NCBI GenBank assembly: GCA_001606155.1
Contig: LODT01000011.1
Span: 496,001 to 560,000, forward strand
Length of the DNA: 64,000 nucleotides
Reading direction: 5' to 3'
Source of the DNA: Tieghemostelium lacteum
Lineage: Eukaryota; Evosea; Eumycetozoa; Dictyosteliales; Raperosteliaceae
The translations under genes were made by a program, and so were the position numbers. The notes under the pieces were generated by a model. That model worked only from the letters and a program-made list of their open reading frames with translations. It searched no databases and was not told where the DNA came from. Below, piece by piece: positions 1 through 64,000 of this stretch. The number at the start of each line of letters is the position of its first letter. Position 1 is the stretch's first letter.

Positions 1-2
1 AT

Positions 3-305
3 ATATCCTCATTAACTAATGCCATTGGAAATAATAGCTCACTAGTGAATTTGGATTTCCAATTTGATGATTGTGCTCCTTTAACATATGAATTCTTTAG
101 CATTCTATGCGATATTCTATCTAGAAATCATAATCTAGTTACGTTATCAATTCCAACACAATCCTATAATATTAGTTCTAGTCTCACTTCCAATCAAATT
201 GAACACATTAAAACAATCTTATCCAATAATCACACTATTACCAAAATCAACAATACCTCTGCTGAATTACAAGATATACTCAAAACTTTCTTTATTAATA
301 TTTAA
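3..305 (+). CDS. 3' end of a leucine-rich-repeat-like protein (5' truncated by window)
   Basis: The frame is open from base 3 to a stop at 303-305, so the gene begins outside the window. The visible ~100 residues contain two spaced repeats of the pattern 'N..L..L.F/I' (around SSLVNLDFQ and HNLVTLSIP), which resembles the C-terminal leucine-rich repeats of dictyostelid F-box/LRR proteins. The tail (TKINNTSAELQDILKTF) is an ordinary end after the last repeat. No catalytic motif is visible. The family call is an inference from repeat rhythm only. It could instead be a tropomodulin-like or RNI-like LRR protein. There is no ATG before base 45, which fits a truncated gene rather than a short one. 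Confidence 0.6.
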   Translation: MSSLTNAIGNNSSLVNLDFQFDDCAPLTYEFFSILCDILSRNHNLVTLSIPTQSYNISSSLTSNQIEHIKTILSNNHTITKINNTSAELQDILKTFFINI

Positions 306-451
306 TTTGTAAATATAAACATAAAAAAAGAAGATCAAAAATAGCATGAAGAATCAAGATCATATGTATATGATAGTTTATTTCTGTATCTTTTTTTTGT
401 TTTTAAATTTTCTTATTTTTTACAATTTGATCTATTAATCTATTGTAAAAT

Positions 452-1435
452 TTATAGTAATAGAGATAAGGTTGCAATTGAAACTACAACAGTTGAAATG
501 ATAGAGCTAAATACTTTAACTGCAGAGCTATGGTTTCCAGTAGTTTCTTCTTCACCTTCTTCACTATTGTAGAGGTTACCTTCATTTGAACTATTTTCAG
601 TTTTTTTCTTTTCCTCTTCATCAATATCTTGTCTTGATTTTTCTTTAATCATCTTTGGAATACTAACAGATTTGGAATCTTGAACAATTGTTACATTACC
701 CAATTGTTTACCATCTGAATCGGTAACAGTCATACTGTAATCAGCAACCACCAAAGTGGATTCTGGCATCTTCTTTAATGGTTTCTTTGTAAACATTACA
801 TTGGCACAACTGTAATAGTAATCTCCTTTACCACATCTAGTATCAAAAGTCAATTGGAAGTAACCATAAGAAGTGTCACCAACCCAAGCCATATTATCCT
901 TCAATTTCTTATTTTCAGAGAATTTAGTGGTAATCTCAACTGCATAATAAGATCCATTGGCTAACATTTCATTTTGATTAAATGTAATAATTTGAATACC
1001 AGTGTTGGTAATTGCAGCATCTAAATTTTGATTCTCTGGGAAGAATTGAAGAGTATAGGTATTGGCAGTACAATTACTTGTTAAATCAAAATCCATTAAT
1101 GCTTCAAATTGATAAATTAATAATTCATAACCTTCATTAAATTCAACTAAACTATATTTTTTTAAAATGATTGAATAATAGTAAGTATTTTAACTACACA
1201 TTTTGATATTTTTCTCCTTTTTAGGATATTATTGTATTGTTGTTGACAGAGATACCTACTTTACTGATTGATCAGTACTTTTTCTTTTTTCACAAGCTTT
1301 CTTTTGAATACAATGTTTATTATCATCTTTAGAACATTCAACTCTTGCAATTGGTTTCATTAAACCAGCTTGTGCATTTACATAACTACTTATACAAAGT
1401 ACTATTACTAAACATATTATTATTTTTTTAAACAT
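452..1435 (-). CDS. Secreted, probably GPI-anchored surface protein, unknown function
   Basis: Two exons are read: 1435-1260 and 1151-452, with an intron at 1259-1152 (donor GTAGGT, acceptor ATATAG). The phases match and give 291 residues. The first exon starts with a clear signal peptide (MFKKIIICLVIVLCISSYVNA) followed by a cysteine-containing segment. The second exon starts upstream of its own first ATG, so that internal ATG is not the start. The C-terminus has an acidic, low-complexity spacer, a small-residue site (NHSSA) and a terminal hydrophobic tail ending at the stop, the pattern of a GPI-attachment signal. I do not recognise the ectodomain, which has several cysteines. Surface location is inferred from the signals; a single-pass membrane protein with no cytoplasmic tail is the alternative. 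Confidence 0.75.
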
Positions 1436-1751
1436 TTTGTTTTATCTTAATCTTTTATTTAATATAAACAAAATATAATATATTATAACAAATAAATGAA
1501 ATTATTTAAATAAGAAATTTATTCATTTAGTAATCTTCATTTCTTATAAATATTATATATTTTTCTGAAAGAAAATTTGTTGACATTGTCATTATAATAA
1601 ATAATGAAATATGTGGGGTGTGAGTAATGGAAAAAAATAGTTATTATTTTTAATATTATCTATTTCCCACTTTACCACAATTAGAAATATTTATAATAGT
1701 ACTTTACCACATTTTTTTTTTTCATTTTTATCATACCTTAATATTGAATCC
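1436..1751. other. Divergent intergenic region
   Basis: AT-rich spacer between the secreted protein gene and MSH4, which are transcribed away from each other. It holds homopolymer T tracts close to the MSH4 start and a short G-rich stretch near 1612-1625. No RNA gene or repeat was recognised. Confidence 0.6.
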
Positions 1752-4708
1752 ATGAGTAAAAGATCACATGTTAATATTTTAGATAGTTTAGATTTTGATC
1801 AAGAAAAGAGTATAGACAATGATTCACCAATTACCCAATCAGCTAAATATATTAAATTGTCAATTAATAATCATACCTCTTCATTTCAAAATAAATTCCC
1901 CCTAATCAATGATAAAAAGATTGATCAATCATTAAAAAATAATAATAATAATAATAATAAGAGTAATGATTTTGAAATTGATGATTTGGATGGATTTCTT
2001 GATAGCCAAGATGATTCTTTAGTACATAAGTCTACTTATTATGATAAATATAATACTCCAAATATTGATAAAACTATATTTGATGATATTGATTTTAATA
2101 ATAGTCCGAAGGATTTTGAAAAAGTATCTAGTAAATCTATAAATTTATCTTCTCCTACTCCTATATCAACTAATAGTAGTAAGAAATTAAAATTAATATT
2201 ATCACCAAATTTTGGAGGTGTTGATAGATCAAAAACTAGTACACCAATAATAGTACAAAATGTTTTAAAAACACCAGGTACTACTACAACTACTAGTAAA
2301 TCTAATCAAAATGGTAGTTTAATTAGTTTGACAGAGAATAAGAATAGAGAGATTGGATACTCAGCTTATAATCAATTGAGTGGTGATATTCAAGTTGGTC
2401 AATTTTGTGATACACAGACATATGTACATTTATATACAAAATTGTTTATATTGAATGCTACATTGATAGTTACACCACCTCTTGGAGATGATAGTGAATT
2501 GATAAAAATGATTTCATTACGTTTTAAAAATTGTAGAATCGTAACTATACCTAGAAAGTTGTTTAATGAAAACTCTGGCTTGATTTTGTTAGAGAAATAC
2601 TCTATACCCGATAAATATATAAGTTTAGATAGATATTGTCAGATGAAGTATCTCTTGTATGCAAGTTTTAATGCATTGATTAGATATCTTGAGGGTTTCT
2701 ATGATATTACATTTATAAGTTCATGTATTAGAATTCATTTTGCAGGTTCAGAGAGAACCATGCTAATTGATGCTGAAACTATTAAAAACCTCGAACTTAT
2801 TCACAATCAATTAGATGGTAGTAGAAAGAATACACTCTATGATTCTATTAACCATACTAAAACACCCCAAGGTTCTAGACTATTGATTAGTAATATTGTT
2901 CAACCTCCAAACGATATTTCAACCATTCGTTTGAGACAAGATGCTATAAAGGAAATTTTAAAAAATGAAAGATCATTCTTTAGTCTTTTACCAATGTTAA
3001 GTAAAATACCAGATATTGATAGAATTCTTTTAGCTTTTTGTCAAACTAAATCTAAAAAAGTTACTCTAAAGAAAATTGAACAGTATATTAGTAATTTAAT
3101 ATCATTAAAATCAGTATTTGAAATACTTCCAAAGATCTCATCAGTAATATCAAATATTCAAAATTCTTTAATTAAAAGTATCTCACAGAATCTAAGTAAT
3201 AGATGTATACAGGATTTGATGAGAGAGACTGCAAAGTATTTATGTGATGATAAATCTACACCTCAACAAAAGGGTAAATTACCTCATAATGTAAAGATTG
3301 TACATTACATTCGTACTGGTATTAATGGATATTTGGATGTTTGTAAGAAAACCTATCAAGAGACTTTAAATGATATAAATAACCTTACAAGCTATTATAG
3401 TAGTCAGTATAAATTGGATCAACTGAAACTCATGTATTCAGCTACCAAAGGTTACTACTATCAGCTACCATGTAAGAATACATCACTATTCCATCTACCA
3501 AAGATATTTACAAGAGATGAGATAAAGAATCAGAAATGTACATTTACAAGTGAGGAACTACTTAGTCTCTCTAGAAGAAACAAAGAGGTTTTTGAAGAGA
3601 TTATTCTGTTATCATGTCAGAGTATTGAGACACTAATTGATCAATATCGTCACAATATATCAGCACTCTTTAATATCTCTGAATCACTATCACTTTTAGA
3701 TATGATTCTTTCATTGTCTTCACATGTAACCACCCTTGATCCTGGTACATGTCCTATCATTCAAAGTAATGGTCCATTGGCTTTAAAAAAAGGGTTTCAT
3801 CCACTTCAATTGAAACGTTATAAACAACAACAATCTCAATTTATACCCAATGATACTATGATTTGTGAGACTTCAAATTTCCAGTTGATACATGGTCCTA
3901 ACATGTCAGGTAAATCTACCTATATTCAACAAGTTGCCATTCTAACAATAATGGCTCACATTGGTTGTTATTTACCAGCTGAATTTGCATCCATTCCCAT
4001 TGTTGATAAAGTTATAAGTAGAATAGGTACCAGTGATAATCTCCAATCTAATGCTTCAACATTTATGACTGAAATGAAAGAAATTTCATATATATTAGAG
4101 GTATAAAAATTAAATTGCTATTTATAATATAATTTAATACTAAATTAATATTTATCTATATTTAGAATTGTACAGAAAAATCATTAGTTATAGTTGATGA
4201 ATTAGGTAGAGGTACTTCAAATTTAGATGGATCTTCTATTGCTTGGGCAATAAGTGAAAAGATTGCAACTACTATTGGATGTTTTACATTATTCGTAACA
4301 CATTATCAAGAGTTGTTAAGTTTGACTAGACTCTATCAAAATATTAAATCATTTCATTTAGGTGTCTCCAGAGAGAATGAAGAATTAAAATATTCATATA
4401 CTCTAAATGAAGGTATAAGTGATCATCAACGTTATGGAATTGATATTGCTGAGTTATCTGGTATTCATCCATTAGTAATTCAAACTGCAAAAATGATTAG
4501 AAATACATTAGAATCACAACAGTTAATGTTACATAGTAATGACCATCTACAACAATATCAACATCCACTTAGAAATGCCTATACTCTAATTCAAAAACTA
4601 CTGAATTTAGGACAATCCATGAGATCTGAAAGTGATATTAAACAATATCTAATGGATCTAAAGTCACAATATCATTGTAATTCACCACACTTGTCAACCA
4701 ATAAATGA
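1752..4708 (+). CDS. msh4: MutS protein homologue 4 (meiotic)
   Basis: Two exons, 1752-4100 and 4166-4708, joined in phase 0 across a 65-bp intron, give 962 residues. The protein has a low-complexity N-terminal ~200 residues, then MutS connector, lever and clamp regions and a C-terminal ABC-type ATPase. Walker A is GPNMSGKST at about residues 715-723. Walker B (VIVDELGRGTS) lies just after the exon junction, and the signature region STFMTEMKE precedes it. The order and wording (for example NHTKTPQGSRLLISNI and RGFFIQ-like KGYYYQ) match MSH4 rather than MSH2, MSH5 or MSH6, and there is no N-terminal mismatch-binding domain. MSH4 pairs with MSH5 and stabilises recombination intermediates in meiosis. 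The coding end overlaps the convergent zinc-finger gene by 15 bp. Confidence 0.93.
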
Positions 4709-5212
4709 AATATTATTCAATTCCTCCTCTAGTGGATCATCATATTCAATCTCCTCTTTAAATTCATTCTTTTTCAATTCTAATAAATCACTTTCAAAAT
4801 AGGGTCTCTGTAATGTATAGTTTTTATCTGCATATCTTTTCATTTGTATAGCATGTTTCTTACCAATTGAATGTTTATTCTATTAGTTTTTAATATAATG
4901 TTAAATTCTATAGAAAATTTTGAAAATATTATGAACAATGAAACTTACCCATTCTGATTCATTTGGTAAATAGATACTACAAATCTTACAAGACCATGTA
5001 TTTGAAATCTTTTGTTTTTGTAGTCTTTTTTGATGCTTTTTTGAAGATAAATGTAATTTATACATTCTAATTGATGAATACTGAATCCAAGGACAAATTT
5101 CACATTTTAGTCTTGAACAAACATCCTTTTGTAATTGTTTTAATGTTTTTTTACTGTTTAATTTGATTTCTAATTTCTCTTGTTCGCTCAAATTCTTCCA
5201 AGATTCACTCAT
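4694..5212 (-). CDS. Small protein with two U1-type C2H2 zinc fingers
   Basis: Exons 5212-4949 and 4879-4694 join in phase 0 (donor GTAAGT, acceptor TAATAG) and give 149 residues. Both fingers have the C-x2-C ... H-x5-H spacing of U1/matrin-type fingers: CEIC with H-LSSKK-H in exon 1, and CKIC ending exon 1 with H-SIGKK-H supplied by exon 2. The intron therefore splits the second finger, which supports the joined model over the single-exon reading frame. The C-terminus is acidic. Proteins of this type often bind double-stranded RNA or act in splicing, but nothing here fixes the target. Its last 15 coding bases lie on the opposite strand to the end of msh4. Confidence 0.8.
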
Positions 5213-5585
5213 GTGAAGGTTATGGTGAGAAAAAAAAAGTACTTTTTTTTAAAAAACTCAATTTCAAAGGGACTATGCCCTAGAGGAAAGTATTGATGTT
5301 TTTAACAAAAATTTATCAAAAGTGCTATGTAATCTATTGAAAAGCTACACCACCACATATAGCAATTGCCATTTTTGAACACTTTAATAGATTGCTCGAG
5401 AAGTCAGGTCTCCCAACTTCTCATATTTTTGTAAAAATTAAATTCAAGTACATTTCATTTCATTTTTGTAAAAAGTGTAATAGACACATATCGCCTACAC
5501 ATTTTATTATTTAAAATAAATCTTGTAGTCTTTGACTTCCGCACTTTTTGTTTATTTGTTTTTGCTACAGTTAATTTTTCATTCT
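5213..5585. other. Divergent intergenic region with small inverted repeats
   Basis: Spacer between the zinc-finger gene and the Crinkler-like gene. Two short inverted repeats are visible: GAGAAGT at 5398-5404 against ACTTCTC at 5416-5422, and AATCTATT near 5331 against AATAGATT near 5386. No coding sequence is supported. The open frame before 5586 has no ATG. Confidence 0.5.
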
Positions 5586-7856
5586 ATGAATCCAAATAAT
5601 AATAATCAAACAACAATAACTACAACTACATCTAGCTCAACTAATATTAGAACACAGCAAGTACCCAATGCTTTTACACTTACTGAGGGTACGACTGCTC
5701 AACAAATCATAGATCACCTCAAAATTCCTGAGGGGGATGATAAATCAAATATTAGTAAATTTAACCTTAATGGTAGTTCACTATTGAATCCCGAAATAAC
5801 ATTAGATATTCTTGTTCGTACCCTTGGAATTTCTCTACCAACAACTTTATCATTACTTGCACTTAGACCCACAACCCCTTCAGGTATGTAAATTAAACAA
5901 CTATCACTAATTTAAAGACCTTTTGTTCATTTATACTAATATATTTTTATTCTTTATTTATTAGTTGATATTGAAAAATGGTTTCAAGTACAACAAAAAG
6001 TAACCTATCACCCTATAGAGACCTCAGAACTAGCTTTTAATTTTTATGATAGAGCCGATGCAATTAATGCAATATATGATGTCACTAAAAAACATTTACA
6101 ATCAAAACCAGGAGAGAGAGGTGAACATAAATTTCTTTTAGCTGCTGGTGCACCTGGTATTGGAAAAACAAGACTACTTTTAGAATATGGCCAATTGGTC
6201 CACCAACAACTTATCAATAATGAGGTTATTGATATTGACACGTTTATGTTAACATTATACATAACATTTGGAAATGGAAGTTATTGGCTTCCATCAGAGT
6301 CGGTAGAAACAGGATTATCCCTACGATTACTTGCTTCATACTTTCAAGTAAATTGGGATATTGTTAGAACAACAATTACCAAAAATGTTAATTTTATAGA
6401 AGCAATGGGTATAATAATGAATGATTTGATTCAAAAAGGAAAAATTAAAGACAAAGGTGCCATACTTTATCTTGGTGTGGATGAATTTCAAACCCTTCTA
6501 GTAAAAAGAAATGAAAATTATAACGATAAATCATTACTCAAACATTTAACAGCAATTATCGGTAATTATCTCCTACAGGGCAATAACGCATTTCCTTTAG
6601 TTCCAATTTTGGCAGGAACGTTATATTCTGAAATATCAGAGGTTTTTACATCTTCAGGTCATCCTTATTTTCAAATCCCACTAAAATTGATTAGTCATCA
6701 ATTTTCACTAGAGATGGTTTTCAAACATTATGAAAATAATATTGTAGTAAAAAACCTACTTGAACAATCTCAACATCAACTGGAAATGTGTTTGTATCAA
6801 TTCATTGGTTGGCCCAGACCTTTGGTATGGTTTATTCTGAATATTGAAAAATTTGTTCGGGATGACAATCAACATCTTCTCTATAAAGAAAACTTAATGT
6901 CCACTAGAAGTGCTATCATTGAAAGATATTCTTTCCCAATTACTGATATAGCAGAAATTTTTATTGCACATTCAATAACATTAACCTCAGTACATCCCAT
7001 GCAATGGGCACAAAAATGCGATCTTCTACAAAATCAATCATATGAACTTTTTGAGTCCATGGGCTTCATTACTAGACAAATAGATTCTGAACACCAATTT
7101 ATTCCAATCATGCCTCTTATATTTATAAATTGGAGTACTGTTCTCTCTAGTGGTCCTTTTAGATTATTACATGATTTATTAGAAAGTATGGATAAGGATT
7201 ATACTTGGTCTGATTGGGAGGGTTTTTGCTCAAAGTTTACACTTTTAAAATCTCAAATGTTTATTCGTCTTGGTAAAACTACTGTGTCTCTCCAAGATTT
7301 CTTTGGTAAACCTATTTCACCCCAAGAGAACTCACGGCTTCATTTTCAACTTGAATTGAAACCAGGTATGTATCTTTTATAATCCTTTATCATTTCAACT
7401 ACTAATATATATTTTAAAACAGGAGAATTCATAGAGTTGAAACATCAATACCCATCTTCTATCTTTAATACTTTTTATTTTAAAGAAGTTGGTATCAAAT
7501 TTGAAAATACCAAACTATTAACACACAGCAATGTTTTTTTGAACGCAAAGTCTGCTCCATGGGGGGATTGGTTCAGTATATATAATAAAAGTGGTTCAGA
7601 TTCAGCTATAGTTCTGGTTGGCCAAGGTAAACACAGAAAACAGAATACTCCACTAACTGAAAATGATATAATAGTTGAATATAACAAGATTAAACAACAA
7701 AAATTAGGTTTACCAACTCATACTTTTATGGTTTTAATGACCAATACGAAGGCTCCATCAAGAATTTCACCCACACCTTATACCTTTATTATTGATAATG
7801 TAAATAGTGGTTCATTCTTTGGTCCAATTTTCAATCAAATTATTCCTAAATTCTAG
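5586..7856 (+). CDS. Crinkler-like effector: P-loop NTPase with C-terminal nuclease-type domain
   Basis: Three exons, 5586-5883, 5965-7365 and 7423-7856, join in frame and give 710 residues; the gene looks whole. The start is the first ATG, since the longer frame begins at a TTG. Residues ~40-95 look like a small header domain. A P-loop (GAPGIGKT, about residue 161) is followed by a STAND/AAA-like NTPase region and a helical region. The third exon has D-S-A-I-V-L-V-G-Q-G-K, matching the D...QxK core of restriction-endonuclease-fold domains. This order (header, NTPase, nuclease) is that of the Crinkler (CR) effectors described in oomycetes and other eukaryotes. Assignment to that class is an inference from architecture; a diverged AAA ATPase with another C-terminal domain remains possible. 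Confidence 0.6.
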
Positions 7857-8618
7857 GTCAGGATATTTAACTTTCTAAAATTTCAACAAAACTAAAATAA
7901 ACAAAAAATTTATTGATCTTTAATTTTGTCATTTATTAATATTAGTGAAAAACTTTTAAAAACTTTTTTCAGTTTAATCTGGTTAATTGATTGTATAAAA
8001 AAAAGTTTTTTTTGATTTAGATTGAGATATTTTTTGTGAATCTTGGATTTGAAACAACAAAAAGACTGATTTATTTTTTTATCCACAAATTCTTTTTTTT
8101 TTTTTTTTTAAACTTTCAAATTAATTTAACTCATAGTATCAATCGTTTTATTTAATTAAATAACTATAGTAATATTATAAAAATCAGAAATATCCAATAA
8201 GGTTTTTTTTTGATATTTATTATATATTATAATAAAATCTTTAGTTCGAAGGACCAGCAAATATCAGAAAAAAAAAAAAATTTTTTTTTATTAAGTCACG
8301 TGTTGGATTTAGATATCGATCAAAAAGCGGAATATCCATTATTATTATAGTTTACAAATTACAACATCCCACAAAGATTATTATATTTAATTAATTAATA
8401 ACATATCAATAGATCTATAATCTCCACCCTATTAATTAAGACCTAATCATCGTAAATTACACGCATACTTTGAAATCCATTTTACCATTATAATTCAAAA
8501 AAGGTAATACATCTAACATCACTTCTATTTAAACTAAAAAAATTCAAAATCACTTTTAGTTTAAGTAATTTATTATTTATTTATTTATTTATTAACTTCA
8601 AATTTAATTGTTTTAATA
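7857..8618. other. Intergenic region upstream of RhoGAP gene
   Basis: About 760 bp, extremely AT-rich, with long A and T runs (for example 8269-8290). No coding frame, tRNA or repeat family was recognised. A CCCACAA block at 8370-8376 resembles the dictyostelid upstream element of small-RNA genes, but no structured RNA could be seen after it. Confidence 0.5.
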
Positions 8619-11600
8619 ATGAAAATCATTAAAACTACATCAAATATTTATAATTATTCAGGTTATAGTTCGACACATTATTACCATTATAATAGTCATC
8701 AATTTAGGAATTCAAATAATAGAATGGTAGCTGTAGATAAAAGTAATCAGAAACCAGAGAGAATAATATTGGTAGTAAAGGTACCAGAAATTGGTTTGAC
8801 AAAAAAGATTCTATTCGATAGAGTAGACACCATATTAGACGCAGTTAATTTAATTTTGGAAAAGTTACCACCAGGTTCTGTGGATGGTCAAAATTATAAT
8901 ATATATCTACCACAAAAAGGAAAATGGTGTAAATTAGATTCACCATTCTCAAAATACTCTCTAAAAGAGAATCAAGAAATTGAATTTAAAAAAGATACAA
9001 GATCAGGTGTATCGCAAATGTTATCCAATGTAGGTAATCTTATGAAACCATATAGAACAATTTATATAAAGTTACCTGAGATTTTACAAACTGGTGTTTT
9101 AATAGATCAACAACAACAACAATCAACATCAAATAATACAAGTACAACAAGTACACCTAGAATGAATGGCGATTTCTCTTCATTGAATGCCACAACTACA
9201 ACAAGTACAACTACAACACCACCATTACTACCAAATTTAGTAATAACATCAAATAGTAATCCAACAACACCAAATAGTTCATTGAGTAGATCATCTTCGT
9301 CATTAAAGAATTCCAGTCAGGATACATTTGTGAAACCAATTTCGTTAACTTCTACAACACCAGTAATGGGAATTCCAAAACTCAATTTAAGCAACCTCAG
9401 TGGATCATCACCTCAACTGAGTACAACAGCATCATCATCACCATCCAATTCACCTAGAACACATCAACTAGAACAAAAGAAATCATTATTAAAGATAATT
9501 ACAGGAGGTTCATCAACACCTAAAGGAATGGTATCTGGCACATCTGCAACTGGTACACAACCATCCACACCAACTGCCAACACACCTAGAAACCTTGGTA
9601 CCTTCTCCAAAAGTTCCGAAGAATCATTTAAAATTGAAAGTTTTGATTTTGACGATGATGTAACTCTCAAAGAAATTTTAGCAAAAATCTACCAAAAATA
9701 TCAACATCTCGATAAAGATCTTCTAGAGGATTACAGTTTGATAAAAGATGGTGAATGGTTAAATGATAAGTCTAAAACTCTAGGTGACTATGGCATTAAA
9801 CATATGGATGAAATGGAATTCAAAAGACAGAGTCAAAAAGTTAAAATTATATTCCTCAATAGAGAACTACTCATAAGTCTCAACCCCAACGATACACTAA
9901 AAGATATCAACTATAAAATTATAACTCAATATCTACCAAGTCTTATTAAATTACATAGATCAACTTCTGTGTCTGTAAATAATCCATTATCCCCATCCCC
10001 CTCTTCACCAACTCAAAATAGTAAACAATCATTTAGATCATCACTGTCTATCGAGCCTATAAACCTATTGTTACTCGAACAAAACTATTTGGAACCTTCT
10101 TCCTCTTCATCACAAAACCTCAATAATAACCGATCACTAAGATCACATTCCGATGCCAGCCCATTGTCATTTGGCAGTGCAAAAGAACTAGTTTTACCAC
10201 AACAACAAAGTGTTGAAAATGTTCTTATCAAAAGAAAATCTTCATTTAGTGGTGGTAGCAATACTAAATCTACTGAACCCGAAAAACCACTATCCATTCA
10301 ATTGGGTCACAACTACTCCAATCTACCTCAAGAATTACAAGAATTTAAAGATTTCAAATTATTCCTATCTCCAAAATATATTAATCCAACCATCAACAAT
10401 AGATATGATTTATTATTAGATGAAAAAAGATCACTTTCATCTTTTAATTTTTGGAATAATGTAAAATTATATTTTAAAAATAGTATTACAACTCCAAATA
10501 ATAATATTACAAATACCAATACTAATACTAATAATAATAATGGTGGTATATTAAGAGATAGTAAAGATAGTAATAATGGTAGTTTAAGAGAAAGTAAATC
10601 AATTTTAAAATCTAGTAATAGTAATTCTAGTAAATATTCAGTACCATTTTATTTGGTAATTGAATGCGAACAATTTAGTTGTAGTTCTATAGTTACTGTT
10701 GAAAGTTCCTCAACAGTCTATGATGTCATTAGAACTTTTAATAGATTCCTACTTGGAAAGAATGAACAATCACTATTAAAAGTAAATGACAGTCTAGATG
10801 AATTTGGTCTCTATTTTGATACTGTGGATAGTGTAGGTAAAAGAGATGGATTTGAATATAGTGGTGGTCTAATTGCTTTAGATATAACCAAGAGTCTCTC
10901 AAATTATCCTTTGGAACCAATGGATAAACTGATATTCAAGAGAACTAATCAACTATTTGGTATCTCACCACCACTGATGCAATGTAAATTGGATCCTGTA
11001 ACCAATCAAGAGATTCCAACTATCCTTTTGGAACTTAAATCTAAATTTATTGAAATGGAAGGGTTCACCGTCGAAGGTATTTTCAGACAAAATAACTACT
11101 CTGAACAAGCTTTTCAAACTATTGTTCAATCACTACAAGACGGTACACTAATGGATAAATCTGTTAATGACCGTTTGGACCCACATGCTATTATATCATT
11201 CATTAAACGTTGGTTTATGAAACTACCTAAAAAACTCTGTCAAGATTTAGATGATGAAACTCTTCTCTATGCCAGCACACAAGACTCAGCAGCTGAACAT
11301 GTGCTACTGGAATCCATACAACCAACCGAAAGATCACTTTTACTCTGGCTCGTAAGATTCCTAAGTGAAGTAGTACAAAACTCAGCACTAAACAAAATGA
11401 ATGCAAAACATTTGGCATTAGCTGTCGGACCTCTACTCATACCAAATAACTATTTCAATGACACATCAGTATCAGTACAGGCCTCTGGTTCCAATAAAAA
11501 TCTAGAAAAACTCAATCAATCCTCCCTCTTTATTCAACACCTTATCAAACTTAAACTTAAAGAACAAGGTTTCAGTCATTCACTCTCCGCCTCCTATTCC

Positions 11601-11717
11601 ATTTCAAATAACAGTTCTTCAGCAGTCTCTTTGACTTCTGCCTCCAATACCTCTTCATCTTCACTTTTATCATCATCATTAATATCTCGATCACCTTCCC
11701 TCGAAAATTTCCAATAA
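8619..11717 (+). CDS. RhoGAP domain protein with ubiquitin-like/talin-F0-like N-terminal modules
   Basis: A single exon encodes 1032 residues. The C-terminal ~200 residues form a RhoGAP domain: the arginine finger is in VEGIFRQ at about residue 823, followed by LMDKS, IISFIKRWFMKLP and the conserved LALAVGPLLIPN helix. The N-terminal part has several short repeats of the type 'I...K.P.......L.D......I' followed by '..F.K.Y.L.....IEFK', which look like FERM-F0/ubiquitin-like modules separated by Ser/Thr-rich linkers. Such proteins stimulate GTP hydrolysis by Rac/Rho GTPases and so limit actin assembly. A second in-frame ATG (MVAVDKSNQ, 8724) just before the first ordered module may be the real start, because the first 35 residues are low complexity. 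The specific Dictyostelium gac name cannot be assigned. Confidence 0.85.
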   Translation: MKIIKTTSNIYNYSGYSSTHYYHYNSHQFRNSNNRMVAVDKSNQKPERIILVVKVPEIGLTKKILFDRVDTILDAVNLILEKLPPGSVDGQNYNIYLPQKGKWCKLDSPFSKYSLKENQEIEFKKDTRSGVSQMLSNVGNLMKPYRTIYIKLPEILQTGVLIDQQQQQSTSNNTSTTSTPRMNGDFSSLNATTTTSTTTTPPLLPNLVITSNSNPTTPNSSLSRSSSSLKNSSQDTFVKPISLTSTTPVMGIPKLNLSNLSGSSPQLSTTASSSPSNSPRTHQLEQKKSLLKIITGGSSTPKGMVSGTSATGTQPSTPTANTPRNLGTFSKSSEESFKIESFDFDDDVTLKEILAKIYQKYQHLDKDLLEDYSLIKDGEWLNDKSKTLGDYGIKHMDEMEFKRQSQKVKIIFLNRELLISLNPNDTLKDINYKIITQYLPSLIKLHRSTSVSVNNPLSPSPSSPTQNSKQSFRSSLSIEPINLLLLEQNYLEPSSSSSQNLNNNRSLRSHSDASPLSFGSAKELVLPQQQSVENVLIKRKSSFSGGSNTKSTEPEKPLSIQLGHNYSNLPQELQEFKDFKLFLSPKYINPTINNRYDLLLDEKRSLSSFNFWNNVKLYFKNSITTPNNNITNTNTNTNNNNGGILRDSKDSNNGSLRESKSILKSSNSNSSKYSVPFYLVIECEQFSCSSIVTVESSSTVYDVIRTFNRFLLGKNEQSLLKVNDSLDEFGLYFDTVDSVGKRDGFEYSGGLIALDITKSLSNYPLEPMDKLIFKRTNQLFGISPPLMQCKLDPVTNQEIPTILLELKSKFIEMEGFTVEGIFRQNNYSEQAFQTIVQSLQDGTLMDKSVNDRLDPHAIISFIKRWFMKLPKKLCQDLDDETLLYASTQDSAAEHVLLESIQPTERSLLLWLVRFLSEVVQNSALNKMNAKHLALAVGPLLIPNNYFNDTSVSVQASGSNKNLEKLNQSSLFIQHLIKLKLKEQGFSHSLSASYSISNNSSSAVSLTSASNTSSSSLLSSSLISRSPSLENFQ

Positions 11718-12295
11718 CAAAATCACTCTTATTCATTTTTTAATATTGAATATTTTGTAAATAAAAAATTAAAAAAAAATATAATAATATTTTAGTTGAA
11801 GATATTAATTTAATATTATTATAATAATCAATGAAAATTCTTTTTTTTTATGATCACAAAAGTCAAATTTTATAATTAATAATAAAAAAATCGAGAAAAC
11901 GACCGAAAATATTTTGTTGCAAAAAAACTTTTTTCACACAATCACAAAACTGGGTATTATCTGTACCCTTTAGTTTCTATTGACAACTTTTTATAATAAT
12001 AATATACACTTGTCAAATATTAAACTATAGCAATTTATTAAAAATTTTATAGATTCAAACTCTAAATATTGGAATTTTAGTTTTTTTATAACCAACTCAA
12101 TTCAATTTGGTTTTATAAAACGAATATAGAAATATATTACAATATTGAATGTCAATAACCAATAGATCATTTATTCCAAAAGAAAAAAAAAAGAAAACAT
12201 ATTTGATCGTTTTTAGAGGGATCTATTGGTAAATCTCATCAATTCGATTATTAATAGTAAATAGAAACTACTATAGTAGTTGGGCATAAAATAAG
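11718..12295. other. Intergenic region
   Basis: AT-rich spacer of about 580 bp between two genes on the same strand. It must hold the RhoGAP 3' end and the promoter of the SANT gene. No further gene, RNA or repeat was recognised. Confidence 0.5.
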
Positions 12296-15200
12296 ATGAA
12301 AAATACTACCATTTCTAATAATAGTGGTGGTGGTAGTAGTAATCAAAATACAGATGACGAGGAGGATATTGATATTATGAATGATAGTGATTCTGAAGTT
12401 ACTCTATCTCTAAGGACTTCACTTCAAAATAATATTAATAACAATAGAAATAATAATAATAACAATAGCAGTAATACAACAATTAAGAATAATAAATATA
12501 CATCATCACCAAAAAATAATAATAGTAGGAGTAGAAAATTGACCAATACTAGTAGTAGGAATAAAAAATATAAAAGTAAATCTTCTTTGGAAATTGAATC
12601 TAGTGATGATGAATTAGATGAATAGTAAGTTGATCACCAACCCTAAAAAAAATATTTGTCACCTTTGAAAAAAAATATCTAAATCCATTTTGTGAATGAA
12701 TTTAATAATAATTTAATATCATTTTTTAAAAAAAATATAGTTCAACATCAGAATTAAAAGAAAGAGAATATTGGGAGAAATACGAAAGAAAAGTTTATGA
12801 GGAAAATCAAATGAAACTAAAAAGGTCAAGAAAAGCAACTCTTGTTGATAAAGAATTGGAAAGATTTATTAGTTCAAATATATTTGATGATACTATTCCA
12901 AAAGAAGGTAAGATCTTTGGAAATTTTAAAACATCTTTTATATATTAATATATTGTTGTTTTTTATAAAAGCATATGAATCTGAGGAAAAAGTACAATTA
13001 AAATCAACATTTGATTCATCATTGATGCCAAATACTGGAGAAAAAGTTATGATACCAAATTATAAGGAGTTGGATGAATATGAAATTTCAGATGGATATG
13101 ATAATGACAAATCAAAAGAATTCTTTAATTTATATTCAAGTAAATTAATTGATTATGCATCTTTGGAGAGTAGAGAAGAGATAGTAGAGATTGAATATGA
13201 TCCAATTCTATCAACTTCCACTCGTTTAAAACCTGCTGTTAATCCACTACAAAATAGTACAAATTCAACAGTTGGTATAATATCACTATCAAAGAAAAGA
13301 AAAGCCTCAAAAGCCAATATTTTTCAATCATCTATTGAGGAAAATACTACCATTAATGAAGATGAAAATAATAATAATAATAATAATAACAACAGCATTG
13401 TAAATATAAATATTAAAAAGAATAATAGTAAACCATCACCTAGTAACAATAAGAAGTTAAAGAAAACTATAAATATTGATACAGAATTGGATGACAATGA
13501 CAATGATGAAGATGAAGATGATGATGATGATGATATTGTCATTACAGATGATATTGATTTTGTAGGATTAGGTAACTCAGATCAATCATCCTCTTCTCCA
13601 ATCATTTCCTACACTAAAAAGAAATCATCTATTAGTAGTACACCAAAAATCACCAAAACCAAACCAAAACCACCAACTAGAAAATCAAAAAGTATCACTT
13701 CCAAAAGATCATCAAAGAAATCATCAAAGAAATCTAAATCCAAACGTAATAAGATTCCTATCTATGACTATTCGGATAGTAGTGATGATAGTTCTGATAT
13801 GGAGATTAATATATCAGCTGACAGTGATTCTGATCAAAGTGATAGTGAAATGGCAAATCTAAATATAACATCACCATCACCATCATCAAGTGACTCAGAA
13901 TCATCATTATCACCATCTCTCTATAATAATGATTTTCCATCTGATAGTGAAACTCCAAATTTGGTTCAACAAACTATTACTTCAAAATTAAAAAATACCA
14001 ACACTATTAATAATAATAATACTAATAATATTATAAAGGAAAAAGAAACAATGTATCCATTATCAACATTTGGAGGTGAACATTTTCATAACATGTCATT
14101 TTTGGCTCCATTTTCTCCAATGGCATTCCCTATTGCCTCACCATTGTCACCAGGTATAATGTTTGATATGGGATCTATTGAACCATTTTCACCACTTTCA
14201 CCATTATCACCTCTAATGTCACCAGTATCACCATCATTTATAACAACTAATTCATCATTAAATTCCAATATTTCTTTAACTCAATATGGCACTCAATCAC
14301 AATCAATAACAAATAATAAGAATAATATATTATCTCCGTCTTTATCAAACCCAAGTATATTTAGTAATAATAGTATTCTAAGTAATATTATTACAACACC
14401 ATCACCAACTATAACCAATGTTCTATCTATACCACCTCCACCTCCATCACCACTTTCCACATCTACATCTTCAACACCATTAACTGCGACCAATACCACA
14501 ACAACTACAATAACTTCATCATCATCCATGTCACCACCACCAATAAAATCAGAACCTATAACTACAATAACAACAACTACCAACTCACAATTAAAGAAAA
14601 ACAAAAGATTTACAATGACACCACATGTTCAAAAACATTTTCAACCCACCATTTGGCATGAAGAAGAGAAAATGTTTTTCAAAGAGTTATTCTATGCCTA
14701 TGGTAGAGATTGGCCTATTATCTCTGTACTAATGTGTGGTACAAAATCACCAACTCAAGTTAAATCCTTTTACTATGAATGTAGATTAACTCTATTAGCA
14801 CCACTAATTGGTATTACAGAAAGTGGTGAGAATAGTGGCTCTGGTCAAAAATCAGGTAGATTAACCATTCCGAATCAATCTGATCAACCTCCAACAACTA
14901 TTCAACAACTCCAACAACAGCAACAACAACAAGCTATTACATCTTCAGGTACTATAAATGCTAATAATAATAATAGCAATAGTAGTCCAATTAAAAGATT
15001 AGCAATTAGTGATGATGATATAAAAACAGCAAAAAAGAAATCTAGATTCTCCAAAAGAACATTTAGATTCAGTAGAGTTACAACATCAGTTACTAGAACT
15101 CCAAAATTTGTACCAAAACCAAGTAAAAATAAGACACAGGATCAACCTCCAAATGTAAAATATCCAATTGGTGGTTCTGCATTTTACTTTTACAAAAATC

Positions 15201-17569
15201 CAGAATCATTCCCAGTTGGAAAATGGTTTGAAGTTAAAATTTTAGAATATGATAATAGTATTTTTGAAAAACAACAACAACAACAACAAGAACAAGAACA
15301 AACTAAACAACAACAGCAGCAACAACAAGATCAGAAAATGGATAGTATTCCAATACTAAGTTTAGATTTAGAAATGTCTTTTAATGATAGTTTAAATCTG
15401 GCAAATAACGATCAAAATGATATTGAAAGTCTTGTAAATTTCAATAGTGTAAATAATAATAATAATAATAACAATAGCAATAGTAACATTAGTAATATAT
15501 GTTTGGTTAGATATAAAGTAGTAATGTTTAATATGAATAAAACTAAAGGATTCTGGGTAAATGATGACGAATTACGTATGGAGTTACCAGTAGGTGAAGA
15601 GATATGGGAGTTCTCTGCTGACCCTCTAGTAGATGAACAACAACAACAAATTCAACAACAACAACAACAAGATATTGCAAATAATGGTATTGAAGGTATC
15701 TACAGTAATGCATTACAACCACCACCTGAACTCCAGTCACAGGAACCTATGGACTATGTCAGTAAATTGGTTGATTCACTCATTAACTCTATTGATAAGA
15801 TAAAATTACAGAATTGGTTAGAGTCTCGAATTGAAACCATGACACCTTCGTCCACTACCAAATTCCCTTACGTTGAAGACCCAAAACTTCTCAGTAAAGA
15901 GCTGTTGGAGATACCTGCATTCTCTCTAGAATACCTACATTCTCCTAGTGGTAGTAGTTCCATAGTTCAAAAACAAAAATGTTTCATTGAGATTATCACA
16001 AGTCACTTTGATGAAAAGGATATTGTTTCCATCAATTTCTCTTCGATTTTTAGTAATTATCAATTCATCCCAGATATAAATGATAAGACATTTATAATAC
16101 AATTATTTGATAATGTATTAAAGGCTTCTGATCTATCTGTAACATCAATAGTTTCCAAAGTATCTGTAAATTCATCAGCTACCTCTCCAACACCAACTAG
16201 CAATCCTGATGATTCCATTTTAGTAAAGAAAGAAATTCCAACTATTAAACCTGAAATTAAAAATACCACAACAATAACGAGTAATAATGGTATAAAACCA
16301 ACAACAGCTCCAATTAAAACTCTACAACCACCAACAGTTACAACATATAAACCTTCAACCACAACTGCACCAATCCCACAACCAACAACTTCAAAACTTA
16401 AACCAATATCAACTTCAACAAACCAACAGAACATTGTACAAACTTCAACAACAACTAATACCACCACATCACCAATGATTTCAAAACCTCAAAATATTAC
16501 CAGAAATCCAGTTACTAATACTCCTGGTATAGTTAAATCTACTACAACACCAATGGTTTCAACACTACCTACTAGTAACAAAACAACACAACCAATTACC
16601 GTAACTAGTAAATCAGCACCTGGAGTAAATAGTAATGTTAAATCAGTTACCACAACTCCTGGAACTACTACACCACCTCCTGGTACAACATCTATGAAAG
16701 CACAACCAATTGTTTCTGGACAACCTATACCATCAAATGGAAAGATACCACCTCAACCAATCTATGCCAAACCAAAAATGGTAACATTACCAAATGGTCA
16801 GAAAATATATACATGCTCATGTTGTGTACATAAAAATCCACCAGGTACTGTAATCCCACCACAATACAAAATTGCAAGTATACCACCTGGATCTAAACCA
16901 CCACCTGGTACAAATACTACAACAGTCGTTAATGGTGTTAGTAAAGTAGTTACTACTACTGCTACCACTGGTGGATTACCAGTTTCTAAATTACCACCTA
17001 CAATTCCAAACTCAACACCAAGAGTACCATTAAAAAATGCACCAGTTACAACTACTACTGCACCAACTATAATTTCTAAACCAACAGGCACAATATCTAC
17101 AACAATATTGAAATCAACACCATCTTCAACAACATATATCCCACCCTCAACCTCCTCATCAACTACCTCAATGACTTCAACTATTTCTACCAATGGAAGT
17201 AGTATTAATTTAACCACAACACTATCAACAACGACTACAAATATTCCACCAACACTATCTACAGTGGTATCAACTAGTGTAAATACCAATTTCAATTTAC
17301 TATTTAATCCAGATAAAAGTTCTATACCATACAGATTATTTATTGGAAAGAGAGAATTACTATTAGAATGCAGAAGACTCTTGAGAATACAATGCACAAG
17401 AATCAGCCATCTCAACAAACAAAATATTGAAGGTGGTAAGGACACTGCTGAGGTTATAACAAGAATGAAAGAACTCACAACTGAGTTATCTCAATTTAAG
17501 TACCTCCTATTAGAAACTGCCTCCGACAGATACACAATTTATAAAAAATCTATTGGTGTACATTTTTAA
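12296..17569 (+). CDS. Large SANT/Myb-domain nuclear protein
   Basis: Three exons, 12296-12624, 12741-12907 and 12972-17569, join in frame and give 1697 residues. Long Asn, Ser, Thr and acidic stretches surround three ordered parts. A SANT/Myb-like domain lies near nt 14630-14790 (FQPTIWHEEEKMFFKELF ... YGRDWPIISVLM ... SPTQVKSFY) with the spaced aromatic residues of that fold. A conserved module near 15150-15600 (FYFYKNPESFPVGKWFEVKI ... VRYKVVMF ... KGFWVNDDEL) looks like a Tudor/chromo-type barrel interrupted by a Gln/Asn insert. A helical C-terminal domain follows near 17320-17560. The SANT-plus-barrel order suggests a chromatin or transcription regulator. I cannot tie it to a named complex. 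The first exon is almost wholly low complexity, so its start is less certain. Confidence 0.8.
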
Positions 17570-17587
17570 ATAAACAAATTAATTTGT

Positions 17588-17638
17588 CATTTATATTATT
17601 TTAACAAATTGAACTATAGTTTATTACATCTAATCACG
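17588..17638 (+). repeat. Left copy of ~50-bp direct repeat flanking the mosaic pseudogene
   Basis: This 51-base sequence recurs at 18156-18205 in the same orientation with a single-base length difference. The right copy covers the stop codon and the last bases of the 18.2 kb F-box-like gene. The left copy sits directly after the SANT gene. Confidence 0.85.
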
Positions 17639-18155
17639 ACTTGAAAAATATGATTCCATATTGTCTTAATTATTAATTATTAAATAGATTATTGGCTATA
17701 GAGTGTTTAAGGTAAGGAGTGTAATATAGAGATCAAGTTCCACACATTTTGGAAGATGTGTTGTCTGTTTACTATAACATCATTACAATATTTTATAAAT
17801 TTCGTTGAGACTACTTTAAATTTTTTAAGAATAATAGTAATTCTCTGAAATTTCTCCTACCTATTCGTTGATAATCGATAAATCCAGAATTTTTTACTAA
17901 CCTAAAGAGTGATGTTACAATTAAAATATTTAGATGATGATTAAGAAAAGTTTATACTGTCAGATATACTTGATCTGGATTTTGTAGGAATTAAAATTGA
18001 TACTTTAGAACCTACTATCATCACCAATATCTCATAAAAAATTGGTTTAACATCCTTAAAAATTTAATTCTATTTACAATTACCAAAGATGTTTTCGAAA
18101 AGTTGTTGCATGAGTGCACTGAAAGACTCAGAGATCTAAAACAAATTTAATAGGG
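17639..18155. pseudogene. Mosaic pseudogene built from pieces of three neighbouring genes
   Basis: Three host-gene fragments can be seen side by side. Bases 17699-17758 match 24423-24482 inside the second F-box-like gene, in the same orientation. Bases 17881-18110 match the 3' coding part of the first F-box-like gene (about 18346-18585), but inverted, with frame-breaking changes and in-frame stops. Bases 18117-18149 match the first exon of the SAMHD1-like gene (about 26470-26510) with a gap of about nine bases. Bases ~17772-17823 are a dispersed repeat also present at 53764-53816. No open frame survives. The ends are marked by a 50-bp direct repeat. The identities were judged by eye. Confidence 0.8.
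17772..17823 (+). repeat. Dispersed repeat, copy 1
   Basis: About 50 bases (core TTTTATAAATTTCGTTG) recur at 53764-53816 with a few differences, 36 kb away and in an unrelated context. It may be the end of a mobile element; the family is unknown. Confidence 0.7.
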
Positions 18156-18205
18156 CATTTATATTATTTTAACAATTGAACTATAGTTTATTACATCTAA
18201 TCACG
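18156..18205 (+). repeat. Right copy of ~50-bp direct repeat
   Basis: Partner of 17588-17638. It includes the stop codon region of the 18197-21918 gene, so the left copy is probably a duplicate of this gene's 3' end. Confidence 0.85.
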
Positions 18206-21200
18206 TATAAATAATTGATTATTAGCAGTTTTATAATTGTAAAAATTACATTTTTCAAAATCATAGATTGGAGTAATTTTATCTTTAATTTTTCTTTGTA
18301 AAACTACATATTTTAAAGTTGGGTTTAAACTACAATCACCTAACAACTTTTCGAAAACATCTTTTGTAGCGTAATTAGAGTGAGAATAGATAATTTTTAA
18401 GGTTGTTAAACCAAATTTTTTTGAGATGTTAGAGATGATAGTAGGTTCTAAAGTATCAGTGTTAATTACTACAAAATCCAGAACCATTTTATCTGACAGT
18501 ATAAACTTTTCAAAATCATCATCTAAATATTTTAATTGTATCATCACTCTCTTTAGGTTGGTAAAAAATTCTGGATTTAATAGAGCCTTTAGTCTATTTA
18601 GACCACCACTAAATAAAACCTCTGAACTATTTATCAATAATGATTTCAAAGGTTCAACATTACTAGGAATTTCAGTTTTTGAAGTGATGGACAGTGTATT
18701 GATAAAATTAAAGTCATTAAAATGTGATTTTCTAAATTCTTTAAGGTTTTGAAATACAATTTCCATAGCATCAGTTATTTTTTTACAACCAACGAATGGG
18801 TAAGAGAAATTGACCAATTTCAGGGAACTATTATTTTTTAACAATATATTAATATATTGTTGTACACCTTCAATATCCATAATATCTAATGCCAATTCTG
18901 GGTCAATTTGTAGATGAAATGTTTCTATACAATGACAGTATGATATTAAATTGGTTATAGATCCAATTGATAAAGCATCTCCAATGAAAATAGATAAAGA
19001 GGTAAGATTTTTCATTTCTCTATTGACTTGGTACATCATTTTTGACTGTACTTTCAGTGATCCTAGTTGATAAAATATATACTCTACATCTCTGTAATGA
19101 AATCTATTCAGTGCTTCATAATTCATATGATAACATCCATGGGAAAACAATGACCATTGTGATACTGAAAATGAATATTTAGATAAATAATCAGATGATA
19201 CTGTTTTACCACAATATGATATTTTAACACTGTTAAATGTCTTGGCAACACCTTGAAAAAATATCTTTGAAATCAGAGCTAGTTCAATAATCTCTTTTGG
19301 TTTCACAGATGGATCCCCACAAATGAATGAAACTATATTATGAATAATTAAATTTGGAACATAGGGTATAGATTCATTGATTTCTTGTTCTGTTGGTGGT
19401 GGAGTATAAGTTGATTGATAACCAGTCTGGTTGGAGTCTAGAAGAAAATGCAATGGTGGGAAATTTCTAATCAGTGACAGAATATTTTCTTTTTTGGATT
19501 CCTCTTTAATCTCTTTAAATTGGGTCAGAAAGAGATTCACTAGTTGTGGACTTAGCGGTATGTTCTTTTTTATTAATGAAATTAAATGCTTGGTTGAGAA
19601 TACACGATGTTGAGAGAGTTTATATTGGGAGAGTATTGTGCTAACAATAGTTTCATGGCAATATAAATGTTTAATTTCTAAACCCCTTATATCCTTTACA
19701 ATCAACCACTTATGCATGCACCAAAATCTATAAAGTCTATCTTGCTTAGAAACATTGCTTGTCGTATCTAATGACTTGAGAAATTCCACAATCATTTGTT
19801 TATAAGTTTCAGATATATTATTTAGACTGTACATCAGATTCACTAAGATTTTCAAATCAAAGGAATCATGATGATGTGGTGATATAAAATAATGTAGTAC
19901 ATAGTTGTGAATTTGTCTATCCAAATTTACAAATGATTTCATTCCCTCCAGTAAATCTAAAGTACCATGGGCATTTACATCTTCAATCATAGAATCTAAA
20001 TAATCAATGATATATTCCTCTCCATATTGACTATACTCCAAGAAATATTTAAAGATTTTAATTTTATCTTTATATTTCAATTTGATGTCCATCAAAATGA
20101 ATAGAGTGTCTAACTCTTCTCTGCTTTTGATAAATGGGAGGATTGTATCCAATGACACTTTGGTTCTATTTTTGTGTGATCTAGGTTGTCTATAAATCTT
20201 TACAAAAGATTTTAGAGTTCTATCCAATAAACTACTGGCCTTTTTAGTATGATTACATTTAATTTCAGTGTAGAGCTTTAATAAAGTCTCATAGAAATGG
20301 TCATCTCGAATTAACCATTTATCCTTATCATTAATGGCACTTGTGAAATTTTCAATCAAGTTGTTATATTCAGATTTTGGTTCTACTGACATGATATATT
20401 CCAATAAGTGAATATAGTGCTGTGAAGAGTTGTTAGCAATTTTTAAAATTGCTTGGTGATACTCTTTACATCTTGGTGATACATTAAAGACTTTTCTAAT
20501 GGATGGTTTCAATAGAAGTCTGTTAAAATATACTAAATAGTTTCTAGGGAGCTTTTCAAATAATTTCAGTATATTCTCCATTCTGTACATAGTGTGTTGT
20601 GGAATGATAGACATTACAGAAATAAAGAGCACCCATCTCATTGATGCTGGTAAATATGGTAATATTTCTGTATCTTTGAAAAATACATCACTGAACTCTT
20701 CTAATTGTTTTATATTATTGGTTCCATATCTATTTAGGAGACTTATCAACAAATGACCAACATTAGTATCTATCAATTCATCTTGCATGATAATATGATA
20801 AATTTGGTCTAAAGAATCTATAACTGATTGAGAATCTTCTAATAGGTATACCAAACCAATGAGTACTTTAACTTGATTTTTAGGAGACTCTATAACCTTT
20901 GGCAATAGTATAGATAACTTCCTTTCAATTAGTTCTTTACCATAGTACTTGTACAGTTCTGAAATGTAGTCTTTAATTTGGGTAAATGTGGTGGAGTGAG
21001 ATACCTGGATGTGACCATTTGGATTATGACTATTATTATTATCAGGTAGTTCGAATATTGTAAATCTACAAATCAATGGAATCAATTGTATATAATCACT
21101 CTGTAATGACTGTATATCATCAAGTGTAAGACTCTGGAATGTATATTTACATAGATACAGAGTTATATCATCTAAAGTTTCATAATCGTCATATTTCTCT

Positions 21201-21918
21201 GAAGAAATAGCCCTATCATTTCTAATCAAAACTTGAATTATATTACGAATATTTTCAACTGTTAAATCTCTTTTTTCATTAACAAGTGATTTATCTTTAG
21301 TATATACACTAATTTTTTTGAAATATTTAAATGTGACATAGTCATAGAAGTATAGATTAAATTTTGATATATTTACACTTCTATCACATTCTATTATAAA
21401 CTATAGTTGAATGTAAATATATATTGAAATTAAATAGGGTTTTTTTTATATTTCAAACATACTTTACAAAGTAAATTAAATGGTAACCACTCTTCTTTAA
21501 AACAATTCGGTGCAAAATAACTTGCCTGTACATTTTTAATGATTGCATTTCTGATTTTTGGATCTTTGGATTGAAGTAGTTTTGGTAAGAATGAATTTCT
21601 AAACCAGACATTTGGTGAAATATCAGTATGTAACAGTATTTCTATTCTTTTATTCGCAATATTATTATCATTTCCATCACTATTTGGATCAAAGTCATCT
21701 ATCCATTTGAGATACTTTATAAAATACATATATTCATCCGGGAAGTTCCTTTGCAATAAATCTGCCTTAGCTTCCGCATTATCCTCATTGTCACTATCTA
21801 ACCAATCTTGAAATTCTGTATCAATAAATTCATTAAACCTTTTTGAATCAACAATAAGATGTGTTGTGTTAAAATGTTCGTTTAATTTAAATATATGTGG
21901 CCATCGTAAATGCGCCAT
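18197..21918 (-). CDS. Large F-box-like family protein, paralogue A
   Basis: Exons 21918-21463 and 21400-18197 join in phase 0 (donor GTATGT, acceptor CTATAG) and give 1219 residues. The second exon is open well upstream of its first ATG, and the junction (LLCK|FIIECD) matches that of paralogue B, so the two reading frames belong to one gene. The first ~600 residues look all-helical. An F-box-like segment follows (YVPNLIIHNIVSFICGDPS ... EIIELALISKIFFQGVAKTF), and then ~350 residues with leucine-rich-repeat-like rhythm. F-box/LRR proteins usually select substrates for SCF ubiquitin ligases; that role is inferred here. Its 3' end was copied, inverted, into the adjacent pseudogene. Confidence 0.75.
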
Positions 21919-21998
21919 TTAATATCTTTCTCCCAATGATTTATGAATAAAAAATATTTAAAAAATTTAAAAATATCTAAATTCCAAGTAACTGTTAT

Positions 21999-24900
21999 TT
22001 ATTTATTGATCTTGATAAAATATTGATTATTGACAGGTTGAAAACCACTGAGATTAAGAGTAACCAATGAATCAAATTTGATATTTGTATTCATAAAATA
22101 AACATTGGTGATTGTTGGATTCTTACTGCAATAACATAATAGTTTTTCTAGTTCCTCAATAGTTACCAAATCGATATTTTGCATATAATGATTAATGGGA
22201 TGATAGATTACTTTAAGAGTTTTTAAATTTTCTTTTTGAGAACAAATGTCATAAAATCTGTACAATTCTATAACACGAGAATGAATGGTCAGAGTTTCAA
22301 TAGTATTAAGATTGGAAAGAAGTTTCTCTGGAAATGAAGAAAATTCATTTTCAATCTCCAATGAATTCAAATTTGGAAAATACTCTGGAAGAAACCAGGG
22401 TGCCGTAGGTTGTTTAAAATCTAAATGAAGTTTGGTACAGTAATTTAGTGCAGTCAGATAATCATGTACTTTTTGAGTATGTTGATTAAAATATTCAATC
22501 AATAGTTTGTTGTGGGATTTAAAGTTATTTTGAGGATTATTCATTTCAAACTCTTTAATGCTTTGGAACACACCATCTAAAGCATTTGTGAGTGGATAAT
22601 AAAGTTTTAACTTTCTTAGAGACTCTTTGTTATTCTGAAACAAAGCATTGAGGTATAGTTGAATATTATCAGATTGTTTAAGTTGATCACCCCTGATTTT
22701 AATGTACATTCTAAATGAAACTATACCATGACAGAATGATAATAAATTACAAATTGTATCATTAATGGAGTTGGGAAAATTAAGATGAATTGTCAATTTT
22801 GTTAGATTTTTCAATTCCCGATTGACTTGATATATCATACTTGTTGTATTCAAATTTAGTGATCCCAATTGATAGAATATATCTTCGGCATGTTGATAAT
22901 TGAATCTTGAGATTGAACTATAATCCATATGATAACATCCAACTGAAAATAGGGACCATGGTGAGACTAAAAATGAATAGGTAGATTTAACCTTTGCAAT
23001 CGAAGGTATTTTAACACAGTTAAATATTTTGGCAACACCTTGGAAAAATATCTTTGATGTCAGAGATAGTTCGAGTATTTCTATTGGTGTAACTGAAGGA
23101 TCTCCACATATGAATGAAACTATGTTCTGAATGATTAAATTCTGAACATATGGTGTTGATTGATTGAGATGTTGTTGTGGGATAGGCGAATGGAATGATC
23201 GGTGTCCAGTTTGTTTAGGGTCAAATAGAAAATATAATTGTGTAATTTGTTTTTGTCTAATGAGAAAGAGGATGTTTTCTTTTTGGGTACTTTTAGTCTC
23301 TTTAAATTGATTTAGAATTAGAGTTGTTAGTTTTGGACTGAGTATCTTTACTGATGAGAGATAAGGTAGTAGGAGCTTAGTGAATTCCACGTTATGATCT
23401 GATAGTTTATATTTAGTTAGAACGTTACCAACAAAGTAACTGTGAACACATAAACTTTCATGATCATTGGTACAGTGATTACATTGGAGAGTCACATCAA
23501 ATAACTGTTTATGAATGGCATCAAAAATTAATAAATTTTCACTTTTTAATTGTTTGGCATCTTTCATTGCCTCTATAAAGGATTCAATATACTGTTGATA
23601 GGTCAATGTCATATCATTTAAACTTAGATATAAACTGGCAACTACTTCAACTTTAATATTTGTAATACTACTTGCTTCTATGAATTGAGGTAATTGTGAG
23701 AGAAGATCTTGAATTTGGGGTTCTAAATTGATGAATGATTTCATTTGGTCTAGAATCATTGCAGTTATTGGAAATACATCGATATCTTCAATCATCGAAT
23801 TCAGGTATCCAATGATATAGTCTTCATCCACCAAATTCAAATCCAGAAAATATTTAAAGATTTTAACTCTACTAGTTGGTGAGAGATAGGTATCCATCTG
23901 AATAAAAAGATTATTCAATTGTTTTAAATCCTTTATATAAGGAAGAATAATATCTAATGAAAGTTTTTTCCTTCTACCATAAGGACCTTTATAGGCATAC
24001 AGTTTTACAAATGATTTTAGAGTTCTATTAAATAGATTGTTGGCTTCTTTCAGATGTAGAGGTTTAATTGCAGTATAGAACTTTAACAAAACCTCATAGA
24101 AATGGTCATCTCGAATTAAATATTGCTTTCCACTCAAAGGGCTTTTGTTTCCTTCATTGAGTGTTTTGCTAAAATTCACAATTAAATTGTGATATTGAGA
24201 TTTTGGTTCTACAGATATTATATACTCCAACAAATGAATATAATGTTCCTGTGACTTATTGGCAATACCTTGAATTTTTTTATGAAATTCTTGAAATCTT
24301 GTAATCTCTCTAAAGGCTTTTTTAAATGGTGGCTTTACCAATAGCATATTTAGGTAAATTAAAAAATTACTTGGATAATTATTAAACACCTCTAGAATGC
24401 TGTCCATATTTTCAATTGTGTATTGAGTGTTTAAGGCAAGGAGTGTAACGTAAAGATCAAATTCTACACATTTTGGAAGATGATAACACTGTTTCTTTTC
24501 CTCATAAAAGAATCTGAAATGGTTGGTGTTGGTGATTCCATACTTATTCAATAGTTTTGATAATACAAATCCACCAGGAAAAGAAATAGTATGATGTTCT
24601 ATTTCGTGCATGATTTGGTAGATTTCATTAAGATGTGCTTTAACACACTCTGAATCCATCATGTGATATACCAATCCTAAAAATATTTGGTAGTCTCTTT
24701 TAGCTGAAGATAGTAGTTTGGGAAAGAGGTTGGTAAACTCCTGTTCAATGAATTCCCTTCCATAATGTTTGATTAGGTTACTTATATAATCTCTTTCTAG
24801 TTTGTTTTTACTATTCAAGTCCTGATATATATCATTATTTGTATAACCGTATTTCATTCCTGGACTTTCCAATGGTAATGCGAAAGCACATATCAATGGC

Positions 24901-25783
24901 AACAATTGAATATAGTCATATTTTAATGACTGTATTTCAGCACTATTCAGATTCTGAAATGTAAATTGACACAGAATAAAAGTAATTTCATTCAATTTCT
25001 CTAGGGTCTTGCTTCTATCATTTACTGAAGTATATAAACTCTTATCCAATGGTGATATTATTGGAAAAAATGAAACCACAGCTTGAATAGTACTCCTAAC
25101 TAACTCCACATTCAGATTTCTCTTTTTGTTTACTTGTAAACTTTCCTCCACACGCTTTTGACTCAAATTTGAAAAATTACAGTTATACTTGAGTTTTGAA
25201 AAATACATTGAATTAACACTCATCAATAGAAGGTCAATACAATTGTGTATTGGGTTACTTTTTATAGCCTATTTTAAATATTAATTAGTTAATGATGAGA
25301 TTTTTTTATTTGGATTTAGATGCATACCTGACAAAGTAAATCATGAGGAAACAATTCATTTTTTAATTTAAAGTTTTCTTTAAATTCTATTGATTGGTAT
25401 AGTGTGTTGATGATCTCTGGATCTTTAGATTGAAGTAATTTTGGATAGAATCCATTGTTATATAATACCATAGCATCTACGGAGTTTAATAAAAGTAATA
25501 TTCTATTATATATTTTGTGTTTATTTGGGTCTTTGATATCACCAGGTACATGAATATAGCTGAAATCAAATTCTTCAATCCATTTTAGATAGTTTGTCAA
25601 CAGTAAGAAATCTTCTAAATTAACTAGAATTTTAAAAAATTGTATTTTACTTTGTAAATTTTCATTACTATCTATAAAATGTTTAAAACCATTATCTAAA
25701 AATTTTGAAAATGTTGATGAATCTTTTATTTCAGATTGGTATATCAAAATTTGTAATTTTATTTGTTCTATATCCCAACCCAT
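21999..25783 (-). CDS. Large F-box-like family protein, paralogue B
   Basis: Exons 25783-25328 and 25268-21999 join in phase 0 (donor GTATGC, acceptor AAAATAG) and give 1241 residues. Exon 1 is 456 bases long, exactly as in paralogue A, and ends at the same LLC-Q/K position. The layout is the same: helical N-terminal half, an F-box-like segment (YVQNLIIQNIVSFICGDPS ... EILELSLTSKIFFQGVAKIF) and an LRR-like C-terminal third. A and B are tandem and in the same orientation, about 80 bp apart, which points to local duplication. Sequence divergence is large outside the F-box-like and IYVRDDHFYE-type blocks, so the duplication is old. The SCF-adaptor function is inferred from the F-box-like segment only. 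Confidence 0.75.
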
Positions 25784-26252
25784 CTTTGCCAGTGTAGATG
25801 ATCATCAAAAAAAAATCAAAAAAAAAATTACTAAAACCCAAATTTAACCTTCTAAGAATAGGTATTATAATATTCTAAGAAACGAATTTGTAAAAATACA
25901 TTGTTTATAACTATTTTGTACGTTCTATTTGATTACCTTTTAATTCAGACCAACTACTTTTTTATATAATCTTTTCTAACCTGCCAGAATTCATTCGAAT
26001 TGGTGTAAGACATATGTTTACCCGTTGTTGGTTTTCAACTTCATCTACTACTATTCATTAAAGATATTACTTAATTAAAATGACAACTATTTATGAATAT
26101 CTTGCAAATTAATTTCAACCCCAAACCTATTAGGATTAAATAAACATCATTTTCCTAAAATATCTGTTAAACATTGTGTTTTACCACCATTTTATTTTTT
26201 TTTTCTTCCTTGCATTTTTTTATTAATTTTTATAAACTTATAGAATATACAA
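25784..26252. other. Divergent intergenic region
   Basis: About 470 bp between paralogue B and the SAMHD1-like gene, transcribed away from each other. AT-rich, with T-rich tracts near 26195-26230 before the SAMHD1-like start. No gene or repeat was recognised. Confidence 0.5.
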
Positions 26253-27792
26253 ATGAATAATATTCATAGTTATCCGTTAAATGATGATGATTATGGAGAC
26301 GAATTTATAGTTGATACTTATCAACAAAATACACCATCAAAATTCCCTTTTCCAAATATGGCAACAAGAGTAAACAAACCATTGAACTCATATATAAAGT
26401 CATCAAAGGTTGTAAACGATGTTATTCATGGTCATATGGAGATACCAAATTATATATTAGAATTTGTAGACACTGAACAATTTCAAAGACTCAGAGATCT
26501 AAAACAAATTGGTACAACCAATTTTGTATTCCCATGTGCCAACCATACAAGATTTGAACACAGTCTAGGTGTAAGTCATCTAGCTGGTAAATATATAGAA
26601 AAAATCAAAGCCTCCCAACCTGAGCTTGAAATTACTCAAGATGAATTAAAATTTGTTAGAATTGCAGGTCTTTGTCATGATTTAGGTAACTATTTGAACA
26701 AAATACGAATATATACGTTTTTTTATATATAAACAGATTTTTTAACACACAATTATTGGATGATTTTATTTATTAGGACATGGTCCATATTCACATTCAT
26801 TTGAATCATGGGTACAGAGTACTGGTAGAAAGTTTCATCATGAAACAATGTCTATAAAAATGTTAGAATGGTTGATTGATGAACATGGTTTGGAATATTC
26901 AACTGATGATATTAAATATATAAGTAATTTGATTACAGGTACACGTCAAGGAAAAGAAAGAAATTTCATTTATGATATAGTTGCAAATCATCGTAATAGT
27001 GTAGATGTAGATAAATTTGATTATCTAGCTAGGGATTCTTATTATTTGGGTAGATCAATTGTATGTGATTTCACAAGGTTGATGGAATTCAGTAGGGTAA
27101 TTGACGATGAGATTTGTTATTGCAGTAAAGAGATTTATAATCTATATGAACTGTTTCATACAAGATACAGTTTACACAAGATTGTGTATACTCATAAAGT
27201 TGGAAAAGCTATTGAATTTATGATTTCAGATGCCTTTTCAGAGGCTGATCATTTCCTGGGAATATCAGATCAAATTGAGGATCCAAGGGAGTATATTAAT
27301 CTCACTGATAGTTTATTGAAACGTATTGAAACCTCAAAAGAACCTCAGTTGGCAAAGAGTAGAGAGATTATAAAAAACATTAGAAATAGAAATCTCTATA
27401 AATTTGTTGATGAAATTCTAGTGGGTTCAGCACAAAAGATTCCAGATGATTTTGCAAAGGAGATTGCTAAAGAAGGAAATGGTCTAGTCCCAGAAGATAT
27501 CATTGTACATCGACTGAAACTCAACTATGCCTTCAAAGATAAAGATCCAGTTCAACAAACTCACTTTTACACGAGATATGATAACACCAAGAAATTCCAA
27601 ATCTCCAAAGAACAAACATCTCAATTGATCCCTAACCAATTCCAAGAAGAAAGAATTCGAATATTTTGTAGAAATAAAGAAAAGTTTGAAAATGTACAGT
27701 TAGCTTTTAGAAAGATTCTCAATAACTATGATATCTCTCCAAATCCTTCATTTACAGCTAGCCCATTTAAACAACAACCACAAAATGAATAA
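26253..27792 (+). CDS. SAMHD1-like HD-domain deoxynucleotide triphosphohydrolase
   Basis: Exons 26253-26685 and 26777-27792 give 482 residues; the intron splits the glycine of the HDLG-H motif. The order of motifs matches human SAMHD1 closely: KVVNDVIHGH, DTEQFQRLRDLKQIG, NHTRFEHSLGVSHLAG, AGLCHDLG-HGPYSHSFE and SVDVDKFDYLARDSYYLG. These supply the metal-binding His, His-Asp and Asp of the HD domain. SAMHD1 hydrolyses dNTPs to nucleoside and triphosphate, so the expected role is control of the dNTP pool. No SAM domain is present: only ~55 low-complexity residues precede the HD region. The residues at the SAMHD1 allosteric sites were not checked individually. A piece of exon 1 is found in the mosaic pseudogene at 18.1 kb. 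Confidence 0.9.
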
Positions 27793-27841
27793 ATATAGAA
27801 ACTTTGTTTTATTTTTCCCTAATGACATTACTATTTAATAC

Positions 27842-29393
27842 TTATACAATAGTCTTGTCAATAAATTGTAATAAATAATTAAATTCTCTACTGTGTGCAT
27901 TATTGTTACTTTGTATAATATATTCATATTCATCAATTAGGTTTCCTATTGTTTTGTAATCTGTATTCAAATAGGCAATAGACAAAGAGTAAATGAACTG
28001 TAAATAGTCATCAGATAGTTGTTGTTCTTCATCAATTTGATTATCTTTTAAATACTTTAAAATGGACAATAATCTAATCTTATCGTTAAAAACTATACAA
28101 TATTTTAATAATTGAAATAGATTAGATTTGAATTCATCTGTATCTGTTTGTTTGTTACCAATAATAATCTCTAAACTATACATATAAAAATCAATTAACC
28201 AATATGATTCAATTGATTTTAATAGCTATTTAAATAGTGTTTTAATATTTATATATATAGTCTTTCATATTAATATCTTTTTCCTGGAAATGAGTACATA
28301 CTTTTATAATTCTTTGAATGGATTTTAAAGAATCTTGATACCTTTTACAAGATGTACTAATTGAAAGTGAAATGAAATATAGGATCATTGATTTATCGGA
28401 AAATGTTTGAAAACATAGTCCACCTGATACCTCGTCTATAAGATTTTGTATAACAGTGCTATCTGTAGTTGGTATTGGTATAGATTGTACTGTATTTAAA
28501 ATTTCTTTATAAACATTTAATAGATTACCAGGTACTTTTATATTTGATTCTAACTTATCCAAATCACTCGACCCTATTAATTGTAATTCAAAAAATGAAT
28601 TTATAAAGTGACTTTCAGATAACTGTTTATCAAATGTTCTAGTTAATCTAGCTAAATATAAATGAGTTTTACATTGTAATGATAATGTATTATTATATAT
28701 ATTATTCCATTGACATTTCACAGCTTCAATGTTAGATTGATCATTCGATTTTGTCAATTTTAATATGTCCAGTATATAGTAGAGACAAACTGCAGATTCT
28801 CTAATCATATTATGTTGTGAATAGTTTTTTGAAACTTGAAATAGATTTTTACATGATAGGTTAGGTTTACTTTGTTTGGTTTTTAAACTTTGTTTAACTA
28901 GTTCCTGTTGTTCATTTAGAAATTCTTTATCTATCCTGCTACTACTATTACTAGATGATATAGATGAGGTACTACTAGGAGGACTGTTGATATGTGTTTG
29001 TTTAATATTAACTGGTGATTTATTTGGTGATGACGAACTATCTAATTTTTTTTGATCTTTTACCAATTGTTTATGTTTACTGCTATTTAAATGCTGAGTC
29101 CATGTTGATTCAGTTTGAAACCTCTTTTTACAATAATTACAAAAATAAGGGTCTTCTTTGATAGGTGATTTAACTGGTGATTCTGATTTTATAGTTTGTT
29201 GTTTTAATTCGGTTTTAATGGAAAGTGGTTCTAATATAGTCTCTTGAAAATCTAATAATCTTTATAATTAGCCTATGAATATCATTTAATTCATATTTAA
29301 ATACAAACAATCTAAATCTAAAATGTTACTATAATATTCAGGTAAAGATTTTAAATGTGAAGTTGCGTTATTATTGTTTTTTTCTTTGTCCAT
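27842..29393 (-). CDS. C2H2 zinc-finger protein with helical C-terminus, unknown function
   Basis: Three exons are proposed: 29393-29309, 29251-28302 and 28225-27842, giving 472 residues with matching phases. The last intron has a good donor (GTATGT inside IIKVCTH) and acceptor (TTAAATAG). The first intron uses a weak donor (GTTTGT), so that border is tentative. A single U1-type finger (YFCNYCKKRFQTESTWTQH ... H) lies near residue 75, followed by a Ser-rich linker and a long helical region with tetratricopeptide-like spacing (for example AVCLYYILDILKL and SLSIAYLNTDYKTIGNLI). I do not recognise the family. An RNA- or chromatin-linked role would be a guess. The 3' end is 50 bp from the SAMHD1-like gene (convergent). 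Confidence 0.65.
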
Positions 29394-29868
29394 TTATGCC
29401 AAATCAAATGCAAGATAGTGTAAAAAATATGAAAATTAGATAAATTTGAAAAGTCGTATTAAAATGGGAAAACTAGTAATTTAAGAAAATAGTAAATTCA
29501 CACATATTATTAAACATTTATTGTTTTTAGATATCGTTATCACCCATTTTGTAAAATTTTTAACAATAATTATGATGTTTTTTCAATCAAACTAAAACAC
29601 TACATGCATTTTATTTAAATAATGTAATTTATTTTTGTTATTTATAAAATGGAGTGAGAATTTAGATTGTTTCAAATGACATAATCAATAAAACTCTCAT
29701 TGATTGATGGGAAAAGTTAACCACTCAAAAAAAAAAGTTATAAAAATTAAAATAAAATTTAATTTTTTTTAATTTAATTTATTTATTGTTTTATTGATAG
29801 CTTACTCAATATAAATTGATTTTTTTTTTTAATTAATATTTAATAGTTATTTTATAATAATATAATAA
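29394..29868. other. Divergent intergenic region
   Basis: About 475 bp, very AT-rich, between the zinc-finger gene and the RBR ligase. Poly(A)/poly(T) tracts occur at 29727-29838. No gene or RNA was recognised. Confidence 0.5.
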
Positions 29869-31753
29869 ATGGATGAAGATATTTTATTTGAAAATCCATT
29901 TTATATAACATCAATACCTAAAAAGACTACAACCACTACAACAACTACTACAACTACAACTACTACAACTACAAAGACAAATAGTACACCACCACTATCT
30001 ACCAAACATCAAAATGAAGAATTTCAAGTAATAGCAGAACGTTTAAAAGGCTATGAAAATGATTATGAAGACAGTGATTTGCTTGTAAATTTCTATAGTG
30101 ATTTGGATGATGAAGGTGAAGAAGGTGTTGATAAACAAGCTATGAACAGTTCTGTTGACTATCAAAGTGACTCTGAAAATGTTGTCTCAAATACAGCAGA
30201 TTCAGTTATTCTCAGTCAAATTGCAGATAAATGTATGTTTTTTTTGGATATCATTGAATCTATCAGTGCATCTTTAGATGAAGGTGATATTTGGAGAGCT
30301 GATAAAGAAAGTGAATCTTTCCTCAAAGCACAATATCAAGATTTTCAAATTCAAAAAGCACTATTGGAAGATCCAAATAACCCAAACAGACCCAAAAATA
30401 CTATACTTTTAAACCAGTGTATAGCCATTGAGAAGAGATATCATGAATTAACTGATTCTTTAAATGTCTTTAGATTAAAAAATAAACAATTTCATCAACA
30501 TAATAATAATAGTCCCAGTAATAGTAGTAATAGTAATATAGTAGTAGATAGTAATGTAATATTAGATAATAGTCAAACTAATAATAATAGTAAATATAAA
30601 AGTATAAAATTAAAAATTGTAAAAAAACTTAAAGATATAAGCTCAGGTACAAGAAGTGCAAATGTAAATACACAAAATATTGTAATCAATATTGATGATA
30701 AAAATATTGATAATACAACTGGAAATAATAGTAATATAAAAGAGAATGGAGAAGAAGTAGAGAATAATATAGAAATTGAAGAAACTGTAAATTATATACA
30801 AAAATTTGAAATTATAGATATAGTGGAACCAGGACATTGCCCTGTATGTTTTGAAGATGAAATATCACCACAAAAACTATTTCAGATATCGCAATGCTCT
30901 CATCAATATTGTGTTGATTGTCTATCAGAATACATTAGTGTAAAGATTGGTGAAAGATTTGTGAATATATCGTGTCCCTATCCAAAATGTACTAGTTACC
31001 TTCAGTATGACCAAATCAAGGCAATTGTCAGTGCTGATATATTCCAGAGATTTGAGGATTTGACATTTAATACATTTTTATTGAATAATCCCAATTATAA
31101 ATGGTGTCCAAATCCATCAGGTCTCTGTCAGAATGTAGTCTATGGCGAAGAAGATCATCCAAGATCAAAATGCTCCAATACCACTTGTAATTATGATTTT
31201 TGTTTTAAATGTTCTGAACCATGGCATGCTGACAGTACCTGTGAACAATATCAACAGTGGAAAATTGATAATGGTATGGTAGACAAACAGTATAAACGTT
31301 GGGTTAAAACTGCCAAAACTAAAAAATGTCCAAAATGTAAAACCGAGACTGAAAAGGGTGTAGGGTATGTATACAATCTATTCAATCTACCTCCAAAACA
31401 AAAAAATACAAAATTATTAACCTTTATATTTAATATTATGTAGATGTAATCATTTAAATTGTTTGGTTTGTCATTATCAATGGTGTTGGTTATGTCAAGG
31501 TAAATACACTGATAATCATTTTGAAATTTTAAATCCATTTGGATGTCCGGGTCTAGAAAATCAAAAATCACTTAACCTAGGTAGTAGAATAGCAATTAAA
31601 TCTGCGCTTTCATTAGGTCTTATTGTAGGTGGTGCTTTGGCAATCTCAATTGGTATTCCAACTGTAATTATAGGTCTACCAGCCTATGGTGTTTATCAAT
31701 TATCAAGACGTATAAAAAACAACAGAAAAGCAAAAGCAAAATATTCAAAATAG
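29869..31753 (+). CDS. RBR (RING-IBR-RING) E3 ubiquitin ligase with C-terminal membrane segment
   Basis: Exons 29869-31364 and 31444-31753 give 601 residues. After a low-complexity, acidic N-terminal ~320 residues come RING1 (CPVCFEDE ... CSHQYCVDCLSEYI), IBR (KWCPNPSGLCQNVV ... CNYDFCFKCSEPWH) and RING2 (CPKCKTETEKGVG-CNHLNC ... CWLC). By analogy with parkin and HHARI, the first Cys after the GVG segment is the thioester-forming residue; its codon is the first complete one in exon 2. The C-terminus has about 45 small and hydrophobic residues (SALSLGLIVGGALAISIGIP), then a basic tail, which suggests membrane anchoring as in RNF19/RNF144-type RBR ligases. The substrate is unknown. Confidence 0.88.
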
Positions 31754-31969
31754 TGGAAAAACTAAAATACCCTTTTCCTATTTAACATATATTTATTTAC
31801 AAAATAATAATAAATTACATGAAAATTATTATTTTTATAAATTCATATAACCAAATGGATATATGACATTAGATTTTCTTTATCATTTTATTTTAAATTA
31901 GTAAAAATGTACATGTTTAATTTAGAAGATATAAATTTGGTGGGGAGTATATATAGGTTGAGTATTGGT

Positions 31970-32461
31970 TTAATCTACACCTAATGAGAAATCTTTAACT
32001 TTATCGTGTACATTTTTAACCTTTGAAGGTGGCATGTTTTCTTTTGATGTTGAATTTTTAATTAATTGTTCGTATTCCTCTTGTAAGTCTACTAGAGTTT
32101 TAGGGTTCTTGATAATGAATGGATATAGTGCTTTATGATCAAAGTTATCACCATGAACAACTTTATTTCTATTGTGATACTTTTCATTTGATCCAGTTTT
32201 TAAAAATTCATATTTATTTTGTACTGGAGTTGCTGTTTTATATCTTTCATCATGAAATTTATAATTGTGTTTATTAGAATTATGTTTTGAATAAAATCTT
32301 AAATACCATAATTCATTGCTTTGTTTTAGTAAAGTTAGTTTATTCTATTATAATCATATATATATATATTTATAATGTTAGTATATTATTGAATTTCATT
32401 TACAGAAGGATAGAATAGGTATGGTATTGGAGAGGAAATTTCGTAGGTTGATATTTACCAT
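31970..32461 (-). CDS. Small protein, possibly COA8/APOPT-like; start exon uncertain
   Basis: An open frame of 124 codons plus stop runs from 32344 to 31970, after a clear acceptor (TTATAATAG). No in-frame ATG lies at its beginning. The only upstream ATG that fits by phase is at 32461-32459, spliced immediately after the start codon (ATG|GTAAAT), giving 125 residues. Using the longer exon from the same ATG would break the frame. The start of the main exon (KLTLLKQSNELWYLRFY) weakly resembles the 'KLR.LRQE...W...FW' segment of the mitochondrial cytochrome-oxidase assembly factor COA8/APOPT1, but the rest does not clearly follow. Function therefore stays open. Confidence 0.5.
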
Positions 32462-33003
32462 TTTACATAAGTGTGAATTTAATAAAAAAAAACAAAAAAA
32501 AAATTTTTGTATTAATTTCAACAAAAAAGAAATTTCCTAATATGTAAATTTAATAAAGATTTCAAAGACCATTTTAATTTATCCAAATAAGTGAAATTTC
32601 TCATATTATCGATTTCAAATTTTAATCAAATACTTTTGATTGGGTAATAATTTAAAATAAAAAATCAAGAACCAATATTTATTTGAACTTTACCTTTGAA
32701 TATCTAAAAGTTTTTACCTATATATTTATTTTGGACCAAAACCTTAAATTCTTTAAATTGATAATATTTGAAACCAAGATCAATTGAGAAGGTTGTTTAA
32801 TGTATTTATTTTTAGGTGAAAATATTTATAATGTTTTTAATAACGAAACTTTAAATAAAATTAATTCAAGTATTGGAGGAAAAAGGGGTGAAACGAATTT
32901 TTTGATTTATTACTTGATCATATGTAAAAAAACGGACTAACTACACCCTGGTTAAAGATTTTAATATTGTTTTTTAATTATAAATTGATTATTGTTTTTG
33001 TTT
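32462..33003. other. Intergenic region
   Basis: About 540 bp of AT-rich sequence between two genes on the minus strand: upstream of the small 32 kb gene and downstream of scsB. No coding frame or repeat was recognised. Confidence 0.5.
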
Positions 33004-34332
33004 TTAGAGTGGTAAACGGAAAGAAATTTCCAATTCAGATTTTTCGGCGAGAGATACAATTTCAGCAATTTTAACAGCTTTTTGAGCGGCATCATCTAGA
33101 TCATCGGCAGCAATTAATCTGAGACCAGATTCTTCCATAATTTTTTTAGCGCTTTGAACATTGGTACCCTGAAGACGTACAACCAATGGAGTTTTGATGG
33201 AGAGTTCCTTAACGGCAGCAATGATACCCAGGGCAATGATATCACATTTCATAATACCACCAAAAATATTAACGAGAATAGATTTGACATTTGGATCTGA
33301 GCTAATGAGTTTGATAGCTTCAGTTACCTGTTTTTGAGTTGCACCACCACCAACATCGAGGAAATTAGCTGGGTTACCACCGTACAATTTGATAATATCC
33401 ATACTGGCCATTGCTAAACCAGCACCATTTACAAGACAACCAATGTTACCGTCTAGACCAATGTAATTGAGATCGTATTCAGATGCTTTAACTTCTCTGG
33501 CATCTTCTTGAGATTTGTCACGAAGTTGGAAGATGTCTTGGTGACGGAATGCAGCATTGTCATCAAAGTTCAATTTAGCATCCATGCACATTACCTCACC
33601 TGATGCAGTCTCTGCAAATGGATTGATTTCAACGAGTGTACAATCATTTTTAATGAAAAAGTTGTAGAGTTTAGTCATTTGATCTTGAGCCTTTTCAATG
33701 TTCTTTGGAGAGAATCCTAGTTTCTCTGCAAGTCTTTTAGTCTGCTCAGGTTTGATTCCTTGCATTATATCAACTGGTTCCTTGTAGATTGCTGATGGGT
33801 TGTCACGGGCAACTGCTTCGATATCTACACCACCTTCAGGACTGCCAACCAAGACAGGTCCACCAGTTTTACGGTCCATTAAAATGGCAAAGTACATTTC
33901 TCTTCTGAGATAGTGTCTCTCTGCAATGTAGACTTGATGTACAACTTTACCTTCTGGACCTGTTTGTTTAGTTACCAATGTATGTCCCAACATCTTTCCT
34001 GCAAATTTCTTTACCTCCTCTGGACTATTACAAATGTGAACTCCACCTTTAAGTCCACTGGTAAATATACCTTTACCACGACCACCTGCTAGAATCTGTG
34101 CTTTAACTACTAGATCTTGTGTATTTAAAAGTTCACCAATCTTTTCTGATTCCTCTGGTGTTATAGCTACATTGCCTTTTGGACACTCAATGCCAAAGTT
34201 TTTCATTAACTTTTGTGCTTGATATTCATGAATGTTCAAATATCTTTTACTGTATTGTATTGGTTGACCAAAACTCTTATTGTATAATGATGTTTTACTA
34301 ATAGTCTGTTTAATTAGATTCGATATCATCAT
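33004..34332 (-). CDS. scsB: Succinate-CoA ligase (ADP-forming) beta subunit, mitochondrial
   Basis: A single exon encodes 442 residues. The first ~30 residues are basic and hydroxylated with no acidic residue, a typical mitochondrial presequence. The mature part starts at LNIHEYQAQKLM and has the ATP-grasp domain (VVKAQILAGGRGKG, GPVLVGSPEGGVDIE, LVEINPFAET) and the C-terminal CoA-ligase domain (ILVNIFGGIMKCD, PLVVRLQGTN). The wording is nearer to SUCLA2 (ADP-forming) than SUCLG2: ERHYLRREMYFAI, NYIGLDGNIGCLVNGAGLAM and the end EIVSLAEKSELEISFRLPL. The enzyme makes ATP from succinyl-CoA in the TCA cycle with an alpha subunit encoded elsewhere. Codon use is less AT-biased than in neighbouring genes, as expected for high expression. 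Confidence 0.92.
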   Translation of the reverse strand: MMISNLIKQTISKTSLYNKSFGQPIQYSKRYLNIHEYQAQKLMKNFGIECPKGNVAITPEESEKIGELLNTQDLVVKAQILAGGRGKGIFTSGLKGGVHICNSPEEVKKFAGKMLGHTLVTKQTGPEGKVVHQVYIAERHYLRREMYFAILMDRKTGGPVLVGSPEGGVDIEAVARDNPSAIYKEPVDIMQGIKPEQTKRLAEKLGFSPKNIEKAQDQMTKLYNFFIKNDCTLVEINPFAETASGEVMCMDAKLNFDDNAAFRHQDIFQLRDKSQEDAREVKASEYDLNYIGLDGNIGCLVNGAGLAMASMDIIKLYGGNPANFLDVGGGATQKQVTEAIKLISSDPNVKSILVNIFGGIMKCDIIALGIIAAVKELSIKTPLVVRLQGTNVQSAKKIMEESGLRLIAADDLDDAAQKAVKIAEIVSLAEKSELEISFRLPL

Positions 34333-35194
34333 TTACAATTGTTTTTTAATTAATTTATAATACAATATAACTAATTAATTAAAAAAATAAATATATATAA
34401 AAGTTTGAAAAAAAACCTGGAGGTTAAATGATCAAAAAATAGGAAAAAAATGATGAAAAAAAAATAAATTTCTATTCACTGTTTTGAACATTTCGTTTAA
34501 TTTAAATAAATATTTATTAAATTGAATTGAATCTTAAATATTTCATTTATATTTCAAATATTCAATGAACAAAATTTATAAATAATTTTAATACATATTT
34601 TAAATATTAAAAATAAAAAATTAACAGAACTTCAATAATTCATTTTTTTACTGAAAACTAAAAAAATTGATGATTTTAAAAAAAAATTTTTTAATTTTTT
34701 TTCATTATTCTGTCTCCAGTAAAGGTAACATTTCATATAACATTTAACACTCATTATAATTATTATATTTTATGATTTATAAAATTTTTTATGATGAATT
34801 GATCAATTGGGAATCTCTATGAATATAGATGATAAGAACACGATCAAACACTGTCTGACAAAAAATCAAATTAATTTTATATATATTATAATGAATTTCC
34901 ATTTTTAATCAAATCAAAATATACTAATAATATTAATTATACAACACAGAAAATATCTTAATTCTCTTATGATAATACTTAGGAAACAAAGAATAAATAA
35001 AACCTTTATAATTTTAAATTTAAAAACAAATTTCGAAAGACCGCTTTCCTCGCGGGGTTCGATTTTTTAAGTTTTGATTTGATAAAAAATTTTTTTTTAT
35101 GATTTATTTTTTTTTTAGAAAATAAAGGGGTTATTATTCATTTTTGAGAATTGTTTTAGTAATAGGTACTAATGAAAAAGACAATTAATTAATC
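34333..35194. other. Divergent intergenic region
   Basis: About 860 bp, one of the most AT-rich stretches here. It holds the promoters of scsB and of the DENN-WD40 gene. The only unusual item is a GC-rich hairpin at 35034-35062. No ORF is supported. Confidence 0.5.
35034..35062. other. Isolated GC-rich hairpin followed by a T run
   Basis: Within a nearly pure AT stretch lies a short GC-rich segment that can fold as nested stems: CGAA (35034-35037) with TTCG (35058-35061), and CCGC (35041-35044) with GCGG (35052-35055). A TTTTTT run follows. It contains a GGTTCGA block like a tRNA B box but there is no A box or acceptor stem. Function is unknown. Confidence 0.4.
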
Positions 35195-38100
35195 ATGCCT
35201 AATCAAACAGCAGTGAAATATGGAAGCTATCATAGATTAGTGGATTATTTCATAGTTTGTGGATTGAATAAATCCATTGTAGTCAATCAAATATCCAAAC
35301 CCTATCAATCAGAAGTCTTGGAAAGGTTCCCATCACATAATCATGAAGATGCACCATTACCTCCACATATTTGGATGTTTTGTTTTCCAGTTGGACTCTA
35401 TCTAAAACAACAAGCTGTTGAACCTACCATCTCAATGTTCTGTCTAACTGAATTTGATGGTGCTAGATTCTATACCACATCTCTAGTCTATTATCAACCA
35501 ATACCATCTTCACATATTGTATGTTAGATATACACCACCTCCTCTCATCATACACTTTATAAAACTTTAAACCATTTTCTAATTTAATTTTTTTTTACTA
35601 AATATAGGAAGGTGGATATAAACAATTATATAGCCCAGTTTCAATTAATTTGTTATCTAGATATCCATGTTATGGGGTATTGAAACAATTGTTAAAGTAT
35701 ATATACCTCTATTCAATGACAGGTAGAAAAGAGAATATATTACCTCTGGAGAGAATATTATCAAATATTGTCGATGATTTACCTAGACCTTTGGCAGGAT
35801 ACAGAATGAATATTCAGTTACCTCCATTGGATTATAATGTATTATCTAGTAAATTGGGGTTAGTTGGACTGACAGAGTCACCTATTGAAGGGGTTGATGA
35901 AGCAGGGGGTATACACTATCAAGCATGTAATATACCAACATTTCCAGAGACAGAAGTACCTTTTCATTTGTTATTCTATCTGATGGGAATTCAGAATGTC
36001 TTAAAGATTTTCAGTTGTATTCTACATGAAAGAAAGGTTTTGTTCTTGTCAAAGAACCCATCACTTTTAACTATATCATGTGAAACTATATCCAGTCTCC
36101 TATTTCCATTTGTTTGGCCACATGTTTATATACCAATTCTACCAGAACTTCTAGGTGATTTCCTTCAAGCACCTACACCATTCATTGTCGGCATGATACT
36201 CAATCACAGCAATTCACAAGCCACCAACCACTTTCTCAATGTGGATTCTTATCCTGATATCATTGTAGTCAATCTGGATAAACAAATAATTCATTTCCCT
36301 CAACAGGTACAGTCCATTCAAATTGCTGAAATTGAACCTGTTCTTATAGAGGAAAGACTGAAACAAATTCTATTTCCAGATTTGGTTTCCATGACATTGG
36401 CATTCCCTCAACTCCAATCCAATACCAATGTAGATAGACAATTACTGATAAAATCAGTATTTTTAAGTTTCTTTGTATCATATTTTAACGATCTAGATGA
36501 ATTTCTTTATTTAATAAGAAAATACCCTAAACCTATCACCACTTTCAACAAATCAAATTTCTTAATGAAACATCAAAATCCTGATGTAGTTGTATGTATA
36601 GTTAACTTCCATCTTATATCATATATAACCATATACTTATTCATTCATTTACTATATAGACATTCCTAACAGATATAATAGAAACATCAGCAATATCAAC
36701 ATTTTTTGATGAAAATTATTTTAAAAATGATTCCTTTTTCTATTTAATTTGTAAATATTATAAACAAGAAAAACAAAAGCATCAAGATCAGGATAATTAT
36801 ACTTGTTTTGATTCCATTTTATCTTATATGGATATCATAAATAAGAAAAAACTTGAAATGGAGTTAAAAATTATAACAATTCCTAAACCTGATGAAATTG
36901 ATATTCCACCTCAACAACTTGATAATAATAATAATAATAATAATGATAATAATAACAATACTTCAACTATTCCATGTAAATCTACAGAACTCAATGAGAA
37001 TTTATTTTCAAAGAGAATAGAATTCTCAAGATCACTTTTAGATTTATCACCAATACCTTTAGATATATATTCATTTTCTAAATTACTATTTGATAATCAA
37101 AATCAAAGTAAAGAAGAAGAAGAAATACCAAATACAAATAATGGCAATAATAATAATTTAGAGTCAAATAGTAATAATATAGAATCAAATAATAGTAATG
37201 TTAATAATTTTAGTAATGATATTGATAAAATTAAGAGATCATCAATATTTATATCAACTAATGATATTGGTGAATTGGTAACTAATAGTACATTTGTCGG
37301 ACAAATGGAAGGTGATCAAGGACTGTTAAAAGAGTTTATAGAGAAATCAGTTGAAATGATATTTTTAGATGTGACCACTCAGATTATGGATACTGAACAA
37401 CAGAGATTGTTTATTGATTTATTGACACTAAAGAATGCTAGAGTATATCTTATAGCATCTTTAGAATTTCTCAGAGAAAAGAAGGCATTTACCATTAAGA
37501 ATAACTGGAAATTCCACTTGTTTTTGGAAATGTCTAAAAAGGTGTTTTTAGAGTGTGATAAATCTGCTGAATTCCAAACTAGTTCAGATCTATTGGCAAG
37601 ATGTAAGGATTTGTATATTGAGCCTGGTCACGACCACATTTACAATCATTTTGCACATCAGAAATTGTGGAAGAATATTCACTTTTGGGAGAGCTGTTTC
37701 TATCAGAGTCTAGTTGAAATGCGCAAAGACCGTCTACAGAGTACTTTTAATGACTATAGAGAAAACGATTGGGATAGTATTACTGTACAACAACAGAAGG
37801 AAGCTGTAGAGATTGAAGAGGAGATTATATTCCAGTCTCTATCTTCTTATTGTAATTTGATGATTAGAATTAAAATGTCAATTTTGGAGGTATCTAGATT
37901 CTTGGGTAGAATGTCAATCCTTGCAAATCTATCAGATGAACATCAACAGACTCTTGAGAAACTTGCAGATAAGATTCATCAAGCTATTGTTGAATCTACA
38001 GTACCTTTAACAGTACCTGTTACCAATACACCTAGTAAGAAACATCAACGTACACCATCACATCAGAGACATAATAGCTTGGATTTTGATGTATCATCAT

Positions 38101-40361
38101 CACAATCTCCATTCTCTGAAGATTCTTCATTGTCAGGTCACCTATCAGGTGAATTTAAATTGAATAACTCCATGAATGCTAATAGTAGTAACAATAGTAA
38201 TAGTCCAAGTATTGGTAATAGTGAAGAATCAACACCATTGACATCACCTAGCAATTCAAATTTGGATATTAAATACTTTACAACTTCGGTAAAGAGAAAT
38301 ATTGAAGTTGAGAAAGATGTTTCTAAACAGTACTACCAAAAACTGATTGAAATTAAAAGAAAAAAGTCTACAATTTCAACGAATGCTACATTAAAGAAGA
38401 GTACTATTGTGAATACAAGTTCAAATTCATTGAATTTGTCAACTACTTCAAGTCAATCTACTAATCAAGGTTCTGATATTCAGAGTAGTGGTGATAGTGT
38501 AGGACTCTCTAGTAGTATGAGTGGAAGCGGTTCAAGTCTAAATAGTTTAAATGTACAGGCTGAGATTACAAGTGAACGTAAGGATGGATACTCAGTTACT
38601 ACACTCAAAGGAAGTGGATCAGGTGTCTCGTGTGTTGCAATTCATAATAAACCTAATGTGGTATTGAATGGTACTACTATGGGTCAGATATTGGTTTGGA
38701 ACTATGAAGATGGTAAATTCCAACAAAGACTAACCAATCACAAGTCACAAGTTACATGTCTTGGTATAGGTCAATATGATGTATTCTCAAGTGGTTCAAG
38801 AGATAAGACATTAAGAATATACAATTACGATGGATCACAATGGCAGTGTACATCAACTCTACAAGAACACACTGCTGAAATCAGTTGTCTAGATATGAAA
38901 AGAAACACTATTCTAACAGGTTCCTATGACTTTTCAATGATCATGTGGGATGTAAGAACCAATAGAAAAGTTAGAAAATTCACAGGACATACTGGAAATG
39001 TGTTATCAACCATGTTGTTACAACATGGTGATTTGGCAATTACAACAAGTTCTGATACCACAGCTAGAGTATGGGATCTTAGAACAATGAAGACTCTACA
39101 TGTACTCTCTGAACATAACGATTGGGTAATGAAAGCTGTAATGGGTGAAGGTAACACACTATTCACTGGAGGTTTTGATTGTCTGATTAAAGTCTGGGAT
39201 ATAAGTTCTGGAAAATCACTAAATACTCTATCTTCACATGCAGGAGGTATCAATGCATTGGCATATAACCATAAATCAAAGATTCTCATTAGTGGCTCTG
39301 GTGATGGGTTTCTTAAAGCTTGGGATGTACATACTGGATACTCTATAAAATCTTTCAAAGGTCATAAAGATGAGATTCTATCTATTCTCTATGAAGGTGA
39401 CACACTTATCACCTCCTCTCAAGATCAAACTATTCGTGTATGGGATATCAATACAGGTGTCTGTCAAAAAGTTCTCAGAGGTCATTCAGATTGGGTATGC
39501 TCATTAGCCAGTCCTAAAATTGATTCACCACTCAACAAATTTGTTTCAGCAAGTTGGGATTCCACTGTAAAAATTTGGGATATCAGTAATATTAACTCTC
39601 AAATTGAATTAAAATCCTCTATTGGTTCTGGGTACTTTAAAAATGCTCACCCAAATGTTTTATCAAATAGTAATGGTTCTATTAGTAATAACAATAACCC
39701 AACTAATAATAACAACAATAATAATAGTACATCACCTAATAATTTATCACCTACAAGTATATCACCACAAAAAGATCTAGGAGCCAATTTACCATCATCA
39801 TCATCATCTTCGTTAGCTAGCTCAGTTATATCAACACCAACACTTTCACCTCAAATCCTAAAAGATAATTTATCATCTTCATTATCATCTTCACTTATAT
39901 CATCCTCCTATTTACCAACTTTTCCATCATCACCTACCAACACTCTATCACCATCCACATCCAATAGTAGTCTTAATTTAAATAGTAGTAGTAATAATAG
40001 TAATAGTAGTAGTTTAAATATATCAAAAAGAATAGTTGATAAACCAACTCCAATTTCAATAGCTTATAATAGCCCCAATTCACCTAGTGGTAGTAGTAGT
40101 AGTAGTAGTAGCATTGGTACACCTTCTCTATCATCATCATTATCCAGTATTTCATCTTCAACCTCATCATCTTCTTCTAATTGGCAATTTGGTTCACCAA
40201 GTAATAGAAATGAGAGAAAATCTTCTGAAAAATTAATTAGTTCCTCCACTGTTTCTCCATCATCCTCCTCATTATCCCTTGCAAGAGATAATAATAATAA
40301 TATTAATAATAGCAATATTAATAATAACAGTAATAATAACAATAATAATAATAATCAATAA
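35195..40361 (+). CDS. DENN-domain protein with C-terminal WD40 propeller (DENND3-like)
   Basis: Three exons, 35195-35518, 35608-36591 and 36660-40361, all in phase 0, give 1669 residues. Exon 1 encodes the uDENN part (LVDYFIVCGL ... PHIWMFCFPVG). Exon 2 holds the DENN core (LLFYLMGIQNVLKIFSCILHERKVLFLS ... SLLFPFVWPHVYIPILP ... PTPFIVGM). Exon 3 starts with the dDENN part and a low-complexity linker. Eight WD40 repeats follow at about residues 1080-1415, each with the GH...WD spacing (for example TGHTGNVLS ... ARVWDLRT). The last ~250 residues are Ser/Asn-rich. DENN proteins are GDP-GTP exchange factors for Rab GTPases; the DENN-plus-WD40 order is that of DENND3, which acts on Rab12. The Rab partner here is not known. 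Confidence 0.88.
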
Positions 40362-40450
40362 ATGTTCTAAAAAAACAGACTATTCATTGATAAATTAAAT
40401 AATGGGGGTAAAATGTTATTTTTAGATTCCATCACCACACTTTTTTAATT

Positions 40451-40472
40451 TTTGGGGTATATATTCCCCAAA
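40451..40472. promoter_or_regulatory. Inverted repeat upstream of WASP gene
   Basis: TTTGGGG (40451-40457) and CCCCAAA (40466-40472) flank an 8-base TA-rich loop. It lies about 190 bp before the wasA start and could be part of its promoter or of the upstream gene's 3' region. Confidence 0.45.
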
Positions 40473-40490
40473 GAGGAAAAATTAATTTGT

Positions 40491-40510
40491 TTTTTCACTG
40501 CAGTGAAAAA
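40491..40510. promoter_or_regulatory. Perfect 20-bp palindrome upstream of WASP gene
   Basis: TTTTTCACTGCAGTGAAAAA is a perfect palindrome with no spacer, about 150 bp before the wasA ATG and 19 bp after another inverted repeat. It is a candidate binding site for a dimeric regulator. Confidence 0.45.
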
Positions 40511-40659
40511 CTAAGACACTTTTAAAAAATAATCATTCATTACAAGACAGGAGGGATCGTTCAACACTCATTTTCATTTAAAAATATATTATTTAAAAAT
40601 TTTTCTATAATTTTTATTTAAATATATATTTATCAATTTTATTTACCAATTAAATTTAA

Positions 40660-42804
40660 ATGGTTCCTTCAACACTAACAGAATGCGAAAAAAATCAAAT
40701 AAGTTATATTAATGGAAGTAATTGTGATAGTAGAGCAATATCTATGGTTCAACTATTTCAATGGAAAAAAAAATGGATATATTTATTAACAGGTGCAGTC
40801 TGTCTTGTATCAAATAGAATCGAAAATCTCAATTTCATTAGAGTTATTGATTTAAATGTAATTATAAAATATTATATAAAATGTAGATTCGATTTAGAAA
40901 TCTATTTTTTCCAATTTTAGAAATATTTTTTAACATTTTTTTTTTAGAATAAAACTATTATATTTCAACAAGAATTGTATGATGATTTTAAATTTACAAA
41001 ATTAAAAGATTTTTTATATTCATTTGAAGGAGACTCATCTATATTTTCATTGTCATTTTCAGATTTATATGAAGCATCCATTTTTTATACTACAGTATTA
41101 AATTATAAGCTATACAGTTTAGCAACCAAAAACAATAGTACACTTAAATCACCAAAAAAACAAAAAAGAAAATCACTTTCAAATTTAAGCATTGAAATTA
41201 GCAGTAGCGAACCAAATTCACCAATTAATTATTCGCCACCAACAACATTAAAAATGTCAAACACAACAGAAAAAAAATCTAAAGGAAGATTTTTTAAGAA
41301 ATTACTTCACCACCATGAAGATAAAAAGGTACCTGAGATTTCAGGTCCTACTGGTTTCAAACATGAATCTCATATAGGTTGGGATAAAGAAAATGGTTTT
41401 GATATTCGAAATATACCTGATGATTGGAAAAAATTATTTCAATCTGCTGGTATAAAGAAAAAGGATTTAAATGATCCAGAGACTGCCAAATTCATCTTTG
41501 ATGTTATTGGTAAAAATTTAGAACAACAAGAAAAAATGGGTGGAAAACCAATTTCTAAACCACAGCAATCACAAGAATTTATTCAGCCACAAAGAAGTAG
41601 AGTACCTCCACCTCCACCTCCTAGTTCTAGTAAAGGTATGCCTGTACCTACCAGAAGCAGAGTACCTCCACCTCCACCACCATCTAAACAACAAACTCAA
41701 AATATTCCAAAACAACAATTCCAACAACCTTCTTCGCTATTGGATGAACCACTTCAACCAACTAAGCTTTATCAGGAACCTTTACAACCACAACCAAAAC
41801 CACAACAACAGCAACAATCAACATTTGTATATCAACCACAACAACCTCCACAACAGTATGTTTATCAAGGTGGTATGGTTCAACAACCTACCCAACAGTA
41901 TCAGCAACAACAAGTTTATCAACAGCAGAGTAGACAAACTCCACCAATTCCAAGAGATTCACCTCAAAGACAGAGACAAGCTCCACCACTACCAGGACAG
42001 TCTAGGGTCTCACCACCAAATGCAAGACAACAACCTGGTAATCTACCAAGAACTTCACCACAAGCACCAAGACAACAACCTCAGAGTAGACCAACTCCAC
42101 CAATTCCAAGAGTTTCACCTACAATTCAAAATATTCCTCCTACTCAAGAATCTGTTGATTTACAACAGGCAAAATCCAATAAACCAAGCTTTGGATTGTT
42201 ACACGATATCCTACAACAACCACAACCACAGCAACAACCACCAAAGATTGAATCTCCAAAACAAGGTATACACAGTAGTCCAGTTAGAGCATCACCACCA
42301 ATTCCACCAAGACCACCAGTACAAAAAGCACCAGTTACTGATTATAATAGTAATTTACCTCCTCCACCTCCACCTGTGGTAAATTCTATAGAAAATTCAA
42401 GATCTCCTGCACCACCAACCAATTTACCATTACCTCCACCACCACCACCTCCAGTTACTATGAACCAAAGAAATGATACTACAAAAGTTGGAGAAGACTT
42501 TGGTGGTAGTAATACCGTTGCTTCATCTTCAGAACCCGGAGGTAGAGCTGATTTATTAGCATCCATTAGAAACTTCAAATCAGATGGTCAATTGAAAAAA
42601 GTTGATAGTTCTGAACCATTACCTCCAATGAAAGGTCGTTCTAGTGGATCTAATTCAGGTGGGTTACCAGATCTATCACAATTGGGTGATGTTGGAAACA
42701 GATCATTACTAGAGACTCTAACAGCTGCAATGAAGAATAGAAGAGGTGATATGCGTGAAGATGATGATAGAGGTGATTCTGATGATTCAGATTGGGAAAT
42801 GTAA
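40660..42804 (+). CDS. wasA: Wiskott-Aldrich syndrome protein (WASP), Arp2/3 activator
   Basis: Exons 40660-40857 and 40948-42804 join in phase 0 and give 684 residues. Domains in order: an N-terminal WH1 domain across the junction (residues ~1-115, with WKKKWIYLLTGAVCLV and the YEASIFYTTV helix); a basic stretch (GRFFKKLLHHHEDKK); a CRIB motif near residue 197 (ISGPTGFKHESHIGWD); a long Pro/Gln region with PPPPPP blocks; a WH2 actin-binding motif near residue 598 (RADLLASIRNF ... LKKV); the central helix (LLETLTAAMKNRR); and the acidic end DDSDDSDWEM. This is the full WASP layout. CRIB binds active Rac/Cdc42, and the VCA end activates Arp2/3. It is longer than I recall for D. discoideum WASP, mainly through the Pro/Gln region. 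Confidence 0.95.
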
Positions 42805-42892
42805 AACCTTCTCTCTAGTAAAAAAAATAAATTTGTACACAAATATTATTTATTATAATGATAACTTTTAGTTGCTAATTATATAACAATTT

Positions 42893-45580
42893 TTAAAAAT
42901 GATTATGTGAATTTGGGCTGTATGGTTGGAGTGAAAAATAAGTGCATTGGGGTTGAACTGTCCAATCATAGTTCCAAAATCCAGTCGATAAGATACCACC
43001 TACACCTTTCCAACCATATTCATTTCCGACAACAACAAAATCAGGTAATGTAATACCAGAAATTTGTGGAAGAGTATGAAGAGCATTCATGAAACCCATT
43101 TCATCAGTACCAGCAACTACCAATAACAAACCCTGACCACATTCATTTGGAGCTATAAAAGCAGTGCCAATGTTATATCCCTGATAGAATGCATATCCAA
43201 GATAAAAGCTACCATCATCATTAAATGTTACAATCATTTGTGAGGAGTATTTGGAGGATATTAGATTTTCATAAGTGTTACCAAGAAGGATATAGTTACT
43301 GTTTGGTGAACATTCAGGTGGGGGTACAAACTCAGTATCTGCAATGATAATTACACTACCTCTACCGTTGGTGTTATAGAAATTGGAAATAAAGGTTGCA
43401 GCCCAACGGAATGTACTTTGGGTTTCCTCAGAACAGTTGGTACCGTAGATTATGATAAATTGCTTTTCAAAGATTTGTCTAATGGGACCATAGGTTAAAG
43501 GAGACTTCTCATAGAGAGGCCATTGTTGATCATCAGTTTGGTTCCAGCTGTTTACGGCATATTTGTCTTGTCTGTAGTAGTGAACTTCTGGATAGAATTC
43601 AACCATGAATTTCTGACCGTCAATAATCAATTGTTCAGGTAGACCTTCTTGACGAACTGGTTGTGATACTACACCAAATCTAGCAACATTTTGTGTCTGA
43701 AGATTCCAAACTAGTGGAGAGATTTTAGTTAAACGAATTCTAGCAATTCTACCTGGAATGAGAGTTTGTAAGATCAATAGATTAGCTCTGGAACCACTTA
43801 CACCTGGATTATAAGTACTGATAACAATAGTCTCTGGAATTGGTGGGACAAATTGATTTTGACTTTGAATGTAGTTGTAAAAGTTCTGCATGTACTGGTC
43901 ATTTAACATACCATTAAACCAATGTCCTTCATTTGGAACTTCATTTACAATAACAGCTGTACTGTTTTCAGATTGTTCACAAACCATTCTAGCAATTCTT
44001 CTAGTGTGCCATGGATTGACATTGGTATCGTTTTGGCCGTATCTAGCCAACAATGGAAGACCAACTAAATTTGTAGAATGAATATCTACATCATTTTCTG
44101 CAATTGCAGACATTAGAATACCTTGAAGTGATGGATCGATATATGCAAATCCAGGTCTAGTATTGTAGAAAACATATCCTTGTAGTTTACTGAAACCAGC
44201 TGCGCAAACCCCACCTAATGCCAAATCACCAAAATGACTTAAAGTAGACCAACATCCATGTGAACCCATACTATGACCTACAACTAAAATCTTTTGTGAG
44301 TCTATAGAAAGTGCATTTTTCATTGAAATTGGAACACCTGGCATTTGAGTACTTAGATATTGCAAAGCAGTGAAAGCATTTCTTCTGCTAGCACCTTCCC
44401 AATCATAACCCCATGATCTACGGCCTGTTGGAAATATAATCCACATATTATCTTGTTTTGGAATAGCATTTACCCAACCCATATAAGAAGCCTCTACACC
44501 AGCTCCATGAAGTGCCAACATTATATTACATAACTCTGGTGTTTGACCACATGATGTTGCAGGTGGTGTTAACATTGCATATTGCACAGTTGAATCAAAA
44601 TCCAAAAATGTAAAAAGGTATGGGTTACCCCATTCAGTACAATTTAATGTTAAATTTGCAGTTGCCAATACAACACCTCTAGAGAGGATATTCAATGGAA
44701 TGGGCATTGGACAATCATAAGATGGTGGGTTATCTTTAATTTCCAACCATATGGGTATAGATAGCTTCTGACCTGATAGAATTGCAATATTCTGTCCTGA
44801 CAGACCATCTAGTATTCTAACTAATGGCTGTTGATTAAAAATTGAATTTGGTTGTAATTCAACTGTTATATTCTCTAAAGGATATTCAGATACATTGATA
44901 ATAGTCACGGATGCATAGGGACTTGCTAATAGTCCACCTACAATATCAGACATTATAGTCTCACTTGGAAGTACCATTAACTGATCCCAAGCAGTTTCCA
45001 TTGTACATTGAAATGAAGCAACTGGTGACTGATTTAAACGTACTGAAGATTGTATTCTATAAAATATCTGATATTGTCCAACTGGTAATTCAATAACCTG
45101 TTGACCTACACCATATCCATAGAAATCACCTTGTAATTCAAATATCTGACCGCTTTGCATTGATTTAATATAATAAGTTCTAATACCAGTACAATCAATA
45201 ATATAACTATTTGGTGATGTAATTTCAAATTGACCAATAGCATAACCATAATACAACCAAATAGTCCACCCAAAAACCTGTTGATAGAAACTCCAATCAA
45301 TCTGATCATCAAATGTTATACTAAATTGACCTGGTGCACTTGTTTGTACCTGTGTCCAACCTACTCTACCACCAGTACCCAATTCAGATGGATAAGTAGA
45401 GTTATCACCAATCCTTATATTAAATATTCCACCATATGCCTCCAATGTATCTAATCCATATTCTCTTTGACCAATTGCAAATGGTCCTAGAACATTATAG
45501 CTACTTGGTAATTCTACACTTTGCCCAATACATTGATATATTGATATTCCTAATATCAATATAACTAATATTGTTTTCAT
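42893..45580 (-). CDS. Secreted alpha/beta-hydrolase (prolyl-oligopeptidase-like)
   Basis: A single exon encodes 895 residues. It starts with a signal peptide (MKTILVILILGISIYQCIG). The N-terminal ~330 residues are beta-rich. The catalytic fold follows: an oxyanion segment IMLALHGAG, then the nucleophile elbow VVGHSMGSHGCW at about residue 435, and later a candidate catalytic His in NEGHWFNGM. The arrangement resembles secreted S9-like or esterase-type hydrolases, and the Ser-His pair is visible. The C-terminal ~300 residues form another domain that I do not recognise. There is no membrane anchor, so the protein is likely secreted or lysosomal. It converges on wasA, 88 bp apart. The substrate is unknown. 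Confidence 0.8.
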   Translation of the reverse strand: MKTILVILILGISIYQCIGQSVELPSSYNVLGPFAIGQREYGLDTLEAYGGIFNIRIGDNSTYPSELGTGGRVGWTQVQTSAPGQFSITFDDQIDWSFYQQVFGWTIWLYYGYAIGQFEITSPNSYIIDCTGIRTYYIKSMQSGQIFELQGDFYGYGVGQQVIELPVGQYQIFYRIQSSVRLNQSPVASFQCTMETAWDQLMVLPSETIMSDIVGGLLASPYASVTIINVSEYPLENITVELQPNSIFNQQPLVRILDGLSGQNIAILSGQKLSIPIWLEIKDNPPSYDCPMPIPLNILSRGVVLATANLTLNCTEWGNPYLFTFLDFDSTVQYAMLTPPATSCGQTPELCNIMLALHGAGVEASYMGWVNAIPKQDNMWIIFPTGRRSWGYDWEGASRRNAFTALQYLSTQMPGVPISMKNALSIDSQKILVVGHSMGSHGCWSTLSHFGDLALGGVCAAGFSKLQGYVFYNTRPGFAYIDPSLQGILMSAIAENDVDIHSTNLVGLPLLARYGQNDTNVNPWHTRRIARMVCEQSENSTAVIVNEVPNEGHWFNGMLNDQYMQNFYNYIQSQNQFVPPIPETIVISTYNPGVSGSRANLLILQTLIPGRIARIRLTKISPLVWNLQTQNVARFGVVSQPVRQEGLPEQLIIDGQKFMVEFYPEVHYYRQDKYAVNSWNQTDDQQWPLYEKSPLTYGPIRQIFEKQFIIIYGTNCSEETQSTFRWAATFISNFYNTNGRGSVIIIADTEFVPPPECSPNSNYILLGNTYENLISSKYSSQMIVTFNDDGSFYLGYAFYQGYNIGTAFIAPNECGQGLLLVVAGTDEMGFMNALHTLPQISGITLPDFVVVGNEYGWKGVGGILSTGFWNYDWTVQPQCTYFSLQPYSPNSHNHF

Positions 45581-45834
45581 TCTTATAATTGATCAAATGT
45601 AATGATTGAAGAAAAAAAAATCTTGAAAATTCATTTGAAATTTTGGTTCCAATTTTGTAAAAAAGCCTGAAGGTTATTTAATCTGAAATGAATAATTTTA
45701 AATAACTATTCCTAAATTTTAACAATGAAATAACTCTTAAATTTCAAGGTAAATTTAATTTTATTTTTTAAAAATTAAATTATTCATCCTACTATAAATG
45801 ATAGGATCAAAAATTATTTTGGTGAATAAATTTA

Positions 45835-46167
45835 TTATGGCCAAAAAGAAGAGCCACAATATAAATAGAATAACTCTTTTATCAAGCTATATTTAATTTT
45901 ATTTAATTTTTTAAATATTATCACCTTATTCTTCAGTGGGCAACAGTCTGGATATGGAAGATTTGGATTACCTGGAATTTCAATATAATTTCCTTCCTTA
46001 ACTATATGGCAACCTATATTCAAATTATTAATAAATTTATATATATATTATCTTTTTTAAATAATATTTTATTAATATTTACCATCTGCACATGTTGGTA
46101 TTGTTTGTGTATATACTAATGAAAATACTAAAACAAAAACTATTAAAACTAAAATATTTAATCTCAT
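45835..46167 (-). CDS. Small secreted cysteine peptide 1 (SVWC-like)
   Basis: Exons 46167-46083 and 46013-45835 give 87 residues. A signal peptide (MRLNILVLIVFVLVFSLVYT) is followed by a short mature peptide with the block PGNPNLPYPDCCP. It is a tandem paralogue of the gene at 46855-47136: same intron position and phase, and near-identical signal peptide and PGNPNLPYP block. The CCP pair after YP resembles the single-domain von Willebrand C (SVWC) fold, but only four cysteines lie in the shared region. After CCP this copy runs on for ~35 unrelated residues, which may be non-coding if a further intron or earlier stop is used in the cell. Confidence 0.65.
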
Positions 46168-46854
46168 TATATTGTATCAAATAGATAATTGAATTTAAAC
46201 ACAAAAAATATATTTATCATATTTATTCTTCTCTTTTAAAATTCAACCAACACAATTTGAAAAATACTAAAAGTGTGGTATAAACAACCTAAGATATATA
46301 AAAAATAGATTGAAAAAAGAGATTTATTTTTAACGTTTTTAAAATAAATAATGGGAGAATTCAATAGTAATAGATATTATAATAATTTTTTTTACATATA
46401 ACTGAAATTTCTATAAAATTGCACGGTTAAGTGTGTGAAACAATCCTCTAAGGGTTTTATTTAGCTGGACGAAATACCTCTGAAAGATAAATATAAAAAC
46501 CTTGGTATATTGATACCTCATACTTTTAACCTTTAGAGATCACACCAGCTAGAAAATACAACCCAGATCAACCAAACAAAGGTATTCCTTTTGAACTATT
46601 AGCTATTCTCTCGATTGACAAAACAAATTATAAAGGTTATTGTAGTGAATCAACACTATAAAGGTTTCCGAGTTAATATGGTTCATAGATAGTGAAGAGG
46701 TGTGTCATGCAAATAGATGGTAAATTTGATTATTATAAAAAAATTATTCTACATTAATAATTCTGATTTTTAACTAAAATCGAAATCAAACTAGTTACTC
46801 TTTAATATCAAGGAATTTAACTTTAATTTTATTTTTTTTTAAATAATTATAAAC
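46168..46854. other. Spacer between tandem peptide genes, with possible transposase remnant
   Basis: The part next to gene 1 (to about 46420) is duplicated upstream of gene 2 (to about 47400), so it belongs to the tandem unit. The part from about 46430 to 46740 is unique and less AT-rich. On the plus strand, 46536-46658 reads as 41 open codons with ARKYNPDQPNKGIPFELL and NYKGYC, which resembles the DDE region of piggyBac-type transposases. Stops surround it. The identity is tentative. Confidence 0.35.
46266..46280 (-). promoter_or_regulatory. Conserved promoter block ACTAAAAGTGTGGTA, copy 1
   Basis: These 15 bases lie about 100 bp upstream of the first cysteine-peptide gene and recur identically at 47237-47251, about 100 bp upstream of the second. 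The surrounding promoter is less well conserved. The GTGTGG core resembles the G-rich boxes of developmentally regulated Dictyostelium promoters. Confidence 0.5.
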
Positions 46855-47136
46855 TTATACATCAGGTTCTAATGTGGGGCAACAGCCTGGATATGGAAGA
46901 TTGGGATTACCTGGTACTTCATGATATCCTACTTTCCAATATGTAGCACAACCTATATTCAAATTATTAATATATATATCATATTTTTTAAATGTTTTTT
47001 ATTAAAATTTACCTAAAGCAGTAACACTTCTATCCTCGTGATAGGTGATTTCTGCACACATTGGTGTATTAGTTTGTGTATAAACTTTGGAAAATACCAA
47101 AACTAAAACTATTAAAACTAAAATATTTAACTTCAT
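46855..47136 (-). CDS. Small secreted cysteine peptide 2 (SVWC-like)
   Basis: Exons 47136-47013 and 46952-46855 give 73 residues. The signal peptide (MKLNILVLIVLVLVFSKVYT) is almost the same as in the neighbouring copy. The mature part has C...GC, then the block PGNPNLPYPGCCP and a short acidic end. Exon 1 has 13 residues more than copy 1, before the shared intron. The stop is close to the CCP pair, so this copy probably shows the original length of the family. The likely role is an extracellular peptide, for example signalling or defence; SVWC-type proteins in animals act in such settings, but no function is known here. Confidence 0.75.
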
Positions 47137-47236
47137 GATATTGTATCAAATAGAATATTGAAAGTTATTTTAAACACACAGATATTTTATTTATCACACT
47201 CTTTCTTTTTTATAAATTCAAACAACTTGTAAAATT

Positions 47237-47251
47237 ACTAAAAGTGTGGTA
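47237..47251 (-). promoter_or_regulatory. Conserved promoter block ACTAAAAGTGTGGTA, copy 2
   Basis: Identical to 46266-46280 and at the same distance from its gene. Confidence 0.5.
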
Positions 47252-47479
47252 GAAATCAACCAATGATAGATAAAAGATGAAAAACATTTTGAAAAAGGAG
47301 AATTACTTGTAACATTTTGTGCTTTTTAATATTAATAATGGGAGAATTAATAGTAATAGATATTATTATAATTGTTTTTGACATATCTGGTGTTTCTATA
47401 TAATTGAGATCGATTCTATTGGATTAATTGAAATATTTTTATTTTTATTGAATTTTTCATTTACAACCAAAGATTAGAA

Positions 47480-47790
47480 ATGGATTTAGCAAGTTTTGAG
47501 CAAAGAGCAATTAAAGCCGAATTAATTATAGAAGAGTTAAGTAAAAGAGTTGAGGCTTTAGAAAACTCTTTATTAAATAGTATGATAGTTAAACTTTTGA
47601 TAAATCTCTTTTAAACCGAGAAATATACTTACAGATGGACACAATAGGTACACATAAATATGAAGATAAATCTTCAGAAACAATCTCAAAAGACACTTAT
47701 AAAGCTTTAGTTAAAGAGAATGAAGATTTAAAGAAAACTTTAGAAAAACAAGAATACAGAATTAAACATTTAGTTGCAAATCTCAAATAA
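47480..47790 (+). CDS. Small coiled-coil protein
   Basis: An ATG at 47480 opens MDLASFEQRAIKAELIIEEL, then a heptad-type helix. A second open part ends at 47790 (YKALVKENEDLKKTLEKQEY). An intron joins them. Two phase-consistent models exist: donor GTATGA after 47579 with acceptor AATAG at 47647 (80 residues), or donor GTTAAA after 47587 with acceptor TTACAG at 47634 (87 residues). The product is almost all helical with leucine and charged heptads, as in small subunits of larger assemblies. I do not recognise the family. It converges with the RAMA-SET gene 109 bp away. Confidence 0.65.
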
Positions 47791-47899
47791 AAACAAAGTT
47801 GTAGTTTATATAATATATTAATAATAATAGTATAGAGAGTTTATATATTATAATAAATATGTATATATTATTTATTAAAAGAAGTATAGGTGGGTGAAT

Positions 47900-50800
47900 T
47901 CAATTTAGAAAACCTCTACAAATTGGTGTACCACAATGACAAGGTACTCTATTTTCATCAGGTTCCTGTTGAAAACAATAGTCATAGAGTATCTCTTGAT
48001 CTTTTTTAATATCTTTAATGGCAACAATGATGATTTTTTGAAGATTTCCAATGGTTACTATACGAGTTTTAGCATTGGGATCACAACTGTGATTTATAAA
48101 TCTAGCCCTGTTACCACGCTTGGTAGCATCAACTATACAGTCACTGTCCACACGAAACATAAAACAATCAATACCCTTGTCTTGGTATTGTTTTTCACGG
48201 ATATCTGCAATCTTTTGTCTAATAATCTCACCAATATACTCTGTAATGAAATCACCATCTTTTAGATCCCTCTTAGCAAATCCTCCATAAGAATGTATAC
48301 TAGACAGTTTAATATATATATTAGATTGCTTCGATTCCTGCATTTCATGATATATTTTGAGACCATTCGCAATTGATCTCTCAAATTGTACCACATTTAC
48401 TGATTTTGATAGACTCACTCTATTTTTCTTTTTTTGGACGTGTTTAATCAAAATTTTATCTTGAGAGGTTCCAAGTGCTCTTACAACCCCCAAAGGTTTT
48501 GATCTTGCACATCCAGTCTCTGTGTAGACATACTGTCTTTTGTAATTACTACAACGTCTTGACAGAGGCATATATTCAATAAATGAATGAACAAAAGGGT
48601 CAGTCAATCCAAAGAACCAATAGATATCCAATTTTAATGGTCTCTTTGTTGAACGAATCGTTGTGAATCTCTCTCTAAACTCTTGTCCCAGTTCCATTAT
48701 ATTCTGTGACTTTAAATTGAGTAAATAACTCTCCTGTTGCGTTGACTCGCTCCATTGTAAAACCTGTATATAAAAACAAGGTCTATCATTCTCATTGACA
48801 ATCTTACACAGATAATCAATACGTTCATTCATATCAAATAACGACCAATATTTCCTAATTGCTATGTATCCAACTGGAAATATCATATCTGTGCTATAAA
48901 ATTGGTCATTTTCGTATATAACCTCACCAATAGACTCCAGTCTTAAACTACCAATTTTCAACTTGTAATGATATTGAATATTTTCGTCATTACGATCCAA
49001 AGAAAACAGCGATATAAATCCATCTTTTATATCCAGTGGTTGACCTTGTGAATTGGATGGTGATGTTATCATATTTGATAATTTACCTTTAATATCCATT
49101 ACATTACCATATAATTGAATAACTCTGTTATTTTGAAATGGTTGAGTTGTGGAAGTGGGAGTGCAATGTTTACGACAATAAACTTTTCTATCAATTTGAT
49201 TTATATAGCATTTATCTGATAGTGCACATGGAAAATGAAAAGCAACTTTACATTCACAGCATTCCAAAGTTGCTCCTTTTTTCTTGCATGTAGAGCACTT
49301 GGTGAATTTTGATTTTTGGAGTATTTTCAAAGGGTTAATTAGAACATTTGAATCAGATCCACTGATAACTAAATCACTGGAGAAATATATACAATTCAAA
49401 TGTACCCATGAATCAATACCAAATGGTATGAGGCGACCTTCACATTTTGAAAGATCACCTTTTTTCAGACAAAGTACACAAGGTCTTTGATCAATGTCTT
49501 TGTCAACTTCCATTTTGTTGCCAAGTTGTCTTTCAATTTCGATTTCCTTGTAACAAGGACACTGTCTGGTGAGAATGTCAGATTTCAGTAAACAAGTCTT
49601 ATGGTATGGTCTATCACAATTAAAACAAGATAATAGTGTATCTTCATTATCAACTAGTCTATATTGGCACAATTCACATAGACGACATTGTGGACATCTC
49701 CAAACTTCAATATAATCTAAATTATCCTCTGGGATATTTACTCGCAAACAATAGTAATGGTAACCTTCACCACAATCATAGCAAAATAGTAATCTATCTT
49801 GATCAAATGAACCACAAATCTTACAAGATTCAAACCAAACGGAGTCATCATTTAGATAAGCAATCTATTCAATAGGGATATAGATTCGGGATGGAGGAAT
49901 TCAAATGATTTTTAAAAATAATAGTATAGGATAGAATAGAGATAAAGAAAGTAAAAAAAAAAATCAATATACTGAAGAATCATAACAGTTATAAAACTAA
50001 TAAATAGCTAAAAGGATGAGTGGGGAGTGTGATTGTGTATATAAATATTATAATATTTGTATTTTATGAGATATTTACTCTAACTGAACTACCATTATAA
50101 TAATTCATTTCTCCAATATTAATTTTACTTGAATTACCACTGGTGCTATTGTTTGCTGTTTCTTCAGTTTCCTCTTCTTCGGACGTAGTAGTTGATGATT
50201 TATCTTCTTGTCTTACATTTCTTAAATTGTCGTACGATAATGTTGATGTTGTAGTTGATGATGGTGATGATGATGTTGATGATGATTGGTGATGGAGGTG
50301 GTGATGAAGATGATTAATATTTTTTCCTTTAAACTTTTTTCTAACATTATTCTCTATATCGTAAAAATTAGATTCTCTACTCTCACCTATTCTCTCACTG
50401 ATAGTTGATGGTGTATTATTTTCTGATTTTCTCTTTTTATCATGTTGAGAGGTTTGAGAATACTGTTGTACTTGTTGTTGTTGTTGCTGTTGTTGTTGAG
50501 GATGTTTATAATCTTTTCGAGGTGAATTAATAAGATGTGATTGATGTTGTTGATAAAGTAGAGGTGAATTGGGATTGATATTTGGTTGTTGATATATTGG
50601 TAGTGGTGCGGTTGAGTTACTCTGTAGTGTTGTACTTTGAGCAAAAATAGGTGGGCTATTTAATACCGCCCTAGGGCTCTTTTGGAATGGTATGGTTGGA
50701 TAGGTATATGAATTAAGTGATGATTGAAGCATACCACTAATCTGTAATGAAGTGGGTTGTGAATTGTTTGATGTTGTTGTAGTTGTTGTAGTTGTTGGTG

Positions 50801-52149
50801 TATTATTACTGTTATTTGGTGATGATTGTGAATGAAGTTGTTGTTGTTGTTGTATTATATAATGAGGAATGGATGATTGAAGATGACTATGATCTTTATC
50901 ATCTAACATTGCTTCAATATGTTGAGGTGTAAGATTTGGTAAAGAATATAGAGGTGAGGGGTAGAGATTATAAGGTAGTGATAGAGTTGGGGTTATAGGT
51001 GTCAGAGGTATTTGACCAATATTAGCCTCAATCTCTGAATAATGGTAGCCATCGGGTGCTGAAATATGATCGATTATTGGTGAGTACTGTTGGTTATAAG
51101 CTTGTTGTTGTTGGTGGTGGTGATGGTGATGATGTTGTTGCTGTTGTTGTAAAATGTGTGGTGGTATTACCGATTGATGTTGTTGATATGGCGAATGAGC
51201 ATTACTGTTGGTTAGTCTTTCGTGGTTATTCGAACTTTTAAAAGTATTTGGATTATTATTACAAGTGTTATCATGATATGGACTGTGCGAATTCGATTGG
51301 TGATGATTATGATGAATATAATTGTTATTGTGATGTGATGATTGTTGATGAGGTGTAGGATGGTGATGATGATGATTATTCTGTTGATTAAAAGGTAGCA
51401 ATGGTATAGGTGGTTGAGATCCATCCATAACAGATGAATGAGGATATCCTGAAATGTGATAGGATGTATAAGATGGTAATGGTGCTTGTTGTATATGTGG
51501 ATGATGTGATGGGTGATGTGAAGGTATGTTATGTGCAGGTGTTATATTATATAAAATTGGAATAATAGAAGTTGTAGGTGAAGACGGTGTATTACTCTGC
51601 TGTAAATGGCTAAGAAATCCACCATGATGTACACCAGGTGGATGTAAATGATGATAATAATAAAAACTACTAGCTGGGTGACTATAATGACTCCCATTAT
51701 TACTGTTATTATTATTATTATTACTATTACTATTAGCAGCTGAGTTTTGGTGATAATGGAGATGATTTATAATTGTATTTTGTGAACTTGGTGAATCATG
51801 TGAGGAATTGGATGGTGATGATGCAGAAGAGGTTGGTGATACATTTTGTTGCTGTTGATAGTTATTAGGTAAAATATGTACTAGAGATTGAGAATTTTCT
51901 ATAGAAATATTATTACTATTATTATTATTATTTCTGTTATTCATAGAGGATTCGGATTTATGTTTAATTTTATTTTTTTTTCTGGTTGTTGTTGTTATTG
52001 TAGTGGTTGATGTGTGTTGTGGGGTAGTGGGTTCTGGTGTGTTTAGTTTTTTATTAGAATTTATATTATTATAGTCATCTGATTCTTCTTGGTTATGATT
52101 ATTATTATTATTGTTGTTACTAATATCTTCGTTTATATCTTCAATATCT

Positions 52150-52184
<35 letters not shown>

Positions 52185-52517
52185 GGATTTTTTTATGGGT
52201 GTGGTGATTCGAGGTGCAGTTGATTTACTGATTGTACCATTTACAGCCATTAAATATTCTCTTTTTAGATTGAGTAGAGGTATTCCATCTGGGGAGACTT
52301 TAACAGTACCCCATCCAGAACAATTATTTCCGCTAACTGTTCTCGTCCAATGTGTTGGATTGATATAAGAATTTCCATCAGTTGTAAGGATCTCTCCATT
52401 GACACTGATTTTGGCTAGATATTGAACACCTCTGTAATTGTATCTAACCTGCGTATTCACCGCCAACAATCCATAATTGATCAGATCCAACAATGAGACA
52501 TTGTGTTCACTAACCAT
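47900..52517 (-). CDS. Trithorax/KMT2-type histone methyltransferase with RAMA, PHD, FYR and SET domains
   Basis: I read exons 52517-50079 and 49864-47900 as one gene: the donor GTAAAT and the acceptor GAATAG are both phase 0, no start codon fits the second part alone, and its first PHD finger begins upstream of the shorter frame. The product has 1467 residues. Residues ~8-80 form a RAMA-like domain (LLDLINYGLLA ... VQYLAKISVNGEI ... NNCSGWGTV). A ~700-residue Asn/Gln/His/Ser region follows. Then come PHD fingers (CKICGSFDQDRLLFCYDCGEGYH and CFNCDRPYHKTC), an extended PHD (CVLCLKKGDLSKCEG ... FHFPCA), FYRN/FYRC (KIGSLRLESIGEVIY), SET with RFINHSCDPNA near residue 1401 and a post-SET cysteine cluster (CHCGTPICRG). 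The expected activity is histone H3K4 methylation. Joining the halves is an inference. Confidence 0.8.
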
Positions 52518-54630
52518 ACTTCTTATTGTTGTGTAATCTCTTCCTGTTTTTTTTTTTTATTTTTAGTTATGTGGGGGGAAAACACACACAAACACTAGAT
52601 GATCAATGGTAGGAAAAGATGGAGGGTGTGTACAATGAAGATATCTTTTCCTGATCTATCTAGAAATAAAAAAAAAAAAATAAATAAATATGGATTATTA
52701 GATTTTAAATTAATTTAAAATAAAATTATTATTAGAATAATGAAAAAAAAAAAAAAAAAAATAATAATATTGTTGTAAATAACAAGTAGGATATAGGGTG
52801 GGGCTGTTGTTGTTGCAGATGAAAATGATGATCAAATATGTAAATATGAAATCTGAAACAGAATATGTGATTAATGATGTATGCTATGAATGTTTGAAAT
52901 TTGAAAAGAGTGTGTGGGGTTGATTGATGACTGAAGCTTAGAGGGGAGATTTTAAAAATTTTTATGAAAAGAAAAAAAAAACAATATGATTATTGGGGAG
53001 GGAAATATTATAAAATGATCAATCAGATACAAGGGGAGGTTGTGATGTTATATGGTTTTTGATTGTATATATATAATGGTTTCTTTGAGACTGGTTTTAG
53101 GTTTTGGCCCAATCTATATTCATTGTCACTTTGTTATTGGAGGATGATGCTATTTTTAAAAAAAAAAGTGAAATATGTAATCTCTCTCTCCTCTCTCCCT
53201 GTACAGCGACTCTACTACTACTGTAAATTGTGTATTTGAAAATTTAAAAAAAGGAAATAAGGGATTAATAACAATGAAAGAAAAAGGAGTAAATGATTGC
53301 AAAAAAAAAAATCAAAAAACCCAACCAACTGATGCCAATTTGCTCAAAAAAGAAAGATTTTAACGAATGCAGTGTTTTTTGGTTTTTTGTGTTTTTGATG
53401 GATCTTGACTACACGGACCTTTAATTGGATAAGGACATTGACAAAAGTTAAAATAATACAACTATGGTTTTGTTCAATTGATTAAATGTATATATTACCC
53501 TTTTGATTCTATATTTTTTTTTTAATTTTTTTTTAAAATGTTTAGTTTTGGTGATAATAGATATTTATTCACTACTACAAGAGAGTGGAATGAAAAATTA
53601 TATTCTCCTACTTCTTTGGTGTGTTTTGAATATAATATGTATATATATTTTAAATGTTTTTACTGTGATTTCTGTGATAGCAACTTATTTATTTTGTTAA
53701 TAAATAGAGTGTCACTAGGGGGTACAGAAATGGTAGTTAGTACTGCATAATAATATTTGATTTACAATAACATCATTAAACTATTTTATAAATTTCGTTG
53801 GGACTACTTTAAATTTCATCTCAATAGTGTTTGTGGGTGTATGTCACTATCATTTAGATGGTGTACACATATAAAACAAAACTATATATTTTAGTTATTT
53901 TTTCAACAACTTGCTATTGAAATCAATACACACACACACAGATAACATTTATTCATAAAAATATGTATAGTGAAGAATTCTTTTTATATGTTGTGTATAG
54001 TAGATTTGACCCCCATTCACCACCATTTATATAAAAACACAATTTTCAACTCCAACACACTAAATCTAAGAGGGTGAAAATGAAAATTAAAAACACAGCT
54101 AAACTAAAATGTTTAAACAAAAAAGAAATCAATGAATTTTCATTATTATCATAGATCATTAATTTACCTTTTGTTTCTTTGTTTTATATATAACTATTAT
54201 TTAGTGTTAATTAATGATAGTCAGTGCAAAATAGTTTACTTTTACCTGTCTTTTGATAAGATTCTATAAAAAACCCTTAAATCTAAACAATTATAAAAAT
54301 CTCTTGAAATTTTTACTGTGAAATCTATAAATAACATAGATCCTGTCCTATTTGTAATCTCCATCTTAGTGATTAACTGATTTTTAGAAAGAAGAAACAG
54401 GAACTATTAGTCTTCTTATAATAATAATAAGGAGACTCCTAATTTAACGATTGATTTATTTCTTTTTAATTAATTTGTTATTGTGGTTTTAGTTTTTTCT
54501 GAATTGTAATGTGTTTTTTTACAAGTATCAATTACTTTTGTAAAACTCCTCTTCTCTTCTTTTGAAAAAAGGATTTTGGCGCTATGTGTGTTTTTAGATA
54601 TCTATTGTATTGATATTTTTCATACTATTA
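52518..54630. other. Long gene-poor region (2.1 kb)
   Basis: The longest stretch without a supported gene. It lies upstream of the RAMA-SET gene and downstream of FAM32A, both on the minus strand. It contains long A and T tracts (52668-52760), a pyrimidine-rich tract at 53179-53200 and a short open frame at 53539-53750 with no recognisable homology. A possible 5'-leader splice acceptor (poly-A then CAG at about 52545 on the minus strand) suggests a leader intron for the RAMA-SET gene. The dispersed repeat copy at 53764-53816 lies in it. Confidence 0.5.
53764..53816 (+). repeat. Dispersed repeat, copy 2
   Basis: Matches 17772-17823 in the same orientation (shared core ATAACATCATT ... TTTTATAAATTTCGTTG ... 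ACTACTTTAAATTT). The bases on both sides differ between copies. Confidence 0.7.
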
Positions 54631-54969
54631 TTAACCTGGACCAACTTTTGGAATATCATGATGTTCAGAAAGACTAGATAGATATTTATTGTAGTCTTCA
54701 ATCTTTTCTTTGTGAGATTTACCAATGATTTTACTGATTCTCTCAGCTTCTTTTCTCAATTGTTTTTCTTTATGCTTTCTTTGAGCATCAGTTAGATGAC
54801 TATCTCTAACTTCAATTCTAGGATTAAACTCTTCTTCCTCTACAGGCTCTTGTTGAATCTTTTTTATTATAGGTTTCTTTTTCTTTTTATTACTGTGGTT
54901 TGGTGTTAAAGGTACTGATGAGCCTTTTAATTTTAATTTACCACCAATAGTATTTGAATAAGATGACAT
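54631..54969 (-). CDS. FAM32A-family nuclear protein
   Basis: A single exon encodes 112 residues. It starts with the family hallmark GGKLKLKG, has a lysine-rich stretch, and ends with the conserved block around KIIGKSHKEKIEDYNKYL followed by LSEHHDIPKVGPG. This matches FAM32A in length, order and C-terminal EH-DIPKV motif. FAM32A is a small nuclear protein found in late spliceosomes in human cells, where its C-terminus helps exon ligation. It is head-to-head with PIG-A, 105 bp apart, so the two probably share a promoter region. Confidence 0.88.
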   Translation of the reverse strand: MSSYSNTIGGKLKLKGSSVPLTPNHSNKKKKKPIIKKIQQEPVEEEEFNPRIEVRDSHLTDAQRKHKEKQLRKEAERISKIIGKSHKEKIEDYNKYLSSLSEHHDIPKVGPG

Positions 54970-55074
54970 CTATATCAAAACAACAAACTAACAAATTAAA
55001 AAAAAACAAAAAAATTTTTCTTTTAATTTTATATTCAGTGTGTTTGAATCAGGTTCTAAAACACATTTCTTGAT

Positions 55075-56601
55075 ATGGAAAACCATAATTCACATAATAC
55101 AATTCAACAGATAGAAGATAGTACTATGAATACTAGTAACATAAGTTCTGGTGGAAATGAAAAGAGAACATATAATATAGCAATGGTATCCGATTTCTTC
55201 TTCCCCAATATGGGTGGTGTAGAAGAACATCTCTATCAATTGTCACAATGTTTGATTAAACGTGGTAACAAGGTTATAATCATTACACATTGCTATGGCG
55301 ACAGATTTGGAATTAGATATGTTACCAATGGTTTAAAAGTCTATTATATACCACAAGCACCATTTTATAATCAGTCATCGTTTCCCACATTATATTTTAC
55401 GTTTCCTCTCTTTAGAAAGATACTTTTGAGAGAGAAGATTGATATTGTACATTGCCATCAAGCATTTTCAACTCTGGCTCATGAAAGTATACTTCATGCC
55501 AGAACTATGGGTTATAACACATGTTTTACAGATCACTCACTATTCGGATTTGCAGATGCATCTTCTATACACATGAATAAGTTATTGAAATTTACACTAT
55601 CTGATATATCTCATGTCATATGTGTATCTAATACATCTAAAGAAAATACAGTGCTACGTGCACAATTGGAACCACATTTAGTATCTGTTATACCAAATGC
55701 TGTAGATACAACACAATTCACTCCAGATCCTTCAAAAAGAGATCCTGATAAAAGTAAGTTTTATCATAACCAATGTTTCAAAGAAGATTTTATTATTTGA
55801 AATCGTTAGGTTACTAATATAGAAATTTTAGTAAATATTGTAATTTTAAGTAGATTAGTATATAGAAAAGGTATAGATTTAATTATAGATATTATACCAA
55901 ATATATGCAAGAAATTCCCAAAAGCTCATTTTATAATTGGCGGTGATGGACCAAAAAGAGTTGAATTAGAAGAAATGAGAGAAAAGCATCAACTACACGA
56001 TAGAGTTGAATTATTAGGAAGTGTAAAACATTCAAATGTCAGAAATGTCTTGGTTCGTGGTGACATATTTTTAAATAGTTCATTAACAGAGGCATTTTGT
56101 ATTGCAATTGTGGAGGCTGCTTCATGCGGTCTCTATGTTGTCAGTACTAAAGTTGGTGGTGTTCCAGAAGTTCTTCCACCTCACATGATATCACTAGCTC
56201 AACCAAAATCAGATGATCTTGAAGAGAAACTTACTATGGCTATCAATAAACTACGTTATGTGCCAGTGGAGACTCATGAACAGGTTAAATCAATGTATGA
56301 TTGGAACGATGTAGCAAGACGTACAGAGGCAGTATATGATATAGTCTCAAAAACTCCAAAGGTTTCTCTACTGGAGAGACTAAAAAGATTTGTAGGATGT
56401 GGTTTGTGGGCTGGTAAATTAAATTGTTTGGTAGTAGGTTTAGATTATTTATTTTGGAGGTTTTTAGAATGGTACTCTCCTAGAGAGGATATTGATGAAG
56501 CTATAGATTTCCCATTAAATGACTATTTACAATTAAAGCATCAACAAAATTTAATCAAACAAGATCAAACTTCGTCTTCTTCTAATAATAATACAAAATA
56601 A
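55075..56601 (+). CDS. pigA: PIG-A, catalytic subunit of GPI-GlcNAc transferase
   Basis: Exons 55075-55753 and 55832-56601 (donor GTAAGT, acceptor TTTTAG) give 482 residues. It is a GT4-family glycosyltransferase: [20 protein letters not shown] at the start, [12 protein letters not shown] and [13 protein letters not shown] in the acceptor half, then [13 protein letters not shown] just after the junction, IGGDGPKR, and [15 protein letters not shown] with [12 protein letters not shown] for donor binding. A hydrophobic segment near the end ([18 protein letters not shown]) fits the single membrane anchor of PIG-A. The enzyme adds GlcNAc to phosphatidylinositol at the ER, the first step of GPI-anchor synthesis. 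The first ~35 residues are low complexity. Confidence 0.94.
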
Positions 56602-56864
56602 AATAAAAAAAAAAAAAGATTAATATTATTCTTTACACAATTACTATATATGGATGATTAAAAAAAATTATTATAATTATAATTATTAGAATTATTTGGA
56701 GGAAAGGGAGTGGGGAACTTATATACTGCGTTTTTTTTTGGTGGGTTTGTTATATTATATTATATTATTACTGTTTTGTTCTATTTACTATATATAAAGA
56801 TACAATTTTGGAAAAATACTAAAAAATGTTATACAAATAAAGAAAAGGGATATGATTATAAAGT

Positions 56865-58215
56865 TTAAGCTTGTTGATCTACGTTTTGAATACCACTATT
56901 CAATTGATCAGAAAAAGAAGAAGATGAATCAGCAGTAGAAGAAGAAGAAGATTTCTGATTGGAATGATGTTTTCTACGAGCTTCTTTCTTCTTTTTGATA
57001 ATGTCATTGTATAGTTTGTTTCTGTACTCTGTAATTGGAAGTTTCTGACTGTCATCAATAGGTATTTTGATGATACGATCACAGGATGGTTCATCATTTG
57101 GATTGTGGAATTGTGCGACGAATGGATGGTTAAGTGCCTCTTCAGCTGTTATTCTCTTATCTGGATTGAATTGTAAGAGTTTAGATAAGAGATCTAAAGC
57201 CTCTGGAGAGACATGAGGATACATATCAGAAAGTGAACGTGGGTTAGAAGGTGGTAGAGACTCTAACATGGTTGCTGCAAATGGTGAACGAATTGCTTCT
57301 ATATCTTCAGTTGAGGGTCTACCTGTAACCTCAATAATGAGATCCAATTGATTCATTGTTGAATTTCCAGGGAACATTGCTTTTCCACCTAAAAGTTCAC
57401 CCAAAATGCAACCAATAGACCACATATCAACTCCTTTGGTATACTTGGTTGATCCCAAAAGAATTTCAGGTGCTCTGTACCATCTGGTAGCAACATATTC
57501 AGTTAATACCGGATTGGCTTCTGTAATACTTTCCAACGATGTAATGGATCTTGCTAATCCAAAATCTCCAACTTTTACTAAACATTCTGAATTTAATAAT
57601 AAATTACTTGGCTAAATTCAAGTAAAATTAAATGTTTGAGTGGGGAAAGTGTGATATTTAAAATAAAATAGTGTGTGTTAGTGTTCACTCTATTATTAGG
57701 TTTAAATAGAAAGGTAAAGAAAGAAGGTGTGTGTAGGGTGTGTGTTATAATTTTTTTTCCCTCTCTACTGTGCAATAATATAAACAAAAGCATACCTTTA
57801 TATCACGATGTAAAACATTAGCAGAATGCATATATTTTAGGGCTTTAAGTAATTGATAGATTGTATATTGTTTATGAATATCCTCTAGAATATTAGCTCT
57901 GATTACAGCGTGTAAATCTGTTTCCATATATTCAAAAACCAAATAAATGTCTTTATCGTTGTCTGCTTTGAGTACATTTAACAATTTAATTATATTTTCG
58001 TGACCATTTAACTCCTGTAGGAACATAATCTCTCTAAAAGTTCTCTGTGCATCAGTGGCATTCTGAAAGGCATCAAAAATCTTTTTTAATGCAACAGTTT
58101 CTTTGGTTTTTTTGTCAATGGATCTCCAAACGACTCCATAGGCGCCTTTACCTAGTTTCTGCGAGACTTCATATTTTCTCAATACTCTCTTGTCTATATC
58201 TTCATTAGATGTCAT
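56865..58215 (-). CDS. erkB: MAP kinase ERK2 (ERK7/8-like), TEY class
   Basis: Exons 58215-57796 and 57611-56865 join in phase 0 and give 388 residues. The intron lies inside the catalytic loop, between HRDIK and PSNLLLN. All kinase landmarks are present: GKGAYG glycine loop, VALKK, HRDIKPSN, DFGLARS, the activation motif TEY (VLTEYVATRWYRAPE) and GVDMWSIGCILGE. The sequence is very close to D. discoideum erkB, including YVATRWYRAPEILLGSTKYTKG and the KLYNDIIKKKKE segment after the kinase core. ErkB acts in chemotactic and cAMP signalling in Dictyostelium. The tail after the kinase domain is short and Ser-rich. It is head-to-head with HEATR6. Confidence 0.95.
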
Positions 58216-58499
58216 TGTATTTTTTTGATTTTGGTATTTCTGTATTCTTATTTCTTTTTCCCTCTCTCTTTGTGTGATTTATCTCCTCTGTAATCAAAAA
58301 AATTAAAAAAAAAATAAAAAAAAAAAAAATAAAATAACCACTTTCCACTGAGTGTTTGTAAATCAATCCTATTTATTAATAAATCTAAGTTGATCACCAA
58401 AACTTATCACATTTATCTTATATTTTTTTTTCAATTTTTGCAAGTTTATTTATTTTTGGCAAATTTTCACCACAAAATTTACTTTATTAGTTTTACGAA

Positions 58500-61400
58500 A
58501 TGGAAGATAATGAATTATTTGAAAAGATAAATTTTCTTTCACTTAAACAACCAATTAACACCAACCACTATAATATCAATAATATCATTAGTAATATAAA
58601 TAATAATTTTTCTAATGTAGTTTCATTGACTAATAACAGTATCGCTACTGTAGCTCTACAACCACAACCTAACCACCAACCCTCCAATAATTCATCATCT
58701 AATAGTCTATTTCTAAATAATCCTCTAATTCAAAATTCACCTACATTTCACAATAACATACCTAATAAACCATCAGTTACACATAGTAATAAACATCAGA
58801 ATAGTAGTCATAAACAACAACCACATCAACATGGTATACCATTACCACATCACCACAGTCACCATAGTCCAACCATTATAGACTACAATCAAAGACAAAT
58901 TGAAGATATATTTCAATTGTTTAATGAATTCATTCAAAAGATACAGAATAAAACATTAGTTGTTCAACAAGAACATGAACAATACCTAATTAAACTATGT
59001 CAACTATTACCATTAAATGTAAATTATCATAAATTATCAACAACTGTAACTACTTCAACAATACCTACAACCAATATAACACCTCAACAACAACAACAAC
59101 CAGTTATAGGACTTTTTCATTTACCATTAAAACTATTTCAATTAATAGTTTTAATGACTAGAAGCAACCAAATATCATTTAGTGAACACCCAACAGATTT
59201 AGATTATATATTGAATTTTATATTACAAAATGTTCAATATCAATCTAGTAGTACATCGACACCTAATAATATAGTTTCAAATCAAAAACAGATTAACAGT
59301 AGCAATAGTAGTAATAATATAAATAATAGTGCTAGTAATATAAATCAAAATATAAATATAGGATTAAGAATTGAATCATTAAAGGCATTATCATCTATAC
59401 TCTATAACAATGGTCAATATATATCGACTAAAAACTATCCAGGACTAATAGAGAAGCTATTAGACTTGTGTAACTACCAAAACCCACTAATTGACCAGGA
59501 ATCCAAGAGATTGGCAACTATAGCACTTGGTAATTTGTGTGTGCAATGTGGTGTAAAACTTTCAAAATTCTATCAACAAATCTTTGAGAGACTATCTCAA
59601 AACTTAGAGAAACTAACTAGTCAGTTACTGAATAACGATAGATTTCACATTAAATTCACATGCTCTGTATTGAGATCTCTACAATTGGTAGCATCACAAA
59701 TTAAAGGTGTAATTGAACATCGTCCACAGTCACTATATAATATACTAAAGAAGCTAATGTTTTTTGGTATAAATCTATCTAGTTCCATATCATCAGTACT
59801 TATATACCAGTACCAATTTGATCAGATTTCTGATTACGATGATGACAATACCGATGAATCTAATAGTCATGACCAATCTAGTCTTCTCATTGGACATTCT
59901 GGTCGACCAAAAAGAATAGATACCGGTTTGAATTCAGATCAGGAATCATACGATGAGAGATTCAGTCTCTCCAAAGTCAGATATCTCACCATAAATCTCC
60001 TAACAACACTCGTTAAAAACTCACCAAAAGTTTTCTTTGGATATTGGAGTCTATTTCTGCCAAGTTCACCATTCCCATTAACACCAAGTCTCTTTACCTC
60101 TATCATTCATGATCCCGATCTAAAAGTTAAAATTGCTTCATTAAATTTCCTCTATAGTATCATTGATGGTAGTAAAGACTTTCTAGTAGCAGTTTCAATT
60201 AATCATAGTAATACCAATCATAGTAATAATAATAATAATAATAATAACCATCATAGTAGTAGTACAGGTGTAATATCAAATAACAAAGCTCCACAAACAT
60301 TTACATCATTTTCACAAAATCTCTCTACAATTTTAAAAGAGATTCATAGTGGGTTAATATTGATACTTGGACAAGATCCAATATCATGTTCATTTAGAGT
60401 ACATGTGTTGAGATGCATTACTACATTGATTAGTAATTGTCCTTATGATAGATTACCTAGTGGTTTAATTGGTAATTTATTTACGAGTGTTTCAACGGGA
60501 TCACAAGATACTGAACCTTCTATTCAGTTGATTAGTTTGACTGCTATTAAATTACTATTGGAGAGTCCAACACCAACACAACCTCATGAGTTATTACCTA
60601 TACTACAACAGAGTCATTCTCAACAGATACTATCAATGATTATTGAGATGCCTCTGCGCACCACTGAATTGGCAGATAGTATTAGATTAGAGGCTATACA
60701 AATCTATGGTGCTTTATCAAAATTCAATTTGGATATATTTCAATTACAAAGTACCAGAATATTTCAGGTACTATTGACACTTGTACATAGATTCACAGAG
60801 TTATCCGAACAGATTAAAATTCAAACTTTAAAGACTTTTGAAGAGATTTCCAAAAGCCTAAAAGATCATAATGGTACATCTCCACAACAACAACAGGTTG
60901 AAGAACAGTATTGGAAGTTGTTCTTTGAGATTCTTCAACAGTTAGTTAGTGACAGTATACCTCAAATTCGATCAGCAATATGCAATTGTTTATCTAATAT
61001 AACCAGTAGTAAATTTCAAACACTACCTATCAGCACACAACTTTTCTGTATATCTGTTATCATTGGTTTGATTTCAGATGAATCCCCACTTGTAAAAGCA
61101 TCAGCATGCAGATCAATTGGTATTCTAATTAAACTTGAATCTCTTCAAGATGACACATCATTTCTCTCCAAATCAGCATTGTGTCTTACCAAATCAATGA
61201 ACGATTCCAATATTAATGTTAAAATTAAAGCATGTTGGTCATTAGCAAATCTTTGTGATCATTTTGTAACTTTAAAGTAGGTAAACCTCTGAATTACAAT
61301 ATATTAACACTCAAAATCTAAATATTAATATTTTATTATATCAAAATATAGAACTACAAATCCTGAGATTTTTAATGATATACCAGAAGAAATATTTATA

Positions 61401-62225
61401 ACACTTTTGGAAGTGTTATTGTTGGCAAGTCAAGATAACCCAAAGATTAGAAGTAATGCTGTTAGGGCTTTAGGTAACTTTGCAAGATTTGCATCAAAGA
61501 CATTATTGAGTAGTATTGTAGATTCTCAAAAATCTACACAAACAGTATTGGAGAGAATTATAAATAGTTTGTTATCTAATGCCTCTGATCCATCAACTTC
61601 ATTTAATTTTGTTAAAGTTAAATGGAATAGTTGTTATGCATTAGGTAATATATTCCAAAATGATGAAATCGAATTCACAGGTGATCAACCATGGTTATCT
61701 AGAATCTACAGTACACTAGTGACACTAGTAAGAACATGTAAGAATTATAAAACACGTATTAATGCAACATGTTCATTGGCATCTATTGGACATACTCGTT
61801 TGAAATATGGGGTGTACTATAGACAGATTCTAGAGTGTCTACTTGACAGTCTAAGAAATATAAATTCAATTTCAGATACTTCTGAATTCCAATACAAGGA
61901 TAATCTAGAAAGACAATCTGAATTGGCACTCATTCATTTACTCAGTGAAATGTCAATGGATGAAATCAATCAATATCCATCATTAATACTCGACTATTAT
62001 GGAGAGTGTTTTAACTCATTTAGTAAAAATCAACCATCTCCAAATCAAGATAGACCAATTACCACTGAATACCAACAATCTTTAGTCATTCTAAAGGAAA
62101 TGGTTAAACATCTTTTACAAAACTCACCATCCAAAGAAACCTTATTCAAAATATCCAAACTTTTATTACTATTTGATAGTTTTTCCAATGAAGAAATTCA
62201 ACAAATTCATTCATTAATAAAGTAG
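58500..62225 (+). CDS. HEAT-repeat protein 6 (HEATR6) homologue
   Basis: Exons 58500-61276 and 61352-62225 give 1216 residues; the donor is AA|GTAGGT and phase 2 is kept. The protein is a series of HEAT repeats interrupted by Asn/His/Ser inserts. Segments match human HEATR6 in order: LATIALGNLCVQCG, an LTTLVKNSPKVFFGYWSLFLP block, NCPYDRL, ASACRSIGILI, KIKACWSLANLCDH, then after the intron KIRSNAVRALGNFARF and KVKWNSCYALGNIF. The family is conserved across eukaryotes but its molecular job is poorly known; HEAT arrays usually serve as protein-binding scaffolds. The first ~130 residues are low complexity. It converges with sarA, about 85 bp apart. Confidence 0.87.
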
Positions 62226-62310
62226 ATTAGTGAAGAGAGATTGTGTGTTATATAGAGAATAGAATAATACTGCTGTTGTTTGTAAAAAATTAAGGGAATT
62301 GATTGATTTT

Positions 62311-63012
62311 TTAATTTATATATTGTGAAATCCAACGGAAACCTTCAGCATAACCAAATTTTTTAACAACGCTACACATGAATACTTCAATTGGTCTTAC
62401 ACCATTGAGTGGTACTTTTCCTTTACCTGTAGTTTGTTGTAAACCTAAAGCTGCTCTAAATTTCTCTTCGGATGGTGTACCTGGAATATCAACTTTGTTT
62501 CCAAGAATGAGGAATGGAACATTTGAAAGTTCATCACTGGATAAGAGAGCATCCAATTCTCTCTTGGATTCTTCAAATCTATCAGAGTTGGATGAATCGA
62601 CTAAATAAACAATGGCATCAACTGATGCATAATAATCTTTCCAAATCTTTCTGGCAGATTCATGTCCACCTAAATCAAATGTTCTAAATTTAATATTACC
62701 CATTGATAGTTCTTCAGATGCTGTTATTGTTATTGTTGTTTTATAATATTAGTCTTCACATGCATTGTTATACACTTTAATTTTTTTTTTCAAAAAAAAA
62801 AGTCAAAGGACTTTTGGTGTGAATGTTCACATATTGTAATAACACATACTTGGATGGAAAGTTGGACGATATGCTGATAGACGTCCATCTTTCAGTACTC
62901 CTAATAATGTAGTTTTTCCTGCATTATCTAAACCGAGGAATAAAAGAGTTGCATTCTTGTTGTAAAGACCTAAAAAGCTTAAAACTCCCCAAAACCAATC
63001 AATTAAAAACAT
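62311..63012 (-). CDS. sarA: SAR1 small GTPase (COPII coat)
   Basis: Exons 63012-62850 and 62720-62311 give 190 residues, the usual Sar1 length. The N-terminal amphipathic helix ([17 protein letters not shown]) is followed by the P-loop GLDNAGKTT at residues 27-35, the switch I region PTFHPT (the last Thr is formed across the splice junction), switch [16 protein letters not shown] for guanine specificity and a short C-terminus without lipid motif. Sar1 inserts into the ER membrane when GTP-bound and starts COPII coat assembly. It is head-to-head with the F-box gene at the window end, 725 bp apart. Confidence 0.96.
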
Positions 63013-63737
63013 CCTGTATTCCTAAGTTTGTATATATATAATAATGTTAACCTTTTTTGTACTTTTTTTCTATTAAAATTATAAATAAGACTTTTAATAT
63101 AAATAAATGTATATCCAATTAATTAATAACTCTACAAAAACACACAATAAAAAAAAAAAAACAAAACAATATCTCTGTTTATCTAATAGCTTGTGTAATT
63201 CTAGAGTTACAGAAATATCACTAAACTTTAGTTGTTGAATGAATTTTTGTGTTTCCAATTCCCTTTTTTTGTTGTTATAGTTTGATTTTGATATCTTATA
63301 AGTCTATTTATAGAAACTTTAAAGTTAAATAAAATCTTACGCTAATATGTTAGTTGTATAAAATAAATAAAAAATAAAAAAAAAAAAAAAATAAAAAAAA
63401 AAAATTATTTCCCATTTGAATGATGTGAACAACAATTATTAGTTTTTATCGTCTTTGATTTTCTAGTTTTTTAAAAGTAAGCACTATCAATTAACTTAAT
63501 TTCAATTTCATTTAATTCTTTTTGAAAAAACCTTTTCTAGACTCACTTCTTAAAATTCATCCCTAAAATATAATATAACTTACCAAGTTCCCACAACTAT
63601 TAAACAACATAAATTTTATTCATTTGATAAACAACATCGATTTTTGATCATAACACAATAGTTCGTGAGATATTTATGAAATTAATTTTATAAATATTTT
63701 TTTTTTAATTCAATTTGATTTAATTTCTCGAAACAAA
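63013..63737. other. Divergent intergenic region
   Basis: About 725 bp between sarA and the F-box gene, with long A runs at 63149-63162 and 63370-63404. No gene, RNA or repeat was recognised. Confidence 0.5.
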
Positions 63738-64000
63738 ATGGAAAGAATACATAATTATGTATTTCCCAATTATTTAATTCAGGAGATATTATCAAAACTA
63801 TTCTATTCGTTATCAATTGATAGAAAAGCTCAGTTAATTAAAATTATATCATTGGTTTCTAAAGATTGGAATGCTTTGTTGCATGAGAGAATAGAGGCCT
63901 ATGAAATTTCAGTGTGTGGTATCACAACAATAGAGTCTCTAATCAAGGGTAGCAATAAACCATTGTCTATAAACTTTAGAATTGATGATTCAACTATTCA
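63738..64000 (+). CDS. Start of an F-box-like protein (3' truncated by window)
   Basis: An ATG at 63738 opens a frame that stays open to the window end (87 codons). The beginning reads YVFPNYLIQEILSKLFYS ... LIKIISLVSKDWNALLH, which has the Pro, Ile-Leu and 'LVSKDW' pattern of an F-box. Dictyostelids have large F-box families with C-terminal LRR, FNIP or ankyrin repeats; the C-terminal part here lies outside the window. An SCF substrate-adaptor role is inferred. No intron is visible in this part. Confidence 0.7.
   Translation, partial: MERIHNYVFPNYLIQEILSKLFYSLSIDRKAQLIKIISLVSKDWNALLHERIEAYEISVCGITTIESLIKGSNKPLSINFRIDDSTI

Follow-up and report, generated by a model that had tools for sequence, protein, structure and literature searches.

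The window that we analysed is a stretch of 64,000 nucleotides from Tieghemostelium lacteum (positions 496001-560000 of contig 9, C9, in an assembly of 23.3 Mb and 43 contigs), and its AT-rich sequence contains introns and codon repeats. A mosaic insert of 500 bases (17639-18138 of the window) sits there in the spacer between two convergent genes. The open reading frame (ORF) of the left neighbour ends at 17569 and has a Myb-like Pfam match that stays below the curated cut-off (21.7 compared to 24.4 bits). The right neighbour, gene 1, is located on the minus strand with its stop codon at 18197-18199; its large ORF (18197-21229) is intact and encodes 1010 amino acids. Next to it lies gene 2 (large ORF at 21999-25226, minus strand), the protein of which is 43.5% identical to that of gene 1. 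Each of the two genes (18197-21918 and 21999-25783, respectively) appears to consist of a long ORF preceded by a short one. The family of gene 1 is large, since at least 41 protein matches exist in the genome (45 of 63 candidates scored), 40 of which are free of stops, the only match with stops being the mosaic's own copy. Pfam searches with the four ORFs of the two genes yielded no family above cut-off, and F-box families were absent from the results up to E = 1. Further to the right follows a SAMHD1-like HD-domain gene on the plus strand (26253-27792, two ORFs) with HD and HD-associated domains above the Pfam cut-off (PF01966 and PF19276). These three genes and a non-coding site outside the listed ORFs (53761-53816, plus strand) are the donors of the mosaic.

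The blocks were located by self-alignment of the window and are given on its plus strand. The insert begins with 39 bases of filler (17639-17677, no strand assigned), for which no source was found. It is followed by a probable copy of 20 bases of gene 2 (17678-17697, from 24026-24045), which is a weak match of 19/20 bases and is colinear with the next block, a gene 2 copy of 68 bases (17691-17758, from 24415-24482; 86.8% identity, 83.3 bits). Then comes a copy of the non-coding site of 56 bases (17768-17823; 92.9%, 84.2 bits). A probable inverted copy of 54 bases of gene 1 (17817-17870, from 18848-18790; 71% with 11 gaps) is again colinear with its successor, an inverted gene 1 copy of 229 bases (17879-18107, from 18579-18342; 85.8%, 275 bits). 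The last block, copied from the SAMHD1-like gene (18122-18147, from 26485-26510), matches its donor in 26 of 26 bases. A hand count based on the coordinates assigns 370 of the 500 bases to the strong blocks and 430 to all blocks together, and about 210 and 370 donor bases are skipped within the copies of gene 1 and gene 2, respectively. The donors occur in both orientations, and none of those found is more than 36 kb from the insert, the nearest being at 234 bases from its copy and the others at 6.7, 8.3 and 36 kb. All four strong donors are located on the right-hand side of the insert, which is weak evidence for one domain or fork.

The significance of these blocks was evaluated with 300 dinucleotide shuffles of 17570-18210, each aligned with the remaining sequence of the window. 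The maximum among the 300 shuffles was 45.5 bits, which all four strong blocks exceeded (275, 84.2, 83.3 and 48.2 bits). An earlier note on this DNA had named similarity at chance level as an objection to its own reading; for the four strong blocks chance is ruled out by this test. The two weaker blocks scored 32.8 bits each, which equals the shuffle median (32.8) and is not outstanding. They are regarded as probable because of a narrower test with 200 shuffles, in which none (17817-17870 against gene 1) and two (17678-17697 against gene 2) of the shuffles were as good, together with their colinearity. For the region 17639-17690 as a whole, 123 of 200 shuffles gave an equally good local match, which is no more than chance, and 26 bases of the filler matched only themselves genome-wide at up to three mismatches.

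Genome-wide searches pointed to local donors. Two places each were found with 53680-53900 (itself and 17768-17823) and, at up to three mismatches, with the 26-mer of the SAMHD1-like block and with a 28-base core of the flanking repeat described below. A search with the whole stretch returned four places, none of them outside the window; the lossy nature of this search is apparent from the 26-base block and the flanking repeat, neither of which it detected. Dispersed copies, as expected of a transposable element insertion, were not revealed by this lossy search outside the window. The earlier observation stands in its main part, namely a patchwork beyond chance of fragments from two tandem genes and the SAMHD1-like gene in mixed orientations (87%, 86% and 26/26 bases identical in the self-alignment). 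Two of its details have to be given up: a search of the 23.3-Mb genome found a single further copy of the supposed dispersed repeat at 17768-17823 (53761-53816, 93%), and the label 'F-box-like' for genes 1 and 2 is at odds with the Pfam result. An artefact of the assembly has nothing specific in its favour, and a divergence of 7-14% between blocks and donors is not produced by chimeric assembly of one genome; the 26-base block is the only one identical to its donor. We regard this explanation as practically negligible.

In a large gene family that is tandemly arranged at this locus, the insert could be taken for the remnant of a third tandem paralogue, which decayed with inversions and deletions, especially as the left copy of the flanking repeat contains a stop-codon region resembling that of gene 1. 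However, genes 1 and 2 share only 53% DNA identity over the copied region of gene 1 and 48% over the copied region of gene 2. Two different parents are therefore needed for copies that are 86% and 87% identical to genes 1 and 2, respectively; no single gene could match both to this degree, and the HD-domain gene and the site at 53.8 kb are outside the family altogether. A copy that once served as a gene is expected to accumulate its mismatches preferentially at third codon positions. The large gene 1 block has 17 mismatches in 226 gap-free sites, which are distributed evenly over the codon positions (6, 5 and 6) and comprise three synonymous and 13 nonsynonymous changes and one stop, compared to a random expectation of 20%, 74% and 6%. 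Judged from this flat distribution, the block appears to have been dead on arrival. Moreover, the single parent with one order and orientation over the full length, which characterises an ordinary pseudogene, is absent from the mosaic. Given these data and the lossy genome search that detected nothing outside the window, descent of all blocks from one other paralogue is extremely improbable, and the statement of the earlier note that this is not a simple decayed gene is supported by the low identity of genes 1 and 2 and by the several donors.

A feature which was absent from the earlier note is a direct duplication of 67 bases bracketing the insert. Its left copy (17572-17638, plus strand) is 92.6% identical to the right copy (18139-18205, plus strand), with three mismatches and two gaps in 68 columns. 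The right copy holds the stop codon of gene 1, and by homology the left one consists of spacer and the end of gene 1 including its stop. The ancestral spacer between both stop codons, as inferred from the left copy, would have measured approximately 60 bases. The first nine bases of the repeat match exactly and bases 10-19 match poorly, i.e. the repeat has either decayed somewhat over a length of 67 bases, or its true start is near 17590 and the match of nine bases is a coincidence. These nine bases, AAACAAATT, are shared at the right-hand junction by the flank and the SAMHD1-like donor, being also the end of the 26-base block. Among 200,000 random junctions a shared run of nine occurred with a fraction of 0.000205, or about 1e-3 when six joins are allowed for. 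The other five joins have shared runs of 3-4 bases in windows that are tens of bases wide and are thus uninformative. With one informative join out of six, microhomology is no general proof of the mechanism. Directly visible in the alignments are the blocks with their order and orientation, the duplication and the shared run of nine bases.

The age of the pieces bears on the question of whether they arrived together. Mismatches from left to right amount to 3/66 (flank), 1/20, 9/68, 4/56, 7/51, 17/226 and 0/26, altogether 41/513. Homogeneity was not rejected (likelihood ratio 10.0, simulated p = 0.15), so that one date is compatible with the data, a result that does not prove a single event; a mixed age is possible. 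Divergence appears slightly higher in the gene-derived blocks than in the flank, even though stronger constraint is expected for the donors of these blocks. Hence, several separate local copying events are compatible with the sequence as well. The spacer could have tolerated several independent insertions or duplications at different times; gene 1, for instance, might have been copied in inverted orientation first and smaller patches might have followed. The spread in divergence (13% in the gene 2 block, 4.5% in the flank and 0% in the piece of the HD-domain gene) as well as the internal donor gaps of about 210 and 370 bases would be explained in this way. Apart from the homogeneity result, this explanation has to cope with the fact that the two copies of the flanking repeat enclose all pieces together, and with the rarity of such patches elsewhere. 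The latter was estimated in a survey of 264 kb of one contig (C9:396001-660000), with a minimum length of 300 bases for the non-coding stretches and a limit of 40 kb for local blocks, after low-complexity filtering (2 of 73 HSPs removed). Eight of 73 non-coding stretches have at least one local block, and three or more were found in four, the mosaic and three stretches with 4-5 blocks in one repeat cluster (-31.5 to -22 kb in window coordinates). The sole stretch with two blocks adjoins this cluster, so that no other non-repeat stretch in the 264 kb has even two local blocks. The mosaic is therefore exceptional within the surveyed 264 kb, and its accumulation through separate events is improbable.

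The repeat cluster itself (C9:465-477 kb, or -31.5 to -19 kb in window coordinates) contains repeats in both orientations. The single 211-base unit examined has 31 genome-wide matches on many contigs, and the cluster is probably a mobile-element graveyard.

The combination of several donors, both orientations, flanking duplication, nine-base microhomology and donors within 36 kb supports the template switching that the earlier note had proposed. We consider it probable that the mosaic results from a single episode of repair, during which synthesis switched repeatedly between local donor templates. The nearest named mechanism for this is MMBIR/FoSTeS: several templates can be identified in both orientations, and they are near (0.23 to 36 kb). 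The single episode, its direction, its trigger and the enzymes involved are inferred. The trigger would be a break or a stalled fork in the short spacer of the two convergent genes. Repair synthesis may have proceeded from left to right as far as 17638 and afterwards switched templates several times, using in this order gene 2, the site at 53.8 kb, the opposite strand of gene 1 and the HD-domain gene. The return to the original spacer would have occurred 67 bases upstream of the departure point, by re-annealing via AAACAAATT. The predicted outcome is a tandem duplication of 67 bases with a templated insert of about 500 bases at its junction. Both neighbouring genes retained a 3' end in this process, which may be the reason why the scar survived. 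A replicative origin, as implied by MMBIR/FoSTeS, is putative for such an old scar.

A different origin of the same structure could be a staggered double-strand break, in which overhangs of 67 bases were filled in and the filler was captured or copied by end joining, either patch-mediated or through polymerase theta; the duplication would then stem from the fill-in and the insert from copying that was started and aborted several times. Precedents for its parts are described in several articles: small tandem duplications of less than 100 bp, as the duplication here, arise through Pol alpha-primase fill-in of staggered breaks but, unlike the mosaic, contain no multi-donor insert (PMC8355091), and patchwork insertions are theta products in helq-1 mutants of C. 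elegans (PMC8654963). The worm insertions resemble the mosaic in containing several copied stretches per insert, and tandem duplications are also reported for these mutants; however, the worm stretches map to the break flanks and are accompanied by deletions, whereas no deletion is evident here. Natural insertions in rice, which were attributed to patch-mediated repair of double-strand breaks (Vaughn and Bennetzen, 2014, as summarised in PMC7407515), belong to the same size class of 10-1000 bp and likewise join duplications with pieces of several nearby places. The flanking direct duplication of this type is present at our locus, but the donors within 200 bp that this summary gives for rice are absent (nearest 234 bases), and distances up to 36 kb together with blocks of up to 229 bases exceed the rice pieces. 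Furthermore, the annealing over nine bases at the return junction is expected of a template return and superfluous for a simple fill-in. Regarding the theta route, DNA_pol_A profile matches occur in the genome on contigs 2, 21 and 24 and a POLQ_helical match on contig 30, never at the same place. An ORF that unites the helicase and polymerase domains was not found among these matches, so that polymerase theta is only a candidate here. For D. discoideum, PolQ and ligase III are listed in PMC8529158. Overall, we regard the staggered break as rather unlikely.

Returning to template switching in one repair episode, the closest comparison is with human rearrangements. According to PMC6902434, MMBIR/FoSTeS is recognised from duplications with several join-points and microhomologies of 2-9 bases, and inverted nearby templates are described for such rearrangements in PMC8421209. 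The mosaic shares the duplication junction, the several join-points and the nearby templates in both orientations; a shared run within the range of 2-9 bases is informative at its return join only (nine bases). The mosaic differs from the human cases so described in that the duplicated segment is only 67 bases long, old and fixed in the assembly, and that five of the six joins have no informative microhomology. Many of the inserts targeted by the design of MMBSearch are located within 100 bp of their template according to PMC8421209, whereas the donors here are 0.23-36 kb away.

The mosaic is a clear, old example of a scar type that is already known. Such scars usually decay before they become readable, and the locus offers a legible natural example in a social amoeba in which one insert combines four donors from up to 36 kb and ends in a short duplication. 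Among the papers listed by our literature searches there was no dictyostelid case of this kind, although one may have been published elsewhere. As a single instance the mosaic alters no current view. If a genome-wide survey of relatives found more of them, donor distance and orientation would indicate the responsible repair pathway.

The inverted gene 1 copy lies downstream of its own donor, and the minus-strand RNA of 17870-18590 has a calculated folding energy of -287.9 kcal/mol compared to -117.2 kcal/mol for 20 shuffles, a difference that is expected of any inverted copy. A read-through RNA of gene 1 might fold into a hairpin of more than 200 bases and feed small-RNA silencing of gene 1, which would make the scar a putative self-regulator; we consider this very improbable. 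Two further observations concern other parts of the region. The stretches 45873-46421 and 46797-47406 form a tandem pair with 72% identity and without a long ORF, and pieces related to this pair are located at C9:391529, C21:310822 and C26:422206. Finally, 67 bases at 5882-5948 are 82% identical, in inverted orientation, to 85567-85629 in window coordinates.
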